Source: Cytophagales bacterium
Lineage (GTDB): Bacteria; Bacteroidota; Bacteroidia; Cytophagales; 172606-1
Direction: 5' to 3'
Length of the DNA stretch: 64,000 bases
Assembly (NCBI GenBank): GCA_030446715.1
Contig: JAUJMU010000001.1
Coordinates: 907,297 to 971,296 of the forward strand
In this document: positions 1-64,000 of the stretch, piece after piece
Layout: each line of letters begins with the position of its first letter
How positions within the stretch are numbered: the stretch's first letter is position 1
Notes under the pieces: generated by a model
Database searches by the model: none
What the model was told of the DNA's origin: nothing
What the model saw: the letters and a program-made list of their open reading frames with translations, nothing else
Program-made: the position numbers and the translations under genes

Positions 1-1
1 G

Positions 2-157
2 CATAAAGACTCCGATTTTGAGGGCACCGGCGTCGGACTGGCCATTGTGCAGCGGATTGTGCAGCGGCACGGCGGCCGGATCTGGGCGGAAGGCAAGCTG
101 AATGAAGGGGCCATATTTTACTTTACGCTTTCAAGAAATCCGGAGGAGTTAGAATAA
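2..157 (+). CDS. Histidine kinase, C-terminal fragment (window starts inside gene)
   Basis: About 51 codons remain before the TAA at 155-157. They hold the G2 box of a HATPase_c domain ([13 protein letters not shown]) followed by a HGG-xIWAEG segment and the usual final beta strand (AIFYFTL). This is the ATP-binding end of a sensor kinase that phosphorylates a response regulator. The receiver gene starts 8 bases downstream, and a purine-rich GGAGGAG lies inside the last codons of this gene, so the two look co-transcribed. The sensor part and the His box are outside the window, so the signal is unknown. Confidence 0.85.
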
Positions 158-165
158 GATCAGAT

Positions 166-603
166 ATGAACAAGGTCACAATACTATTGGTTGAAGATAG
201 CCCTGATGATGTAGAACTGGCCATGAGGGCTTTGCGTAAGCAGCACTTACTGAACGACGTCATCCGCGCGGAAGATGGCGCCGAGGCCCTGGATTTTATG
301 TACGGCCGGGGCCGCTTTGAAGGCAGGGATGTCCGGGAGCAGCCTAAGCTGGTTCTGCTGGATCTGAAGCTGCCCAAGGTGAACGGTCTTGAGGTGCTTG
401 CCGTCATCAAGTCGGATGCCGACCTGAAGCACATACCCGTTGTGATGCTCACCTCATCCCGGGAGGACCCTGACATAAGACAAGCCTATGAGCTGGGTGC
501 AAACAGTTACATCGTAAAACCAGTTGATTTTGAGCAATTTCTTGCGGCTGTTTCAGAAATCGGCTTTTACTGGATGTTACTGAATCAACCCGCAAAACCG
601 TAA
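166..603 (+). CDS. Stand-alone response regulator receiver (Rcp1/CheY-like)
   Basis: A 145-residue single-domain receiver with no output domain. Expected receiver residues are present: acidic pocket E10-D11, phospho-acceptor D66 in LLDLKLPK, T96 in the MLTSS switch and K118 in VKPVDF. The GRGRFEG and REQPKLVLLDLKLPK features are typical of the Rcp1-like subfamily that works with phytochrome-type or PAS histidine kinases. It directly follows the end of a histidine kinase gene (8-base gap), so that kinase is the likely phosphodonor. It probably passes the signal by protein-protein contact or acts as a phosphate sink. Family certain, partner inferred. Confidence 0.92.
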   Translation: MNKVTILLVEDSPDDVELAMRALRKQHLLNDVIRAEDGAEALDFMYGRGRFEGRDVREQPKLVLLDLKLPKVNGLEVLAVIKSDADLKHIPVVMLTSSREDPDIRQAYELGANSYIVKPVDFEQFLAAVSEIGFYWMLLNQPAKP

Positions 604-888
604 TTTCGTACCTCTGCGGGAAGCTGCTTACCGGAAGAAATGTCAGAAGTTTTTTGTACATCATTTTTAATAAAATAAATTGAATCTGCCTCTTGGTCAG
701 TAATGATTAAAGTGAGGGGTAAACCAGCTGATACTATAGCGCCTTTTTCACCCCTCAAATAATTGCTTCATGACCACTCTGTAAACCCCGATAAATTTAT
801 TGCACAACATTATAGTTATTTAAACTGAGTCAGGATTGGCGCATGACTATAATATTTAGTAGTATAGGCAACTGATTATTTGTGTGTT

Positions 889-2053
889 ATGGATAAGCAG
901 CTACACTTGCTGATTGTTGAAGACTCGGAAGATGATGCCGAACTGATCATCCATGAAATCAGGCGCGGTGGGTACAGGTGCGTAGTGGAGCGGGTGGAAG
1001 AAGCATCAGCCATGCAGGCGGCTTTGGAGAATCATCAGTGGAACGCCGTCATTTCCGACTTTAATCTTCCCCGGTTCAGTGCTGGCAGCCGCTCAGACAG
1101 TGCAGCGTACCGACCGGGATCTGCCTTTCATTGTTGTGTCGGGTACTGTGGGGGAAGACGTAGCCGTGCAGATGCTCCACTCCGGTGCCCACGATTACAT
1201 CATGAAAGATAACCTGCGGCGGCTTGTGCCGGCGCTGGAGCGCAGTATCCGTGATGCTGCCGTGCGCCGTGAACGCCGGCAAGCCGAAGAGGTGCTTACT
1301 TCTACCCTCGAAGAGCTGCAGAAGCGTAATTACGAACTGGACAACTACGTGTATAAGGTTTCCCATGATCTGCGTGCTCCCCTGTGCTCCATTCTCGGGC
1401 TGGCAAATCTGGCCCGGCAGGAAGACGATCTGGAAGTAGTGAAAAATTACGTGCATATGATCGAGAGCCGGGCAAACAAGCTCGATACTTTCATTCAGTC
1501 AATTCTCAATCATTCCCGGATGCTGAACGCCGAAGTGGCCATCCGACCCATTGACGTTACAAAGCTGATCGGCGAATGCCTGGAGGAGTTTAGTTTCCTG
1601 CCCGAATGGGAAGAACTGGACATCAACGTACAGACAACCGGTGATACAGTCTTTTACAACGATGAATTCCGGGTGTCAATCGTTTTGAAGAACCTTATTT
1701 CCAACGCCGTTAAGTACCGTAACCCCAATGCCTCCAACAGCCGCATCCTGTTTTCGGCCGCCATCGACGGAAAGCAGGCCCAGCTCACAATAGAGGACAA
1801 TGGCATCGGTATTGATCCCGACTACCTGCCGCGGGTGTTTGACATGTTTTTCAGAGCTACCAGCAAATCCGACGGTTCCGGCCTGGGCCTTTACATCGTA
1901 AAGCAAACCATTCAACAGATCGGCGGCAAGATTCAGGTGGAAAGTTCAGTTGGCGAGTGGACCCGTTTCCACATCACCATTCCCAACCTGCAGAGTGGCG
2001 TGCTGCATCCGCCGCTGGTCATTAACCCCGGCACCACGCCTCTTCCCGCTTAG
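889..2053 (+). CDS. Receiver-histidine kinase hybrid, interrupted by a frameshift near 1078
   Basis: The ATG at 889 opens a receiver (VEDSEDDAEL, then ISDFNLPRFS with the phospho-Asp). The frame is lost after PRFS at about 1078 and resumes in another frame from about 1079: AAAQTVQRTDRDLPFIVVSG, with the receiver Lys in YIMKDN. Next come a short coiled linker, a HisKA box (KVSHDLRAPL), the N box (NLISNAVKYRN), G1 (IEDNGIGID) and G2 (SDGSGLGLYIVK). Restoring two bases so that the text reads F-S-G-L-A-A gives one continuous protein of about 389 residues. Either a recent mutation or a sequence error. Likely partner of the preceding receiver gene; no transmembrane segment is seen, so it is cytoplasmic. 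Confidence 0.8.
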
Positions 2054-2099
2054 CCTCTTCAATGCCGCGCTCATCCGCGGCTACCTCCGTCAACTTAGC

Positions 2100-2107
2100 T
2101 ATCTTTG
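2100..2107 (+). promoter_or_regulatory. Bacteroidota-type -7 element for mtaB (TATCTTTG)
   Basis: Exact match to the TAnnTTTG -7 consensus, 55 bases before the mtaB ATG. No clear -33 TTG at the usual spacing. Confidence 0.5.
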
Positions 2108-2162
2108 CGGCACAACAACCGGTACGCTTATGCGTGTACTTTCATAACCGTTGTGTTCAGGC

Positions 2163-3482
2163 ATGAAAAAAGTTGCTTTCTATACATTAGGCTGTAAATT
2201 AAACTTCTCAGAAACTTCTACCATTGCCCGGCTTTTTGAGCAGAAGGGATATCAGCGGGTGGAGTTTACCGACACGCCCGACATTTTTGTGATCAATACC
2301 TGTTCCGTCACCGAAAACGCGGATAAGAAATGCCGTAAGGTGGTGAAGGAAGCCCTTTCCATTTCACCGGATGCTTATGTAGCCATTGTTGGCTGTTATG
2401 CCCAGCTGAAACCGCAGGAAATTACGCAGATACCCGGCGTAGATGCCGTGCTGGGCGCCGCCGAAAAATTCCGGCTGGTGGAACTCCTCGACGGATTCGG
2501 CAAGAAACCGCAACCGGCCGTGTTTCATTCTCCGGTGAGTGAAGCAAAAGACTACTACTGCTCTTACTCCCAGAACGACCGCACCCGTACTTTCCTAAAA
2601 GTGCAGGATGGCTGTAACTACTCCTGTTCGTTCTGCACGATTCCGCTGGCACGCGGCGAAAGCCGCAGCGACTGGGTGGCCAGCATTACCCATACAGCCC
2701 GTCAGATTGCCACCAATAACGTAAAGGAAGTAGTGCTTACCGGCGTCAACATCGGTGACTTCGGTCTGCACGAGGGGGTGAGAAAGGAAAAATTCATTGA
2801 CCTGGTGCGGGCATTGGACGATGTGGAGGGAATTGAACGGTTCCGGATTTCCTCCATTGAGCCTAATCTGCTTACCGACGAAGTAATCACTTTTGTAGCG
2901 GCATCCGGGCGGTTTGTACCGCACTTTCACGTGCCGTTGCAATCAGGCAGCAACAAGGTGCTCCGGCTGATGCGGCGGCGCTACCAGCGCGAACTGTATG
3001 CCAGCCGGGTGGCGCGCATCAAAGAGCTGATGCCTGGCTGCTGCATCGGCGTAGACATTATTGTTGGTTTTCCGGGCGAAACGGACGAGGATTTTCTGGA
3101 AACCTGCCATTTTCTCAACGGACTGGACATCTCTTATCTGCACGTATTTACTTATTCGGAGCGCGAAAATACGTATGCGCTGCAACTCCCCGGCACCGTG
3201 CCAGCCGCCAAACGGGCAGAAAGGTCGCGTATGCTGCACATGCTGTCTGACAAAAAACGCCGGTACTTTTATGAACAGCAGGTCGGCAGCACGGCTACCG
3301 TACTCTTTGAAGACGACGTTGAGTCAGGCATGATGCACGGCTTTACCCAAAACTACGTGCGGGTGCGGGCAAAATACGACCCGGTGCTGATCAATGAACT
3401 GAAAAAGGTGCGCCTGACAGGCGTTACGGATAAGGGACTGATGGAGGCCGAAGAAGCAGCAACGGAAGTGTTTGCCCACTGA
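2163..3482 (+). CDS. mtaB: tRNA (N6-L-threonylcarbamoyladenosine37-C2)-methylthiotransferase MtaB
   Basis: Radical-SAM methylthiotransferase that converts t6A37 to ms2t6A in ANN-decoding tRNAs. From the ATG at 2163 it has 439 residues. The N-terminal UPF0004 domain carries three cluster cysteines (C11 in TLGCKLN, C47 in NTCSV, C78 in GCYAQ). The radical-SAM motif CNYSCSFC gives C151, C155 and C158, and a TRAM domain forms the last ~65 residues. LGCKLN near the N terminus and CSFCTIPLARG fit MtaB better than MiaB or RimO. An upstream in-frame TTG (2151) is possible but the ATG starts directly at the conserved MKKVAFYTLGC. Single gene, own promoter at 2100. Confidence 0.93.
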   Translation: MKKVAFYTLGCKLNFSETSTIARLFEQKGYQRVEFTDTPDIFVINTCSVTENADKKCRKVVKEALSISPDAYVAIVGCYAQLKPQEITQIPGVDAVLGAAEKFRLVELLDGFGKKPQPAVFHSPVSEAKDYYCSYSQNDRTRTFLKVQDGCNYSCSFCTIPLARGESRSDWVASITHTARQIATNNVKEVVLTGVNIGDFGLHEGVRKEKFIDLVRALDDVEGIERFRISSIEPNLLTDEVITFVAASGRFVPHFHVPLQSGSNKVLRLMRRRYQRELYASRVARIKELMPGCCIGVDIIVGFPGETDEDFLETCHFLNGLDISYLHVFTYSERENTYALQLPGTVPAAKRAERSRMLHMLSDKKRRYFYEQQVGSTATVLFEDDVESGMMHGFTQNYVRVRAKYDPVLINELKKVRLTGVTDKGLMEAEEAATEVFAH

Positions 3483-3488
3483 GGCTCC

Positions 3489-3524
3489 CCGGTATCCGCC
3501 AGTAGTCAGCCTGCCGGATACTGG
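3489..3524 (+). terminator. Hairpin after mtaB
   Basis: CCGGTATCCG and CGGATACTGG pair around a 15-16-base loop just after the mtaB stop. No U-run follows, so termination is only a possibility. Confidence 0.3.
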
Positions 3525-3686
3525 TCAGGATTCAGAATTGTATCCTGATAAGTAGTGTATCTCCAGTTTGATTTTTCAGGCATTTAATTTTCCGGGCAAA
3601 AAAAAGGATTTCGGACAACTGAATTTCAAAGGCAGTAGTGTGAACTGATCCTGTTCGGGTATCCGGCGGGCAGATCGCCTGGCCGT

Positions 3687-4537
3687 TTATTTCTTGGAAG
3701 AACTTTTCCGTCCGGTTATTGATCTTGAGGTAGTACACGCCGGTCTTGAGGTCGGCAAGGGTGATTTCGGCTCTTTTCCTTTTTTGATCAGTTTCCCTTT
3801 TACATCCGAAATTTCGTAAACGGCAGCACGCGAAAGGGTGATTTTTACTGGCTACGTTTTTCGGGTAGAAGGTAATCAGGTCTCTCTTTGGGGTCAAAGG
3901 TGGACACGCGGCTGTAGAGAATGTTGTGCGTTTCGTTATTCTGCGCTTTTACCCGGTATTTATTCTCGCCCTTATAATGCGTTACCGGCAGGAGTAAATT
4001 CGCCTCCGGTATTTTTTGCTTCTAACCTTTGATGGGCAGCCAGCTTCCGTTTACAAACTGCTCCGCGTAATAGATGTAGCCCGGTGTTTCACCGATGGTA
4101 GTCCAGTCGAGGGATTTTTGGTTTACGGTCACGTTGCCAAACTGAAAAGAATCACTTGGCCTGAGCGCCTGCGGATTGATGATCTTGGGCACACAACCGT
4201 CCTTATACATGATCCTGACGGTTACTTCGTCCTGCATTTCAAGGTGGGAAAGGTCTATTTCAAAGGCACTTTGCCTGATGTCTGACATCTTTTTTACTTC
4301 ATTGATGAAGACTTCTTCAACGCAATAGTTCTGATTATCGGGAGAAAAGGGATTCTGGACGAAAAGGTTTTTGCCCCGGTACACGCCGGACAAGATCATC
4401 TCACCCGCCGTTGCCGGTTGCAGCAGCCATGCAGTCAGCAGAAAGGCCAAAATGGCCGGGATTCTGAGATTGAGGCGGACATAACCGGAAAATGTATTGA
4501 AAAACATCAGAATAAATAACAATCTGGCAATGCACAA
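3687..4537 (-). pseudogene. Exported protein with T9SS-type C-terminal tail, multiply frameshifted
   Basis: Reading frames in sequence on the minus strand give one protein in pieces. The first (4537 to 4022) has a signal peptide (AILAFLLTAWLLQPATAG) and a domain with FVQNPFSPDNQNYC, EIDLSHLEM and a GYIYYAEQFVNGSW strand. After a stop at about 4022 the text continues in another frame (KYRVKAQNNETHN), then again at about 3890 (ITFYPKNVASK), at about 3845 (ITLSRAAVYEISDVKGK) and at about 3790 (AEITLADLKTGVYYLKINN). That last piece is a type IX secretion sorting tail (LxxGxYxLxI). At least four frame changes are needed, so it is a decayed gene or a badly sequenced stretch. Function of the front domain not recognised. 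Confidence 0.6.
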
Positions 4538-4630
4538 TAATAGTGTGAAATTTCACAAATATAAGGGTGCATGGTGATAAAAGTGGCCGGACCTTTACCT
4601 GACAAACCTACTCATGAAATAAACGGGACC

Positions 4631-5856
4631 CTATTCAAAGCGTAACGATTCGATCGGATCAAGTCTGGAAGCCCGGTAGGCCGGGTAGTAACCCGAGAGC
4701 AAACCCACCACTACGCATACTACCAGCCCGACAAAGATCCATAGCCACGGAACCACAAATCCGCCCGAACTGATCAGCGACGACATCAGGTTACCCACCA
4801 GCAGTCCGAAAACTACCCCCGCAATGCCGCCCATCAGGCAGATCACAATGGCCTCGGCCAGAAACTGCTGCCGTATGCGCAAAGGGGTGGCTCCCAGAGC
4901 TTTGCGGATGCCAATTTCGCGGGTACGCTCCGTCACGGACACCATCATGATGTTCATCAGCCCGATGGAAGCACCCAGTAAGGTAATAAACCCGACCACG
5001 CCGCCGCCGATCCTGAGGTAGCCCGCGATATTGTCGATCCGCGAGGCCAGCGATTCGCTGGTGCGGATTTCAAAAGACTCGGGTTGGCCCGGCTTATCCT
5101 GACGGATCAGTCGCATGAGGCCGGTGGCCTCCCCCATGATGTTTTCGAGGTCAACCGGGTTTTGACGGCAGTGGTAATGTCGTAAGAGGGAGTTGTTGCC
5201 GCCGGCCCGGCAGCGGTTTCCAGCGGGAGCAGGACCATCCAGTCGGCACCGCTGTGCCGCCCATCATGCTGCCTTGTTTTCCAGTACACCGACCATCATA
5301 TACCGGCTGCCCAGTACGCTGATGTACTGATTAAGCGGGTCCGTTTGGTCAAACAGCGTTTCTTTCACCTCCTGCCCGATGATGGCGACAAGGGCGGCTT
5401 TCCAGTTCGTTGTTTGAAAATCCGCGTCCACTCTGAAGCTTCGTAGTCTTTGATGGAAAGGTAATTTTCATCGCCGCCTACCCGCACGTTGGGGTTTGTT
5501 TTTTTGGACTGGTATTTTGCCTCAGCGTTGCCCGTTACGGCCGGTATGATAGTAATGCCTGCCGGGTATCCGAACAACTGCTTGTATCTTAGTGCCTGCG
5601 CGTATTCCATCGGCGGATACACTTTTTCATTTACTCCGAACGGGCCCTCCGCCACGGCCTTGTACTCTGAATGTCAAAGAATTAGCCCCCAACGAGGAGA
5701 AACTACTGTTTACGGAGGCCCGTATACCTTCGATGGCAGTCAGAATGCCAACTAGCGGAGGTAGCTAATGGCAATGATAAGGGCGGTAAGGATGGCTCTG
5801 AGGGCGTTGCCCTGCACAGACCGCATTCCTTCTTTTATATTTTCAGTCAGATTCAT
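4631..5856 (-). pseudogene. MacB-type ABC transporter permease, multiply frameshifted
   Basis: Starts at 5856 (MNLTENIKEGMRSVQGN, an FtsX/MacB N terminus with the first membrane helix). Pieces in shifting frames follow: LVGILTAIEGIRASVNSSFS, then a periplasmic MacB core domain from about 5655 (GPFGVNEKVYPPMEY), then ALVAIIGQEVKETLFDQTDP. The intact C-terminal 168 residues (5137 to 4631) have three membrane helices with the FtsX signature MMVSVTERTREIGIRKALGA and the terminal PAYRASRLDPIESLRFE. Five or more frame changes are required. No ATPase partner gene is in view. The family call is secure; functionality as written is not possible. Confidence 0.8.
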
Positions 5857-6086
5857 GGAGTAACGGAAAAAGTATCCATAAAACGATATTACGTAAAAAT
5901 ACAGGATACCAGCGTAAAAAGTTTGGAAGGGATAAATGGCCGGACCAGTGGCCTCTTTTTTTTATTCTCACCGGAAATGGTTAATTTGAATACCCAGTTG
6001 TCTGATGAGCCTGAAATAAAATCTCTCATCCCCTCAAGGCTATTTACCGTTCCAGATCGTGTTATATATTTCAAATCAAATTTATT

Positions 6087-7336
6087 ATGCTGCGTCGGAT
6101 CGTATTAATCATGTTGGTGGCAGCTTACAGCGTGACTGCCCGGGCATCGCATATTTCTCAATGGATGAATCGCAGACCAATCATCTGAAAGCATACGGCC
6201 TTGCCTACTGGGTGCTGAAGACGGGTACGGAGGTAGACTGGCTGCTGAACTACCAGGGCAGTTTTATGTTCAGGTACAACCAGCAGTTTGAGAACGAACT
6301 GGTGGTGCCGGAAGTCAACACCAGGTAATTTCAGATGCACAGCAGGGGCAGATTGTAAACCAGATCAGCCAGCCGGATGTGAACATGGATGCGCCTGGAC
6401 AAACCGCCCAAAATTGCCGTGTACTCGCCCAAGTCAAAGCAGCCCTGGGATGACGCCGTCACGCTGGTACTCGCCTATGCCGAGATTCCCTACGAAACCA
6501 TTTTCGACGACGAAGTAATGGACGGCAAACTGCCTGCCTACGACTGGCTGCACCTCCACCACGAAGATTTTACGGGGCAGTATGGTAAGTTTTACCGCAG
6601 TCACGGCAATACCTCCTGGTACAAGGCCCAGCAACGTGAATTTGAAGAAACGGCGCGGAAGTACGGCTTCTCCAAAGTATCCCAGATGAAACTGGCCGTG
6701 GTAAAGAAAATCCGTGACTTTTGTGCGGGTGGCGGCTTTCTGTTTGCTATGTGCTCTGCTGCCGATACCTACGACATTGCCTTGTCGGCTGAGGGGGTTG
6801 ACATCTGCGAAGCCATATATGACGGCGACCCGGCTGATCCCAATGCCCAGAAGAAGATCAGCTTTGGAAATACTTTTGCCTTCCAGGACTTTCAGCTCAA
6901 CCGCGACCCGTTTGACTACGAATATTCCAACATTGACAACCAGCCGTACGAAAGGGGGCTGAGTGAAGGCAATGATTTCTTCTCACTTTTCCAGTTTTCG
7001 GCCAAGTGGGACCCGATTCCGACCATGCTGACCCAGAATCACCAGACGGTGGTAAAAGGCTTTCTGGGGCAGACCACTGGTTTCAAAAAGAACCTGCTCA
7101 AGCCCGAGGTGGTGGTGATGGGAGAAACCCGGTCTATCAACGAAGTGAAGTACATCCACGGCACGGTAGGGAAGGGCACCTGGACGTTTTACGGCGGCCA
7201 CGACCCGGAAGACTACCAGCACCTGGTAAACGAAGAACCCACCGACCTGACGCTGCACCCCAACTCAGCGGGTTACCGCCTGATTCTCAACAATATCCTT
7301 TTCCCTGCCGCCCGCAAGAAAAAGCAGAAAACCTGA
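6087..7336 (+). CDS. 'Asparagine synthetase B'-like Bacteroidota protein, frameshifted at its 5' part
   Basis: The main intact stretch runs from about 6389 to 7336 (315 residues; IAVYSPKSKQPWDDAVTLVL, DWLHLHHEDFTGQYG, GGGFLFAMCSAADTYDIAL, GTWTFYGGHDPEDYQH). Upstream, the same protein continues in other frames: a signal peptide at 6087 (MLRRIVLIMLVAAYSVTARA), MDESQTNHLKAYGLAYWVLK from about 6165, and QVISDAQQGQIVNQISQPDV from about 6324. Frame changes fall near 6157, 6322 and 6392. Proteins of this type are labelled asparagine synthetase B in databases, but the sequence has no N-terminal Cys amidotransferase domain, so that name is doubtful. Exported, function unknown. Forms one damaged block with its two neighbours upstream. 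Confidence 0.7.
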
Positions 7337-7397
7337 TAAAACAGCAAATAGATTTCCCCTGAATGACCTTCAGAGAATCTGATATTTGCTATTTGTC

Positions 7398-7979
7398 TTA
7401 ATGCATTCTGTCGCCGCGGATTTCGAGGGTAGCTACGATTTCCGCCTCGGCCTGAAGCAGTTCCTGCCAGCGGGCTTTTACGGTCTCTTCGGGCATGTAT
7501 TCTTTGGCCAGTTCCAGAAAAGTGGTGTAATGAGTAGCTTCCGAAACCATCAGTTCGTAGTAAAACTTCTTCAGACTCTCGTCCGGAATCTCTTCTGAGA
7601 GCAGTTTAAACCGTTCGCAGCTGCGGGCTTCAATCAGCGCACTGATCAGGAGCTTGTCCATAAGCTGACGGTCGATGTGGCCACCCTTGCGTTCCAGCTT
7701 GTTCAACCTTACGGCGTATTCGTCGGCCCGCTTATGGCCAAGGCCAAAGCCCCGCTTTTTCAGTTCGGCCAGTACCCGTTCAAAATGACTCCATTCCTCG
7801 GCCACCAGGTCGGTCATGGTATCGACAAGGCGGGTTCTCTCCGGAAACTGCACGATCAGCGAAATGCCGTTGGATGCGGCCTTCTGCTCGCAGTACGCGT
7901 GGTCAATGAGTATGTCTTCGATGGTTTTGGTGGCAATATCCACCCAGCGGGGGTCGGTCGGAAGTTTTAAACCAAGCAT
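7398..7979 (-). CDS. miaE: tRNA-(ms2io6A37)-hydroxylase MiaE
   Basis: A 193-residue carboxylate-bridged diiron monooxygenase. It hydroxylates the isopentenyl side chain of ms2i6A37 in tRNA. The four-helix ferritin-like fold is recognisable by repeated E-x-x-H-type pairs: EDILIDHAYCEQKA, EEWSHFERV, EARSCERF and EATHYTTF. RFKLLSEEIPDESLKKFYYELMVSEA is typical of the family. The ATG at 7979 gives MLGLKLPTDPRWVDIA, the normal start. Convergent with the damaged gene upstream at 7336. Another tRNA-37 modifier (mtaB) lies 4 kb away, but not in an operon. Confidence 0.9.
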   Translation of the reverse strand: MLGLKLPTDPRWVDIATKTIEDILIDHAYCEQKAASNGISLIVQFPERTRLVDTMTDLVAEEWSHFERVLAELKKRGFGLGHKRADEYAVRLNKLERKGGHIDRQLMDKLLISALIEARSCERFKLLSEEIPDESLKKFYYELMVSEATHYTTFLELAKEYMPEETVKARWQELLQAEAEIVATLEIRGDRMH

Positions 7980-8173
7980 ATAGGTAGCTGCGCAATTTTA
8001 AATCGTGAATTCTGAATTCTATACGGTGGCACAATGCGTTGACTGAGAGAGTCTTATTATAAAAAAGCTATAATCTGAAATACCCTGTCATTCTGCCCGC
8101 CTTCTTGATTGTTAACCTTTACTGATAGGCTTCCCTCCGATATAAGGCAGATCTCATCATTAAAGGTTGGAAA

Positions 8174-8758
8174 TTAAACGTTCAGCATTTGACTCTCGTG
8201 TTCTTCGATGGCAGTCACAAGTTCAGCGTACCATTCCGGCCCATACTTGCGGGTCAGCGGCTCTTTCAAAAATTTGTACAGCGGCACCTGAAGCGATTCA
8301 CCCAGCGAACAAGCCGGATCGCAGATGTCCCAGCGGTGGTAATTGACGGCGTGAAACTGATCGTACCGGGTAATTCGGATGGGATACAGGTGGCACGAAA
8401 TAGGCTTGCGGAAACTGATTTTGCCATCCAGATACGCCTCCTCAATGGCACATTTGAGGACGCCTTTGCTGTCAAAGGTAGCGTAGGCGCATTCCCGGTT
8501 GCCCACGGTGGGCGTACCGTAATCACCATCCGTGTCAATCACGTGCTTTCCCTGTTGCTCTATGGCCTGAAGTCCCTGTGGCGTCAGGTATGGCTTTACC
8601 TGCTCAAATATCTCTTCCACCACCGGAAGTTCGTCTGCTTCCAGAGGTGCGCCGGCATCGCCTTCCGTGCAGCAGGCACCCTTGCACCGCTGGAGGTCAC
8701 ACACAAACATCTTCCGGGCAATGTCGTCACTCAGATACGTATTCTGGACTACAATCAT
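8174..8758 (-). CDS. DUF3109 family protein (cysteine-rich)
   Basis: A 194-residue protein matching the DUF3109 family, of unknown function and common in Bacteroidota. It is cysteine-rich in a conserved arrangement: [11 protein letters not shown] near residues 20-30, then single cysteines in [22 protein letters not shown] and [10 protein letters not shown]. That pattern resembles the YkgJ/zinc- or Fe-S-binding cluster proteins, so metal binding is likely but not shown. The ATG at 8758 sits 26 bases after a TAATTTTG promoter element. No obvious operon partner. Confidence 0.8.
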
Positions 8759-8783
8759 AAGGAGGAGGCAAAAAACGGGGAAA

Positions 8784-8791
8784 CAAAATTA
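8784..8791 (-). promoter_or_regulatory. -7 element (TAATTTTG) for the DUF3109 gene
   Basis: Minus-strand TAnnTTTG match about 26 bases before the ATG at 8758. Confidence 0.45.
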
Positions 8792-8829
8792 GCAACAATC
8801 CGGGCGGCTGAAAAGTTGCCGCGAAAAAG

Positions 8830-8858
8830 AAACGCTTCTCCGGTCGGGAGAAGCGTTT
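8830..8858 (-). terminator. Hairpin terminator of glgX
   Basis: AAACGCTTCTCC / GGGAGAAGCGTTT stem with a 4-base loop, directly downstream of the glgX stop in the minus direction, followed by a T-rich run (CTTTTTCGC) on that strand. Confidence 0.75.
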
Positions 8859-8883
8859 ACAGGCAGGTGGAATCTCAGTGATA

Positions 8884-11106
<2,223 letters not shown>

Positions 11107-11276
11107 GTTTGCAGAGTAGTAAAAATAAAGGCAGGGGTAACCCGGAGTTCACGGTTACAAACCATAGGCTATACGGAGGAGCAGGGGAAAAAGTTATTGC
11201 TCCGGCAGGCGGGCACAAAAAGCAGAAAGCCGGCTGATAACCGGCTGGAGTTGCAAGAGTAGACTGGAGATTTTTC

Positions 11277-11855
11277 TCAGGCGACCATCGGGTCGGTGTA
11301 AAAATGAGATTCCTGATGAGCGGGGGTCTGGTAACTGAGGCCCGGATGTTTCCGCCGGCGATTATACCAGCCCCCGATATATTCGAACGCAGCTAACCGG
11401 GCCCGGGCCCGCGTCTGAAAATCAACATGGTTCACCAGCTCACTGCTGAAGGTTTTGAAAAAGCTCCCGGCCACTGCATTCTCCCAACGGACCTGCCGGT
11501 TGGATCGTGCATGCAAGGCCCGTTCCCCGCCGACTCATACCCTGCACAACCGGCAACCCCTTCAACGGATCGCGGAATCCACTGCAGGCATGCAAAGCTG
11601 ACGATGACCCGACACCGGGTCTGCCTGAGTCCGGCGATCCGGATGAAATAAGAGCTGACCTCTGTACTCTTGTTTGTGAGAGCCATACGCCAGGCTGCTA
11701 CACTCCTTCCGATGGCCCTGAGGGTGTGGCTCAGCGAATCTCAGATCAGATCTCAGCTCCGCCCAGCCTGTTACTTTCCCGTCGGCTGAGTCCGGCACTG
11801 TCGTCAGGTACAGCCATCCCTGGCCGGCAGGAATACAGGCAGGTGGAGTTGTAAG
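11277..11855 (-). mobile_element. Decayed IS3-family transposase (OrfB) remnant
   Basis: Minus-strand fragments in several frames spell the rve/DDE part of an IS3 OrfB: QGWLYLTTV and KVTGWA (near 11800), ACSGFRDPLKGLPVVQGMSR (near 11560) and, in the longest open piece (11516 to 11277), WENAVAGSFFKTFSSELV with the third catalytic Glu, then EYIGGWYNRRRKHPGLSY. OrfA and the first catalytic Asp are missing, the DxxxDRG block is scrambled, and there are several frame changes. No terminal inverted repeats were found. An old dead copy. Confidence 0.8.
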
Positions 11856-11857
11856 GG

Positions 11858-11913
11858 TTTGGTTGAATGGTTATATGGCTGTCTGGTCAATGCCATATCA
11901 ACCATTCAACCAA
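11858..11913. repeat. Inverted repeat downstream of hemL
   Basis: GGTTGAATGGT-TATATGGC pairs with GCCATAT-CAACCATTCAACC around an ~11-base centre, right before the hemL stop codon region. It may terminate hemL transcription. A related ATGGTT...TTATATGGCT text occurs near 52155, so it may belong to a repeat family. Confidence 0.5.
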
Positions 11914-11914
11914 C

Positions 11915-13213
11915 CTAAGCCTTTACCAGAATCTCCTCCAGCGAGGCGTAACTGGCCCGGATGATGGTGTCTATGTGTTCGTCCGTGAGGGCCGTGGACA
12001 GGAAGAGGCTTTCGTACTGGGAAGGTGCCAGGTACACGCCCCGGCGCAGCATGGCTTGGAAATACTTCCCGAATAGTCTCGTATCCGACGTTTTAGCCGA
12101 TTCGAAGTCGTACACTTCCTGCTCCGTGAAGAACAGGCTGAACATGGAGCCAATGTGGTTGATGGTGTAATTCAGCCCAAGCTTCTGCAGATTACCCCGG
12201 AATCCTTCTGCCAGGGCATTGCCCACAGCTTCCAGCCGGTTGTACGTTTCGGGGTGCGTATCCAGGTGGCGGAGCATGGCCAGTCCGGCCGCCATGGCAA
12301 TAGGGTTGCCGGAGAGGGTACCGGCCTGGTACACCGGTCCCGCCGGAGACACAAATTCCATGATTTCGCGCTTGCCGCCGTACGCGCCTACGGGCATGCC
12401 CCCACCGATGATCTTGCCCAGCGTAGTCAGGTCGGGGGTGACGCCGAGCCGCTCCTGCACACCGCCCTTCGCCAGCCGGAAGCCGGTCATGACTTCGTCG
12501 AAGATCAGGACAATGCCTTCGCGGGTGCAGATTTCCCGGATTCCTTCCAGAAAACCGGGCTTCGGCAGCACCAGACCCATGTTACCCGCTACCGGCTCCA
12601 CGATGATGGCCGCAATGTTGCCGCGGTTAGCTTCGGCCAGCGTCCGGACGGCATCCAGATCGTTGTAGGGAGCCGTCAAGGTATCGCGGGCTACGCCGGT
12701 GGTCACGCCGGGGCTGTCGGGTACGCCCATCGTCACGGCACCGCTACCGGCCGCAATCAGGAAGGAGTCGCCGTGGCCGTGGTAGCAGCCTTCAAATTTG
12801 ATCATTTTCTCGCGGCCCGTATAGCCCCGGGCCAGCCGGATGGCCGACATCGTGGCTTCGGTACCGGAGTTCACCATCCGCACCTTTTCCACGGAAGGCA
12901 CCATCCGGGTAATCAGTTCGGCCATTTCGACTTCGCGGCGCGTAGGCGCACCGAATGAGAAGGAGCCGGAAAGGGCATCCCGCACGGCTTTCTCCACTTC
13001 TTCATGGGCGTGGCCGAGCACCATCGGTCCCCAGGAGTTGATCAGTTCCAGGTAAGCGTTGCCGTCTTCATCGTAGAGGTAAGCGCCTTTGGCGGATTTG
13101 ATGAAAATCGGATTGCCACCTACGGCCCGGAAGGCCCGCACGGGTGAATTGACGCCGCCGGGGATAAACTCTTTGGCCCGGTCGAATAGCTGATGACTGT
13201 TGGTGGTATTCAT
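11915..13213 (-). CDS. hemL: Glutamate-1-semialdehyde 2,1-aminomutase HemL
   Basis: A 432-residue PLP enzyme (aminotransferase class III) that converts glutamate-1-semialdehyde to 5-aminolevulinate, the C5 route into heme and cobalamin. Seen: [12 protein letters not shown] near the N terminus, [16 protein letters not shown] (residues ~115-130), the FDEVMTGFR motif (238-246) and the PLP lysine K267 in [16 protein letters not shown]. Full family length with ATG at 13213. Stand-alone; no other hem genes in the window. No TAnnTTTG element was found just upstream. Confidence 0.95.
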
Positions 13214-13587
13214 AGATTACACGTGAGAGAATAGACATGAGACGTTAGATCGGAGACACAAGACAAGGCAGCTATACGCAGACAACTACGGATTGGCTTC
13301 TGAACGGCTGATTTAAGTAAGCGGACAAGATTATGGAGTTTTGAATCCCGGCCTTGTGAACAAAAAAACCTGACAGGCAGAGAGTTGTTTTGACATTCAA
13401 AATCTGACATTCACAATTTAAAATTGCGCAGCTACTTAAGAACAAAGCCGGGAGGGAAAAGGCTCCGGGGAAGGCGTATTGATTGGAGGAAAAGCTGTTT
13501 TGATATGGGTAAGGAACTTCCGGCTGCCAGGGGTTAAAAATGGGAGTTGCGGAACAGCTATCCGATTACCTCAATATGCGCTGCTTC
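13214..13587. other. Intergenic stretch without a recognised gene
   Basis: 374 bases between hemL and the 3' end of the PP2C gene. It contains AT-rich near-repeat text (TGACATTCAAAATCTGACATTC near 13390-13412) and a GAGACGTTAGATCGGAGACA stretch. No promoter consensus, ORF with family likeness or RNA was seen. Confidence 0.4.
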
Positions 13588-15121
13588 TTAATTCTTCACA
13601 ATTCTCAGTATTCCTAAATCATCTGTGGGTTTCAAACCGCAGTGTTGTTCTAAAAACAAGAGCTTTTTTGTCAGCATACTGTCAAACTCAGTATCCTCTC
13701 TGTCTAAAAGCAGATACCTGACCGGATCCTTATACAAACTGTAGCTCTGCTTATTAAATTTGGCGAAGGTAAAAATTCCGTCTGTGCTTAAACTAATATC
13801 TTCAATAGTATCGACCCGAAGTATCTGTTTTTGATTGCTGTACCACAATTCAAACTCCTCTCCCAGATGGTATCCAAGATAATCTGGTATATTATCCTGC
13901 TCATACTCGGTGAACTGCCCATTGATGCAAACAAGCCCATCTCCAATTATAAGTACTTGTCCCTCATCTCTGTCGGTATCCAATATTGCCAATATCAACG
14001 TGGTCAGTAATTCATCATCCTTAAGAGTGTGTTTAAAATCTGAGAGGGGGCAAATTGCGAAACTGACAAGGGGTTGTTATACATTGGTCCTAACTTGTGG
14101 TTATCAAATCTCAGGTTAGTTATGGTTAGTTAATTCAAACGTGAACTGGTTTACCATTGACCAATTCCCAATGGAAGTTATTGAAAAAAAATTGACAACG
14201 GCAGAAAGCGTAAGCTTAAACTGGTCAATGGGATCTGAAGATCACCAGAAATAGTGGCGTAATCTGGAAGAAAGTCCTTGTGTATATCCAGGCTGGCCGA
14301 GTTTTGTATTACTACTTCCGCAAGTGGCAACAGAACGGAGTATGGTCGGCAGTGTTGCTGGTTGAACAAGAGCGGCAAGACAAGGCAGATGCCAAAGCAT
14401 CCTCGTTGATTCGCAAAGCGTCAGGAAGGGCAGTCTATCCACGGGCATTGATGGGGGTAAGAAGGTCAACGGCAGAAAAAGGCACCTGGCCGTTGATTCG
14501 CTATTAGCCCTGCTCAGCGGCCAACAAGCAGGACGGACGGTATTGAACTGCTTTTGGCAACTTGATAAGGCTACTGACCGGCTGGCAAGCTCTGATCCGG
14601 GCCGACAAGGCGTACAAAGGCGAGCCCATCTCCTGGAAATTATAAGTGAGTCGGCTCAAGCGTTTTGTCCCTCAAACCGGAAGATGGCAAGTAGAACGAT
14701 CCTTCTGGTTCAATTTCTTCCGGCTATTGAGAAAACAGTAGAATCTTGCTTTCATGCAATTAGCCTTTATTGACATCATTTTGGCAAGAACACCCAATTA
14801 AATTCTTAAACACACTCTAAGCAAAAGTCGGTTTTTTAAATCTTTCAGCTCTGCCATCAGGCTGCTGAGTACTTGCTTCAAATCTGAATGAGCCGTTGTT
14901 TTATAACTTTTATCGTAGAAAGATTGATAGCTTAATTCAACGGCTATTTTCCGCAGTAATTTACCGACCAGGGTTGCTGCAAAGTAACTGTCTCTGCCCA
15001 TTGTACAGCCATCCATAACCGCACAAAGTATTTTGTTCCGTCCAAGGTTCTCAACCACTGCATAATCTTCACAATGATTTATATGATGTTCTCCAATTTT
15101 GAGTAGTTGGTAAGCTTTCAT
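13588..15121 (-). pseudogene. PP2C-family protein phosphatase gene split by an IS element
   Basis: The N-terminal half runs 15121 to 14818 (MKAYQLLKIGEHHINHCEDY, then the metal-site text AVMDGCTMGRDS). The C-terminal half runs 14021 to 13588 (VLIIGDGLVCINGQ, ISLSTDGIFTF, TDDLGILRIVKN). Both match a PP2C serine/threonine phosphatase: DG metal site, STDG and DDLG motifs. Removing the element at 14025-14817 together with one copy of the TAA duplication joins the halves in frame (NRLLLKDDELLTTLILAI) and gives 245 residues with no stop. The gene is therefore recently disrupted rather than decayed. A downstream internal start could still make the C-terminal half, but this would lack the first metal ligands. 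Confidence 0.85.
14025..14817 (+). mobile_element. IS5-like insertion sequence, transposase decayed
   Basis: A 793-base element bounded by inverted repeats: left GAGTGTGTTTAAAATC, right (reversed) GAGTGTGTTTAAGAAT. It is flanked by TAA on both sides (14022-14024 and 14818-14820), a 3-base target duplication. Internal fragments on the plus strand resemble an IS5-family transposase: VLYYYFRKWQQNGVWSAVLL (about 14288-14350), LVDSQSVR with the first catalytic Asp near 14400, and DGGKKVNGRKRHLAVDS near 14450. The frame changes several times and stops interrupt the front part, so it cannot move by itself. Confidence 0.85.
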
Positions 15122-15193
15122 TTAAAAGTACAATGTAACTCTGTAAGATTCGGCCGTTATGCACTAGCATGTGGCTTTTTTAACAGCCGCAAA

Positions 15194-15247
15194 ACCAGCA
15201 GTTACAGCCTCCATCCCTCCGCAGGGGTGGAATCTGTAACTGCTGGT
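15194..15247 (-). terminator. Long hairpin terminator of the TPR/receptor gene
   Basis: ACCAGCAGTTACAG pairs exactly with CTGTAACTGCTGGT. The centre pairs again (CCATCCC/GGGGTGG), making a branched hairpin 27 bases after the stop of the minus-strand gene. Confidence 0.6.
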
Positions 15248-15273
15248 CTTGCAACTAAAACTCTTATTTACCC

Positions 15274-16950
15274 TTACGGCATCAGCGGATTGGCCAGTAC
15301 AAGGTCGGCATTCTGGAAGCGGATCAGCGGCACGTACTGGTTATCCCGCGAACCGTTGTAGTTGAAGCCGGGCAGCAGCACGCCGGGAGTGGCGGGTTTA
15401 CCCTGCAGCCCCGCGTGGAAATTGGTGCCAAGCTCCGCCAGGGCCCGGCCAAACTGCATCATCAGTTCGTAGCCCTGGTAGGCATAAACGGAGGGGACCA
15501 GATTCCGCCGGGCCGTATACGCCTGTTTGAAGGCAATCACTTCCGGTTTCCGGTAATCTACGTACTCGGGGAAAATAAAATGCACGTTGCGCCGTTCGTA
15601 CTGATCAAAGTTGATCATGTGGTAGTCCAGCCAGTTAGCCATGGTGATTACGGGCACTTTGGAAAAGTTTTTTTCCATAACGCTCATAAAGTTGATGGCA
15701 AGGTTCTGATTGGATGAAGGAATAAAAATGTGGCCCGCTTTGGTTTCGTCCACTCCGGCAAGGGCAGCTTCCATCTGCCCGACGGTATGCTGCACCATTT
15801 TCCGGAACGAAAGAACCTGTCCGCCGCCATCCGTAAACTGCTTCCGGTAAACATGGGCCAGCACTGAATCGCGGGGGGTAGCACCGTACAGGATCACGGC
15901 CGTTTTCAGTGGAAACGTCTGCAGGGCGTAGCTGGCGGCGTACCGGGCCTGGCTTTCCACTGAAGGCTGAAACAGATAGGCCATCGGATTGCCCAGCAGC
16001 ACCTGTCCGTTGTTGGTGATGGGGTTGATCTGGCCGATCCGCTGCCCGTTGGCAAAGGCAACCGCCGCCCGGATGGTATTACCGTACAGCGGACCCACCA
16101 TCAGGTCGGTGGCGGCAAAATCGGGCTGGTTGATCAGCTTAAGCACGGGGTCTGATTCATTGCCAATGTCGTAAGCCAGCAGATTGATCCGGATGCCTTC
16201 CTCTTCCAGCTTTGCGCGGGCCATCTGCATGCCGTTGAACATATCCACGGCCAGCTGATTGTTACGGGCCGACTTTTCCGAAACCAGCTGGTTGTAGTTG
16301 AACGGCAGCAGCGCCGCTACATTGTAAACCTCTTTCTTTTCGGTGCTGCTCATGGCCGTAAGCTGCCCGGTGCGGTTCAGCTTGAATTTATCGTTCAGCT
16401 CGCCGGCCAGGGTCAGATCACCGGCATCGGAGCTGAGCATCAGCTTATCTACCAGCACAGCGGCCACGTCCCCGTCATTGGGGTACTTGCGTTGCAGGTC
16501 TTTGAGGACATTGAGGCTGACCGCCGGCAGGTAATGCTTTTTCAGCTGAGCCGCATCTTCCTTCACGCCTTTGTTGCGGATCTTGTCCAGGTAATTGAAA
16601 GCCGCCGGATAGTCTTTTTTCTCGAAGGCAATGTTGGCCAGCAGGTAATGGCCGTTGTCAGTATCGGGCCAGTCGGGGTATTTCTCCAGCAACTGCAGCA
16701 AGGCGAGGCGGGCTTCGTCGGGCTTACCGGCGCGGAAAGAGGAGAGGGCGTAAAAATAATGGGAGTAAGCTGCGTACCGGTTCTCCGGAGTATCCTGCAT
16801 CAGTGGGCGGAATACTTCCCTTGCCAGCTCATGCTTATTCTGCCTCAGCAGGTCCTTGCCGGACTCATACCGGCGCTGGTAATCGGTGTCCTGGGCCAGC
16901 GTGATGCACGTCACCAGCAGTGCAAAAAATAACGAAACTGATCTTCTCAT
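15274..16950 (-). CDS. Exported TPR protein with periplasmic-binding (LivK/LpoA-like) domain
   Basis: 558 residues. A signal peptide (SVSLFFALLVTCITLAQ) is followed by TPR-like helical repeats (about residues 25-215; tandem ALSSFRAGKPDEARLALLQLLEKYP-type units). Then comes a type-I periplasmic-binding fold like Leu/Ile/Val-binding proteins and LpoA (about 215-550; VAALLPFNYNQL, LMVGPLYGNTIRAAV, ITNNGQVLLGN). The TPR plus binding-fold order is that of LpoA-type lipoproteins that stimulate peptidoglycan synthases, but there is no lipobox here, so a solute-receptor role is equally possible. Lies downstream of pyrG and yidC on the same strand, 269 bases after yidC and behind its terminator, so it is probably a separate unit. 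Confidence 0.75.
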   Translation of the reverse strand: MRRSVSLFFALLVTCITLAQDTDYQRRYESGKDLLRQNKHELAREVFRPLMQDTPENRYAAYSHYFYALSSFRAGKPDEARLALLQLLEKYPDWPDTDNGHYLLANIAFEKKDYPAAFNYLDKIRNKGVKEDAAQLKKHYLPAVSLNVLKDLQRKYPNDGDVAAVLVDKLMLSSDAGDLTLAGELNDKFKLNRTGQLTAMSSTEKKEVYNVAALLPFNYNQLVSEKSARNNQLAVDMFNGMQMARAKLEEEGIRINLLAYDIGNESDPVLKLINQPDFAATDLMVGPLYGNTIRAAVAFANGQRIGQINPITNNGQVLLGNPMAYLFQPSVESQARYAASYALQTFPLKTAVILYGATPRDSVLAHVYRKQFTDGGGQVLSFRKMVQHTVGQMEAALAGVDETKAGHIFIPSSNQNLAINFMSVMEKNFSKVPVITMANWLDYHMINFDQYERRNVHFIFPEYVDYRKPEVIAFKQAYTARRNLVPSVYAYQGYELMMQFGRALAELGTNFHAGLQGKPATPGVLLPGFNYNGSRDNQYVPLIRFQNADLVLANPLMP

Positions 16951-17155
16951 TGACTGATCCTGCTAATATTCAAGTATTGGAAGCTGATTGATTACAGATG
17001 GCAATTCCGGCGCATTCCCGGACTGGCAGCGCAGCCAGAATATAACGCAATTTTGGTAAAATTAGGTTAAGGCACCTCTTCTCCGGCAGTAGTATTTTCG
17101 GAAAGTATGCATCCGGGTTGCCGAAGCCGGTTCCTCATCCCGCGGCGTGGCAGCA

Positions 17156-17199
17156 AAAGCCCCCGCTGCTACCAAATCAGTAGGATCAGCGGGGGCTTT
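17156..17199 (-). terminator. Terminator of yidC
   Basis: AAAGCCCCCGCTG ... CAGCGGGGGCTTT, a 13-bp perfect stem, 21 bases after the yidC stop, followed on the minus strand by T-rich sequence. Confidence 0.8.
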
Positions 17200-17219
17200 C
17201 GGCGCGCTTTCAGGCATTT

Positions 17220-19109
17220 TTACTTTTTGGTGCGGTTCGGCTGAGTCGGCTTGGCCGGGGGCGTCGGTCCTTTGCGGGTATCCGAAGTCCGCTTGGCTTC
17301 TTCGGCCTGCTTCAGCGCATCTTCCAGCCGCTGCTGGAATTTTGATTTCTTCTTGTCCTTATTCCTGACTTTGTTCTCTTCCAGCGTCCTGCGGATCTTA
17401 TCATCGTCCACGAAGCGGCGAATGGTCAGCTGCTGGCCGATGGTCACCATGTTGGATACGAAGTAGTAGAAGCTCAGGCCGGCCGGCAGGGAGTTCAGGA
17501 TGAACATGAACATGACTGGCATGATGTACTGCAGCGTCTTGGTGGGACCTTCTATTGTGGTCAGCTGGTTGTTGTAGTACGCGTAGGCAATGGACGAAAT
17601 CGTCATCAGGATGGTAAACAGACTCACGTGCGATCCATAGAAATAAATCGGAAAAGGCAGCGTGGCTATGGAATCATAGGTAGACAGGTCAGTAGCCCAC
17701 AGGAATTCCTTCTGCCGGAGCTCGATCAGGTTCGGAAACAGGCTGAACAGCGCCAGCAGGATCGGCATCTGGAGCAGGACTGGAATACAGCCGCTCAGCG
17801 GGTTTACGCCAACCTGGCCGTACAGCTTCATCTGTTCCTGCTGCTGCTTCTGCGTATCATCCGGAAACTGGGCTTTCATCTCATCGATTTCCGGCTTCAG
17901 GGCCCGCATTTTAGCCATGGCTATGTAAGACTTGTATACCAGCGGCAGGAGCAGGGTTTTGATCAGAAGCACCAGCACAATGATCAGTACGCCGTAATTC
18001 GAAATAAACCGCTCCAGAAAATGAAATATCGGCACAATCACCAGGCGATTGACCCAACGCACCACGGGCCAGCCCAGGTACACGTTCCGGCCGAAGTTAT
18101 CGGCCACGTCTTTCACCATTTGAAAGTCATTAGGGCCGAAGTAGAAATCGTAATGTCCTTTGCCACTCTTCAGGTCGGCCATCGGCAGGGCCATATTGGC
18201 CTCCAGCGTCTTGATGGTATTGCTGTCGGCCTCATTTACGTTTGACCGCAGCACGGCACCCGAAATAACCGTATTGCGGGCAATGAACGAAGAAAGGAAA
18301 AACTTCTGTTTCAGGGAAACCCACTCCAGCGGCTCTTCCAACCGCTTCTCTTCCGGATCTTTGGAGGCTTCACTCAGGTAATCGAACTCTTCGCCGACGG
18401 TGTAATAATTAACCGTAGAGGTAATCCGGCTGCTTTCAATGTCGAGTTCGAGGCGCTTCAGATGGCTGATCCAGTCGAACCGGACGGGGTTGTTGGTGAC
18501 CAGGTTATCGAGCCCGGCCAGGCGGAGGTCGTAACCAACCTGAAAGCCACTCCCTCTCAATGTATATACTTGCTCGATGTACTGCGTCGGCGACAGGTTA
18601 AGCCGGAAGGTTACCCGCGCAGAATCGCCTTCATTTACCACCTGGGCACCAGTGCCTTCCGTAGTAAAATAGAGATTCATCAGGTCCATTTCGCCCCGGC
18701 TGGTCGGCAGGCGCATAGACATGGTACTGCTTTGGGGGTCAATCAGCAGGAGGGGCTTGCCGTCGTAGGTCTTGTAATTCTTCAGCAAAACTTCCTGCAC
18801 CTTGCCGCCCCGCGTACTGAGGGTAACGCGGATATCCTTGTTTTCCAGGACCACCTCACGGGCTTCGCCGGTAGCAGCCACGGCAAATTCGCCGTATTGC
18901 CGGCGGTACTGTTCGCGGGTCAGCGAGTCATCCTGCGGGCGGACGGTGGCACCGGCAGTGGGGGCAGGCTCCCGGCGGGTGGTATCGTCCAGCTGGGCTG
19001 CCGTATCTTTCATGACCTGCTTGGGCTGCGGATTGGGCGCAAAAAATTGCAGATACACAAACAGCAGCAAAAATATGAGGGTAATCCCTATCAGTTGATT
19101 CCTGTCCAT
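17220..19109 (-). CDS. yidC: Membrane protein insertase YidC
   Basis: Inner-membrane insertase/chaperone that folds and integrates membrane proteins alone or with SecYEG. From the ATG at 19109 there are about 629 residues. TM1 (LIGITLIFLLLFVYLQFF) is followed by the large beta-sandwich periplasmic domain (about 60-340), then the conserved hydrophobic core (YGVLIIVLVLLIKTLLLPL, NPLSGCIPVLLQMPILLALF, ITIR after the last helix) and a basic Lys/Arg-rich tail (KVRNKDKKKSKF). A TTG one codon upstream is the alternative start. It lies 82 bases downstream of pyrG, same strand: probably co-transcribed. Confidence 0.96.
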   Translation of the reverse strand: MDRNQLIGITLIFLLLFVYLQFFAPNPQPKQVMKDTAAQLDDTTRREPAPTAGATVRPQDDSLTREQYRRQYGEFAVAATGEAREVVLENKDIRVTLSTRGGKVQEVLLKNYKTYDGKPLLLIDPQSSTMSMRLPTSRGEMDLMNLYFTTEGTGAQVVNEGDSARVTFRLNLSPTQYIEQVYTLRGSGFQVGYDLRLAGLDNLVTNNPVRFDWISHLKRLELDIESSRITSTVNYYTVGEEFDYLSEASKDPEEKRLEEPLEWVSLKQKFFLSSFIARNTVISGAVLRSNVNEADSNTIKTLEANMALPMADLKSGKGHYDFYFGPNDFQMVKDVADNFGRNVYLGWPVVRWVNRLVIVPIFHFLERFISNYGVLIIVLVLLIKTLLLPLVYKSYIAMAKMRALKPEIDEMKAQFPDDTQKQQQEQMKLYGQVGVNPLSGCIPVLLQMPILLALFSLFPNLIELRQKEFLWATDLSTYDSIATLPFPIYFYGSHVSLFTILMTISSIAYAYYNNQLTTIEGPTKTLQYIMPVMFMFILNSLPAGLSFYYFVSNMVTIGQQLTIRRFVDDDKIRRTLEENKVRNKDKKKSKFQQRLEDALKQAEEAKRTSDTRKGPTPPAKPTQPNRTKK

Positions 19110-19191
19110 CAAAACAAAATATTAAATGCTGAATGCTGAATGGAAGGCTGTTCCTGAATTCCATTCAACATTTAAAATTCAAAATCTATAA

Positions 19192-20823
19192 TTACTTAAC
19201 TACCAGCCGCCTGGATGCTACGTGTTCCATTGCTGCCCTCACAAAACGCACAAACAAGGGGTGCGGGTTGATCACGGTACTTTTTAGTTCCGGGTGAAAC
19301 TGCACGCCCACAAACCACGGATGATCCCTGATCTCCACGATTTCAACAAGGCCGGTATCCGGATTGATACCCGTTGCGTGCATACCCGCCTTTTCAAAGG
19401 CTTCCTTGTAGAGGTTGTTGAATTCGTACCGGTGCCGGTGCCTTTCAGAAACAAGTGTTTTGCCGTAGATATGACTGGCCCGGGAGCCTTTCCGCAGTTC
19501 GCAGGGATACGCGCCGAGGCGCATGGTACCGCCCTTGGCCGTGATCTGCTTCTGGTCTTCCATCATGTCAATCACCGGATGGGGCGTCTGGGCGTTCATT
19601 TCGGTAGAAGCGGCACCGTCAAGGCCGAGCACGTTGCGGGCAAACTCCACTACGGCGCACTGCATGCCGAGGCAGATGCCGAAGAAGGGAATGCCGTTTT
19701 CGCGGGCGTAGCGGATGGCGTTTATCTTGCCTTCAATGCCTCTTTCGCCGAAGCCGGGGGCCACCAGCATGCCGTCCAGTTCGTCGAGCAGATCGCGGTA
19801 GTTTTCGCGGTTCAGCATTTCCGACTGAATCCAGCGGACATTCACCTTGCATTCATTCTGGGCACCGGCGTGCACAAAGGCCTCCGCAATGGATTTGTAG
19901 GCATCCCGCAGCTCCACGTACTTGCCCACCAGACCAATGGTCACTTCTTCCAGCGGATTTTTCAGCCGCCCCAGAAATTCTTTCCAGCCGTCCATGGCAG
20001 GCTCCCGGTCATGGGGCAGCCCGAGTTTGAAGAGCACCTGTTCGTCCAGCTTTTCCCGGCGCATCATCAGGGGCACGTCGTAGATGGTTTCGGCGTCCAG
20101 CGATTCGATCACTGAGTTGAGGTGTACGTTGCAGAACAGGGCCAGCTTCTTGCGGATGTCGTGGGGCAGCGGGTGCTCCGTACGGCACACGAGAATATCG
20201 GGCTGAATGCCCGACTCCAGTAACGCTTTTACGGAGTGCTGGGTCGGTTTGGTCTTCAGTTCACCGGCGGTCTTCAGGTACGGAATCAGCGTGAGATGGA
20301 TCACGATCACGTCGTCGGTGCCGGCGTCCCAGTTCATCTGGCGCACCGCTTCGATAAAAGGCAGCGATTCGATGTCGCCCACGCAGCCGCCGATTTCCGT
20401 GATCACAATGTCGTATTTACCCGTATCACCCAGCAGCCGGAAGTTGCGTTTGATCTCGTCGGTAATGTGGGGAATCACCTGTACGGTTTTGCCGAGGTAG
20501 GCGCCCTCCCGTTCCCGGGTGATCACCGAGTTGTAAATACGGCCCGTGGTGACGTTGTTGGCCTGCGAGGTCGGGATGTTGAGAAAGCGTTCGTAGTGAC
20601 CAAGGTCAAGGTCCGTTTCGGCACCGTCGTCGGTGACGTAACATTCCCCGTGTTCGTAGGGGTTCAGCGTACCCGGATCAATATTGATATAGGGATCGAA
20701 TTTCTGGATGGTGACCGAAAAACCCCTCGCCTGCAGCAACTTGGCGAGAGAAGAAGCAATGATGCCTTTACCTAAAGAAGAGGTTACCCCACCGGTAACA
20801 AAAATATATTTTGCGGAAGCCAT
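19192..20823 (-). CDS. pyrG: CTP synthase PyrG
   Basis: Makes CTP from UTP, ATP and glutamine. The ATG at 20823 gives 543 residues, the usual length; a GTG 7 codons upstream is less likely. The synthetase half has the P-loop region ([13 protein letters not shown], residues 8-20) and [10 protein letters not shown]. The class-I glutaminase half carries the nucleophile Cys at about residue 384 (FGICLGMQ) and the His-Glu pair in [18 protein letters not shown] promoter element lies 32-39 bases upstream. Followed by yidC. Confidence 0.97.
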
Positions 20824-20854
20824 AAGTTGGGTCAGAGAAAGCACTTATGGGATA

Positions 20855-20862
20855 CAAAGGTA
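20855..20862 (-). promoter_or_regulatory. -7 element (TACCTTTG) for pyrG
   Basis: Exact TAnnTTTG on the minus strand, 32 bases before the pyrG ATG. Confidence 0.55.
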
Positions 20863-20925
20863 GGAATTATTCCGCGAAACAGCCGGGAGAAACAGAGGCT
20901 GCTCCGGCAGTGAGGGTAAAAAAGT

Positions 20926-20955
20926 AAGGCAGCAGGTGGGGATGCCTGCTGCCTT
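20926..20955 (-). terminator. Terminator of hicBA
   Basis: AAGGCAGCAGG / GCCTGCTGCCTT stem with an 8-base loop, 41 bases beyond the hicA stop and upstream of the pyrG promoter. The minus strand continues TACTTTTTTACC, a T-run. Confidence 0.75.
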
Positions 20956-20995
20956 TGGGATTGGGTGGTATTCTGCAAGAGGTGGAGCAAACAGG

Positions 20996-21223
20996 TTACT
21001 TTTTCTCAAGAAAATCATTTGCCTCAATGCCAGCCTGCTTCAGGATAGCCCGCAAGGTACCTTCGGGCATATCTCCGCTATGATTAGGGATGGTTGTGAA
21101 ACGTTTTGTCTGGTCATTGTACCAGATTTCATGACTGCCGGCTGCCTGACGGTGAAATGAAAAGCCGAATAATTTTAATCGTCTGACAATGTCCCGGTAT
21201 GTAAATCCACCTAACCTGCCCAT
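20996..21223 (-). CDS. hicA: HicA-type toxin (mRNA interferase)
   Basis: 75 residues with the double-stranded-RNA-binding-like HicA fold. Seen: RDIVRRLKLFGFSFHRQAAGSHEIW, where the conserved GSH histidine is the catalytic residue, then IPNHSGDMPEGTLRAILKQAGI, the family's C-terminal signature. HicA cleaves mRNA and is blocked by HicB. It starts one base after the hicB stop (TGA-A-ATG), so translation is probably coupled. Antitoxin-first order is less common than toxin-first for HicAB but well known. Intact length and active residue suggest a working toxin. Confidence 0.88.
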   Translation of the reverse strand: MGRLGGFTYRDIVRRLKLFGFSFHRQAAGSHEIWYNDQTKRFTTIPNHSGDMPEGTLRAILKQAGIEANDFLEKK

Positions 21224-21224
21224 T

Positions 21225-21455
21225 TCATACGCCCACTACCAGAGGGTAATCAAAATTGTCAGAAAATGAACCCAGGTTATTGACAGCTTCTTCGTCCGTC
21301 TGCGCTTCCAGAAGTTTTTTTGCCACGTCCCGGGCAATCTCCAGGGTTTCGGCAATAGTACGTCCTTGAGCTACAAGCCCTTGAATATTGTCTGAGGTAG
21401 CCAGGTAATACCCTTCAGGCAATTTTTCTATGTGAAGATTTATTTTCTTTTCCAT
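21225..21455 (-). CDS. hicB: HicB-type antitoxin
   Basis: 76 residues with the partial RNase-H fold of HicB: KLPEGYYLATSDNIQGLVAQGRTIAETLEIARDVAKKLLEA. There is no room for the C-terminal HTH or ribbon-helix-helix domain that larger HicB proteins use for DNA binding, so autoregulation by this protein alone is doubtful. Directly upstream of hicA in one unit. The system sits between pyrG and ilvE, with no phage or transposon sequence next to it. Confidence 0.85.
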   Translation of the reverse strand: MEKKINLHIEKLPEGYYLATSDNIQGLVAQGRTIAETLEIARDVAKKLLEAQTDEEAVNNLGSFSDNFDYPLVVGV

Positions 21456-21514
21456 GATACTGCTCTTCTCAGACAGGAGGACACTTTTTTCAGCGGACCC
21501 GTTCCGTAATTCAC

Positions 21515-22579
21515 CTACACTTTAAAAATCCACCCGTGCGGATCAGCCGCCTTGCCGGTTTTGATGTTATCCATGGTCTGCCGCAGGCGGTTGGAGAGCT
21601 TACGGTTTTCAACGGGAGGCAAGGTATAATCAACGCCTTCGTGGCTGATCACCGCAATGGGCGCAATGGTGGCGGCGGTACCGGCACCGAAAGCTTCTTC
21701 CAGCGTGCCATTTTTTGCGGCTGCAATCACTTCCTCCACCGATACGGGCCGCTCCTCCACGGCATAGCCCCAGTCGCGTGCCAGTTGCAATACGCTGTCG
21801 CGGGTAACGCCCTTCAGGATGGAGTCGGTGGTGGGCGGCGTCACTACTTTGCCATTGATCACGAAGATCACGTTCATCGTGCCGGATTCTTCGAAGTATT
21901 TGTGTTCGCGGCCGTCGGTCCAGAGCAACTGGTCATAGCCCTGCTCCTGGGCCAGTTGCGAGGGGTACATGGCGGCGGCGTAGTTGCCGGCCGCTTTGGC
22001 AAAGCCCATGCCGCCCGGAGCCGCCCGGGTGTAATGCGTCTCCACCTTTACCCGCACCGGCTTGCTGTAGTACGCGCCTACGGGGGAACAGAAAATGATG
22101 AACGAATAGGTATCCGAAGGTTTTACGCCGATGTAATCATCCGTGGCAAACATCACCGGGCGGATGTAGAGTGAATAGCCCGGCTGCGTCGGGATCCAGT
22201 CGCGGTCTATGCTCAGCAACTGGGCCAGGCCGTTCAGGAACATTTCTTCCGGCAGCGGCGGCATACAGAGGCGTTCCGCAGAAGCATTCAGACGGCGGGC
22301 ATTGGCTTCCGGACGGAACACCAGAATCTCGCCGGCTTCGTTTTTATAGGCCTTTAAACCTTCAAACAGTGCCTGGCCGTAGTGCAGCGAAGAAAGCGCC
22401 GGGCTCAGGGAAAGGTTGCCGTACGGCACGATGCGCGGCTGCTGCCACTGCCTGTCTTTATAATCAGCCACAAACATGTGGTCGGCAAAGGTTTTTCCGA
22501 ATTGCAGGGTGTTGAAGTCGCATTCGGCGAGCCGGGAGTGGCTTGTAGTCTGAACGGGATAAGTGGTGACATCTATCAT
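21515..22579 (-). CDS. ilvE: Branched-chain amino-acid aminotransferase IlvE
   Basis: 354-residue fold-type IV PLP enzyme for the last step of Leu, Ile and Val synthesis. Seen: ALFEGLKAYKNEAGEILVFRPEANARRLN, PEEMFLNGLAQLL, LYIRPVMFATDDYIGV, and the PLP-lysine region HKYFEESGTMNVIFV, then DSILKGVTRDSVLQLARDWG. The length and sequence fit the eukaryotic-like bacterial BCAT group. The ATG at 22579 lies 30 bases from a TAAATTTG element. Single gene. Confidence 0.94.
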   Translation of the reverse strand: MIDVTTYPVQTTSHSRLAECDFNTLQFGKTFADHMFVADYKDRQWQQPRIVPYGNLSLSPALSSLHYGQALFEGLKAYKNEAGEILVFRPEANARRLNASAERLCMPPLPEEMFLNGLAQLLSIDRDWIPTQPGYSLYIRPVMFATDDYIGVKPSDTYSFIIFCSPVGAYYSKPVRVKVETHYTRAAPGGMGFAKAAGNYAAAMYPSQLAQEQGYDQLLWTDGREHKYFEESGTMNVIFVINGKVVTPPTTDSILKGVTRDSVLQLARDWGYAVEERPVSVEEVIAAAKNGTLEEAFGAGTAATIAPIAVISHEGVDYTLPPVENRKLSNRLRQTMDNIKTGKAADPHGWIFKV

Positions 22580-22608
22580 AGTCGGATCATTGAATCGGTG
22601 ACGCTTGC

Positions 22609-22616
22609 CAAATTTA
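22609..22616 (-). promoter_or_regulatory. -7 element (TAAATTTG) for ilvE
   Basis: Exact TAnnTTTG on the minus strand, 29 bases before the ilvE ATG. Confidence 0.5.
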
Positions 22617-22654
22617 TCGGTTTCGGCTGATAAAAGGCAGGCTGATGGAGTTTT

Positions 22655-23203
22655 TTATCGCCGGGGTTGCCATTTTACTTCCTCCACACCCAGTTCGTAC
22701 GCCATTTTGCGGCTCAGCACAAAAAGATAATCCGACAGGCGGTTCAGGTACTTGATCACCATTTCGTCCACGGGTTCCTCCTGATCCAGTGCCACCACCA
22801 GCCGTTCGGCGCGGCGGCAGACGGTACGCGCCACGTGGGCCACTGATACGGAAGAGTGACCACCCGGTAACACAAAGTGGCGCAGTTCGGGCAAGGCAGC
22901 ATCCATCAGGTCCATTTCCGCTTCCAGCAGGTGTACGTCGGATTCGAGCAGGTCGGGGGCCGGCCGGCTGGTGCTGTCCGGATCGGTAGCCAGCGAAGCG
23001 CCGATCACGAACAGCCGGTCCTGAACTTCCTTCAGCAGCTCCAGCCGGACCCGGTTTACTTCCTGGTCGCGCAGCAGGCCTATGTATGCGTTCAGTTCGT
23101 CCACGGTGCCGTAGGTGTCAATCCGGTGATTTGATTTGGAAACCCGGGTACCGCCAATCAGCGAGGTTTTTCCCTGATCGCCTTTTTTGGTGTATATCTT
23201 CAT
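22655..23203 (-). CDS. Cob(I)yrinic acid a,c-diamide adenosyltransferase, PduO type
   Basis: 182 residues. Transfers the adenosyl group of ATP to cob(I)alamin to form coenzyme B12. Seen: N-terminal ATP loop KKGDQGKTSLIGG, TYGTVDELNAYIGLLRD, the helical-bundle motif HFVLPGG and the VCRRAERLVVAL arginine motif that binds ATP. The acceptor could be salvage cobalamin, as no other B12 genes are in the window. Upstream of ilvE on the same strand with a 75-base gap that contains the ilvE promoter element. Confidence 0.92.
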   Translation of the reverse strand: MKIYTKKGDQGKTSLIGGTRVSKSNHRIDTYGTVDELNAYIGLLRDQEVNRVRLELLKEVQDRLFVIGASLATDPDSTSRPAPDLLESDVHLLEAEMDLMDAALPELRHFVLPGGHSSVSVAHVARTVCRRAERLVVALDQEEPVDEMVIKYLNRLSDYLFVLSRKMAYELGVEEVKWQPRR

Positions 23204-23324
23204 AGGTATTTGTTGCTCCGAAGGGGAGTTTGGGAGTTAAGGGGTCGGGGAGGCAGAGGGGTGGTTATATCCAGCTGTCACTCCCGTAAAGAAAGAGAAA
23301 AAAGAACCGGTTTGTTTCAATCCG

Positions 23325-24020
23325 CTACTCAACCGGGGCATCTACTACCTTTACCACCTTCCAGAGGCCGCGGATGTCCTGCAGGGGTACGGGCATGCTG
23401 CCGCCTTCGGGGTTATCGGAGTGCAGGGTCAGCAGCTTCTTGGTGAGCAGTTCGTTGTCCCGGATGCGCTTGATTACGAAGTAGTCTTTGTACATCACGG
23501 CGTACACGCCGCCGGACTGGTAGCACCAGTCGCCCTTATCCACGCATACGGCCATCACCCTGGCACCGTGGCGGATCTGGGGCCACATGCTGTTGCCTTC
23601 TACTTCAAATACGGCGGCATTCTTGTAAACCTTGCCGTCAGCTGAGTACACGCGGTAGGTTTCCATGTTGTCGAACCGGCAGTTGTCAGGGTACTGGTTC
23701 ACGAATGTGGCCTGGAACCGGATGGGCACAAAGGGATAATCCGTGTAATTTTTGTCCTGCGGAGGGGTAACAATCCGCGCATTGGGTTCGGGAAAAAACA
23801 TATCACCATCTCCGTTTAGCAGCCATCCTGGATTTACCTGCCTGAACGTGTCGGTAATGGCCGAAAGCGTATCAAAGCTGGGTTTTGTTTTGCCATTTAC
23901 CACCGCGTATATTTTCTCAGGACGGTCATAGCCCAGTGCCTTGCTGAACTGATACGTAGTAAGGCCCAGAGAATCAATAAGACGGGAGAGTCTCTCGTTT
24001 ATTCCAGTAGTTACCGGCAT
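23325..24020 (-). CDS. CI/LexA-like repressor (XRE HTH + S24 peptidase)
   Basis: 231 residues. An N-terminal HTH (about 5-70: RLSRLIDSLGLTTYQFSKAL, KIYAVVNGKTKPSFDTLSAI) is followed by GWLLNGDGDMFF, a segment typical of Bacteroidota phage-type repressors. The C-terminal S24 domain has the Ser nucleophile S144 in EGNSMWP and the general base K184 in FVIKRI. No clear Ala-Gly or Cys-Gly cleavage site was found in the linker, so self-cleavage is uncertain. Likely an LPS- or DNA-damage-responsive regulator of phage origin. Divergent from the Dabb-family gene; a weak dyad lies in between. Confidence 0.85.
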   Translation of the reverse strand: MPVTTGINERLSRLIDSLGLTTYQFSKALGYDRPEKIYAVVNGKTKPSFDTLSAITDTFRQVNPGWLLNGDGDMFFPEPNARIVTPPQDKNYTDYPFVPIRFQATFVNQYPDNCRFDNMETYRVYSADGKVYKNAAVFEVEGNSMWPQIRHGARVMAVCVDKGDWCYQSGGVYAVMYKDYFVIKRIRDNELLTKKLLTLHSDNPEGGSMPVPLQDIRGLWKVVKVVDAPVE

Positions 24021-24049
24021 AACAGCTAAGGTTTACGGGTTTTTTTAAT

Positions 24050-24076
24050 GTAAGTTATAAAATATTGTATAGTTAC
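24050..24076. promoter_or_regulatory. Possible operator dyad between the repressor and Dabb genes
   Basis: GTAAGTTATA and TATAGTTAC form an imperfect dyad around AAATATTG. Position fits autoregulation of the repressor, but the match is weak and the region is AT-rich. Confidence 0.2.
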
Positions 24077-24197
24077 GTACCACTATCCCGAAATATCGGC
24101 AAGCCTGTGATCATCACAGCGAGAGCCGGTTTGGTGTGCCCATAGTCGCCATCCGTCGAAAAATCCGGTGAACTGGCATCAGAATCGCTTGCGGGTA

Positions 24198-24228
24198 TTG
24201 AAATCACCTTTTCAAACAATTATATTTG
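24198..24228 (+). promoter_or_regulatory. Promoter of the Dabb-family gene: TTG at -33, TATATTTG at -7
   Basis: TTG at 24198-24200 and TATATTTG at 24221-24228 are 20 bases apart, the best full Bacteroidota-type promoter in the window. A start near 24235 leaves a leader of about 40 bases. Confidence 0.65.
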
Positions 24229-24275
24229 TGCATGTACCTTTTGGTGCATTTTTCACTCCTTAATGTCTGCGTACC

Positions 24276-24671
24276 ATGAGAAACAACCTGATACCACTCC
24301 TTTTTGTACTGCTGCTTCCCGGTCTGGCTATCCTTACCAGTTTTGTGCGTGATCAAAAGGAGCAGGTCCGGCACGTAGTTGTGTTCAAATACAAGCCTGA
24401 TGCTACCGAAAAGCAGATCAATGAAGTGACCAGTGCCTTCCGGACACTGAAGACAAGCATACCCGGAATCGTATCTTTTGAGCATGGTACCAACAATAGT
24501 CCCGAAAAGAAGAACCTGGGCTTTACCCACGTGTACATGCTTACTTTCGAAGATGCCAAAGCCCGTGACAACTACCTGCCACATCCGGAGCACAAGAAAT
24601 TTGGCCAGTTGCTGGGTAAACTCGGTGTGCTGGAAGATGCCTTTGTAGTGGATTACCTGCCCAATCAGTAG
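24276..24671 (+). CDS. Exported Dabb (stress-responsive A/B barrel) protein
   Basis: 131 residues. A hydrophobic N-terminal segment (LIPLLFVLLLPGLAILTSF) looks like an uncleaved anchor or signal peptide. A ferredoxin-like dimeric alpha/beta barrel follows: RHVVVFKYKPDATEKQINEV, IPGIVSFEHGTNNS, GFTHVYMLTFEDAKARDNYLPHPEHKKF. The last motif is the family signature. Biochemical role in this family is mostly unknown. It is expressed from a strong promoter and ends at a hairpin terminator, so it is monocistronic. Confidence 0.85.
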   Translation: MRNNLIPLLFVLLLPGLAILTSFVRDQKEQVRHVVVFKYKPDATEKQINEVTSAFRTLKTSIPGIVSFEHGTNNSPEKKNLGFTHVYMLTFEDAKARDNYLPHPEHKKFGQLLGKLGVLEDAFVVDYLPNQ

Positions 24672-24704
24672 CCCGCCTGGCCTATCTGAAAGGCTTGCAG
24701 GCTC

Positions 24705-24748
24705 AGCCCTCCCCGGCGATGATTCGTCAGGGAGTGGCTTTTATTTTT
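24705..24748 (+). terminator. Terminator of the Dabb-family gene
   Basis: AGCC-CTCCC pairs with GGGAGTGGCT (one bulge) and is followed by TTTTATTTTT. Confidence 0.65.
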
Positions 24749-24767
24749 GCGTACGGGAAGCGGTTCC

Positions 24768-24836
24768 CGCAGATTTACTCCTGATCAGCGTATATCTGCG
24801 TCCTTATCTGCGGAAATCTGCGAGAAATATTTTCTG
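24768..24836. repeat. Intergenic repeat, CGCAGATTT/ATCTGCG family, copy 1
   Basis: Repeated ATCTGCG words ending in ATCTGCGAGAAATATTTT. The end is nearly the same as the repeat at 41386-41465 (ATCTGCGAGAAATTTTTT). Confidence 0.55.
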
Positions 24837-24844
24837 TGAATCCT

Positions 24845-25240
24845 TCACGCCTGATCACCTTCCCGCTGCGTTTTGTGCCGGCAATCCGGTGTGCTGGCCG
24901 AGGCCCCGAACCAGTACTGAAATATCTGTACCACTACCGTCCCCAGGATACCCAGCAGAATATTGAAGATGTCCTTGTTGACCAGGTCGTCTTCCCGGTA
25001 AAGCACGCCGAAAAGCAATCCCACAAAGGAAAGGATGACCAGTGTAGCTGCGCCATTCTGTACCCATATCCGTACCGCATGCTGGCTGGCCGGTTCCCGG
25101 ATGGCTGCTCCGGCCGGGGGCTGGGCGGCAATCAGGTTGTCGCCGGCGGGTCCCGTTCCAAGCCGGTAATCTCCACTGGCTTGAGCAGATGACGGGTGCT
25201 TAAACTCTTCCTGCATCTGTGATTTTACTCTTTTCAGCAT
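24845..25240 (-). CDS. Small membrane protein of unknown function
   Basis: 131 residues. A polar, Ala/Pro-rich N-terminal half (to about residue 58) is followed by two predicted membrane helices (ATLVILSFVGLLFGVLY and IFNILLGILGTVVVQIFQYWFG) separated by a short acidic loop, then a charged tail. The two-helix plan, with an ILGTVVVQIFxYxFG-like second helix, resembles holin-like or phage-borne membrane proteins, but no family was recognised. It lies in the small-gene zone with two CI-like regulators. Convergent with the Dabb gene. Confidence 0.55.
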   Translation of the reverse strand: MLKRVKSQMQEEFKHPSSAQASGDYRLGTGPAGDNLIAAQPPAGAAIREPASQHAVRIWVQNGAATLVILSFVGLLFGVLYREDDLVNKDIFNILLGILGTVVVQIFQYWFGASASTPDCRHKTQREGDQA

Positions 25241-25423
25241 AAGCTTTTCCTTTGGTCATTTGGTTAGGTCGTGCAAAGGGTATTTTACCAATAGCTTTAG
25301 TTTGCCATCCCCGGGCACTAAAGCGCAAAAATTATTGGTCATTTTCTACATACAATATACGTTATATAATAATATTTGTATATCTTGGTGTACGTAATCT
25401 GCCATTTAAGCCTGTTTTTGCTC

Positions 25424-25627
25424 ATGACGATCCGGAGAATTGTAATATCGCCGAAGGAGGTTGCCACCCTGACTGGCCGCAGCGTCAGCTACGCCCGGCG
25501 GCTGGTGCGCACAATCAAGAACGAAACGGGCAAGTCACGCGCCGATATGCTGACAGTGGAGGAGTTCTGTAGCTTTACGAAACTGAATGCGGAAGAGGTA
25601 CGCCGGGCACTGGAAGGAGATAAGTAG
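25424..25627 (+). CDS. Small DNA-binding-like protein
   Basis: 67 residues from the ATG at 25424 (MTIRRIVISPKEVATLTGRS). The text SPKEVATLTGRSVSYARRLVRTIKNETGK reads as a winged-helix/MerR-like or excisionase-like helix-turn-helix, and LTVEEFCSFTKLNAEEVRRAL as a second helical pair. Similar short proteins are common in Bacteroidota genomes and have no assigned role. An in-frame hydrophobic upstream extension (from 25376) is unlikely to be translated. Function not known; DNA binding inferred from the fold pattern only. Confidence 0.6.
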   Translation: MTIRRIVISPKEVATLTGRSVSYARRLVRTIKNETGKSRADMLTVEEFCSFTKLNAEEVRRALEGDK

Positions 25628-25740
25628 CCAATTTCGGATGATGAGTGGCAGTGGCAGGCGCAACACAACGATCCGGACAGGGAGACAGGGGTCAGTCCGG
25701 GGAACAGATTGCAGACTACCGGTCCGGGGACCAGGATGGA

Positions 25741-26211
25741 TCAGCCGCCGGGACTGCCGAGGATGTTGAATTCCATCCCGATAATCACCCATTGGCCGGA
25801 TGTTTCTCTGCGGAGAATGAATCGCACCCTTTCCCGTGGTCCGTTCTGGTCCAGGAAAGCAACCTGAGCAGTGTCACCTTCTATTTTCTGTACCACCCGG
25901 GTTTTGTGCACGGCCAGCAGCGAAGGAAGCCGGTTGTCGCGGGCGAAACGCCTGACAAGGGCTACCTGCGCCTGCAAAAGGCTATCAGCTATCCGGGGAT
26001 TTCCATCTGCTTCCCTGAATACCAGCAGCGGGTCTATAAACTGGCGTGCCGACTCTGCATCGCCGTATAGTTCAGCGCTGAGAAGTTTGGTAACGGTAAT
26101 ATAGGGGGCTTCTATTTCTTCTGAACTATCCACCGGTTTTTGGCTGCAGCCATGAAACACTACAGCGATCAGCAAAAAAAAGAGAAGGTAGCGAGGCCTT
26201 TGCAGGTGCAT
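25741..26211 (-). CDS. Lipoprotein with NTF2-like/DUF4878-like domain
   Basis: 156 residues. A lipoprotein signal (RYLLFFLLIAVVFHGC, lipobox FHGC) precedes a small alpha/beta domain: YITVTKLLSAELYGDAESARQFIDP, LLAVHKTRVVQKIEGDTAQVAFLD, RVRFILRRETSGQWVIIGMEFN. The arrangement resembles DUF4878/SnoaL-like lumazine folds that bind small ligands, but the match is weak. Anchored in the inner or outer membrane, facing the periplasm. A TACCTTTG element ends only 7 bases before the ATG, so the transcript would have almost no leader. Confidence 0.65.
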   Translation of the reverse strand: MHLQRPRYLLFFLLIAVVFHGCSQKPVDSSEEIEAPYITVTKLLSAELYGDAESARQFIDPLLVFREADGNPRIADSLLQAQVALVRRFARDNRLPSLLAVHKTRVVQKIEGDTAQVAFLDQNGPRERVRFILRRETSGQWVIIGMEFNILGSPGG

Positions 26212-26218
26212 AGAATTA

Positions 26219-26226
26219 CAAAGGTA
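26219..26226 (-). promoter_or_regulatory. -7 element (TACCTTTG) immediately before the lipoprotein ATG
   Basis: Exact TAnnTTTG on the minus strand. Transcription would begin at about 26212, next to the start codon at 26211, so the mRNA would be near-leaderless. Confidence 0.4.
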
Positions 26227-26299
26227 ATGCTTCCGGGTAATCCCTTAAAAATAAAAGCAGGCCAACGGAAACAACGGAGCGTGGCCAGTGAAGGGATAC

Positions 26300-26458
26300 T
26301 TACCTCTGGTCTTCAGTTATTCTCGGATTACGGGCCAGCTCGTCTTCAAAAAGTTTCTGCATTTGCCGGAAATCCCTTTCCTCCTTCCGCCTGCTCATGT
26401 AAGTCGTGATTACCAGTAACAGGGTCAGCAACAATGGAATAAATACGATACGCCACAT
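26300..26458 (-). CDS. 52-residue small membrane protein
   Basis: ATG at 26458, TAA at 26300-26302. One N-terminal hydrophobic helix (IVFIPLLLTLLLVITTYM) is followed by a highly charged helix (SRRKEERDFRQMQKLFEDEL) and a short polar end. The positive residues after the helix put the tail in the cytoplasm. Hydrophobic-charged design and codon use look protein-like, and it lies 88 bases upstream of the lipoprotein on the same strand. No family recognised. Confidence 0.5.
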   Translation of the reverse strand: MWRIVFIPLLLTLLLVITTYMSRRKEERDFRQMQKLFEDELARNPRITEDQR

Positions 26459-27078
26459 ATATTTTTAATTGCCATAGTGAAAAAAATACCCCCGGAGGGG
26501 CAGCTTTTACATAAAAGTAAAAAAAATCTTTATTTTTTTATATTTACTCACAGGGTTTAATTCCTATTACTGAACTATTGGACGATTTGTTTACCTGATT
26601 TACAGTAAATTCACCGGTAATCTCATTTTTTCCAGGTCTGTCTAAAAAATGGCAATGGCCCGGACTTGCTCCATTCCGGCTCCGCTTCGGGTACTGCTTC
26701 CTGCCAGTCCCGGTTGAAAGGATAAGACCTGTTCGTTAATTTCACACTTTTGTGAACCCGGTCTGGCTCAGGCAAAAAGTATTCTGTTTTTTCAGAAACA
26801 TTGATTACTTTGCCTTTGGCATAAAATTTAATTGAATTCAGAATGCCTCATCAATCGGTTACTTGCTGAGCTGATTCACAACCGCACCTGATGCGAATAA
26901 AACCTTCCGGCAGACTAAAGTGGTTTACAGGCTGGGGCAATGCGGGAATTTAAAACCTGGGTGGCCCCTGGTACAGATCACTGCCCTGTATTCTGTTTTC
27001 AATTATACCAAAAGAAATATCGGATGCAAACAACCCGCAGCTGATGACCTGTCGTATAAATAGAAATATTTTGTTTAT
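26459..27078. other. AT-rich intergenic stretch without recognised gene
   Basis: About 620 bases upstream of the second CI-like regulator. It contains A/T runs (near 26520-26545) and no ORF with family likeness, no tRNA fold and no clear promoter other than that at 27104. Confidence 0.4.
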
Positions 27079-27111
27079 ATTACATAACATTACATAAAAT
27101 TAATATCTTTG
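27079..27111 (+). promoter_or_regulatory. Promoter region with tandem ATTACATAA repeat for the XRE gene
   Basis: ATTACATAAC-ATTACATAAA (27079-27098) is a head-to-tail repeat 5 bases upstream of an exact -7 element TATCTTTG (27104-27111). It covers the position of the -33 contact and could be the regulator's own operator. Confidence 0.4.
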
Positions 27112-27158
27112 GCAGAGATATACTTTTATTCATAATTCACTCAAAACAAATAGGTTAA

Positions 27159-27701
27159 ATGACGACAAGCCTGGAATCCATCGGAAGCAGATTAAGCCAG
27201 TATTTATCCCATAAACGTATTGGGATCAATAAATTTGGCAGGTTAACCAACACGTCGGGTGCGCAGATATCCAATATTATTAATGGAAAAAACTACGGGA
27301 TGACCAAGCTGATTGAGATCATCCGGGTGTGCCCCGATCTTAATATGCTGTGGCTGTTAAAAGGAGAAGGCGAAATGCTGCCGGTATCCGGCAGCGAAGC
27401 GGGCAACACTGATAAGGCAGCTTCTGTATCCGGCAGCGAGCATCAGAAGAAGATCAATGCTCTCGTTGAGGAAAACAGGGCAATCAAAGCTGAATTGGAC
27501 AAGATTACCATGAAGCACGATGCCATTGAAGGTGCGATCACGTATCAGAATATGACCATTGATGCCTATAAGAATTCTATCGATGTGCTGTCGGCCACCA
27601 ATCGGGATCTGAAGGATCTGCTGCAGTTGTACAAAACTTCTACTCCACAGGCGCAGATGAGCGCTTCATCTGAAGAGACGAAGAACAGAAAATCTGCCTG
27701 A
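27159..27701 (+). CDS. XRE-family regulator with C-terminal coiled coil
   Basis: 180 residues. An N-terminal HTH (about 5-75: GSRLSQYLSHKRIGINKFGRL, SGAQISNIINGKNYGMTKLIEII) is followed by MLWLLKGEGEML, a segment shared with the repressor at 23325-24020 (WLLNGDGDMF) and typical of Bacteroidota phage-type regulators. A long coiled coil (about 95-160: KKINALVEENRAIKAELDKI) probably dimerises it. There is no S24 peptidase domain. Its own promoter carries a tandem repeat. Could regulate neighbouring small genes or a lost element. Confidence 0.75.
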   Translation: MTTSLESIGSRLSQYLSHKRIGINKFGRLTNTSGAQISNIINGKNYGMTKLIEIIRVCPDLNMLWLLKGEGEMLPVSGSEAGNTDKAASVSGSEHQKKINALVEENRAIKAELDKITMKHDAIEGAITYQNMTIDAYKNSIDVLSATNRDLKDLLQLYKTSTPQAQMSASSEETKNRKSA

Positions 27702-27742
27702 TTGCTGCATTCAAAAAATTTTATTTATACACCACTTTTGGT

Positions 27743-27794
27743 CATGGGCTTTGCCAGGTCTGCTTCGGAAGAGGCAAACCAGGCAAAGCTCATG
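27743..27794 (+). repeat. Long imperfect hairpin after the XRE gene
   Basis: CATGGGCTTTGCCAGGT pairs with ACCAGGCAAAGCTCATG, with an extra CTGC/GGCA pairing near a TTCGGAAG loop. No U-run follows. In the 312-base stretch 27702-28013, nothing else is recognisable. Confidence 0.5.
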
Positions 27795-28013
27795 GCGTTC
27801 TATACCCCGGCGTAAGTAATTACGGCAAATTAACGCAGTAAGCCTGTCCGGAAGTCAATTCACGGCAATTGTTTCTTACGTGCTGATTCTCTTAATTGGA
27901 TAAAGTAAATACATCATTATTACCTTCCGTTTATAGCTTATCATTTTGGTAAAATCTTCTTTTGCAAACAAACATCTTTTCAAGCAGCCCCTCAATTTCA
28001 TTATTAACCCGGG

Positions 28014-29282
28014 TCAGGTCTTCTTATGAAATAATGATGGCGGCAGCAGATAAATCACGTTGCCCAGCGGCCGGATCAGCATATTGCGGCTCAGGAAGTA
28101 GTCATACAGGCTGTTCCGCACCTCATTAAAATAAGAGGTAGTTGAGTTGGTGCGGATTTCGGCCGCCAGAATCACGCCTGCGCAGCGGACATTGAGCACG
28201 GCCGGATGGGTCTCAATCCGGGCGGCGAACTCCCGGTGGCGTTCTGCAATCCGGTAACGGTTAAGGGTACACGCTTCCCGGAGCAGCATATCCAGACTGG
28301 CGTTTGCTGCCGCGCAGGCCAGGGGATTGGCCGTAAAGGAATGGCCGTGGAAGAATGTCTTCATCAGGTCGGAGGAGCGGTAGGCGGCAATCACTGCTTC
28401 CGTGCAACTGGTGACGCCCAGGGGCAATGCTCCGCCGGTAATGCCTTTTGAAAGGCACATAATATCCGGTTTGGTTGCGCAGCTTTCCGAGGCAAACAGC
28501 ATTCCGGTGCGGCCGAAGCCAGTCATTACCTCGTCGGCAATGCACAAAATGTGGTTGGCCCTGGCAATTTGGAGCAACGCTTCCAGCACTTCCGCCGCGT
28601 ACATGCGCATGCCGGCGGCTCCCTGCACCAGCGGTTCGTAAATAAACGCCGCTATTTCGCCGGACTCTGCCAGACGTTTGAAGGACTGAAGGACTGACTC
28701 AACTGATGCGGAATCCGGGAATGGCAGGAATTCCACTTCGAACAGGTACGAATGATAAGCGGCGGTAAAAGGACCGCGATCTCCGACGGCCATCGCCCCG
28801 AACGTGTCGCCGTGGTAGGAGCCGTCCAGCGCAGCGATCTTCGGCTTGCTGATCCCCTGGTTGTGCCAGTACTGAAAGGCCATCTTCAGGCCCACTTCCA
28901 CCGCCGTGCTGCCGTTGTCGGAGTAGAATATTTTTGACTGATTGTCGGGCAGAATTTCCAGTAGCCGCTCTGCCAGCCGTACGGCCGGTTCGTGGGTGAA
29001 CCCGGCAAAGATGACGTGCTCCAGCCGCAGGGCCTGTTCATAAATGGCCCGGGCAATGTGCTCATTGGAGTGCCCGTGCAGGTTTACCCACCAGGAGCCG
29101 ATGCAGTCGAGGATTTCCCGGCCGTCGGCGGTGTGCAGATAGCAGCCCTTCCCACCGGTCAGCGGCACGCTTTTATGGCTGTCAGAAAGAGGTGTAAACG
29201 GGTGCCAGACCGCCCGCTGATCGCGGGAGAGCAAATCAGCGGGAAGGGCTAGTGGCGCAGGGATAAGGGAAGTATTATTCAT
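28014..29282 (-). CDS. bioA: Adenosylmethionine-8-amino-7-oxononanoate aminotransferase BioA
   Basis: 422-residue class-III PLP aminotransferase; makes 7,8-diaminopelargonate in biotin synthesis using SAM as amino donor. Seen: RAVWHPFTPLSDSH, DCIGSWWVNLHGHSN (the Trp-Trp and loop that hold KAPA and SAM), DGSYHGDTFGAMAVG, IADEVMTGFGRTG and the PLP lysine in MCLSKGITGG. ATG at 29282. On the same strand as bioB 0.9 kb upstream, but an AlbA_2 gene and a repeat lie in between; bioF and bioD are not in the window. Confidence 0.93.
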   Translation of the reverse strand: MNNTSLIPAPLALPADLLSRDQRAVWHPFTPLSDSHKSVPLTGGKGCYLHTADGREILDCIGSWWVNLHGHSNEHIARAIYEQALRLEHVIFAGFTHEPAVRLAERLLEILPDNQSKIFYSDNGSTAVEVGLKMAFQYWHNQGISKPKIAALDGSYHGDTFGAMAVGDRGPFTAAYHSYLFEVEFLPFPDSASVESVLQSFKRLAESGEIAAFIYEPLVQGAAGMRMYAAEVLEALLQIARANHILCIADEVMTGFGRTGMLFASESCATKPDIMCLSKGITGGALPLGVTSCTEAVIAAYRSSDLMKTFFHGHSFTANPLACAAANASLDMLLREACTLNRYRIAERHREFAARIETHPAVLNVRCAGVILAAEIRTNSTTSYFNEVRNSLYDYFLSRNMLIRPLGNVIYLLPPSLFHKKT

Positions 29283-29334
29283 GCGGGTAGTCGGGACTAT
29301 CCGGTAAAGTTAGGCCGGAAAGGCTGAAAAAACT

Positions 29335-29967
29335 TTATTTTAACGCATACCCGATGCCGTTTCCCCGGTCCACCGGCGTAATTACCTGCCCCTCCGCAAG
29401 ATCGGTGAGCAGTTTTCCGGCGCGTCGTTCGGAGATATTAACCAGTTTGGCAAATCGTTTCGGGGTGATGAAGTCGTTTGTCTGGAGGTACTGCAGCAGC
29501 GTCTTTACGTTCGGCGACTGCAGGAGGGCTTTATCCACGGGAGCCGGTTCGTATTCCAGCGTCCTTTCGGCTGATTTGCCGGCGGGCATATTTTTGTCGT
29601 GCACCCGCAGGTACACCTGTTCCTCGCCTCTGTTGTCCTGTATCCGGTGCGGCTTCTGGTCGCTTTCATCAACGCGGATCAGGAGCACGTGCAGTTCCCG
29701 CAGGTGGTGGCTTTCGTAGACGAGGTCAATGGGTGGTTCGAGTAATCGTTCGGCGGCTTCTTCGATCTTGCCCATTTCCTCTCCCTCCGACAATATCCCG
29801 CTGATCTGACCGTCGTCTTCCACGCCCACCAGCAGAATGCCGCCTCTGGTATTGGCAAAGGCAGCCAGGGTGCGGGCAATTTTATCCGCACTTTGGATAG
29901 TGCTTTTAAATTCCAGCGTAAGGCTTTCGCCCTGATCAATCAACTCCCGTATTCCTGACTGTTGCAT
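29335..29967 (-). CDS. AlbA_2/Schlafen-type ATP-binding domain protein
   Basis: 210 residues. The N-terminal AlbA_2 domain (about 5-125) has the family's ESLTLEFKSTIQSADKIARTLAAFANTRGGILLVGVEDDG motif region (quoted in parts: LEFKST and NTRGGILLVGV). The C-terminal part (about 145-210) reads as a winged helix: VKTLLQYLQTNDFITPKRFA, ISERRAGKLLTDL. Proteins of this type are often called transcriptional regulators or putative DNA-binding proteins; the bacterial family role is not settled. It lies between bioA and bioB on the same strand, but nothing else links it to biotin. Confidence 0.8.
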   Translation of the reverse strand: MQQSGIRELIDQGESLTLEFKSTIQSADKIARTLAAFANTRGGILLVGVEDDGQISGILSEGEEMGKIEEAAERLLEPPIDLVYESHHLRELHVLLIRVDESDQKPHRIQDNRGEEQVYLRVHDKNMPAGKSAERTLEYEPAPVDKALLQSPNVKTLLQYLQTNDFITPKRFAKLVNISERRAGKLLTDLAEGQVITPVDRGNGIGYALK

Positions 29968-29974
29968 AGGTAGT

Positions 29975-30000
29975 GAGACGTGAGTATGTAGTAGTGAGAC
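29975..30000. repeat. Short tandem GTAGTGAGAC text
   Basis: GTGAGACGTGAGTATGTAGTAGTGAGAC-type low-complexity sequence. The complementary form ACTACTCAATACCTGATACTCAATACT occurs at 39955-39981 and ACTACTCAATACCTG at 56651-56665: an intergenic word family. Confidence 0.35.
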
Positions 30001-30130
30001 AGGAACTGCTCCCCGGGTGGCTAACTTCTAACCAGACTGGAGTATGAACAGACAGCCCTACGGAAACCGCATAGCGACTGTTGCCTGTTAAACCGCTATC
30101 TTACCCTGCGCCCTCTGCGGGTTTTCTCTT

Positions 30131-30190
30131 CGCTCTTTGCGTGAACTTCTTTCTTTTCACGCAAAGCCGCAAAGTTTTACGCAGAGGAGA
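30131..30190. repeat. CTTTGCG/CGCAAAG intergenic repeat
   Basis: CTTTGCGTGAA and TTCACGCAAAG form a hairpin, followed by CCGCAAAG and TTTTACGCAGAGGA. This is the well-known CGCAAAG...CGCAGAG type of dispersed bacterial repeat. It lies 3' of bioB. Confidence 0.55.
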
Positions 30191-30205
30191 CTATAAAGGC
30201 TGTTT

Positions 30206-31204
30206 TCAGAGATTGGGAATCTGTTCGAAGGTAACCGGAGCCTCGCCGTTCTTGAAGGCCGGGCGGGGATGCAGGTTCAGCACCTGAAACATTTCCTTAT
30301 CGCGGTCCACTTCCGGATTGGGCGTGGTCAGGAGCTTGTCGCCGGCAAAAATGGAGTTGGCTCCCGCCAGAAAACAAAGGGCCTGCTCTTCGGTGCTCAT
30401 GCGTACCCGGCCGGCCGACAGACGAACCATCGCTCTGGGCATGAGAATACGGGCCGTGGCAATCATCCTTACCATTTCCCACACCGAAACCCGCTCCTGG
30501 TCTTCCAGCGGCGTACCTTCTACCGGCACCAGAGCATTTACGGGCACTGATTCCGGGTGTTCCGGCAGCGTAGCCAGTACGTGCAGCATGCCAATGCGGT
30601 CATTTACCGTTTCACCGAGGCCAATAATGCCGCCGGAGCAGACGGAGATGCCACTCTTGCGGACGTGCTCAATGGTTTCCAACCGGTCGTCGTAGGTGCG
30701 GGTGGAGATAATTTCACCGTAAAATTCTTCGCTGGTGTCGAGATTGTGGTTGTAGGCGTAAAGGCCGGCATCTCTCAGTTTCAGGGCCTGCTCCCGGGTC
30801 AGCATGCCGAGGGTGCAGCACACTTCCATGCCCATGCCGTTGACACCCTTCACCATGTCCAGTACTTTGTCAAAATCGCGGTTGTCACGGACCTCCCGCC
30901 AGGCGGCACCCATGCAGAAGCGGGTACTGCCGCTTTCCTTCGCGTTGCGGGCCGCCGTCAGCACTTCATCCACTTCCATCAGCTTATGCACCTTCACGTT
31001 GGTGTGGTAGCGGGCCGCCTGCGGGCAGTAAGCGCAGTCTTCGGGGCAACCGCCGGTTTTCACCGACAGCAGCGTGCATACCTGCACCTCCTGAGGGTCG
31101 TTGTGCCGGCGGTGTACGGTAGCCGCGCGGTAAATCAGGTCCAGTACGGGAGAATGATATATGGTGGCGATTTCCTCGCGGGTCCAGTCGTTGCGGATCG
31201 TCAT
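30206..31204 (-). CDS. bioB: Biotin synthase BioB
   Basis: Radical-SAM enzyme that inserts sulfur into dethiobiotin. The ATG at 31204 gives 332 residues; an in-frame TTG three codons upstream is less likely. The Fe4S4 motif is CPEDCAYC (CxxxCxxC), preceded by LLSVKTGG, with [18 protein letters not shown] after it. The auxiliary 2Fe-2S ligands (cysteines in [27 protein letters not shown]) and the Arg in [10 protein letters not shown] are present. A TATTTTTG element lies 23-30 bases upstream. Divergent from the PorV-like gene. Confidence 0.96.
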
Positions 31205-31226
31205 AAGCGTCAAAAGTTGAAGTCTG

Positions 31227-31234
31227 CAAAAATA
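31227..31234 (-). promoter_or_regulatory. -7 element (TATTTTTG) for bioB
   Basis: Exact TAnnTTTG on the minus strand, 22 bases before the bioB ATG. Confidence 0.45.
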
Positions 31235-31319
31235 GAAGATTCAGCGGATTACCCTACATGGGTGAGGTAGGCAAATCAATCTCGCGGAGAGGAAGCGGTT
31301 TGCGGGTTATTTTTCGCTT

Positions 31320-32165
31320 GTGAAACATTTTTTCTGGCTGTACTTCCTTCCCTGCCTGATCTTTCCAGTCGCTGTTCATGCCAGCGGCGACCCTACTCCG
31401 GCCGGCGGAAGGAGTTGGGCACTGGCGGGTACAGCCATCACCCTTGCCGACGGTTGGGCGGTGTACAACAATCCCGGCGCTTTGGCACGGGTAAAAGACG
31501 CTTCCCTGATGACCGCCTGCGACGTCCGCTACGGCATGGCTGGATTCACGACCGTTGCCTTTGCGGGTGTACTGCCCCTTGCCAGCGGCAACGGCGGCAT
31601 CAGCGTTGACCGCTTCGGCGACCAGCTCTACAGCGAACAGCGGCTGGGAGTGGCATACAGCCACCAGATGGACCGCGTCAGTCTGGGCATGAAGGTCAGT
31701 TATACCCAAATTGCCATTTCTGAAGTGGGCGTAAAGGGCAGATTTGTATTCCAGTTCGGTGGTGTTGCCGAAATCACTCCGCAGTTGCTGCTGGGAGCCC
31801 ACATCTACAATTTCACCCAAGCCCGGCTGGCCGATTATCAGGATGAACGGCTTCCGACGGTGCTAAGTGCCGGAATATCCTGGCGGCCCGTGCCGCAGCT
31901 GATGCTGAACGTCGAAACCGAGAAGGATATTGACTACACAGCCCGTTTCAAAGGCGGCGCGGAGTATCAGATTGCCAAACCATTTTTCCTGCGGATGGGC
32001 CTCGCTACCAATCCGGGTACCAACCATTTCGGCTTTGGTTTCAAAGCAAAAAAGCTGAATCTGGATTATGCCTTCCGGACGCACCCGGCGCTGGGCCTGT
32101 CACATCACTTGTCCCTGTATCTGAAGCTGGAGAAGAAAGGAGCAAAGGCGAAAAATGCGGAGTAA
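31320..32165 (+). CDS. PorV/PorQ-like outer-membrane beta-barrel protein
   Basis: 281 residues from a GTG at 31320. A signal peptide (FFWLYFLPCLIFPVAVHAS) precedes GRSWALAGTAITLADGWAVYNNPGAL, the UPF0164/PorV-type N-terminal motif, and then beta strands ending in HHLSLYLKLEKKG. Shorter than PorV (about 400 residues), so it may be a smaller relative. PorV-type proteins act at the outer membrane in type IX secretion. Its last 11 bases overlap the start of the next gene, which suggests coupled translation of two outer-membrane proteins. Confidence 0.7.
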   Translation: MKHFFWLYFLPCLIFPVAVHASGDPTPAGGRSWALAGTAITLADGWAVYNNPGALARVKDASLMTACDVRYGMAGFTTVAFAGVLPLASGNGGISVDRFGDQLYSEQRLGVAYSHQMDRVSLGMKVSYTQIAISEVGVKGRFVFQFGGVAEITPQLLLGAHIYNFTQARLADYQDERLPTVLSAGISWRPVPQLMLNVETEKDIDYTARFKGGAEYQIAKPFFLRMGLATNPGTNHFGFGFKAKKLNLDYAFRTHPALGLSHHLSLYLKLEKKGAKAKNAE

Positions 32166-34369
32166 AAGAATTTTTCCGATGCCTGGGATTCCCTACAGGG
32201 TACACTTGAACCGGCTGTTGCTTCGCTTTTCTGCAATGGCCAGCCTTTTTCTTTTCCCCCTGAGTATTCAGGCGCAGGATTACCCCCGGCGGGAGATAAA
32301 CCTCGACCAGTTTATTCAGGACCTGTTCGGCCAGCCCTCGGAAGACGTAAACTACGAAGACCTGTACGAATCACTCTTCCAGCTTTACGCCAATCCGCTG
32401 GACCTCAATACTGCCACCCGGGAAGAACTGGCCGCCACCTTCATTCTCTCCGAAACCCAGCTGAACGCATTTTTCCGCTACCGCGAAGCAAACGGACTGC
32501 TGCTTTCTGTGTACGAACTACAGGCGGTTCCGGAGTTTGACCTGCCTGCCATTTACCGGCTGCTGCCTTTCGTGGAGGTGCAGAACAGCCGGGCCGGTAC
32601 GCAACCGTTCTGGCAGCGGCTCGTGCAGGAGCCAAACAATGCCCTGCTGCTCCGGTACAGTCAGGTGCTGGAAAGGAAAAAGGGCTTCGCCCCCGCCGAC
32701 ACGGGTCGCAGCGGCGAACTAAACCAACGCTATCTTGGGTCGCCGGGGCAGTTGTATGCCCGCTTCCGGGTCAGCCACGCCCGCGATTTCAGCTTTGGCT
32801 TTACGCTGGAAAAAGACGCCGGGGAGCAGATCGTCTGGCAGCCGCGGACCCGCCGTTATTATTCTGACTTCATATCCTTCCACGGAATGCTGGAAAACCG
32901 GGGCCGGTGGAAAAAGCTGATATTGGGCGATTATCAGCTCCAGTTCGGACAAGGTCTGTTGCTGGGTGCCGGCTTCGTAATGGGCAAAGGCGCTGAAACG
33001 ATCACCACCACCCGTCGCAATCAGCTCGGCATCCGGCCGTATACCTCCGCCATGGAATCGGGCTACTTCCGCGGCGCGGCGGCTACATATAACATTGGCC
33101 AGTTTGACCTCACCGGCTTCTATTCGGGTATCCGCCGCGATGCGGCCCTGTTGGCGGCACCCGATACGTCGGATACTTTTTTGTCGGAGGATTTTATTCA
33201 GACCTTGCAGGTAACCGGATACCACCGGACGACGAGAGAACTTGGGGCAAAAGGAAACGTTGGTGAAAAGGTAGCAGGCAGCAACCTCAGTTACCGGAGC
33301 CGGGACAATACCCTGCAACTCGGCGCTACGGCGCTGTTTACCCGGTACAGGGTGCCGCTGATCCGGAAAAAGTCGGATTACAACCAGTTTGAATTCAACG
33401 GCCGCGACAACTGGAACGTGAGCCTGAATTACAGCTACCTCTGGCAGAACATTAACCTGTTCGGCGAAGTGGCCCGTTCAAAAGCAGTGGCATAGGTGCG
33501 GTCTCCGGCCTGATTGCCAGCCTGACGCCCCGCGCCGACCTGACCCTGCTGTACCGGCGCTACGACCGCAACTTTCACAGTTTTTACGGCAATGCTTTGG
33601 GTGAAAATACCCGCAACATCAACGAGCAAGGATTGTACTGGGGACTCAAACTAACGCCCCTGCGAAGAGTCACCCTGAGTGCCTACCACGACCAGTTTCG
33701 CTTTCCGTGGCTGAAGTACCGCGTGGATGCGCCTTCCAAAGGCTACGAATACCTGCTGCGGCTGGCCTATCAGCCCTCCAGAACGGTGCTGCTGTTTGCC
33801 CAGTTCCGGGAGGAAAGCAAAGAGATGAACCAGTCGGGCGGTACGCTGCCCATTGACTTTCTGGCGGCGGCCCGGCGGCGCAACTGGGTGCTGAACGCTG
33901 ACTACGGGGCGGGAAAAGTGATCAGTCTGCAGACCCGGGTACAGGGCAGCAGTTACCGGCAAAGCAACGGCGCTACGCATGGTTACGCCATTCTGCAGGA
34001 CGTAAACCTGAATCTGGGGAAGCTGAAGGCGAGTTCCCGCTTCGCTCTTTTCGATACCGATGACTATGACAACCGGCAGTACGCCTACGAGAAAGACGTG
34101 CTGTACGCCTTCTCCCCCTGCCGGCCTATTCCGAACGGGGCATCCGGCAGTACCTGCTCCTGCAGTACCAGCTGAGCGGTCACCTCGACCTGTGGGTGCG
34201 CTACGCCCGCACCGGACTGCGCAACCGCGACACAACCGGCTCCGGACTCGACGAGATCAGTGCGCCGCACAAGTCAGAGGTAAAGGCGCAGGTGAGGCTT
34301 TCATTTTTAGGTGCAGATTCCGTCCGCAACAGGAAACCAACCAGAGGAGCAATGTCGCTGCCAGTTTAG
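32155..34369 (+). CDS. Helix-hairpin-helix (ComEA-like) plus beta-barrel protein, frameshifted twice
   Basis: ATG at 32155, signal peptide to about residue 41 (LFLFPLSIQAQ). A ComEA-like HhH region follows (about 75-125: ANPLDLNTATREELAATF, FFRYREANGLLLSVYEL), then a long series of barrel strands (GRWKKLILGDYQLQFGQG, GIRPYTSAMESGYFRGAAA). The frame breaks at 33480-33483, where A4 would need A5 to read RSKSSGIGAVSG, and at 34114-34118, where C5 would need C6 to read FSPLPAYSERGIRQYL. With both repaired, the protein is about 735 residues and ends near 34369, or near 34308 (VRLSF) if a further T-run slip is allowed. Members of this Cytophagales group are unassigned; the HhH may be structural rather than DNA-binding. 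Confidence 0.7.
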
Positions 34370-34407
34370 GAGCAGAGGTTGACTATCATCCATGGTGATA
34401 TACGCAA

Positions 34408-34452
34408 AAGAAAAAGACGACTAAAGGGATGATCTTTAGCCGTCTTTTTCTT
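34408..34452. terminator. Bidirectional terminator
   Basis: AAGAAAAAGACG-A-CTAAAG pairs with CTTTAGCCGTCTTTTTCTT around a 7-base loop. It has A-runs and T-runs on the two arms and lies between convergent genes. Confidence 0.85.
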
Positions 34453-34465
34453 GTAGTGCTTCTTT

Positions 34466-36115
34466 TCAGTACCAGTTTATATCCTTTATCCTAGTAGGCA
34501 CTGACGCTCCGTCTTCAAATATCTCAACGCGTACACTGGAATCATCACCTGTTTCTAAAAGAGGTCTCATCTTCTGATTGACTATCACTACCTGATTAGT
34601 AGCTTCAAATTCATATTCCTGTACTTCAACTGATCCGTCGTAACTATAAAAAGTCTTATTCCAGGTAAAGAAGTAGTCATTGTCAGACACTGCAATTTTC
34701 CTCTTCGAAGTAATTCTTACCTTAATTTTATGGACAAATGGAATGGCGGCCGACATACCACTTTCACCATAAAAAGTTTTGGTTTCTGTACCTCCATGAA
34801 TGGTATTCTGATCAAGTATATTGCTTTCGTTGTGGGCGAAGTAAAGGATTTTATCAAGCGGCGAAAATGTTCTGTCTCCAACAACTATGAAATTTCTGAC
34901 CCGATTTGGTAAGGAACTTCCATTTTCAAAAACTTCAATTTTAACTCTTGCTGTATCGCCTCCGTTAATTTCCATTTTAACGGCGCTACTGACAGTTTCG
35001 CCAAACCTTGTTATCTGATATTCGCCAACCGTGTTATCAATGCTACTCCAGTGACTATTGGTTTGTATATCCATTCTAGACATTGGATTATTACTATTAG
35101 TCTCATATGTCATCTTTATCCGCACATTGGTTCCGCTTGGGGCGTTAGCAGATAGGCTAAAGGTGTTCCGGAATATAGGGAATCCGTACCAATGATAATC
35201 ATCAGCTCTTGGCAGAATGATAATGCTGGCAGTATCGGCCAAAATGTTTTTACCATAGTTGCCGGTGAGTGGGTATTCGACTTTTTTGTTAAAGACAAAG
35301 GCTGTATTGCTGATAAAATTATTTACGTGTTTTTCAAAATCACCGGCCGTTACATTCAAGCCTAACTGGCTGTACCGTCTGGCAACATTCTCCCTGACCG
35401 CCTTCTGATCTAGTAACACGGCTTCGTTAATCAGTTCAGATTGCAGGGTTTCATTATCCAAAGTACCATCTGCCTCTATGTCGAGACTGATTCTGGATAG
35501 CAGTTCGGTTAATTCCGACTCTGTGCGCTTACTCTGTAGAATAGCTGAAATTGCCAGTAATATAGCATTGTCTTCACCAGCCTCAGCAATATTCAGCTTT
35601 TCGGAACTGATGACATCCGATTTTGTAATGTTGAAAAGAGACAATAATTCCTGCTGGGCTTTTTTCTTGGCTTCGTCAAAAGACAACCGGTCGCCGCTTA
35701 GAAGATGTTCTACCCTGCTTTTTTCAAGGTGCGTCAGTAAGTTGACATTTATGCTCGCACTCCTTGAAACATCGGCTATTGCAGACAAGGTCAGTGGAGC
35801 AGAAGAAAGTTTACCACTCACTTCATTGAAATAATATCCATTGGCCCTTAATTCTACGTATCCGGAAGATAATTTCAGATCCTGAAGGGAAAAAGCTCCC
35901 TCATCATTCCTGATGGAAGCAGTAAAGGTTTTGCCTGTCTGACTCAGATTATGATTCAATTCGGATACAGTGATGTTGGTTCCGATTATAAATGGGCCTT
36001 TTTGTACATAGCCATTCAGAACAGCAATATTGATCGGAGCTTCTGAATCTTTGTTACAGGCGTTTAAAAAAGGTAAAGCCAACAGAAAAAACGGCAACAG
36101 GTAGTTTTTTTTCAT
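34466..36115 (-). CDS. Large lipoprotein of unknown function
   Basis: 549 residues. Lipoprotein signal (NYLLPFFLLALPFLNAC, lipobox LNAC). The front half has the text LNGYVQKGPFIIGTNITVSEL and ADVSRSASINVNLLTHLEKSRVEHLLS, as in Bacteroidota and delta-proteobacterial secreted lipoproteins that begin with a carboxypeptidase-regulatory-like fold. The rest is beta-rich, with a repeated unit: VKIEVFENGSSLPNRVRNF near residue 410 and VRVEIFEDGASVPTRIKDI at the C terminus. Base composition is clearly more AT-rich than its neighbours, a sign of acquisition. No family function known. Confidence 0.65.
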   Translation of the reverse strand: MKKNYLLPFFLLALPFLNACNKDSEAPINIAVLNGYVQKGPFIIGTNITVSELNHNLSQTGKTFTASIRNDEGAFSLQDLKLSSGYVELRANGYYFNEVSGKLSSAPLTLSAIADVSRSASINVNLLTHLEKSRVEHLLSGDRLSFDEAKKKAQQELLSLFNITKSDVISSEKLNIAEAGEDNAILLAISAILQSKRTESELTELLSRISLDIEADGTLDNETLQSELINEAVLLDQKAVRENVARRYSQLGLNVTAGDFEKHVNNFISNTAFVFNKKVEYPLTGNYGKNILADTASIIILPRADDYHWYGFPIFRNTFSLSANAPSGTNVRIKMTYETNSNNPMSRMDIQTNSHWSSIDNTVGEYQITRFGETVSSAVKMEINGGDTARVKIEVFENGSSLPNRVRNFIVVGDRTFSPLDKILYFAHNESNILDQNTIHGGTETKTFYGESGMSAAIPFVHKIKVRITSKRKIAVSDNDYFFTWNKTFYSYDGSVEVQEYEFEATNQVVIVNQKMRPLLETGDDSSVRVEIFEDGASVPTRIKDINWY

Positions 36116-36390
36116 AAAAATGTGTTACAAATAAAGGAAATTATACCTTGTAGCGAGGAATGAGAGCAGTAGCCACGTAGTATATTCAGGTCTTGCAAAC
36201 CAAAGCAAAGCCCTTTTATTTCCTTCCGGAAACATTGCAAAATGCTGTCAATGTCAGAAAGTAGCCTAAATACCCTTTCCACCTTAAAGTGATTTTTTGG
36301 CTGCGTCGCCAGATGACAGATTTGAATCGCCGGATTTTATTTTTATCATTAAGGTCTCCTTCTTTCATCCAAACCGCAACCTGAAACCCT

Positions 36391-37452
36391 ATGGAAGGCA
36401 CCGCCTTGGTCCTGACCAACAACCAACTGGGAAAATCTCCCGCCAAAACCACGCACGGACTCATCCGGGGCACCTCCCGCTACCGCATCGTGGGCGTGAT
36501 TGACCAGCACTCCGCCGGCCGCGATGCCGGTGAGGTGCTGGACGGAAAGCCGCGCAATATTCCGGTATTTGCCTCACTTGACCAGGCGGTCCGGGAGACC
36601 AGCAAACCGGATTACTGCCTCATTGGCGTGGCCACCAAAGGCGGTAAGCTGCCGCCGGAGATGCAGACAATCGTAGCGGAAGCCTTGAAAAGGGGAATTT
36701 CGGTTGTAAATGGCCTGCACGAAGCCATCGGCGAAAAGCCCGAACTTGCCGCGCTGGCCGCCCGGTCCGGAGCCCGGATTCTGGACATCCGCAAGCCAAA
36801 GCCCAAAGATCAGCTGCACTTCTGGACCGGCAGCATCCGGCGGGTCACCTGTCCGCGGGTGGCCGTGCTGGGTACCGACTGTAATCTGGGCAAACGCACC
36901 ACGGCCCGGCTGCTGACCGAAGGTTGCTGCAAGGCCGGCCTGAAAGCCGAAATGATCTACACCGGCCAGACTGGCTGGATGCAGGGCGGCCGCTACGGAT
37001 TTATCTTTGACTGTACGCCCAATGACTTCGTTTCCGGCGAGGTGGAGCACGCCATTGTCACTTGTTTTGATGAACAGCAGCCGGACGTGATATTTGTTGA
37101 AGGACAATCAGCGCTGCGCAACCCGAGTGGCCCGTGCGGTGCCGAGTTTCTGGTATCCGGTGAGGCCCGCTACGTGGTGCTGCAGCACGCCCCGGCCCGC
37201 AGATACTACGACGATAATGAACACGCCGGCGCCCTGATCCCGTCTCTGGCCTCCGAAATTGAACTGATCCGCTTCTACGGTGCCGAAGTGATTGCCGTAA
37301 CGCTGAATACGCTGGGTCTTACGGAGGAGCAGTCAGCCGGGTGGCAGCGGAAGTTGGAGGCAGAGCTGGGTCTGCCGGTAGTGCGGCCGCTGGAGGATGG
37401 CGTGGAACAGTTGGTAAAACTCACCAGGGAAATTATATACCGGCACCAGTAG
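36391..37452 (+). CDS. DUF1611 family protein (DgcN-like)
   Basis: 353 residues. An N-terminal Rossmann-like domain (IVGVIDQHSAGRDAGEVL, FASLDQAV, DYCLIGVATKGGKLP) precedes a P-loop domain (VAVLGTDCNLGKRTTARLL, then TGQTGWMQGGRYGFIFD and FVEGQSALRNP). This is the two-domain DUF1611 architecture. A member (DgcN) has been described as an N-acetyltransferase of bacterial D-glutamate catabolism, acting with a dipeptide-epimerase-like partner (DgcA). No epimerase gene is in this window, so the function here is open. Overlaps the following convergent gene by 20 bases. Confidence 0.75.
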   Translation: MEGTALVLTNNQLGKSPAKTTHGLIRGTSRYRIVGVIDQHSAGRDAGEVLDGKPRNIPVFASLDQAVRETSKPDYCLIGVATKGGKLPPEMQTIVAEALKRGISVVNGLHEAIGEKPELAALAARSGARILDIRKPKPKDQLHFWTGSIRRVTCPRVAVLGTDCNLGKRTTARLLTEGCCKAGLKAEMIYTGQTGWMQGGRYGFIFDCTPNDFVSGEVEHAIVTCFDEQQPDVIFVEGQSALRNPSGPCGAEFLVSGEARYVVLQHAPARRYYDDNEHAGALIPSLASEIELIRFYGAEVIAVTLNTLGLTEEQSAGWQRKLEAELGLPVVRPLEDGVEQLVKLTREIIYRHQ

Positions 37453-38562
37453 ACGAACCGCCGGTCAGCAGTTCTTCCATTGCTTTGCATTGCAGGTGGT
37501 ACCCGAAGGTACTGAGGGCGTATTGCTGTGCCGCCTGCCCCAACTGCTTCCGCCCGGGGTTGTTCATCATATTTTCCAATGCTCCGGCAAGGGCCTTTTC
37601 ATCTTTGGGAGGGATCAGCATCCCATACCTGCCCTCGCCGAGCAGCTCGGGAGTGCCACCGGTATTTGTGCCGATGACCGGCAACCCGGCGGCCATCGCT
37701 TCAATGGTAACCATGCCGTAGGTTTCGCCGAGGGAAGCCATCACGAATACATCAAGGGCTGCGTAAGCCAGAGCCGTTTCTTCTGTATAAGGGTGAAAAT
37801 GAACCAGATTCTCAATGCCCTGCTCACCCGCTGTCTGTTGCAGGGAAGCCGTGTACCTGCCGGTGCCGCCGCGCGTTTCCTCTCCGACAATGAGCACATG
37901 CAGGGGTTGTCCGGCCCGGTGCAGGTGACCGGCTGCCTTGAGGAGGTAGTGATGTCCTTTATCCGGGTGAAGCCGGCCCACAATTCCCGCTACGAATGCG
38001 TCAGGCGGCAGTCCGTAAAACAAACGTGCTTTTTGCCTCTTCTCTTCCACTCCTTCAAATTGCTTCAGATCAATGCCTAAAGGAATGACATGAATCCGGC
38101 CGGGCGGCATCCGGGTCTTTTCCCGCACCTGCCGGGCCAGCAGTTCCAGAGGGGAAATCCAGGCAGTCAGACTCGGTAGAGCAGCGTCTGGACCAGACCC
38201 TTCTTGGACACTCCCAACTGCATGTGTTGCTGATAATATAACCTCAGCCGGGGATAAAAAAATATTTTGGCCCAGCCGGCCACGTAATTATCCTTGGCAA
38301 CTGAGATGATCAGTGATTCGATACGCCGCTCCTTAAGCAGGCTGGCCAGCCGGGAAGCAGCTTTGATATCGGCGTATTTGACTCTTACGTCAAATGGCAC
38401 TACCATTACTCCCTCCTGCCGGGCTTTCTCATACACCGGCGTTTCGGGTCTTCCCAGCAGGGTAACTTCATGCCCCCGTTCCCGCAGCCGTACCGCAAAC
38501 CGGTAAACGTTCATTTCAAGTCCGCCCCAGGCTGGAGAAATGCATAGCAAGGCTATTTTCAT
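37433..38562 (-). CDS. GT4 family glycosyltransferase, frameshifted near 38170
   Basis: The N-terminal Rossmann domain is from 38562 (MKIALLCISPAWGGLEMNVYR, GHEVTLLGRPETP). After LLYRV the frame hits a stop; the text resumes in another frame as TAWISPLELLARQV and then VIPLGIDLKQFE, VGRLHPDKGHHYLLKA, and the donor-binding motif LGETYGMVTIEAMAAGLPVIG with the EX7E glutamates. One inserted base would join both halves into about 375 residues. Probably transfers a sugar from a nucleotide donor onto lipopolysaccharide or capsule; acceptor unknown. Divergent from the GT2 gene at 38763. Confidence 0.8.
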
Positions 38563-38727
38563 CGAAGTAAAATTATTTAGTCAGCCGACGCGGCTGGTCC
38601 GGCCAGAACTCCAGCAGACAGTCCGCAATTTTACTCATATGAACCGAAAAACCTGTGGCAATGGCTGCCCGAAAGCAGGCATGGTAATGCGGCACCCTTG
38701 CCCTTAGCGAAACCTGACAAATTCTGA

Positions 38728-38735
38728 TACTTTTG
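38728..38735 (+). promoter_or_regulatory. -7 element (TACTTTTG) for the GT2 gene
   Basis: Exact TAnnTTTG, 27 bases before the GTG start at 38763; the leader would be about 20 bases. Confidence 0.45.
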
Positions 38736-38762
38736 TCACCATCGCTCTTTACCCCAGTCACT

Positions 38763-39637
38763 GTGAAAGTCAGCGGCTTCACTTTCGTACGGAATGCCAT
38801 TCAATTTGATTACCCGGTCGTAGAAGCAATCACTTCAATCTTACCGATTTGTGACGAGTTTGTGGTAGCGGTTGGAAACTCCGGCGACGGGACGCTGGAA
38901 CTTGTTCAATCTATCAATTCAAGTAAGCTACGCGTTATCGAAACGGTTTGGGATGATACGCTGCGGGAAGGGAAAAAGTATTGGCCGTTGAAACAAATAA
39001 AGCGTTCAACGCTGTTTCGCCGGACAGTGACTGGGCTTTTTACATTCAGGCGGATGAAGTAGTGCACGAAAAGTATCTTCCGGTTATTCAACAGGCAATG
39101 TTAAAATTCAAGGATTCGCCGGAGGTAGAAGGGCTGTTGCTGAAATACTTACATTTCTACGGCTCATATGACTACATTGGTGATTCCAGAAAATGGTACC
39201 GGCGCGAAATCCGGATCATACGTAACGACCAGGAGCAGATTACCTCATACAAAGATGCGCAGGGCTTTCGTAAAATAAATAACATGAAGCTGCACGTGAA
39301 GTTGGTTGATGCCTTTATGTACCACTACGGCTGGGTCAAGCACCCCATGTACCAGCAGAGAAAGCAACACACTTTCCATAGGTACTGGCATGATAATGCG
39401 TGGATGGAAAAAAACATTCCGGATACGGTAGAGTTCGATTACTCGAATGTTGACTCGCTGCTGAGGTTCACCGGGGAACATCCGTCTGTTATGCAGCAGA
39501 GAATTACCCAATCCAACTGGCAGTTTGACCATGACATCACCAGAAAAAACTACGGCCTGAAAAAGAGGGTGTTGACGGGCATAGAAAAGTTTACCGGCTG
39601 GCGGATTGGTGAGTACAAGAATTACAAAATTATCTGA
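38763..39637 (+). CDS. GT2-like glycosyltransferase, frameshifted at 38973-38977
   Basis: GTG start giving MKVSGFTFVRNAIQFDYP, then CDEFVVAVGNSGDGTLELV, the GT-A donor fold. The frame is lost at GGGAAAAAGTA. With A6 instead of A5 it reads REGKKVLAVETNKAF and continues SDWAFYIQADEVVHEKYLP (the QADE acidic motif for metal and donor), ending ...GWRIGEYKNYKII at 39637. About 291 residues when repaired. The AFYIQADEV text is typical of Bacteroidota glycosyltransferases annotated as family 2. Substrate unknown. Confidence 0.75.
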
Positions 39638-39689
39638 GTGGCAGCGGTTAACTGTATCGAAAAAAGAGGTTGTTGCCATCTGAAGATTG

Positions 39690-39748
39690 CAAAATCCCCT
39701 CCTGGGAGCCTGCCTGCCGGCGAGGCAGGGAGTTGGGGTGGGTTCTTT
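39690..39748. repeat. Dispersed repeat with CCTGCCTGCCGGCGAGGCAGG hairpin
   Basis: AAATCCCCTCCTGGGAGCCTGCCTGCCGGC-type sequence followed by GAGTTGGGGTGGGTT resembles the CCCCTCC...GGGGTGGG dispersed intergenic repeats of Bacteroidota. The centre, CCTGCCT/AGGCAGG, forms a hairpin. Confidence 0.5.
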
Positions 39749-39789
39749 TACCCATAAAATATCTGAATGCGGATCAAGGGGTGAAAACA

Positions 39790-39846
39790 TCGGGCTTTTC
39801 TCTCGGTAGAATCGGGTTTAAATCCGATTCTACTGAGAGAAAAGCC
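39790..39846. repeat. Near-perfect 24-bp inverted repeat
   Basis: GGGCTTTTCTCTCGGTAGAATCGG and CCGATTCTACTGAGAGAAAAGCCC differ at one pair only and surround GTTTAAAT. It is longer than a normal terminator and lies between convergent genes, upstream of a separate terminator. Confidence 0.7.
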
Positions 39847-39908
39847 CCTGAAGTGCAATAATTGCGGTTTGGATATGCCAACTCCTGGTTCGCATTATTA
39901 TCCAGTAA

Positions 39909-39944
39909 AGCAAAAAGGCTTTCCATCACCGGAAAGCCTTTTGC
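39909..39944. terminator. Bidirectional terminator at the ahcY 3' end
   Basis: AGCAAAAAGGCTTTCC / GGAAAGCCTTTTGCT with a 6-base loop, 42 bases beyond the ahcY stop. Confidence 0.8.
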
Positions 39945-39985
39945 TATGTACTTACTACTCAATACCTGATACTCAATACTATCTG

Positions 39986-41293
39986 TTAGTACCGGTACCA
40001 CTCCGACTTGAACGGACCTTCCGGCGTTACGCCGATGTATTCAGCCTGATCAGAATTAAGGGTATCCAGTTCAGCACCCACCTTGGCAAGGTGCAGGCGG
40101 GCTACTTTCTCGTCAAGGTGCTTGGGCAGGGTGTATACTTTGTTCTCGTAGCTGCCGTGGTTGGTCCACAGTTCGATCTGGGCCAGCATCTGGTTGGTGA
40201 ACGAGTTGGACATTACGAAGGAAGGGTGACCGGTGGCGCAGCCAAGGTTCACCAGGCGGCCTTCCGCCAGCAGGATCACCTGCTTGCCCTCAATTTCGTA
40301 CAGATCCACCTGCGGCTTCACTTCTACTTTGGAACGGCCGTAGTTTTTGTTCAGCCACGCCATGTCAATTTCGGTATCGAAGTGACCGATGTTGCACACA
40401 ATGGCCTTGTCCTTCATGGCGCGGAAGTGACGCTCCACGATGATGTCCTTGTTACCGGTAGCAGTAATGAAAATGTCACCGATTTTGGCGGCGTTGTCCA
40501 TTTTCATCACCTGGAAACCGTCCATGGCGGCCTGCAGGGCGCAGATCGGATCAATTTCGGTTACCACTACCCGGGCACCGGCACCACGGAAAGATTCGGC
40601 AGTACCTTTGCCCACGTCACCGTAACCGGCAACTACGGCCACTTTACCGGCCATCATCACGTCGGTAGCCCGGCGAACGGCGTCTACGGCAGACTCCTTG
40701 CAGCCGTATTTGTTGTCAAACTTAGACTTGGTTACCGAATCGTTGATGTTGATGGCAGGCAGGGGCAGGGTGCCTTTGCGCATTCTTTCATACAGGCGGT
40801 GTACACCCGTAGTCGTTTCTTCGGAGATACCGCGGATACCGGCTACCATTTCAGGGTACTTGTCAAGCACCATGTTGGTGAGGTCGCCACCGTCGTCGAG
40901 GATCATGTTGAGGGGCTGACGGTCTTCACCGAAAAACAGCGTCTGCTCAATACACCAGTCAAACTCTTCCGCAGTCATGCCCTTCCAGGCAAAAACGGGG
41001 ATACCAGCGGCGGCAACCGCAGCGGCAGCGTGGTCCTGAGTGGAGAAGATATTGCAGGAAGACCAGGTCACCTGGGCGCCGAGGTGTACCAGCGTCTCGA
41101 TGAGCACGGCTGTCTGGATGGTCATGTGCAGACAACCGGCGACGCGGGCACCCTTCAGCGGCTGCGAAGGACCAAATTCTTCACGGATGGCCATCAGACC
41201 GGGCATTTCAGCCTCAGCCAGGCGGATTTCCTTGCGGCCCCAGTCGGCCAGCGAAATGTCTTTTACTTTGTAGTTAACGCGCGTTTCAATCAT
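39986..41293 (-). CDS. ahcY: Adenosylhomocysteinase (S-adenosyl-L-homocysteine hydrolase)
   Basis: Splits S-adenosylhomocysteine into adenosine and homocysteine, closing the methylation cycle. The ATG at 41293 ([19 protein letters not shown]) gives 435 residues; upstream starts are less likely. Seen: [35 protein letters not shown], the NAD-binding loop [33 protein letters not shown] and [11 protein letters not shown], ending with the conserved [19 protein letters not shown] element lies 28-35 bases upstream, and a terminator follows: a single-gene unit. Confidence 0.97.
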
Positions 41294-41320
41294 TGTTATG
41301 GATGTGTTGCTGATGCCAGA

Positions 41321-41328
41321 CAAAGGTA
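41321..41328 (-). promoter_or_regulatory. -7 element (TACCTTTG) for ahcY
   Basis: Exact TAnnTTTG on the minus strand, 27 bases before the ahcY ATG. Confidence 0.5.
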
Positions 41329-41385
41329 GTCAATCGGTTTGGGTTTTGCGAAGTTTTATCCGTTTACGTTTGATTATCTCCCATT

Positions 41386-41465
41386 TCTCGCAGATGAATG
41401 CAGATTAAACCGCAGATTGACGCTGATAAAAATTTCTGCGAAAATCTGCGAGAAATTTTTTCCTG
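41386..41465. repeat. Intergenic repeat, ATCTGCG family, copy 2
   Basis: TCTCGCAGATGAATGCAGATTAAACCGCAGATT...CTGCGAAAATCTGCGAGAAATTTTTT, given here in parts. Shares its end with the copy at 24768-24836 and has ends that pair (TTTCTCGCAGAT/ATCTGCGAGAAA). Confidence 0.6.
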
Positions 41466-41468
41466 CCC

Positions 41469-42041
41469 TCAAAGGAAAAACTTCTTCCGCACAATCACTT
41501 CTTCCACCCGCTCCGGCACCAGGTACCGGATGGATTTATGCTCCCGGATGCACTGCCGGATGTAGGTAGCCGAAATATCCAGCAGCGGGGCGGCTACAAA
41601 CTTTACGTTCGGATGCTCCGCCAGCGGGCTTTTTAAGGAAGTGGGTCGGGGGTACACGTACAGGCCGTAGTATTCAAGTATCTTTTCGTAGTTCATCCAG
41701 GCAGTAAACTGGTCGAGGTTGTCTTCGCCGATGATCAGCCGGAAGGAGTGCTGGGGAAACTTTTCCTGTAAATACGTGAGGGTAGTGATGGTATAACTGG
41801 GCCGCGGCATGTGAAACTCGGCATCGGTGGCCCGCAGCCGGGGATTGTCGTCAATGGCCAGCTGCACCATATCGTACCGGTCAAATTCGTGCAGCAGCGA
41901 TTTGTTCTTCTTGAAAGGATTGTGCGGGGACACCACCAGCCACACCTGCTCCAGATCGGTATTGTAGGCCATGGTATTGGCAATAATCAGGTGCCCCACG
42001 TGCACCGGATTGAATGATCCGAAAAGCAAACCTATCCTCAA
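41469..42041 (-). CDS. nadD: Nicotinate-nucleotide adenylyltransferase NadD
   Basis: 190 residues, nucleotidyltransferase fold. Joins nicotinate mononucleotide and ATP to form NaAD in NAD synthesis. Seen: GLLFGSFNPVHVGHLIIAN with the HxGH motif (residues 17-20), WLVVSPHNPFKKNKSLL, RLIIGEDNLDQFTAWMNYE and the C-terminal ISATYIRQCIREHKSIRYLVP (ISxT/S-x-R motif). ATG at 42041. Gmk follows 94 bases upstream on the same strand, so both may be one unit. Confidence 0.93.
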   Translation of the reverse strand: MRIGLLFGSFNPVHVGHLIIANTMAYNTDLEQVWLVVSPHNPFKKNKSLLHEFDRYDMVQLAIDDNPRLRATDAEFHMPRPSYTITTLTYLQEKFPQHSFRLIIGEDNLDQFTAWMNYEKILEYYGLYVYPRPTSLKSPLAEHPNVKFVAAPLLDISATYIRQCIREHKSIRYLVPERVEEVIVRKKFFL

Positions 42042-42135
42042 GGGAATTAAGGGAATGTTGAATTTTAAGTTTTGAATGGTAAATGATCAGAAACGGCTCC
42101 GCCCTCTCCGGCCCTCATTGTGCATTAAGCATTCA

Positions 42136-42723
42136 TTATCTGACAATAAACTCATCCACCAGCTTTTGGGCCTGCGCCAGGGTATCGTCCAGGTCCTTGT
42201 TTACCAGGGTTACGTCGAACTGTCTTTCGAAGGACATTTCGAAACTGACTTTGAAGAGGCGCTTGGAAATGGAATCGTCGGAGTCGGTGCCGCGGCTGCG
42301 GAGGCGCTGCTCGAGTTCGCCCATAGAGGGTACTTTCACAAACACCGACAAGGCATTATCGCCGAAGTATCTTTTCAGTTTGAGCCCGCCCTGTACGTCT
42401 ACATCAAACAGAACGTGCTGCCCGTTGTCCCAGAGCCGCTGCACTTCTGATTTGAGGGTACCATAAAAAGCGCCTATGTACACTTCTTCCCATTCGATAA
42501 ACTCATCGCGGTCAATGCGTTGCTTGAAATCGTCGGGGGTAAGAAAGTAGTAATCTTTGCCGTGCACTTCGTTACGGCCGCGGCGGTCGCGGGTGCAGGC
42601 GGAGATAGAGAAGCCAAGCCGGGGGTCAGTAGCAAGCAGATGCCGTACAATCGTGGTCTTTCCCGACCCGGAAGGGGCAGAAAAAATAATGGCTTTGCCT
42701 TTGAAGGGGGCAGGTGAGTTGAT
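42136..42723 (-). CDS. gmk: Guanylate kinase, no canonical start codon visible
   Basis: ATP + GMP to ADP + GDP. The open frame has the full enzyme: P-loop [13 protein letters not shown], then [19 protein letters not shown] (GMP site), [23 protein letters not shown] and the lid, ending [17 protein letters not shown]. The frame reaches upstream to a TAA at about 42730, but between that stop and the P-loop there is no ATG, GTG or TTG. The codon at the place of the usual start is ATC (42723-42721), reading [14 protein letters not shown]. The GTG at 42567 is inside the GMP-binding domain and too late. So translation begins at ATC, or one base is wrong here. Confidence 0.88.
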
Positions 42724-42837
42724 AAGTGATTAAGTTATCGGGTGGAAGAAGTTGCTAAGTTAGGAGGATTAGATTAAAAAATGTTCCCCTCCCTTGCAAA
42801 CCCCGGCTCCCGATAACTTAATAACAAATGCGGCTGA

Positions 42838-43134
42838 TCAGGCAAGTTCGCCGATTTTGGATCGGATGGAACTGATTACGTCGGTTGGTACGTCTTTCCG
42901 TTTGAGGCGGTCGCAGAGGAGTTGGCGGATGGTCACTTCCAGATTGTAGTTTTCAATGCAGGGCATGCAACAATCAATGTGGTTCTGAAAGTGCCGTAGC
43001 TGGTCGGTGGTGGCTTCGCCGTCCAGTATGAGGCGGATGGCAGCTAAACATTCCTGGCGATTCTGGCAATCATTTACGTACTGGATATTTTCCTTTACTT
43101 GAATCAGTACAGGTACTTTCTTCGGCATTGACAT
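42838..43134 (-). CDS. Anti-sigma factor-like zinc-binding protein
   Basis: 98 residues. The text HIDCCMPC fits the ZAS motif Hx3Cx2C of zinc-binding anti-sigma factors (RsrA/ChrR type), and further cysteines occur upstream (NDCQNRQEC) and downstream (LLCDRL). The helical layout, with a sigma-binding helical bundle, is that of soluble group-IV anti-sigma proteins. It lies on the same strand, 270 bases downstream of an ECF sigma factor gene, its likely partner. The extra cysteines might sense redox state or zinc. The gap to the sigma gene is longer than in a tight operon. Confidence 0.75.
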   Translation of the reverse strand: MSMPKKVPVLIQVKENIQYVNDCQNRQECLAAIRLILDGEATTDQLRHFQNHIDCCMPCIENYNLEVTIRQLLCDRLKRKDVPTDVISSIRSKIGELA

Positions 43135-43404
43135 ACGGTTAGGCGTTAAAATTTTGGTAGGTTAGTCATCGGTAATTTTTTGAATCAACCAGATAGTGGT
43201 AAGCGGGCAGAGCCTCAGTTGTTTTTAACGTTATTTAACTTTTGGGTGACTTTCTATCGCAACAAGGTCACTTCCTTTTTAGTTTGCCTCCTCCGGATAA
43301 AATTAAAGTATAATTTATTCTTCGTTAATTTCTATTGCAGGAACAGCCCATCCGTAGCCGCATGCCACAGGTTCAATTCCGTAAGAATAGTTGAATATCT
43401 CTTT

Positions 43405-44001
43405 TTACTCCGTGTCTTCCTCGTCGTAGCCCATCGTTTTGGCGTAGCCTCTCAGCTTGTCCTTGAGCAGGTTCCGGGCCCGGTGCAGTCTCGAACGGAC
43501 TGTTCCGATGGGAATATCAAGGATTTTAGCCATTTCTTCGTAGGTAAATCCTTCAATATCACACAAAATGATCACCGTACGGAAATCCACCGCCAATGAG
43601 TTAAGCGCATTGGCCACTTCGTCACCGATCATCTCCGAAAGGGACTCGGAGCGGAGATCAGGAGTAATGTTATCAGCTTCGGCGTCTTCGGCGTTGTAGA
43701 AAGTTTCTACCTCCTGATAGTCCACCTTGGCCGGCTCTTTGCTTTTCTTCCGGTAGTCGTTGATGAAGCTGTTTTTCAAGATTCTGAACAGCCACGCTTT
43801 GGCGTTAGTTCCTTTCTGGAAGGAATTAATGAAGCGGAAGGCCTTCAGATAAGTATCCTGCACCAGGTCATTGGCATCGTCCTCATCCATGGTCAACCGG
43901 AAGGCGAAATTGTACATGGAATTGATGTGAGGCATGAACTCATCATCGAAGATTTTGTATTTCTCCTTTTCTGAGTAGTTTTGGGCAGGATGTTCCGACA
44001 T
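43405..44001 (-). CDS. ECF-type RNA polymerase sigma factor
   Basis: The ATG at 44001 (MSEHPAQNYSEKEKYKIFDDEF) gives 198 residues. Sigma-2 region: NFAFRLTMDEDDANDLVQDTYLKAFRFINSF and KAWLFRILKNSFINDYRKKSK (-10 recognition and core binding). Acidic linker, then sigma-4: LAVDFRTVIILCDIEGFTYEEMAKILDIPIGTVRSRLHRAR. Upstream in-frame ATGs exist (44019, 44103) but a promoter at 44023-44056 puts the transcript start at about 44016, so 44001 is the best start. Probably controlled by the ZAS protein downstream. Target genes not known. Confidence 0.93.
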   Translation of the reverse strand: MSEHPAQNYSEKEKYKIFDDEFMPHINSMYNFAFRLTMDEDDANDLVQDTYLKAFRFINSFQKGTNAKAWLFRILKNSFINDYRKKSKEPAKVDYQEVETFYNAEDAEADNITPDLRSESLSEMIGDEVANALNSLAVDFRTVIILCDIEGFTYEEMAKILDIPIGTVRSRLHRARNLLKDKLRGYAKTMGYDEEDTE

Positions 44002-44022
44002 AGGCTGTGATTGTAGCATGGG

Positions 44023-44056
44023 CAAAATTAAGACATTATCCGATTTTTTAAACAAA
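44023..44056 (-). promoter_or_regulatory. Promoter of the ECF sigma gene: TTTG at -33, TAATTTTG at -7
   Basis: Minus-strand TTTG at 44056-44053 and TAATTTTG at 44030-44023 are 22 bases apart. It looks like a housekeeping promoter, not an ECF autoregulated one. Confidence 0.55.
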
Positions 44057-44135
44057 GCCCCGGTTAACTGATTACCGCTCCCGAATTCTGGTGGATACCC
44101 CACTTTAACGGCATATACGCATTTTTGTTGATCCC

Positions 44136-44912
44136 ATGCCCGACTCCGTTCCGCTTTCGGTAGTAATCATTACTTTCAATGAGGAACGCAACATCGGCCG
44201 GTGTCTGGAATCAGTACGCGGAGTAGCGGATGAGATAGTAGTGGTGGATTCTTTCTCCACCGACAGGACCGAAGAAATATGCCGAAACTACGGGGCCAGG
44301 TTTATCCGCCACCCTTTTGAAGGCCACATTGGGCAGAAAAACTTTGCCCTTTCCCAGGCCACCCACGCCTGCGTACTTTCGCTGGATGCGGATGAGGCAC
44401 TGTCTCCGGAATTGAAAGAATCGGTGCTGGCAGCCCGCAGCGGATGGAATGCCGATGCCTGCGAAATGAACCGGCTGACCAACTACTGCGGTCACTGGAT
44501 ACGCCATACCGACTGGTACCCCGACCCGAAAATCCGGCTTTTTGACAAACGGAAAGCTGCCTGGGGCGGAGCCAATCCCCACGACCGGATCGAACTGACA
44601 CCGGGAGCCTCGCAAAAGCACATCAGCGGCGATATTCTGCATTACAGCTATCACTCCATCAGCCAGCACCTGCGCCAGCTCAATTACTTTACTGACATCG
44701 GGGCGCAGGTGGCGTTTGAAAAGGGCAAAAAAGCGCCCTTACCGGTGATGCTGTTCAGTCCCGTTACCAAGTTTATCAAAAGCTACATTATCCGGCGGGG
44801 TTTTCTGGATGGGTATTACGGATTTCTGGTCTGCGCCATTTCGGCCTTTGCCAGCTTTATTAAATACGTAAAATTGCGGGAACTCCACCGCCAGCATGAA
44901 ACCACCCCGTAG
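44136..44912 (+). CDS. GT2 glycosyltransferase, WaaE/KdtX type
   Basis: 258 residues. Seen: PLSVVIITFNEERNIGRCLESV, ADEIVVVDSFSTDRTEEICR, a GHIGQKNFAL motif and VLSLDADEALSP (DxD-like metal site), then HWIRHTDWYPDPKIRLFDKRKA, typical of the WaaE family that adds glucose or similar to lipopolysaccharide inner core. Ends with a short hydrophobic helix region (GFLVCAISAFASFIKYVK). Overlaps the next gene by 17 bases, so the two are an operon for envelope glycan assembly. Confidence 0.88.
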   Translation: MPDSVPLSVVIITFNEERNIGRCLESVRGVADEIVVVDSFSTDRTEEICRNYGARFIRHPFEGHIGQKNFALSQATHACVLSLDADEALSPELKESVLAARSGWNADACEMNRLTNYCGHWIRHTDWYPDPKIRLFDKRKAAWGGANPHDRIELTPGASQKHISGDILHYSYHSISQHLRQLNYFTDIGAQVAFEKGKKAPLPVMLFSPVTKFIKSYIIRRGFLDGYYGFLVCAISAFASFIKYVKLRELHRQHETTP

Positions 44913-45930
44913 CCTGATCATCAGCCGCACCGACAGCCTTGGCGACGTCATGCTGACCCTGCCGGTGGCCGGCCTGCTGAAAGAGAAATTCCCCGGCATC
45001 CGGATTTTCTTCCTTGGCAAAAGCTACACGCAGCCCCTCATCGAAGCCAGCCGCCACGTGGATGTATTTCTGGACCGCGAAAAGGTACTGGCCGACCCAA
45101 TGTTGCTGCGCCAGACCGGAGCGGATGCTATTGTGCACGTATTTCCGGATAAAGAAATCGCCAGAGCGGCAAAAGCGGCGGGTATTCCGCTGCGGATCGG
45201 CACCAGCCACCGGCTTTTTCACCTGTTTACCTGCAACCGCCTGGTCAACCTGAGCCGCAAAAAATCAGACCTGCACGAGACGCAGTTAAACGTAAAGCTG
45301 CTGCAACCGCTGGGTGTGCAGGAGGTGCCTTCCCTGCCGTACCTTGGCAATCTCTACGGAATGCGCACCAACTTGCTGCTACCGGATGAATTAACGCCGC
45401 ACCTGGCGGATGGCCGGTTCCGGCTGATTCTGCACCCGAAGTCAAAGGGCAGTGCCCGGGAGTGGTCAGTCCAGCAGTACTTCGATTTGGCCAAAAGCCT
45501 CCCGCCGGAAGGGTTTATCTTATTCATCACCGGAACCCGGTCTGAAGGTGAAGCAATACGGAGCCAGAGGCCGGAATTGCTGCAACTCCCGCATGTAGCT
45601 GATCTGACCGGCAAAGTTTCCCTTGCCGGGCTGCTGGCGGTAATAGCCCATTCTGATGGACTCGTCGCCTGCAGTACCGGACCGCTGCACATGGCCGCCG
45701 CCATGGGCAAGCTGGCCATTGGCATCTACCCGCCGATCCGGCCGATGCACCCGGGCCGCTGGGCTCCGGTCGGCAAGAATGCGCTGCACCTGAGCCTTGC
45801 CAGGAATTGCAGCGACTGCCGCCAAAGCGGGAACTGCGCCTGCATACAGGCCATTGAGGTGACGCAGGTGAGGGAGGCGATCATGCGGTTCAGGAAGGGC
45901 CTGGCCACTGGATCAAGCGTGGACGCTTGA
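44896..45930 (+). CDS. GT9 heptosyltransferase-like protein
   Basis: 344 residues, GT-B fold. Starts SLIISRTDSLGDVMLTLPVAG, the GT9 N-terminal signature, with LHPKSKGSAREW in the middle and LVACSTGPLHMAAAMGKLAIGIYPP (donor-site loop with STGPLH) near the C terminus. GT9 members add heptose or related sugars to the lipopolysaccharide core. It lies in an operon with the WaaE-like gene. The last codons (GSSVDA-stop) are supplied by a palindromic repeat (45909-45932), so the original end may have been changed by its insertion. Confidence 0.88.
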   Translation: MKPPRSLIISRTDSLGDVMLTLPVAGLLKEKFPGIRIFFLGKSYTQPLIEASRHVDVFLDREKVLADPMLLRQTGADAIVHVFPDKEIARAAKAAGIPLRIGTSHRLFHLFTCNRLVNLSRKKSDLHETQLNVKLLQPLGVQEVPSLPYLGNLYGMRTNLLLPDELTPHLADGRFRLILHPKSKGSAREWSVQQYFDLAKSLPPEGFILFITGTRSEGEAIRSQRPELLQLPHVADLTGKVSLAGLLAVIAHSDGLVACSTGPLHMAAAMGKLAIGIYPPIRPMHPGRWAPVGKNALHLSLARNCSDCRQSGNCACIQAIEVTQVREAIMRFRKGLATGSSVDA

Positions 45931-45955
45931 TCCAGCAGGGGACGCTTGATCCAGC
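45909..45955. repeat. Palindromic GGATCAAGCGT/ACGCTTGATCC element, three half-sites
   Basis: GGATCAAGCGT-GG-ACGCTTGATCC is a perfect 11-bp palindrome arm pair, followed after AGCAGGGG by a third ACGCTTGATCC. It supplies the stop codon of the GT9 gene. The 140 bases after it hold further GC-rich inverted words (CCGGCAAATGTTTGG / GCCGGCAGAATGTTTGAG) and no gene. Confidence 0.65.
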
Positions 45956-46096
45956 CGGCAAATGTTTGGATGAGTGTCTGGCCGGCAGAATGTTTGAGAC
46001 GCGGGTACCTGAACCGGTGGGTGCAGCAGGCCGGCACCTTACTGCTGCAGGGCTACCGGACTGCTGCTTTTCAGCTCGCGGCTACGCCCCGAATAA

Positions 46097-48531
46097 TCAA
46101 TCAGTTTTACGGATGCCGCCCCCGGTGGAATCACGACCCGTGGCAGCAGTAACATTGCGCAGCTTCCCGCCTTCATTGCGGAAAAATTCTACGGGCATCC
46201 ATTCACTGGTAATCATCAGATCTGCTCGGCTGTCATTGTCAAAGTCGGTCCAGAGGGCGGCAGTTACCAGGCCCGCGGTAGCCAGTTGGGGGCATACCTG
46301 CGCGGTTACATCGGTAAAGCGGCCCTGGGCGTTGCGGAGCACCATGCTGCGTACGGGTTTGGGGTACTGGCTCAGTTGAATACGCCCGCCCACGAACAGA
46401 TCAAGGTCACCGTCGCGGCCAAAGTCGGCAGCCGTTACTACCGACCCGCTTACCGTTTCTGCCGGCAGGGCCGCAGCGTCCAGCGTGAAGTTGCCCTTGC
46501 CGTCGTTGCGGTACAGGCGGTCCTGGTTGCTCGGCGAGCCGTCGTCGAACTCGCTGCTGCCACCCACCACGTACAGATCCAGGTCGCCGTCGTTGTCGGC
46601 GTCGAAGAACAGGCTACCCATGTCTTCTTCCGGCTTCTGTCCGGTCACCAGAGGCTGGCCGGCAAAAGTGCCGTCTCCTTTTGCCAGAAAAAGCTGGCCG
46701 GACTGAATGGCGGCACCACCCGCGAAGAAATCTTCCAGTCCATCACCGTTCACGTCGCCCACGGCGAGTCCGGGACCATTCTGGGAAAATTTATGGGGCA
46801 CCAGATGCACATTCTTAAAATCCGCGTAATCCGTTTCCTTATGTTTGAAAGCCGGTATTGCCGAAGAATCAAGCGGCTCAAAAAAGGCAAGGGTACCCGC
46901 TTCGGTTTTGGGAACTTGTGAAGCATTGCGGTAGTCCGCTACCAGCGTACTGTTGGCCGGCACCTCTTTGAGGGTCTGCTCCCGGCCGTCGGGCCAGGTT
47001 ACTTTTACGCGTCAGCTTTGGTGCCCGTGCCCATGCCAAAGTGCAGCACCTCATCTACCGAAGATTTGTAGCCGCGTATGGGATACTGCTCCCGGTACTG
47101 GCTGCTGCCCCGGGTGATTACCTCCACTTTGGCACCCAGGCCCTGCGGGTTACCGGCCGGGCCCGCCAGCTTCACCCGCAGATAGTTATGCTTCAGGTGC
47201 TTGCCGGCATCGTTGCGGTACACAAAAGCCCGCTGGTTGGTATTGTTGATCACCAGATCCAGATCACCGTCGTTGTCAAGGTCGGCATAAGCAGCGCCGT
47301 TGGAAATTCCCTGCTGCGTGATTCCCCAAGCCCCGGATTTATCGGTGAAGGTGAGATTGCCGTTGTTTTTATACACAAAATCCGGCCGGTTTACGTCCGG
47401 CAGTTTTTCCGTCCGGGCCATGGCGTTCTTTCGCTTTACATCATCAGTGCCGAACATGGATCCTTCCCGGCTGTACACGATAAAATCCATGTCGGTCACG
47501 TCTTTGCCGTAGCCGTTGGTGATAAGCAGGTCTTTCAGCCCGTCGTTGTCAAAGTCGGCAAACAGCGGCGTCCAGCTCCAGTCAGTGGCGTCTACGCCGG
47601 CCATCTGACCAATTTCGCTGAAGGTACCGTTGCCGTTGTTGAGCTGAAGGGAGTTGCGGATGTACTGCGGCTCGTAGCCCATTTCCAGCGACAGCTTAAA
47701 GCGGTCGTAATTGATGTTGCTGAACATGGATTTGTGGCGCGAATTGTCCGGCGGCAGCATATCCACTACCGCAATGTCAGAAAGGCCGTCATTGTTGAAG
47801 TCGGCAATATCGGTACCCATGCCGTTGTGGCTCTGGTGCTTCAGATAACGGGCTATCTGGTTGGTGAAGGTGCCGTCGCCGTTGTTGCGGTACAGCCGGT
47901 CGTTGCTCTTGCCCGAACCGTCGGTCATGCGGGGCCGGTTGGCGTTGCGGTTAAAGGTTTCCAGGGCATTGGTCAGCAGGTAGCAATCCAGGTCACCGTC
48001 ACTGTCATAGTCCAGGAAAGCCGCCTGGGTGCTGTAGGCATTATCGGCGAGGCCGTATTGGGCCGCCATTTCCCGGAAGGTACCGTTTTGCTGATTGATA
48101 AATAGCTGATTGACCGTATTTTTCGATTTCCCGGCAATGGAAACGTAAATATCCAGCCACCCGTCGCCGTTTACATCGGCCATGGCTACTCCGGTGGCCC
48201 AGCTATCCGTACCGGCACCTGCTTTCGCCGTAATGTCCTCAAACTGCATGTTGCCCTTGTTGAGGTACAGCCGGCCGGATACCATATTGCCGGTAAAGTA
48301 GAGGTCGGGGAGGCCGTCGTTGTTGATGTCGCCCACGGCCACGCCGCCACCGTTGTAGTGATAATCAAAGCGGATCACGTTGAGGGTGTCGCTGGCGGTA
48401 ATGGGGTGGGCAACGCTGATTCCGGGTGCTTGTGCGGAGAGCAGTTGAAAAAGCTGAGGTTCACGGTTGCGGTTACAGGCAAAGGTCAGCAACCCGGCGA
48501 TCAGTAAAAACGATAAAGGACGGAGCACCAT
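46097..48531 (-). CDS. VCBS/FG-GAP repeat lipoprotein (CRTAC1-like), frameshifted near 47010 and truncated
   Basis: ATG at 48531, lipoprotein signal (LSFLLIAGLLTFAC). Then a beta-propeller of FG-GAP/VCBS blades with Ca-binding DxNxDGxxD loops: VGDINNDGLPDLYFTG, VADVNGDGWLDIYVS, DYDSDGDLDCYLL, DFNNDGLSDIAVVDM, DFDNDGLKDLLITNG, DLDNDGDLDLVINN. A UnbV/ASPIC-like segment follows (NYLRVKLAGPAGNPQGLGAKV, DEVLHFGMG). The frame breaks at about 47010; one extra G gives KADAVKVTWPDGREQTL, then more blades (VGDVNGDGLEDFFAGG, DADNDGDLDLYVVGG). It ends abruptly at 46097, about 810 residues repaired; relatives have a longer C terminus. Surface or periplasmic protein. Confidence 0.8.
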
Positions 48532-48554
48532 GGCAATGGGAGAGGTAATCAAAA

Positions 48555-48562
48555 CAAATATA
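48555..48562 (-). promoter_or_regulatory. -7 element (TATATTTG) for the VCBS lipoprotein
   Basis: Exact TAnnTTTG on the minus strand, 23 bases before the ATG at 48531. Confidence 0.45.
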
Positions 48563-48802
48563 ACTTATTCGGGTGGGAGTATAAATAATTTCAGCCGTTA
48601 AAAAGCGCATGGGTATGCTGAGTCCGGCGACTGGGAATCATTCCGTTTATCAGCGGTAAAAAGGAGACCGGTCAGACAACCGGGCAGGGACTCAATAAGC
48701 TGGTAAACAAAAAAGCACCGGGTAAAATACACAATGCTTTTGTTGATCATGCAAAACCCTGTCTCTCCTTCAAACAGGAATTCCCAACGGGAAGCGGTTG
48801 GT

Positions 48803-50384
48803 TTATGGAAGTTGCCTTTTCAGGTTGTTGTAAAGGATCAGAACCGAAGCCCCGACTGGTGCCATTCCCAGCCCAATGCCGGGGAAGCCCCGACCACCCC
48901 GTAGGTAAAAGAGCCCAGGGCAATATCTGTATCATTGTCGCCGTCAAAATCGCCGGTTTCCATCACCAGCCACTTCCCTTTTGCGGCATTTTTAAAAGTC
49001 CGGGGCGTGTACTGCCCGTTACCGGTATTTTCAAAATACACGAATCCCTCTTCCGGGGCACCGTTGTAGTCCGGAAAAAGGATATAACGGCAATGTCCAG
49101 ATCACCGTCCTGGTCAAAATCCCGGGCTTCGGCCTGAGTAGCGCCGTGCAGCGGATAAAACCATGACTCCCTGAAAACGCTGGCACCGTCGTTCAGAAAA
49201 ATCCGCACTCCGTGGTACTTCTTCAGAGAAACAGAATAGTCGGCGTTGTCACCATTGGTGTAGAGAATATCCTCAAAACCATCTCCGTTGAAGTCAGCCA
49301 TCTGAAAATAACTCGACCCGTAAACGGAAGGAAACCGCAGCAAAACCTTTTCTTCAAAACGGCCGCCGCCCTGGTTTTCAAACATCCGGATTCCTTCGTC
49401 GCCCTGTCCCATCAGGGCAACCAGGTCCGGCTTCTGGTCCCGGTTCAGATCCCGGACGATTACCTGCCGGGTGCCGGGTACTGCTTTCAGCACTTGCTCC
49501 GCGGGAGCCTGCCCGGTGGCCGCGGGGCTTTTATACCACGACAGACTGCCGGTGTAGTTGCCATGGTTGCAAACCACATAATCCGGCCGGCCATCCAGAT
49601 CGAGGTCACTGACGGCAACTCCGACGGGCCGCACCAGCTTTTGCAGCACCGTCTCCTGTACGGCTACCTTTCCGGTGGTGCCGAGGCGGATCAGTTTGCC
49701 CGCGGCCAGATCATTGGGGATCATCATGCCCATCAGCACCATAAAATTTTCTCCGCCGGGCCCGGTCACCAGATCAGCGGGAGCACTTCCTGCGGCGGTT
49801 GAATCAATTACCCGTAAGGATCTGTCCAGACGGCGCACCATTCCGCGGCTGTCTCCGACCCAAAGGTCTCCGGTAGCTTTATCGTGCCGGATCAGCGTGG
49901 TCAGGGGAGGAAGAAGGGGATCGAACCGCAGGCTGACCGCATCAAAAGAGGGTAAATCGGGCACTACGGCAATGGCACGCTCCTGCGGCGGGGCTGTGTC
50001 CGGGGCTTCCCGCAGGTAATATTCGTTGATTCGGGCCCACGACACTGAATCAATGAGCGGCCTTTCCGGGAAGATTCCTGCTTCCATTACGGTACCTATT
50101 TCTTCCATCCGCAGTTCCTCGTATGGACTGATGTCCGACTGCTGGATGCCCAGCCGCATCGCCATCCGGGGCAGTACGCCTTTCTGCCAGATGTCTTTGG
50201 GCAGCAACTGCGGCTCCGGAAACAGGTGACAGCCACTGCAGACAGCAACCGCCAGCGCCTGATCACTTAAAGCAGCCGTTTGGGCAGTACTCAGACTGTT
50301 GGTGTCCGTAATGGTGCCGCTATCGCCGGAGGTGCAGCCGGTCAGGGCAACTATTCCCGATAAAATGTAAAGCCAGTATTTCAT
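48803..50384 (-). CDS. VCBS/FG-GAP lipoprotein with c-type heme motif, frameshifted
   Basis: ATG at 50384, lipobox LTGC (KYWLYILSGIVALTGC). A heme motif VCSGCH lies at about residue 45, with LPKDIWQKGVLPRMAMRLG after it, as in small exported cytochromes. The rest is FG-GAP blades: LDLDGRPDYVVCNHG, DLNRDQKPDLVAL, DFNGDGFEDILYTNG, DFDQDGDLDIAVI. The frame is lost at 49075-49079 (T5 where T6 reads SFFPDYNGAPEEGFVYF) and again at 48850-48853 (G4 where G5 reads WHQSGASVLILYNNL). Repaired, it ends at 48803 with ...LKRQLP and has about 526 residues. Blade-plus-heme fusions suggest electron transfer or a sugar dehydrogenase-like role at the cell surface; inferred. Confidence 0.8.
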
Positions 50385-50446
50385 GATTCTGAGGCAAGGC
50401 CTGCGGTCTGATATCACCCTTCTTCTACCTGTAACCTCATAGCTGC

Positions 50447-51220
50447 CTACTTGGTGGCCACGTAAAAAAAGTCGAGGCACGTTTCTACTTCCCGGTCAAG
50501 AAAATAATCGGTGAAGTAAATTTCAGCCACCAGCCCAGTCGCCTGCTGCATGAGTTTCTTGCGGTTGAGTCGGTTGAGAATGTCGTAGGGGATCTGGAGT
50601 ACGGCCCGCGGCAGACGGTACTGAAGATTGAAAACATCAAAACGGGTGATCTTCTCTACCGACCGACGGTTCTGCTCGTAATAAGACATCACCTTTTCGT
50701 TGCCCTGCACGCCGTACGTGTCCAGTCTGGGGAAGTACCTCTTTACGAGTTGCTGCAGCCCGGCAGCGGTATACTCCCGCACGTGCCAGGGGTTGCGGGT
50801 AAGAGAACGCCTGATGTTGGGCGTAGTTACGATCAGTTTGCCGCCCGGCTTCAGCACCCGGTGAATTTCGCGCACAAAAAGGTCGTCGTCCCGGATGTGT
50901 TCAATTACCTGAAACGTAACTATGTAATCGAATGAATTGTCGGGCAGGCCGTTGAGCGGCGGAATGTGCTGCTCAATCAAATCGTGCTCCGGATACGCCC
51001 GGCGCAGAGTATCGAGCAGCGGCCGGTTTTTGTCGATGCCCGTGTAGTGGTCGCAGGCGGCGGAAAGCAGTTCCATGCCGCGGCCTACCCCCACACCGAT
51101 TTCGAGGAGGTTGCCGCCGGTAATCGCAGCGGCTTCGTGATACGCAAAAAATAACCGCTGATGAACCGGGTTATCAGAAACGATTTCGTGCGAGGTTATT
51201 TCGGTGGTACTGAAACCCAT
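50447..51220 (-). CDS. Class I SAM-dependent methyltransferase
   Basis: 257 residues. SAM motifs: LLEIGVGVGRGMELL (motif I), YTGIDKNRPLL (motif II), FDYIVTFQVIEHIRDDDLFVREIHRVLKPGGKLIVTTPN (given as motif IV-V region), the methyltransferase-11 pattern. The C-terminal part is basic and hydrophobic (RLPRAVLQIPYDILNRL). Substrate is not visible from sequence; small molecules or envelope lipids/glycans are typical for such UbiE/COQ5-like proteins. The gene starts 63 bases upstream of the heme lipoprotein on the same strand and may be its operon leader. Confidence 0.85.
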   Translation of the reverse strand: MGFSTTEITSHEIVSDNPVHQRLFFAYHEAAAITGGNLLEIGVGVGRGMELLSAACDHYTGIDKNRPLLDTLRRAYPEHDLIEQHIPPLNGLPDNSFDYIVTFQVIEHIRDDDLFVREIHRVLKPGGKLIVTTPNIRRSLTRNPWHVREYTAAGLQQLVKRYFPRLDTYGVQGNEKVMSYYEQNRRSVEKITRFDVFNLQYRLPRAVLQIPYDILNRLNRKKLMQQATGLVAEIYFTDYFLDREVETCLDFFYVATK

Positions 51221-51296
51221 TGAAACAATTTAAAATTGATAATTGACCCCGGTCTGTACTACAGCTAATTACCGGTTATCAACTGTCAATTGTCAA

Positions 51297-52094
51297 TTAA
51301 AATTTAACGCCCATCTTCTTCAGCTGGGACTTTACGAAATTTTTGGCCGTTTCCTTTACATTGGTGCCTACTTTTTTCATGGCGCTGTCCTCGGGCCTGG
51401 GCTTGAACACCGTGTCGTGGTACTTTAGATTCTTGAGGCTATCGGCCGCAGGCTGCGTGTAGAAATAGGCGTAGAATGACTTCCGCGTATGGCCGGGAGG
51501 AAGGCTGATCTTTGAGTAGCCGTGATACGAAATGTCACTGGTCTGAAAAATCAGGCAGCGGTTGAAATCGCAGGGTACTTTCTTTTCCAGCTTCGTCATG
51601 TCGGCATTCCACATTTCCATGGCGCCGCCGTACTCTGGTTTCCAGTCCTTGTTGAGGTAAATGAGCAGATTGAGCCGGCGGTGTACATTTTTGAGATGGT
51701 GAATGTTAAAATCCACGTGAATGTCCAGAAAACTGCCGTCTCCGCCCTGGTGCAGGCCGGTACCAAGGTTGTCATCCGTGATAAATACGTCCCGGATGCC
51801 GGTGATCTGCTCCATCCACTTGGCGAAATCGCTGGACATCAGGCATTTGCGTACCTGAGTAAAGGCCGGGTGAAAATCCGAGAAGTTAGACCCTTCCGAT
51901 TTGTTCTCGTTTAATCCCTTGTAATGCTTGCTGAGTTTTTCTACCGATGGGAAATTGTCATGCAAGGCATTGGCAATATCGGTTTGCAGAAAATTATCCA
52001 GAATAATATGTTTATACGGTTGTCCGTTTTGAAATTGAGTAGCCATTTCCTGCACCTTCTCCGGTGTCAGGTAAGCGGGATTCACGCAGTTCAT
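51297..52094 (-). CDS. 2-oxoglutarate/Fe(II)-dependent oxygenase-like protein
   Basis: 265 residues. The double-stranded beta-helix core has the iron triad H126-x-D128 (LDIHVDF) and H191 (SYHGYSK), and R204 (TRKSFYAYFY) for the 2-oxoglutarate carboxylate. HxD spacing of about 63 residues to the distal His fits prolyl-4-hydroxylase-like members (2OG-FeII_Oxy_3 group). LNLLIYLNKDWKPEYGGAMEMW is the family core text. Lysine-rich C-terminal tail. Related proteins often hydroxylate proteins or glycan-linked metabolites; substrate unknown. Same strand as the methyltransferase, 76 bases upstream. Confidence 0.85.
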   Translation of the reverse strand: MNCVNPAYLTPEKVQEMATQFQNGQPYKHIILDNFLQTDIANALHDNFPSVEKLSKHYKGLNENKSEGSNFSDFHPAFTQVRKCLMSSDFAKWMEQITGIRDVFITDDNLGTGLHQGGDGSFLDIHVDFNIHHLKNVHRRLNLLIYLNKDWKPEYGGAMEMWNADMTKLEKKVPCDFNRCLIFQTSDISYHGYSKISLPPGHTRKSFYAYFYTQPAADSLKNLKYHDTVFKPRPEDSAMKKVGTNVKETAKNFVKSQLKKMGVKF

Positions 52095-52117
52095 TTTAGA
52101 AATGATTAAGTCCGGAA

Positions 52118-52125
52118 CAAAAGTA
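52118..52125 (-). promoter_or_regulatory. -7 element (TACTTTTG) for the oxygenase
   Basis: Exact TAnnTTTG on the minus strand, 23 bases before the ATG at 52094. Confidence 0.45.
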
Positions 52126-52154
52126 ACGATATTACCGGTAAAGAAATTATTATT

Positions 52155-52318
52155 GAATGGTTACAGGGTTATATGGCTATATTGTTAAATGGCTGCATTG
52201 CTGCATTGCTGCGCATTGCTGCATTGTTTGGTTCTGAAGGGGGCATTGAGGCCATACAACCATCCCATCCAGCCATATGAATATTCAGCCATCCAACAAT
52301 TAAACAATGCAGCAATGC
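52155..52318. repeat. CATTGCTG tandem words with inverted copy
   Basis: GGCTGCATTGCTGCATTGCTGCGCATTGCTGCATTGTTT, given as words of GCTGCATT, is followed about 80 bases on by AAACAATGCAGCAATGCA, its inverse. TTATATGGCT near 52165 recalls the repeat by hemL (11871). Confidence 0.5.
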
Positions 52319-52331
52319 ACCCTTTTAGTTT

Positions 52332-53588
52332 ATGAGAAATTATACTTTGCTTCTGTTCGCAGGGCTGTCGCTGCTGTGGCAGGGCTGTTCGCGGGGGACC
52401 GCAGTTCCGCAGACGGCTAATAACGAGGAGGTTACCTACAGCAAGTCTGCCGCCATGTCTTTCCGGAGCAAGACGCTGGACCGCGATACCACGCTGCGGG
52501 TATACATCGAGATGGATGTAAGGCGGGAACCGGGCATGACGCTGGAAAAGTTCGTGAACGACTTCTCCTTTATCTACTACATCCAGGCTGACTACAACAG
52601 CAAGGAGGTGCTTTACAAGCGCGGCCTCAAGCCGAGTCTGGACGCCGTCCGGCAGAATGGCCCCGGTACCTTCGGCTTTACCTTTGAAGTGCCCAAACTG
52701 GACATGCCCACGGCCGTACTGTTTCTGGACGTAGCCGATGCCTCCTCCGGACAGCGGACGCTGCATGATGTGCTGCTGGAATTCAAGCCAACCCGCCTGA
52801 GTGACAGCTACGGGGTGTTTAACCTGCGGACCAGCTTTCCGTATCTGCGCAATCACTTCAGCGCCGAAGACACTCTGCGGATATCCAGCCTGAAAGGGAC
52901 TGCCCTCGAAATGGTGGTCACCAAATACGCCTATGATTTTGAAGCTGCCGCCTCACCCATGGGGGCCGGCAACCGCAATGCCCCGAAGGTGCTGCCCATT
53001 GACACTACCTTTACCATGCGTACCAATCAGCCGTTTGTACTGACCGAGCCGGGCCTTTACCTGTTCCGGGAAGATACCAGCCGGGTGCAGGGCATGGGCC
53101 TGCTGGTTACTGACGACCGTTTTCCGCGCATGACTCAACCCAAAGAGTTGCTCAAGCCCCTCATCTACATCAGCACCCGCAACGAGATCAAGGAAATTTC
53201 GGGCAACAATGCCCCCAAAAAGACGCTGGATAATTATTGGCTGCGCCTCACCAGCAACAACGAAGGCAAAGCCCGCCGGTCTATCCGGGCCTACTACCGG
53301 CGCGTAACTACGGCCAATCAGATGTTTACTTCCTACAAGGAAGGCTGGAAAACTGATATGGGCATGATCTATATTGTACTCGGTCTGCCCGATCAGGTGG
53401 CTCGCACCAAGGAGAAGGAAATCTGGACCTACACCCAGAACCCGAACTTTTCGGAGATCAACTTTACGTTTATCCGCCGGCCCAACCAGTTTCTGGAAGA
53501 CCACTATGAACTGGTGCGTTACCCCGAATACGAGCCGATCTGGTACCCGATTGTGGAGGAATGGCGGTCAGGGATTGTGGACCGGTAA
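52332..53588 (+). CDS. GWxTD domain-containing lipoprotein
   Basis: 418 residues with a lipoprotein signal (LLLFAGLSLLWQGC). The GWxTD domain occupies the C-terminal third: YKEGWKTDMGMIYIVLGLPDQVARTKEKEIWTY (GWKTD is the motif). It is named after a conserved motif in secreted proteins of Bacteroidota and relatives, of unknown function. The middle is beta-rich (YIEMDVRREPGMTLEKF). Ends IVEEWRSGIVDR. Likely anchored in the outer membrane and facing the periplasm. Own transcript; the barrel gene downstream is 88 bases away. Confidence 0.88.
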   Translation: MRNYTLLLFAGLSLLWQGCSRGTAVPQTANNEEVTYSKSAAMSFRSKTLDRDTTLRVYIEMDVRREPGMTLEKFVNDFSFIYYIQADYNSKEVLYKRGLKPSLDAVRQNGPGTFGFTFEVPKLDMPTAVLFLDVADASSGQRTLHDVLLEFKPTRLSDSYGVFNLRTSFPYLRNHFSAEDTLRISSLKGTALEMVVTKYAYDFEAAASPMGAGNRNAPKVLPIDTTFTMRTNQPFVLTEPGLYLFREDTSRVQGMGLLVTDDRFPRMTQPKELLKPLIYISTRNEIKEISGNNAPKKTLDNYWLRLTSNNEGKARRSIRAYYRRVTTANQMFTSYKEGWKTDMGMIYIVLGLPDQVARTKEKEIWTYTQNPNFSEINFTFIRRPNQFLEDHYELVRYPEYEPIWYPIVEEWRSGIVDR

Positions 53589-53675
53589 AAACACGCCGAA
53601 GGCCTTGCTCTTTCTGACAAAATATTTAGTAGTATTGCCATCCTCAGAAAGAAAATTTTACGACTGTTCCTCCTG

Positions 53676-54299
53676 ATGAAGTTTTTACCGGTACTCTCTC
53701 TTGCTTTTTGCTTCTTTGTGCTACGGGTACACGGCCAGGACAATGCGGCTGGTAGCCGGAAAAATAATCTTCAGGTTTCCCTGTTGCCTTTACTCAGCCT
53801 GATAGATAAGGATAAAGGCGCAGCTGTCGGCATCCGCTATGAACGCCTGCTGAGCAATAAATGGTCCGCGGCGATTTCGGGAGATTATTACCAAAGCCCT
53901 GGAAGCGGCCGGTATAATCCCCCCTCAGACCGGTGGCTTGCTTCCCGGCAAGGCTTTTCGGTGCGGCCGTCACTGGTGTATTACTTGCGGGACAAAGAGA
54001 AGACCAACCGCAACTTCCGTGGATTTTACACCGGTGGTGCCCTTACCTACAGCCAGGACACCTTCCGGTATGTCAGCAAACTAAATGGAGAGGTTGATAA
54101 CCAGACCCAGTATTTTGCACTGGCCGGAGGGGTTATCGGGTATCAGCAAGTGGTCATAAAACGAATTTCAGTGGGTGTTGAGGTTACCGGGGGCTCCGGC
54201 TATTCGGCAAACCGGCAGACCATGTACGGCTCCGCGTACCGGAGAGGATTCGGTTACTTCTACTTTGATGCCACCCTCAGAGCCGGCTACGTATTTTAG
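53676..54299 (+). CDS. Small outer-membrane beta-barrel-like protein
   Basis: 207 residues. Signal peptide (FLPVLSLAFCFFVLRVHGQ). The rest alternates as barrel strands with aromatic girdles (AVGIRYERLLSNKWSAAISGDYYQ, GFSVRPSLVYYLRD, RGFYTGGALTYSQ, GYFYFDATLRAGYVF), ending in Phe as many outer-membrane proteins do. It resembles DUF3575/OmpW-size barrels of eight strands. No more specific function. Its stop lies 16 bases from the convergent MIOX stop. Confidence 0.65.
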   Translation: MKFLPVLSLAFCFFVLRVHGQDNAAGSRKNNLQVSLLPLLSLIDKDKGAAVGIRYERLLSNKWSAAISGDYYQSPGSGRYNPPSDRWLASRQGFSVRPSLVYYLRDKEKTNRNFRGFYTGGALTYSQDTFRYVSKLNGEVDNQTQYFALAGGVIGYQQVVIKRISVGVEVTGGSGYSANRQTMYGSAYRRGFGYFYFDATLRAGYVF

Positions 54300-54314
54300 C
54301 CGGTCAGCTATTCC

Positions 54315-55197
54315 CTACAACTTCAGCGTAGCCGGCAGGTACATGGCAATCAGATCCTCGTAGTAAGAGCTTCAGCTCCGCAACGTTTGGCGGCGTGGGG
54401 CTCTTGGAATACAAATCGTACGGATTGAATTTCTGCACCCATTTAAACATTTCCCGGTCGTGGTCGTCGAGCAGGTGGTCGTAGGCATTCTCCCGGTGCT
54501 GGGCGTAAAAGGAATGGTACCGGATCATGTACAGAGCTGGCTCGGGCAGGTAGTCTTTGGTGAGCTGGTACAGGTATTCGTCGTGGCCCCACGACATATG
54601 TACATTGCGCAGGCCGCAGTTGGGCCGGTAAACGCCGTATTTTGAATTGAACTGCTCATCACAGGCATCAGGATTATCCCTGAAAAATTCCGGATACACT
54701 ATTTTGTCCGCGTGCCGGCAGCCTACCGGAAAAGTGTCACCCACCACGGCCCACTGCGGCTCCCCAAACAGGCACAGCACCTTTCCCAGATCGTGCAGGA
54801 AGCCGGTCAGCACAAACCAGTCCGGGTGACCGTCGGCACGGATTGCCCCGGAGGTTTGCAGCAGGTGTTGCAACTGATCGAGATCAGTGTCGGGGTCGGA
54901 GTCGTCTACCAGGGTGTTGAGGTATTCCATGGCTCCCCAAACGGGCATTTCCCGCTTGTCAAACTTCAGAAACTCCCTTTCTTTTTCCAGCACGAAATCA
55001 TACGTCTGATAGCGGTGGTTGAGCCGGTAGAATTCCCGCACGGTATCCCGTTCCGGGGTTTCGTAGTTGCGGTAGGCGTCCCGGGTTTTGGCGGGCTTTT
55101 CCGGTTCAGGGTACCGGCTCAGAATATCTTCCTCCCACTGATCAAGGCTGTGCAGGGGCGCTGTTTCTTCCGGCTTGAAGTTCTTGTTCGTTTCCAT
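54315..55197 (-). CDS. Inositol oxygenase (MIOX), frameshifted near the C terminus
   Basis: Diiron enzyme that oxidises myo-inositol to D-glucuronate. ATG at 55197 ([21 protein letters not shown]). The HD-domain ligands are seen in [15 protein letters not shown] (His-Asp pair), [13 protein letters not shown] and [19 protein letters not shown], with [23 protein letters not shown] behind. One extra base at 54364-54367 throws the last ~17 codons out of frame. Removing it gives [19 protein letters not shown] and a stop at 54315, the normal end. About 293 residues, close to eukaryotic MIOX length. The other inositol genes are not in view. Expected role: growth on inositol via glucuronate, or uronate supply. 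Confidence 0.9.
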
Positions 55198-55245
55198 AAG
55201 CTTCGTGTTGGGAGATTGCGCAGTACCTGATGCCAGCTTTTGGTT

Positions 55246-55253
55246 TACCTTTG
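55246..55253 (+). promoter_or_regulatory. -7 element (TACCTTTG)
   Basis: Exact TAnnTTTG about 100 bases before the DinB-like ATG at 55354; likely its promoter. Confidence 0.4.
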
Positions 55254-55353
55254 CCCCGTGCGGCCAGAAGCATGCCGTCCCTCTCAAATATAAATATGGC
55301 AACGTTTATTTATATTTTCAACCCAAAGCCGGAAAACTTGTATTTCGATTCCC

Positions 55354-55659
55354 ATGCAACCAACTGAAAACCAGCCTCAGATTCTGCTCATAGCTCAGAC
55401 GCTCCGCGACACTTACGCCGGAGCCCCGTGGCACGGATCAGGCGTGAAGGAAATTTTGCGGGGCGTTACCCCGCAGCAGGCCAGCAGCTGGCCATTGCCG
55501 GAGGCCCACTCCATCTGGGAACTGGTGCTGCACATGACGGTGTGGCGGCAGTCTGCCTGGAATAAGCTGACGGGTAATCATGCCTTTGAACGTAGACGGA
55601 TTTACGTACGACCGCAGTTGCCGGGAAGCCAGATAATTTCGCTTGGTGAATACCGGTGA
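55354..55659 (+). pseudogene. DinB-family protein, truncated
   Basis: Begins as a normal DinB/DUF664 protein: QILLIAQTLRDTYAGAPWHG, VTPQQASSWPLPEAHSIWELVLHMTVWRQSAWNKLTG. Such four-helix proteins carry three metal-binding His; here only the first (LVLHM) is present. After GNHAF, residues normally leading to helices 2-4 are missing and the text jumps to SQIISLGEYR, reminiscent of the final helix (xxGQIxxL). So 50-60 internal codons look deleted. It is 101 residues against about 150-170 in the family. Confidence 0.55.
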
Positions 55660-55692
55660 TTTATGCACTTTGCCCACCCGGACGAATACCAG

Positions 55693-56583
55693 ATGCTCCA
55701 GCTATTGACCATAAAAGTTTTCTTCCTGCTTACCCTTTTCAGTCTGTTTCTCCTTTCGGGCGAAACGACTGCACAAACCAGCCATCCCAACAAAGGCAAG
55801 GTCCGGCAGTCGTTTGAGGAGGCCGTGGAATCGGGCAAACCTGCCCGTGACCGGGGGCTGCCCGGGGAGCGGAGGTATTCGGTCCGTTCACCCGACAACA
55901 AACTTTTGCTGACGTATACCTACAATTATACTCAACCAGCCCTGCTGATCAACGCAGAAGTGGGCGGCGGACGGGCTGTCAGGTTTGAGTTGCCGGTGGA
56001 TGATGGTTTTACCAGTCATGGCCTGTTTCTCAACAACCGGGGGGAAATTTTTGCCATCACTACCGATCAGGAGGATGCATTTTACCTGATCCGGTACCAT
56101 CCGCAGACCGACCAGAGCCAGATGCTGGAGGTAGGCCCCGGTGGCAGCCGGCGCAACCGGTTTATGCCCTTTTTTGGTTCCGACGGGAAGGTATACCTGG
56201 CGAATGTTGCCGAAAACCGGGCCAGAGAGTTAGCCGGAGTAATGGTGTCGGTATTTGATTTTGAAAAAAACCGCGTGGAAGGAGTGCAGTTTCACCCGGT
56301 TTCAGCCGACCTGAAGGCCCGGATGAGTACCAAATTGCCGGAAGGCCACTACGATCTGGTGGGGTTTGAGGTAAAGCCGGGAGGCGAAAAAGTGCTGGAA
56401 CTGGAAAAGCGTACTATTGCCGCCAACAACTACCGGTACGACCCGTACGCCGTAAATGATCCGGCCTCCTGGCAGCCCCGCAAGCAGCAGGTACAGACCG
56501 GCGAGAAGATTACCATCCGGCTGGATGCCGAAGGCAAGGCTTTGTCGGAAGAAATAATTGATAATTTTAGCAGCCAGAGGTGA
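55693..56583 (+). CDS. Exported protein of unknown function
   Basis: ATG at 55693, signal peptide (LLTIKVFFLLTLFSLFLLSGETTAQ). About 296 residues, beta-rich and with a repeated pattern of hydrophobic strand pairs: YSVRSPDNKLLLTYTYN, HGLFLNNRGEIFAITTD, FMPFFGSDGKVYLANVAE, VMVSVFDFEKNRVEGVQF. That looks like a small propeller or beta-sandwich. No family recognised. It lies just upstream of nuoH on the same strand (102 bases); no other sign of a link. Confidence 0.5.
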   Translation: MLQLLTIKVFFLLTLFSLFLLSGETTAQTSHPNKGKVRQSFEEAVESGKPARDRGLPGERRYSVRSPDNKLLLTYTYNYTQPALLINAEVGGGRAVRFELPVDDGFTSHGLFLNNRGEIFAITTDQEDAFYLIRYHPQTDQSQMLEVGPGGSRRNRFMPFFGSDGKVYLANVAENRARELAGVMVSVFDFEKNRVEGVQFHPVSADLKARMSTKLPEGHYDLVGFEVKPGGEKVLELEKRTIAANNYRYDPYAVNDPASWQPRKQQVQTGEKITIRLDAEGKALSEEIIDNFSSQR

Positions 56584-56685
56584 GAGGCCGGAAAGGAGCA
56601 ATTATCCTTTCCCCCGGCAGATTTTAATCTCTGCAGCCTTTCCCTCGCCACTACTCAATACCTGTACCACACAGTTCTGTTCCTC

Positions 56686-57792
56686 ATGCTGGCATTCCTG
56701 GTCTTCCTGACTTTCCTGCTGCTGTACATGATTCTGGCCGTGTACGCAGAGCGGAAGGTATCGGCATTCATTCAGGACCGGCTTGGCCCGATGGAGATTG
56801 GTCCGTACGGCGTGGGGCAAACCGTAGCCGACCTGCTGAAGCTTTTGCAAAAGGAAGACATTGTTCCCCAGGCGGCTGACCGCTGGACCTTTATGGCCGC
56901 GCCGCTGATTATATTTACAGCCGTATTTGCCGGTTTTGCGGTAATGCCGCTTACACCTGATCTGCAAGGCTCCGGTGCGGCAATTGGCGTTTTCTATCTG
57001 CTGGCCATTATTTCCATCGACATCATCGGTCTGCTGATGGCAGGGTGGAGTTCCAACAACAAATATTCACTGCTGGGAGCCATGCGTTCCGTGGCGCAGA
57101 TTATTTCGTACGAAATTCCGGTGGCGCTGACGGTGCTTTGTGTCGCCGTGTATTGCCAGACGCTCAACTTGCAGGAAATAAGCTTCGGGCAGGGAATCTA
57201 CGCCAATGCAGTTACTAGAGAAGGGCAGGATCAGATAACCAACTACCTGTTCGGTATCAAAGCGTTGGGGATCGACGTCACTCAGTTGGGTGGTGTTTTC
57301 ACATGGAACATCGTCCGGATGCCCCTTTTTGGGGTGGTTTACATCATATTCTTCATTGCGACTCTTGCCGAAAGCAACCGGGCTCCGTTTGACATTCCGG
57401 AGGCAGAATCCGAACTGGTGGGCGGTTTTCATACCGAATACTCCGGCTTCCGGTGGGCCATGCTCTTCCTGGCCGAATACGGCATGATGCTGCTGGTATC
57501 CATGCTGGGCGCGGTGCTGTTTCTGGGCAGCTGGAACACGCCCTTCCCCAACCTTGGGCCGGTCCGCCTGGCCGACTGGACCAGCGGTGCACCGGGAACC
57601 ATGTATGGAAACATCACCGGGGCATTCTGGCTGATCCTGAAGGCCTTTGCGGCCATCTTCGTGCAGATGTGGGTGCGCTGGACGTACCCGCGGCTTCGCG
57701 TGGACCAGTTGATGCACCTGTGCTGGAAAGTACTGACGCCGGTTTCGCTGGTGCTGCTTTTTCTATCAGCCCTGTGGCGGATGCTTGGCTGA
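56686..57792 (+). CDS. nuoH: NADH-quinone oxidoreductase subunit H
   Basis: 368 residues, eight membrane helices. The quinone-site motif AERKVSAFIQDRLGPMEIG lies at 21-39, with GLLMAGWSSNNKYSLLGAMRSVAQIISYEIP, TLAESNRAPFDIPEAESELVGGFHTEYSG and the C-terminal RWTYPRLRVDQLMHLCWK, all NuoH signatures. NuoH forms the entry channel and the first proton path of complex I in the cytoplasmic membrane. No other nuo gene is next to it, unlike the usual nuoG-H-I order. The first helix is a little short, and no start codon exists upstream in frame. Confidence 0.96.
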   Translation: MLAFLVFLTFLLLYMILAVYAERKVSAFIQDRLGPMEIGPYGVGQTVADLLKLLQKEDIVPQAADRWTFMAAPLIIFTAVFAGFAVMPLTPDLQGSGAAIGVFYLLAIISIDIIGLLMAGWSSNNKYSLLGAMRSVAQIISYEIPVALTVLCVAVYCQTLNLQEISFGQGIYANAVTREGQDQITNYLFGIKALGIDVTQLGGVFTWNIVRMPLFGVVYIIFFIATLAESNRAPFDIPEAESELVGGFHTEYSGFRWAMLFLAEYGMMLLVSMLGAVLFLGSWNTPFPNLGPVRLADWTSGAPGTMYGNITGAFWLILKAFAAIFVQMWVRWTYPRLRVDQLMHLCWKVLTPVSLVLLFLSALWRMLG

Positions 57793-57795
57793 AGC

Positions 57796-59417
57796 TTACT
57801 TCCTGCGCAAATCCACTTCGGCCAGCAGTTTTACGTCCGGGTCAGGGATGAGATTGGCGGGAGCAGATTCTGTCTTAATCCGGAACGTCTTTTCCTTCCC
57901 ATTCATCTGGACGGTTTCTTTCTTCAGCAGTTTACCTGCGGCATTGTACAGGCCGATTTCCAGCGGAAATGAAAAAGGTGCTCCCGGGCCTTCCTGCTGT
58001 AACCCGATTACCACCTCCTTTGCCTTGTCGTCGTAGGACCACGTGCCGGTAAGCCGCGGATGGCCGGGCGTGTACAGCCACTGTTTAAAAAAGCCGGACA
58101 GGTCTTTGCCTGAAGCCTCTTCCATTACTTTCTGAAAGTCCTCGGTAGTGGCGTTGCCGTTCCGGTAGCGGCTGTAGTAGTTCCGGATGCCCTGCCAGAA
58201 AGCTCTTTCACCGGTCTGGCCACGGAGCATGTGCAGCGTCCAGGCTCCTTTTTCGTACGAGTTGGCATTCAGCAGGCCCATCAGGTCCCGGGGTTGGCTG
58301 ATTACCACCGGATCATCGGGCGCCTTGCGGGCGTAGTCAAATACTTTCTTCCGCTGTTCGGTCAGGTGCTTTGCCAGTCGGGCCGGTCCGTAGGCGTGCC
58401 CCATGTACACGTAAGCCATGTAGGAGGCAAAACCTTCACTCAGCCACACGTGCGGCCAGTCGCGTTCCGTTACGGAGTTGCCGAACCACTGGTGTGCAAT
58501 TTCGTGGGCAATCAGCCGCTCCATATCCGGATTTTGCTTTCCGTGAATGGCATCTTCATTGTAAAAGATATTGCCGGCATTTTCCATTCCCCCGAACCGG
58601 GTCTTGGACTGTACATTGGCCAGTTTCTCGTAGGGATAAGGGCCGATGAGGCTATCCATGAAGGAAACGATGCGCACGGCCGGGGCGTAGTCAAAAAGCC
58701 TGCGTCGAGGTCCTGCGGGTATACCCAGCTCTGCACAGAAATACTGCGGAGGGTATCTACATACTGCACCGCAAACCGGGACGCGCCGATTACCATCACT
58801 TTGGTAGGGATGGGTACCCTTTCTACCCAATGGGTGAGCCGCTGCTCCCGGGGCAGGTTCGTATCTTCTCTCAGCAGTCCGTTTGCTATAACCTGATAAT
58901 GGAGCGGGGCTGTCACGACAAATTCGCAGGTAGCTTTGTCCGCCGGATGGTCTACTACAGGCAGCCAGTGCCGGGCCCGGTTCGGCCAGTTGTCACCAAA
59001 AAAGGTCCGGTTACCGAACTTATTCTTCGAAATCACCAGCCCGTCGGCAGGAATGCCGGAGTAGATAATGGTAAACGTTTGATTTTCTCCTTTGCCGGGC
59101 GCAGCCGTCAGCGGAATCCGCAGCACATGATTGGTGTGGGTAAAAGACACTTTCTTTCCGTTGCCGCGAACTTCACTGACGGTCATACCGGTTCCGGCTG
59201 GTTTTTGTCCTTCTCCGATCAGGTCCAGCCGCAATTCCTTCACCCCCGGCTCCGTGAACTGTGCTGTTACTTCGGTTTGGGCCACAATGCGGTCGGTAGA
59301 ATCACTCAGCGTGAGGCGAAAAACGTAATGCTGCACATTTACGCCAGCCTGCGGCTGGGCAGCTAGCGGCAGGAGAGAAGCTACGGCAAAGAGAAAGAGC
59401 GTCAGGAGGTGCTTCAT
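57796..59417 (-). CDS. M1-family aminopeptidase, frameshifted at 58693-58697
   Basis: A signal peptide (HLLTLFLFAVASLLPLAAQPQ) is followed by the N-terminal beta domain (NVQHYVFRLTLSDSTDRIV, LPVVDHPADKATCEFVV). The frame is lost at GGCTTTTTGAC; T6 instead of T5 reads DAGFFDYAPAVRIVSF and continues to FGGMENAGNIFYNED (exopeptidase GxMEN) and HEIAHQWFGN...LSEGFASY (HExxH-x18-E zinc site). The C-terminal part has a DUF3458-like end (FKQWLYTPGHPRLTGTWSY). About 540 residues repaired. Acts in the periplasm on N-terminal residues of peptides. A short M1 protein without the ERAP1-like C domain. Confidence 0.88.
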
Positions 59418-59431
59418 ATCGGAGAGGGCAA

Positions 59432-59459
59432 TAAAAAAGGTGGATTAAACAATCCACCT
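59432..59459 (-). terminator. Terminator of the PorT-like gene
   Basis: AGGTGGATT / AATCCACCT stem with a 4-base loop, followed on the minus strand by TTTTTT. Confidence 0.8.
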
Positions 59460-59545
59460 CATTAAATTAAAGAACGGCTTTGGTCCGGCCAACTTTATAC
59501 CAGACGTGGTCTGCTGACTGAGAACTTGTGTCTTTTCAGGTCAGG

Positions 59546-60244
59546 CTAGTAGTTTTTGCCCACCCCAAATCCATAAGAAAGATTCAGGGTAATCGCTGAA
59601 TTGCGCAGTGAGTTATTGGGATTTTTAGTGATGTCGGTGAGGCCGTAGGTGTACCGGGCATCCAGCAGGACACGCTTGCCGGGTGCTACTTCAAAGTTGA
59701 GCGCAAAGCCACCGGCAAAGCCCAGATCAGCTGGCCGGATCTGGTCAGTAATATCCCTGTCACCGGAAATGGTTTCCGGCTCAAAATTTTTTGATTTTGC
59801 ATTGAGCCGGAGTCCAACGGATGGGCCAATAAAGAAGTTTGGCCGGAAATTACCGCTGAGAGTCAAAAAATAGCGGGCCAGTACCGGAATCTCAAAGTAA
59901 TTGATGCGTTCAGTGTAAGAATACTTATTGCTGCCAAGAACCGGATCATTCGGATCAAGGACAATAAATGTAATGTCCTTAACCCGAGCCCCTTTCTGGG
60001 AGTATAGCAAATCAGCCGAAATACCGAAGTGATTAATGCTGCTGTACATCACAAAGCCGCCGACGCTCCAGCCGGGCACCCATTTCTCATTCTCGATGTC
60101 ACCCACCAGAGTAGATATATTGGCTCCTACGCGTGGACCAATACTCCACCGTTGTTGGGAAAAAGCGGGACTTACGCTGCCAAGGATCATAAGCAATACG
60201 GCGGCAAGAAGGCTGGTCCGGAGATTCAAATTTTGTTTTGTCAT
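59546..60244 (-). CDS. PorT-family outer-membrane beta-barrel protein
   Basis: 232 residues. Signal peptide (LAAVLLMILGSVSPAFSQ), then RWSIGPRVGANISTLVGD, FVMYSSINHFGISADLLYSQKGARV, YFEIPVLARYFLTLSGNFRPNFFIGPSVGLRLNAK and the final strands LDARYTYGLTDI and AITLNLSYGFGVGK. This is the PorT/OMP_b-brl_2 pattern of Bacteroidota. It forms a single-gene unit with its own terminator downstream and the ruvB terminator upstream. PorT-like proteins are connected with gliding and secretion in some species; not testable here. Confidence 0.82.
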   Translation of the reverse strand: MTKQNLNLRTSLLAAVLLMILGSVSPAFSQQRWSIGPRVGANISTLVGDIENEKWVPGWSVGGFVMYSSINHFGISADLLYSQKGARVKDITFIVLDPNDPVLGSNKYSYTERINYFEIPVLARYFLTLSGNFRPNFFIGPSVGLRLNAKSKNFEPETISGDRDITDQIRPADLGFAGGFALNFEVAPGKRVLLDARYTYGLTDITKNPNNSLRNSAITLNLSYGFGVGKNY

Positions 60245-60321
60245 GGTTTTTAAGGTTGAGTGATTTGCTGGCTTTTTACTGATGCCATTTGGTTGGGGTT
60301 ACAATATTGCCGCAAAAAACG

Positions 60322-60357
60322 GAAAGCGGCAAGAGCATCAAGGCTCCTGCCGCTTTC
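60322..60357 (-). terminator. Terminator of ruvB
   Basis: GAAAGCGGCAAGAGC / GGCTCCTGCCGCTTTC stem and a 5-base loop, 30 bases after the ruvB stop; the minus strand ends CCGTTTTTTGCGG. Confidence 0.85.
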
Positions 60358-60386
60358 GGGCATTATTCAAAAAAGGGTGAGTTGCA

Positions 60387-61418
60387 TCAGTCAAACAGCA
60401 CGCCGGCAGTGTGCCGGGGCGGTACGATCCCGAGGTGCTTGTAGGCCAGTTCAGTAGCTTCCCTGCCGCGGGAGGTACGCTTGATGTATCCTTCCTGAAT
60501 CAGGAACGGCTCATACACTTCCTCAATGGTTTCGGCTTCTTCACCGCAGGCCGTGGCAATGGTGGACAGACCCACCGGACCGCCTTTGAACTTTTCAATA
60601 ATCGTAGTCAGAATCCGGTTGTCCATATCGTCCAGGCCGTGTTTGTCCACGTCCAGGGCATTGAGGGCCATCCCGGCAATGCCCACCGTAATGACGCCAT
60701 TGCCTTTTACCTGGGCGAAATCGCGTGTACGGCGCAGCAGGTTATTGGCAATACGGGGCGTACCGCGGCTGCGGCGGGCAATTTCAAAAGCGGCATCCTC
60801 GTCAATGGGCGTACTGAGCAGGTGCGCCGACCGCTTCACGATGGACGACAGCAGCTCAGCGTTGTAGTACTCCAGCCGGGCATTGATGCTGAAGCGGGCC
60901 CGCAGCGGCGCAGTCAGCAGGCCGGCCCGCGTAGTGGCACCGATCAGCGTAAACGGGTTCAGACTGATTTGCACGGAACGGGCATTGGGGCCGGAGTCCA
61001 GCAGAATGTCAATCTTGTAATCTTCCATCGCCGAGTACAGGTACTCTTCCACGATGGGGTTCAGCCGGTGAATCTCGTCAATGAACAGCACCTCGTGCGA
61101 TTCCAGGTTGGTGAGCAGCCCGGCAAGGTCACCGGGTTTGTCGAGCACCGGCCCGGAGGTCATTTTGATGCCCGTATTCAGTTCGTTGGCGATGATGTGC
61201 GACAGCGTGGTTTTGCCCAAACCGGGAGGGCCGTGCAGCAGCACGTGGTCCAGGGCCTCGGCCCGGCCGCGGGCTGCCGTTACAAAAACGCGGAGGTTTT
61301 CCACCACTTTGTCCTGACCCGCAAAATCCTCGAAGGACAATGGACGCAGGGCTTTTTCTATTTCCTTTTCCGTGGCAGACATGCTGTCATTACTGCCTTT
61401 CAGAATCTCTTTTCGCAT
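60387..61418 (-). CDS. ruvB: Holliday junction DNA helicase RuvB
   Basis: AAA+ motor that drives branch migration with RuvA. The ATG at 61418 ([20 protein letters not shown]) gives 343 residues. Walker [11 protein letters not shown], Walker [10 protein letters not shown], sensor 1 GATTRAG, sensor 2 [17 protein letters not shown] and the C-terminal winged helix ([21 protein letters not shown]). All are standard. ruvA and ruvC are not in the window, as is common in Bacteroidota. Ends with a strong terminator. Confidence 0.96.
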
Positions 61419-61669
61419 GAAAATATGGTTTGCCAGAGCCCGCAACTGCCGCATGGAAGAGGCGATGAATTACGTTCGTTTCTGCCTTTCCCGCCGGATG
61501 ATACGGCTCCGGACGGATAAGTTACAAGCCCTGCTGTTTCCTCTAATTTACGCAGAAAATCGCATTTTTACGCCATTTTCTGCCCTTAAACATCAGCACC
61601 GTTTACGTCAATTCTGAGCCATATCTTCTTTGTTGCCGTATATTGGGCTTTACTGCTTTTATCCGGAAA

Positions 61670-62452
61670 ATGCCAGTGAAGCAATCAAAAGAATTACAAT
61701 CTGAAGAGTGGTTCACGCAGTGGTTCAACTCCCCTTACTACCACATTCTTTACAAGGACCGTGACCAGCACGAGGCCCGGTTGTTTATTGATAATCTGGC
61801 TAGATTTCTGGACTTCAGCCCTAAAAATAAAATCCTTGACCTTGCCTGTGGCCGGGGCCGCCATTCAGTGTACCTGAATTCGGGAGGATTTGACGTAACC
61901 GGCATTGACCTGTCTCCCAAAAACATTGCTTACGCCCGGCAATATGAAAATGACCGCCTGCACTTTTACGTCCACGACATGCGGGAGCCTTTCCAAGACA
62001 ATGTATTCTGCCACGTGCTGAATCTTTTCACCAGCTTTGGCTATTTCCGTACGGAAGGCGAGAATGTTAATGTGATCTGTTCGGCCACACGGGCCCTGCG
62101 GAAAGGCGGTAAACTGGTTATTGACTTCATGAATACCGACAAGATTATCAGCGGTTTGCAGCCCTACCAGGTAAAGGAGGTAGAAGGCATCCGTTTCCGG
62201 ATTTCCAAAACGGTGCAGGCCCGGGTTATTGTCAAGGATATTCACTTTGCTGACAAAGGCGGGACGTACCACTTTCAGGAGCGGGTAAAGGCCATTACTT
62301 ACGAAGATTTTTTGAGTTATTTTGACATGGCTGATCTGGAGGTGCTGCACACGTTCGGCGACTACCACCTCAACCCCTACCACCCCGACACCTCCGACCG
62401 GATGATATTCGTGACCCGCAAGCCGGATGGGGAGACTTTCGGGAAGTTGTAA
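61670..62452 (+). CDS. Class I SAM-dependent methyltransferase
   Basis: 260 residues from the ATG at 61670 (MPVKQSKELQSEEWFTQWFNSPYYHILYKDRD, given in part). Motif I: ILDLACGRGRHSVYL; motif II: VTGIDLSPKNIAYA; motif IV: HVLNLFTSFGYF. The N-terminal WFNSPYYHILYKDRD and C-terminal HLNPYHPDTSDRMIFV are typical of a Bacteroidota group related to cyclopropane-fatty-acid-like and tellurite-resistance-type methyltransferases. Substrate unknown. 38 bases upstream of the Rpn nuclease gene, but function link unlikely. Confidence 0.85.
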   Translation: MPVKQSKELQSEEWFTQWFNSPYYHILYKDRDQHEARLFIDNLARFLDFSPKNKILDLACGRGRHSVYLNSGGFDVTGIDLSPKNIAYARQYENDRLHFYVHDMREPFQDNVFCHVLNLFTSFGYFRTEGENVNVICSATRALRKGGKLVIDFMNTDKIISGLQPYQVKEVEGIRFRISKTVQARVIVKDIHFADKGGTYHFQERVKAITYEDFLSYFDMADLEVLHTFGDYHLNPYHPDTSDRMIFVTRKPDGETFGKL

Positions 62453-62490
62453 CTATTGATACCAACAGGAACAATAGTTATTTTTACAGG

Positions 62491-63237
62491 ATGAGCAACT
62501 TGGGGAAATACATCAATCCATTCACTGATTTTGGTTTCAAGAAGCTCTTTGGCACTGAGTTCAATAAGGAACTGCTGGTTGATTTTCTCAATCAGGTGCT
62601 GGGCGAGAGGGAGCAGGTCAGGGACCTGACGTACCTGAACACGGAGAAAGGAGGAAGGACCGAACGGGACCGGAAGGCAGTCTTTGACCTTTACTGCGAA
62701 AATGAGCAGGGGGAGAAGTTCATCATTGAACTGCAGAATGTGTACCAGCAGTTCTTCAAAGACCGCAGTATCTACTACGCCACCTTTCCCCTCCAGGAGC
62801 AGGCTTCCAAAGGCAGAGAGTGGGACTATTGCCTTAAGGCTGTTTACACCTACCTGGAGATGCCTAAATTCAGGAAGCAGGAGGAGGATCTTGTTACCCA
62901 CTTTGATAAGTGGATGTATGTGCTCCGCAATCTGCCACGCCTGCAGGACCGGCCGCGGAAGCTACAGGAAAAGATATTTGAGAAACTTTTTGCCGAAGCT
63001 GAATTAGCCAGACTAACCCCAGAAGATATGAGCACTTACCAGAAAAGCCTCAAAGTGTACCGCGACAACAAGAATACGATGGATTACGCTATAAAAACTG
63101 CAGTAGATGCAGCAGTAGATGCAGCTACAAGGCAAAGGAACATTGAAATTGCTCTAGAGCTGAAGAAACTCAACCTGCCCGTTGAGCAGATTGTCCAGGT
63201 AACTAAGTTGACCAAGGAGGAAATTGAGAAGCTTTAA
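62491..63237 (+). CDS. Rpn family recombination-promoting nuclease (PD-(D/E)XK transposase-like)
   Basis: 248 residues. The N-terminal nuclease fold begins INPFTDFGFKKLFGTEFNKELLVDFLNQVL and has active residues D66 (AVFDLYC), E80 and Q82 (FIIELQN), the D...ExQ form usual in this family. Helical middle (AVYTYLEMPKF, WMYVLRNLPRL). From about residue 185 a helical tail with SLKVYRDNKNTMDYAI and LTKEEIEKL. Rpn proteins nick DNA and in E. coli have been reported as anti-phage toxins inhibited by a small protein translated from inside the same gene. A matching internal ATG exists here at codon 197 (63079; MDYAIK), 52 residues to the stop. A free copy of the tail follows at 63272. Confidence 0.88.
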   Translation: MSNLGKYINPFTDFGFKKLFGTEFNKELLVDFLNQVLGEREQVRDLTYLNTEKGGRTERDRKAVFDLYCENEQGEKFIIELQNVYQQFFKDRSIYYATFPLQEQASKGREWDYCLKAVYTYLEMPKFRKQEEDLVTHFDKWMYVLRNLPRLQDRPRKLQEKIFEKLFAEAELARLTPEDMSTYQKSLKVYRDNKNTMDYAIKTAVDAAVDAATRQRNIEIALELKKLNLPVEQIVQVTKLTKEEIEKL

Positions 63238-63271
63238 CATTCTGTAAAGTTTGCCATGCTGACAGAATATT

Positions 63272-63501
63272 AACTTTATCAGTTAAGCCTGAAAACGTAT
63301 CGCGATAACAAAAACGCAATGGATTACGCGATCAGCGTCGCTGCTGAAGAAGCCAGACAGAAGGCCCTGCAAGAGGGAGTGCAGCAAGGCTTACAACAGG
63401 CAATGCTCAAAGTCGCATCCGAAATGAAAAGGGAAGGAGATTCTGCCGAAAAGATTGCCCGGGTTGCCGGCCTTACAAAAGAGCAGATTGAGAAGCTGTA
63501 G
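63272..63501 (+). pseudogene. Orphan Rpn C-terminal tail; possible stand-alone small ORF from 63319
   Basis: Open text LYQLSLKTYRDNKNAMDYAIS matches the tail of the preceding nuclease (SLKVYRDNKNTMDYAIK) and ends in the same LTKEQIEKL. The nuclease domain of this second copy is absent; a TAA stands just before LYQ. An ATG at 63319, at the same place as the internal ATG of the first gene, would give a 60-residue protein with a Gln/Ala-rich helix (ALQEGVQQGLQQAMLKVASEM) and the REGDSAEKIARVAGLTKEQ motif. Either the leftover of a tandem paralogue or an independent small regulator of Rpn. Confidence 0.6.
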
Positions 63502-63575
63502 CCATTCCCGGGCTTGCCCGGCACAGTACAGTACGACTGCCGGCATCACTTTACCTTTTCATCATTCAGCTATAA

Positions 63576-63606
63576 AAAAGCCCGGCTGCTGTAGCAGGCC
63601 GGGCTG
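63576..63606. terminator. Bidirectional terminator
   Basis: AAAAGCCCGGC-TGCT pairs with AGCAGGCCGGGCT (one bulge) between convergent genes; an A-run precedes it, good for the minus-strand gene. Confidence 0.75.
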
Positions 63607-63627
63607 TCAATTTCTTGCGGAGGAGAT

Positions 63628-64000
63628 TTAACCCTGAATGAGTTCGATATCCTCCCCCAGCTGATTCCGGAATTTGTACTCCGTGATTCCCAGTGATGTA
63701 TCCTGCACGAGCTTGATCCAGGTCTTGTACTTCATAAACCACTTCATCCGCCGGGAGAACATGCCGTTGGTGAAGTAGGCGTGCAGGTAAGGATGCAGCG
63801 CAAGACTCACATTCCGCTCATTCTGCTTGGACACGATGAAATCAAGGTGATTTTCGATGATATCCGCTACCAGAATGCTCGCGGTGATTTTGCCGGTACC
63901 GCCGCACATGGGGCAGTTTTCGCCAGTGGTAATGTTCAGCTCCGGCCGTACCCGCTGCCGGGTAATCTGCATGAGGCCAAACTTGGAGAGGGGCAGAATC
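63628..64000 (-). CDS. Ribonuclease G/E, C-terminal part (gene runs off the window)
   Basis: The open frame continues past the window edge. The text ILPLSKFGLMQITRQRVRPEL is the DNase-I-like end of the Rng/Rne catalytic domain, followed by the zinc-link CPMCGGTGK and the small domain (VSLALHPYLHAYFTNGMFS), as in RNase G. In Bacteroidota these proteins process rRNA and mRNA. Stop at 63628-63630, with a terminator after it. Codons upstream (about 300-400) are outside the window, so RNase G versus E cannot be told, though the C-terminal end with no long disordered tail favours RNase G. Confidence 0.93.
   Translation of the reverse strand, partial: ILPLSKFGLMQITRQRVRPELNITTGENCPMCGGTGKITASILVADIIENHLDFIVSKQNERNVSLALHPYLHAYFTNGMFSRRMKWFMKYKTWIKLVQDTSLGITEYKFRNQLGEDIELIQG

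Follow-up and report, generated by a model that had tools for sequence, protein, structure and literature searches.

The guanylate kinase gene (gmk) of this Cytophagales bacterium very probably starts with an AUC codon that is conserved, as AUC or AUU, in two genera, and such a start, being inefficient with the CAU initiator tRNA, would keep the output of the gene low and probably make it sensitive to IF3. The AUC/AUU start codon itself is well supported by comparative sequence evidence; control by IF3 we infer. With this start, gmk is a new gene in the already known class of genes that begin with AUH (AUU, AUC or AUA). Starts of this type that persist across species are known from few bacterial genes, and a literature search limited to open-licence PMC papers found no report of a non-AUG gmk start.

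Within the window (the whole 64,000-nucleotide stretch of DNA analysed here), gmk lies on the minus strand, in a frame that runs from an upstream TAA at 42732-42730 to a stop at 42138-42136 when read codon by codon. The codons that follow the TAA are TCA CTT ATC AAC TCA CCT GCC CCC TTC AAA, and from the TAA to the P-loop the frame offers a single near-cognate start, the ATC at 42723-42721. Codons are numbered below by counting back from the GK of the motif GK.IIFSA. The features of the frame are:

42136..42723, minus strand: gmk (guanylate kinase), 195 aa from the proposed ATC, identified by translation, Pfam PF00625 and a single genome match
42721..42723, minus strand: ATC, the proposed start codon, at codon -8 before GKAIIFSA; sole near-cognate, with AUH in 7/7 relevant family haplotypes
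42730..42732, minus strand: in-frame TAA that closes the gmk frame upstream, from the frame reading
42652..42678, minus strand: P-loop segment APSGSGKTT of gmk, from the translation
42565..42567, minus strand: GTG, the first standard in-frame start, inside NEVHGKDYY and too late for the P-loop, from the frame reading

This reading bears out the preliminary description, which had placed the opening of the frame at a TAA near 42730, had named the ATC as the only codon at the usual start place, had found no ATG, GTG or TTG ahead of the P-loop, and had put the first standard start at a GTG at 42567 in the GMP site. The product matches the Pfam family Guanylate_kin (PF00625) with an E-value of 8.4e-41 over positions 2-180 of the 182-position profile. 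It is the single gmk match in the whole source genome (6.4 Mb, 25 contigs, 98.15% complete), and a second gmk elsewhere in that genome was rejected, as no further match was found.

The preliminary description had also called for an alignment of gmk starts in close relatives. We searched 59 genomes (the source genome and relatives), the eight genomes of the family (source genome included) and named species genomes (best 80 of 443 loci). AUH stands at exactly codon -8 in all seven family haplotypes that have no nearby standard start (five ATC and two ATT, from six of the eight family genomes), and among codons -12 to -1 it is at -8 alone that all seven carry AUH. The motif downstream reads GK.IIFSA, or GRTIIFSA in two of the haplotypes. 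The aligned relatives with ATC or ATT at this codon comprise two other species of the same genus (genus 1) and three genomes of a second one (genus 2), which favours the non-standard start over the wrong base that had been offered beside it. Neither an ATG at the start codon nor a frameshift bringing an upstream ATG into frame, the two findings named beforehand as speaking against such a start, was seen in the genus-1 and genus-2 relatives that lack a nearby standard start.

The start region in genus 1 reads TAG CGT ATC AAC TCA in G001 and TAA ACC TGT ACG CTT ATC AAC TCA in G002, with no standard start in either, and the in-frame stop lies 1-4 codons before the AUH across the genus. A second G001 haplotype (L111), on another contig that is gapped with N further in, reads ATT AAC TCA; this strain variant swaps ATT for ATC and leaves the start codon otherwise unchanged. 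The presence of two gmk haplotypes in one MAG (L111 on contig C237 with ATT, L002 on contig C570 with ATC; contamination estimate 7%) may reflect a strain mixture or a duplication. In the source locus (L001), L002 and L111, the AUH at -8 is the sole codon one base away from ATG between the stop and the GK; L003 has an ACG at -10 of the same kind besides its AUH. In genus 2 the three genomes read GCC ATC AGC, GCT ATT AGT and GCT ATC AGT around codon -8. A standard start is thus absent outright from the source locus, L002, L111, L003 and L016, and the remaining two genus-2 loci (L019 and L021) have a TTG that falls within a promoter-like box. Genus 3 of the family (G004 and G006) has ATG at -4, and its codon -8 is AAT or CGC. 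The genomes of genera 2 and 3 measure 9.0-9.8 Mb, apart from one of 4.5 Mb that is 72% complete.

We aligned gmk of the source genome, L002 and L003 without gaps, anchored at the start, and the sequence TATCAACTCA at the start is identical in the three genus-1 species. It is one of 3 fully identical 10-nt windows among 655 in this alignment; the three agree at 42 of 180 third positions and, ahead of the start, at 11 of 45 bases, a count that the lack of gaps may have lowered. Between the source gene and L002, dN is 0.114 and dS 1.44; across genus 1, dN is 0.11-0.13, and dS in the other pairs is 3.46 or beyond estimation. Low dN at a dS ranging from 1.4 to saturation implies that the protein is under purifying selection. 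The gmk AUH haplotypes are related to one another: in the gmk tree, genus 1 (94/96) and genus 2 (97/94) are each supported as groups, without a resolved order between them and genus 3, so that either a single origin of the AUH start, followed by a return to ATG in genus 3, or two origins would fit.

From 171 gmk loci, 160 distinct sequences were kept after removal of identical ones (L112, which shares its contig with L111, had been excluded in advance), and ten of these have no ATG, GTG or TTG in codons -12 to +2. Seven of the ten are the family haplotypes; the others have ATG at -27 (L007), -14 (L165) and about -19 (L206). The 153 distinct sequences other than these seven haplotypes all have a standard codon (ATG, GTG or TTG) in frame, either at codons 0 to +2 or no more than 28 codons upstream; 19 of them carry AUH at -8. 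At class level, gmk was matched in 380 of 395 genomes, and, in addition to the order-level loci, starts were read in a sample of the class made up of 30 loci and 20 fetched stretches.

The region upstream of gmk, together with its neighbours, contains the following:

42755..42762, minus strand: TAACTTAG, a possible gmk promoter, matching the Bacteroidota -7 box in 5 of 6 positions; a weak match, as 5 of 6 is common by chance
42726..42742, minus strand: 3' arm of an inverted repeat (17 nt) that stops 2 nt short of the ATC, from a repeat search and a fold
42809..42825, minus strand: 5' arm of the 17-nt inverted repeat, from the repeat search
42838..43134, minus strand: putative anti-sigma factor upstream of gmk, 98 aa, without a Pfam match
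43405..44103, minus strand: ECF-type sigma factor, with Pfam Sigma70_r2 and Sigma70_r4_2
41469..42041, minus strand: cytidylyltransferase-like gene downstream of gmk, Pfam PF01467

The Bacteroidota -7 box has the consensus TAnnTTTG. In genus 2, gmk is preceded by a perfect TATTTTTG box of this type, 27 nt from the AUH in L019 and L021 and 25 nt from the ATC in L016. Two features of the start region count against the AUC: none of AGGA, GGAG, GAGG or AAGG occurs within 25 nt upstream of the AUH in the seven haplotypes, which leaves gmk without a Shine-Dalgarno sequence, and A is absent from position -3 in all of them. One study reports that the absence of a Shine-Dalgarno sequence is usual in this phylum and that A at -3 favours initiation in F. 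johnsoniae (PMC6847099).

The inverted repeat lies within a segment (42660-42840) with a fold of -49.5 kcal/mol (z -1.91). As judged by eye, L002 and L111 retain its stem, one compensatory change included, and L003 does not; L019 and L021 have a different, unrelated inverted repeat upstream of gmk. On this distribution the repeat could be a lineage-specific structure or a terminator rather than a part of the mechanism; one possible role is to insulate gmk from the sigma operon or to terminate transcription between the two. If transcription starts from the TAACTTAG box, only the 3' arm would be present in the gmk mRNA. The repeat was rejected as a repeated mobile element, its 113-nt stretch occurring once in the genome, and a known RNA or riboswitch in the leader was rejected as well, with no Rfam family at gathering score in seven loci.

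The 98-aa protein upstream is one that we take, from its position, to be a putative anti-sigma factor, and the gene downstream is presumably nadD. Neighbours were counted in the 127 gmk loci whose upstream sequence extends for 900 nt or more, a set that keeps duplicates and does not contain L111; a sigma factor relative precedes gmk in 105 of them and an anti-sigma relative in 100. In most of the loci examined the ECF sigma factor, putative anti-sigma factor and gmk are neighbours, and the stop of one gene often overlaps the start of the next, an arrangement that suggests that gmk is part of a sigma-factor operon. Starts were assigned in this count as the nearest ATG, or else GTG or TTG, within 12 codons, and as codon -8 in the family; L007 and its duplicate L039, with no start assigned, are in neither of the two gap groups. 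In the 84 loci where the anti-sigma stop and the gmk start are separated by -8 to 29 nt, the latter is ATG in 81 and TTG in 3; among the 14 entries (two of them duplicates) with a gap of at least 85 nt, it is GTG, TTG or AUH in 11 and ATG in 3. Weak gmk starts thus go with the loss of tight operon coupling, a correlation that is found in related genomes and arises partly through start assignment.

Several other explanations have to be weighed against an AUH start of gmk. It is very improbable that sequencing or assembly turned an ATG into this ATC. Frameshifts do occur in essential genes of the draft, at least in infC, which is split into two frames on contig C7, and 12 of 328 coding-like frames in a 464-kb sample of the source genome, gmk among them, have no ATG, GTG or TTG near the coding boundary; however, this gmk codon is likewise ATC or ATT in the assemblies of five further species, and on this ground a base error was rejected. 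Harder still to credit is the decay of gmk into a pseudogene, with GDP supplied by another enzyme. The lack of a standard start would fit such decay, but gmk is the sole match in the source genome and in seven of the eight family genomes (G001, the eighth, has it on two contigs), its product gives a full-length Pfam match, and dN/dS against L002 is about 0.08. Translation might instead begin at another codon, namely the TTG at -18 in two genus-2 genomes or an upstream start combined with a frameshift or stop readthrough elsewhere, with the AUH conserved on account of an N-terminal isoleucine. The in-frame TTG in L019 and L021 is indeed the sole standard start there, but it forms the end of the perfect TATTTTTG box and would therefore lie upstream of the transcript start if that box is the promoter. 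L016, the remaining genus-2 locus, offers no standard start along the 30 codons of its frame ahead of the GK, the genus-1 stop leaves little room ahead of the AUH, and codons -7 to -3 differ between the genera, which share only a Phe at -2 besides the AUH. Taken with these points, initiation at another codon appears improbable.

A stronger contender accepts the weak start and denies it a function: the AUH would be real but the product of drift after operon coupling became loose, without control by IF3 or by initiation stringency. We consider this quite possible, if short of an even chance. The association of weak starts with wide anti-sigma gaps speaks for it, as does genus 3 of the family, which does use ATG; on the other side, AUH has been kept across saturated synonymous divergence in six species, with AUG a single base away.

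Under the reading that we prefer, ribosomes would start gmk at the AUC at 42723-42721, as they would at the AUC or AUU of the same codon in relatives of the two genera. The 57 tRNA matches in the source genome, all within loci that were scanned, include one initiator-like tRNA, with anticodon CAU (L142), and no initiator-like tRNA with a GAU anticodon (genome 98.15% complete); the Ile-GAU matches look like elongators, the initiator features having been judged by eye. An odd initiator tRNA reading AUC was rejected for this reason, and the simplest route is an ordinary initiator tRNA with a third-base mismatch. The usual CAU initiator would then read the gmk AUC with that mismatch, initiation would be inefficient and guanylate kinase would be held at a low level, and gmk would probably respond to IF3 and initiation stringency as infC does. 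In vitro work reports that IF3 excludes weak third-base pairs, and that the share of full-length product from AUU with the CAU tRNA fell to 31.1% as IF3 rose (PMC10158994). A dense array of 13 tRNA genes (L225, C14:45390-47149 of the source genome; ARAGORN), which includes Ile-TAT, Ile-GAT and a divergent Met-CAT, is possibly carried by a mobile element.

The gene infC, which encodes IF3, is the classic case of an IF3-autoregulated gene, and Butler reportedly found in 1987 that autoregulation of E. coli infC is abolished when its AUU is changed to AUG. In E. coli pcnB, a different gene in a different phylum from the gmk studied here, an AUU start limits translation. The comparison with infC drawn in the preliminary description is apt, since infC of the same family also appears to start with ATC. 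We located infC in seven of the eight family genomes, and in each of them a GGAGGT (Shine-Dalgarno) is followed within a few bases by ATC AAT or ATC AAC; from this conservation and spacing we infer that ATC is the start of family infC. An in-frame ATG lies seven codons downstream of the ATC in four of the seven (L114, L115, L117 and L119), and L118 has an in-frame GTG upstream of it. In the source genome, infC (L226, C7:331700-333200) has its ATC after AAGGAGGT and breaks into two frames at roughly codon 35, a sign of either strain variation or an indel error in the draft; its start region agrees with that of the relatives despite the frameshift further in.

Both infC and gmk are essential genes with a conserved AUH start, but a Shine-Dalgarno sequence is present in family infC and none is found in gmk, and Gmk is a nucleotide kinase, so control by IF3 would not be autoregulation. 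Outside infC, a study of S. aureus describes conserved starts in ccpN (AUA) and cvfC1 (AUU) with about 10% of the reporter activity of AUG in poor medium, and extended Shine-Dalgarno motifs at the AUU/AUA start sites (PMC13009471). The genes ccpN and cvfC1 resemble gmk in their conserved non-canonical AUH start outside infC, and differ from it in their extended motifs, in the genes concerned and in phylum. The weak gmk codon without a Shine-Dalgarno sequence is unusual because the known S. aureus AUU/AUA starts have extended ones. A strong Shine-Dalgarno sequence before a weak start, as in family infC and in the S. aureus cases, is missing from gmk, although it may not be a defining need of such starts.

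If IF3 does control gmk, guanine nucleotide supply would be linked to translation initiation. A tentative and rather unlikely extension is that this family has a small regulon of AUC/AUU-start genes made up of gmk and infC, with gmk operating in it without a Shine-Dalgarno sequence. Were it true, the supply of GDP and GTP for IF2 and other translational GTPases would depend on the same start-codon stringency, exerted by IF3, that determines IF3 itself, and guanine nucleotide supply and translation initiation would be joined in a direct loop. The gmk start would also suggest that AUH starts can function without a Shine-Dalgarno sequence in Bacteroidota. Gene callers restricted to ATG, GTG and TTG would miss or truncate a single-copy gmk with an AUH start.

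Of 608 coding-like frames scanned for missing starts in 800 kb of G005, two were flagged, including the sigma factor, which has ATG at codon 14; the scan is a weak negative, as gmk (with an in-frame TTG upstream) and infC (with an ATG a few codons in) lie inside the stretch and were not flagged. Some of the 12 start-less frames in the 464-kb sample look by eye like frameshift fragments. In the window, coding-like frames at 33471-34175 and 62398-63237 have no standard start near their boundary and may likewise be fragments that follow a frameshift.
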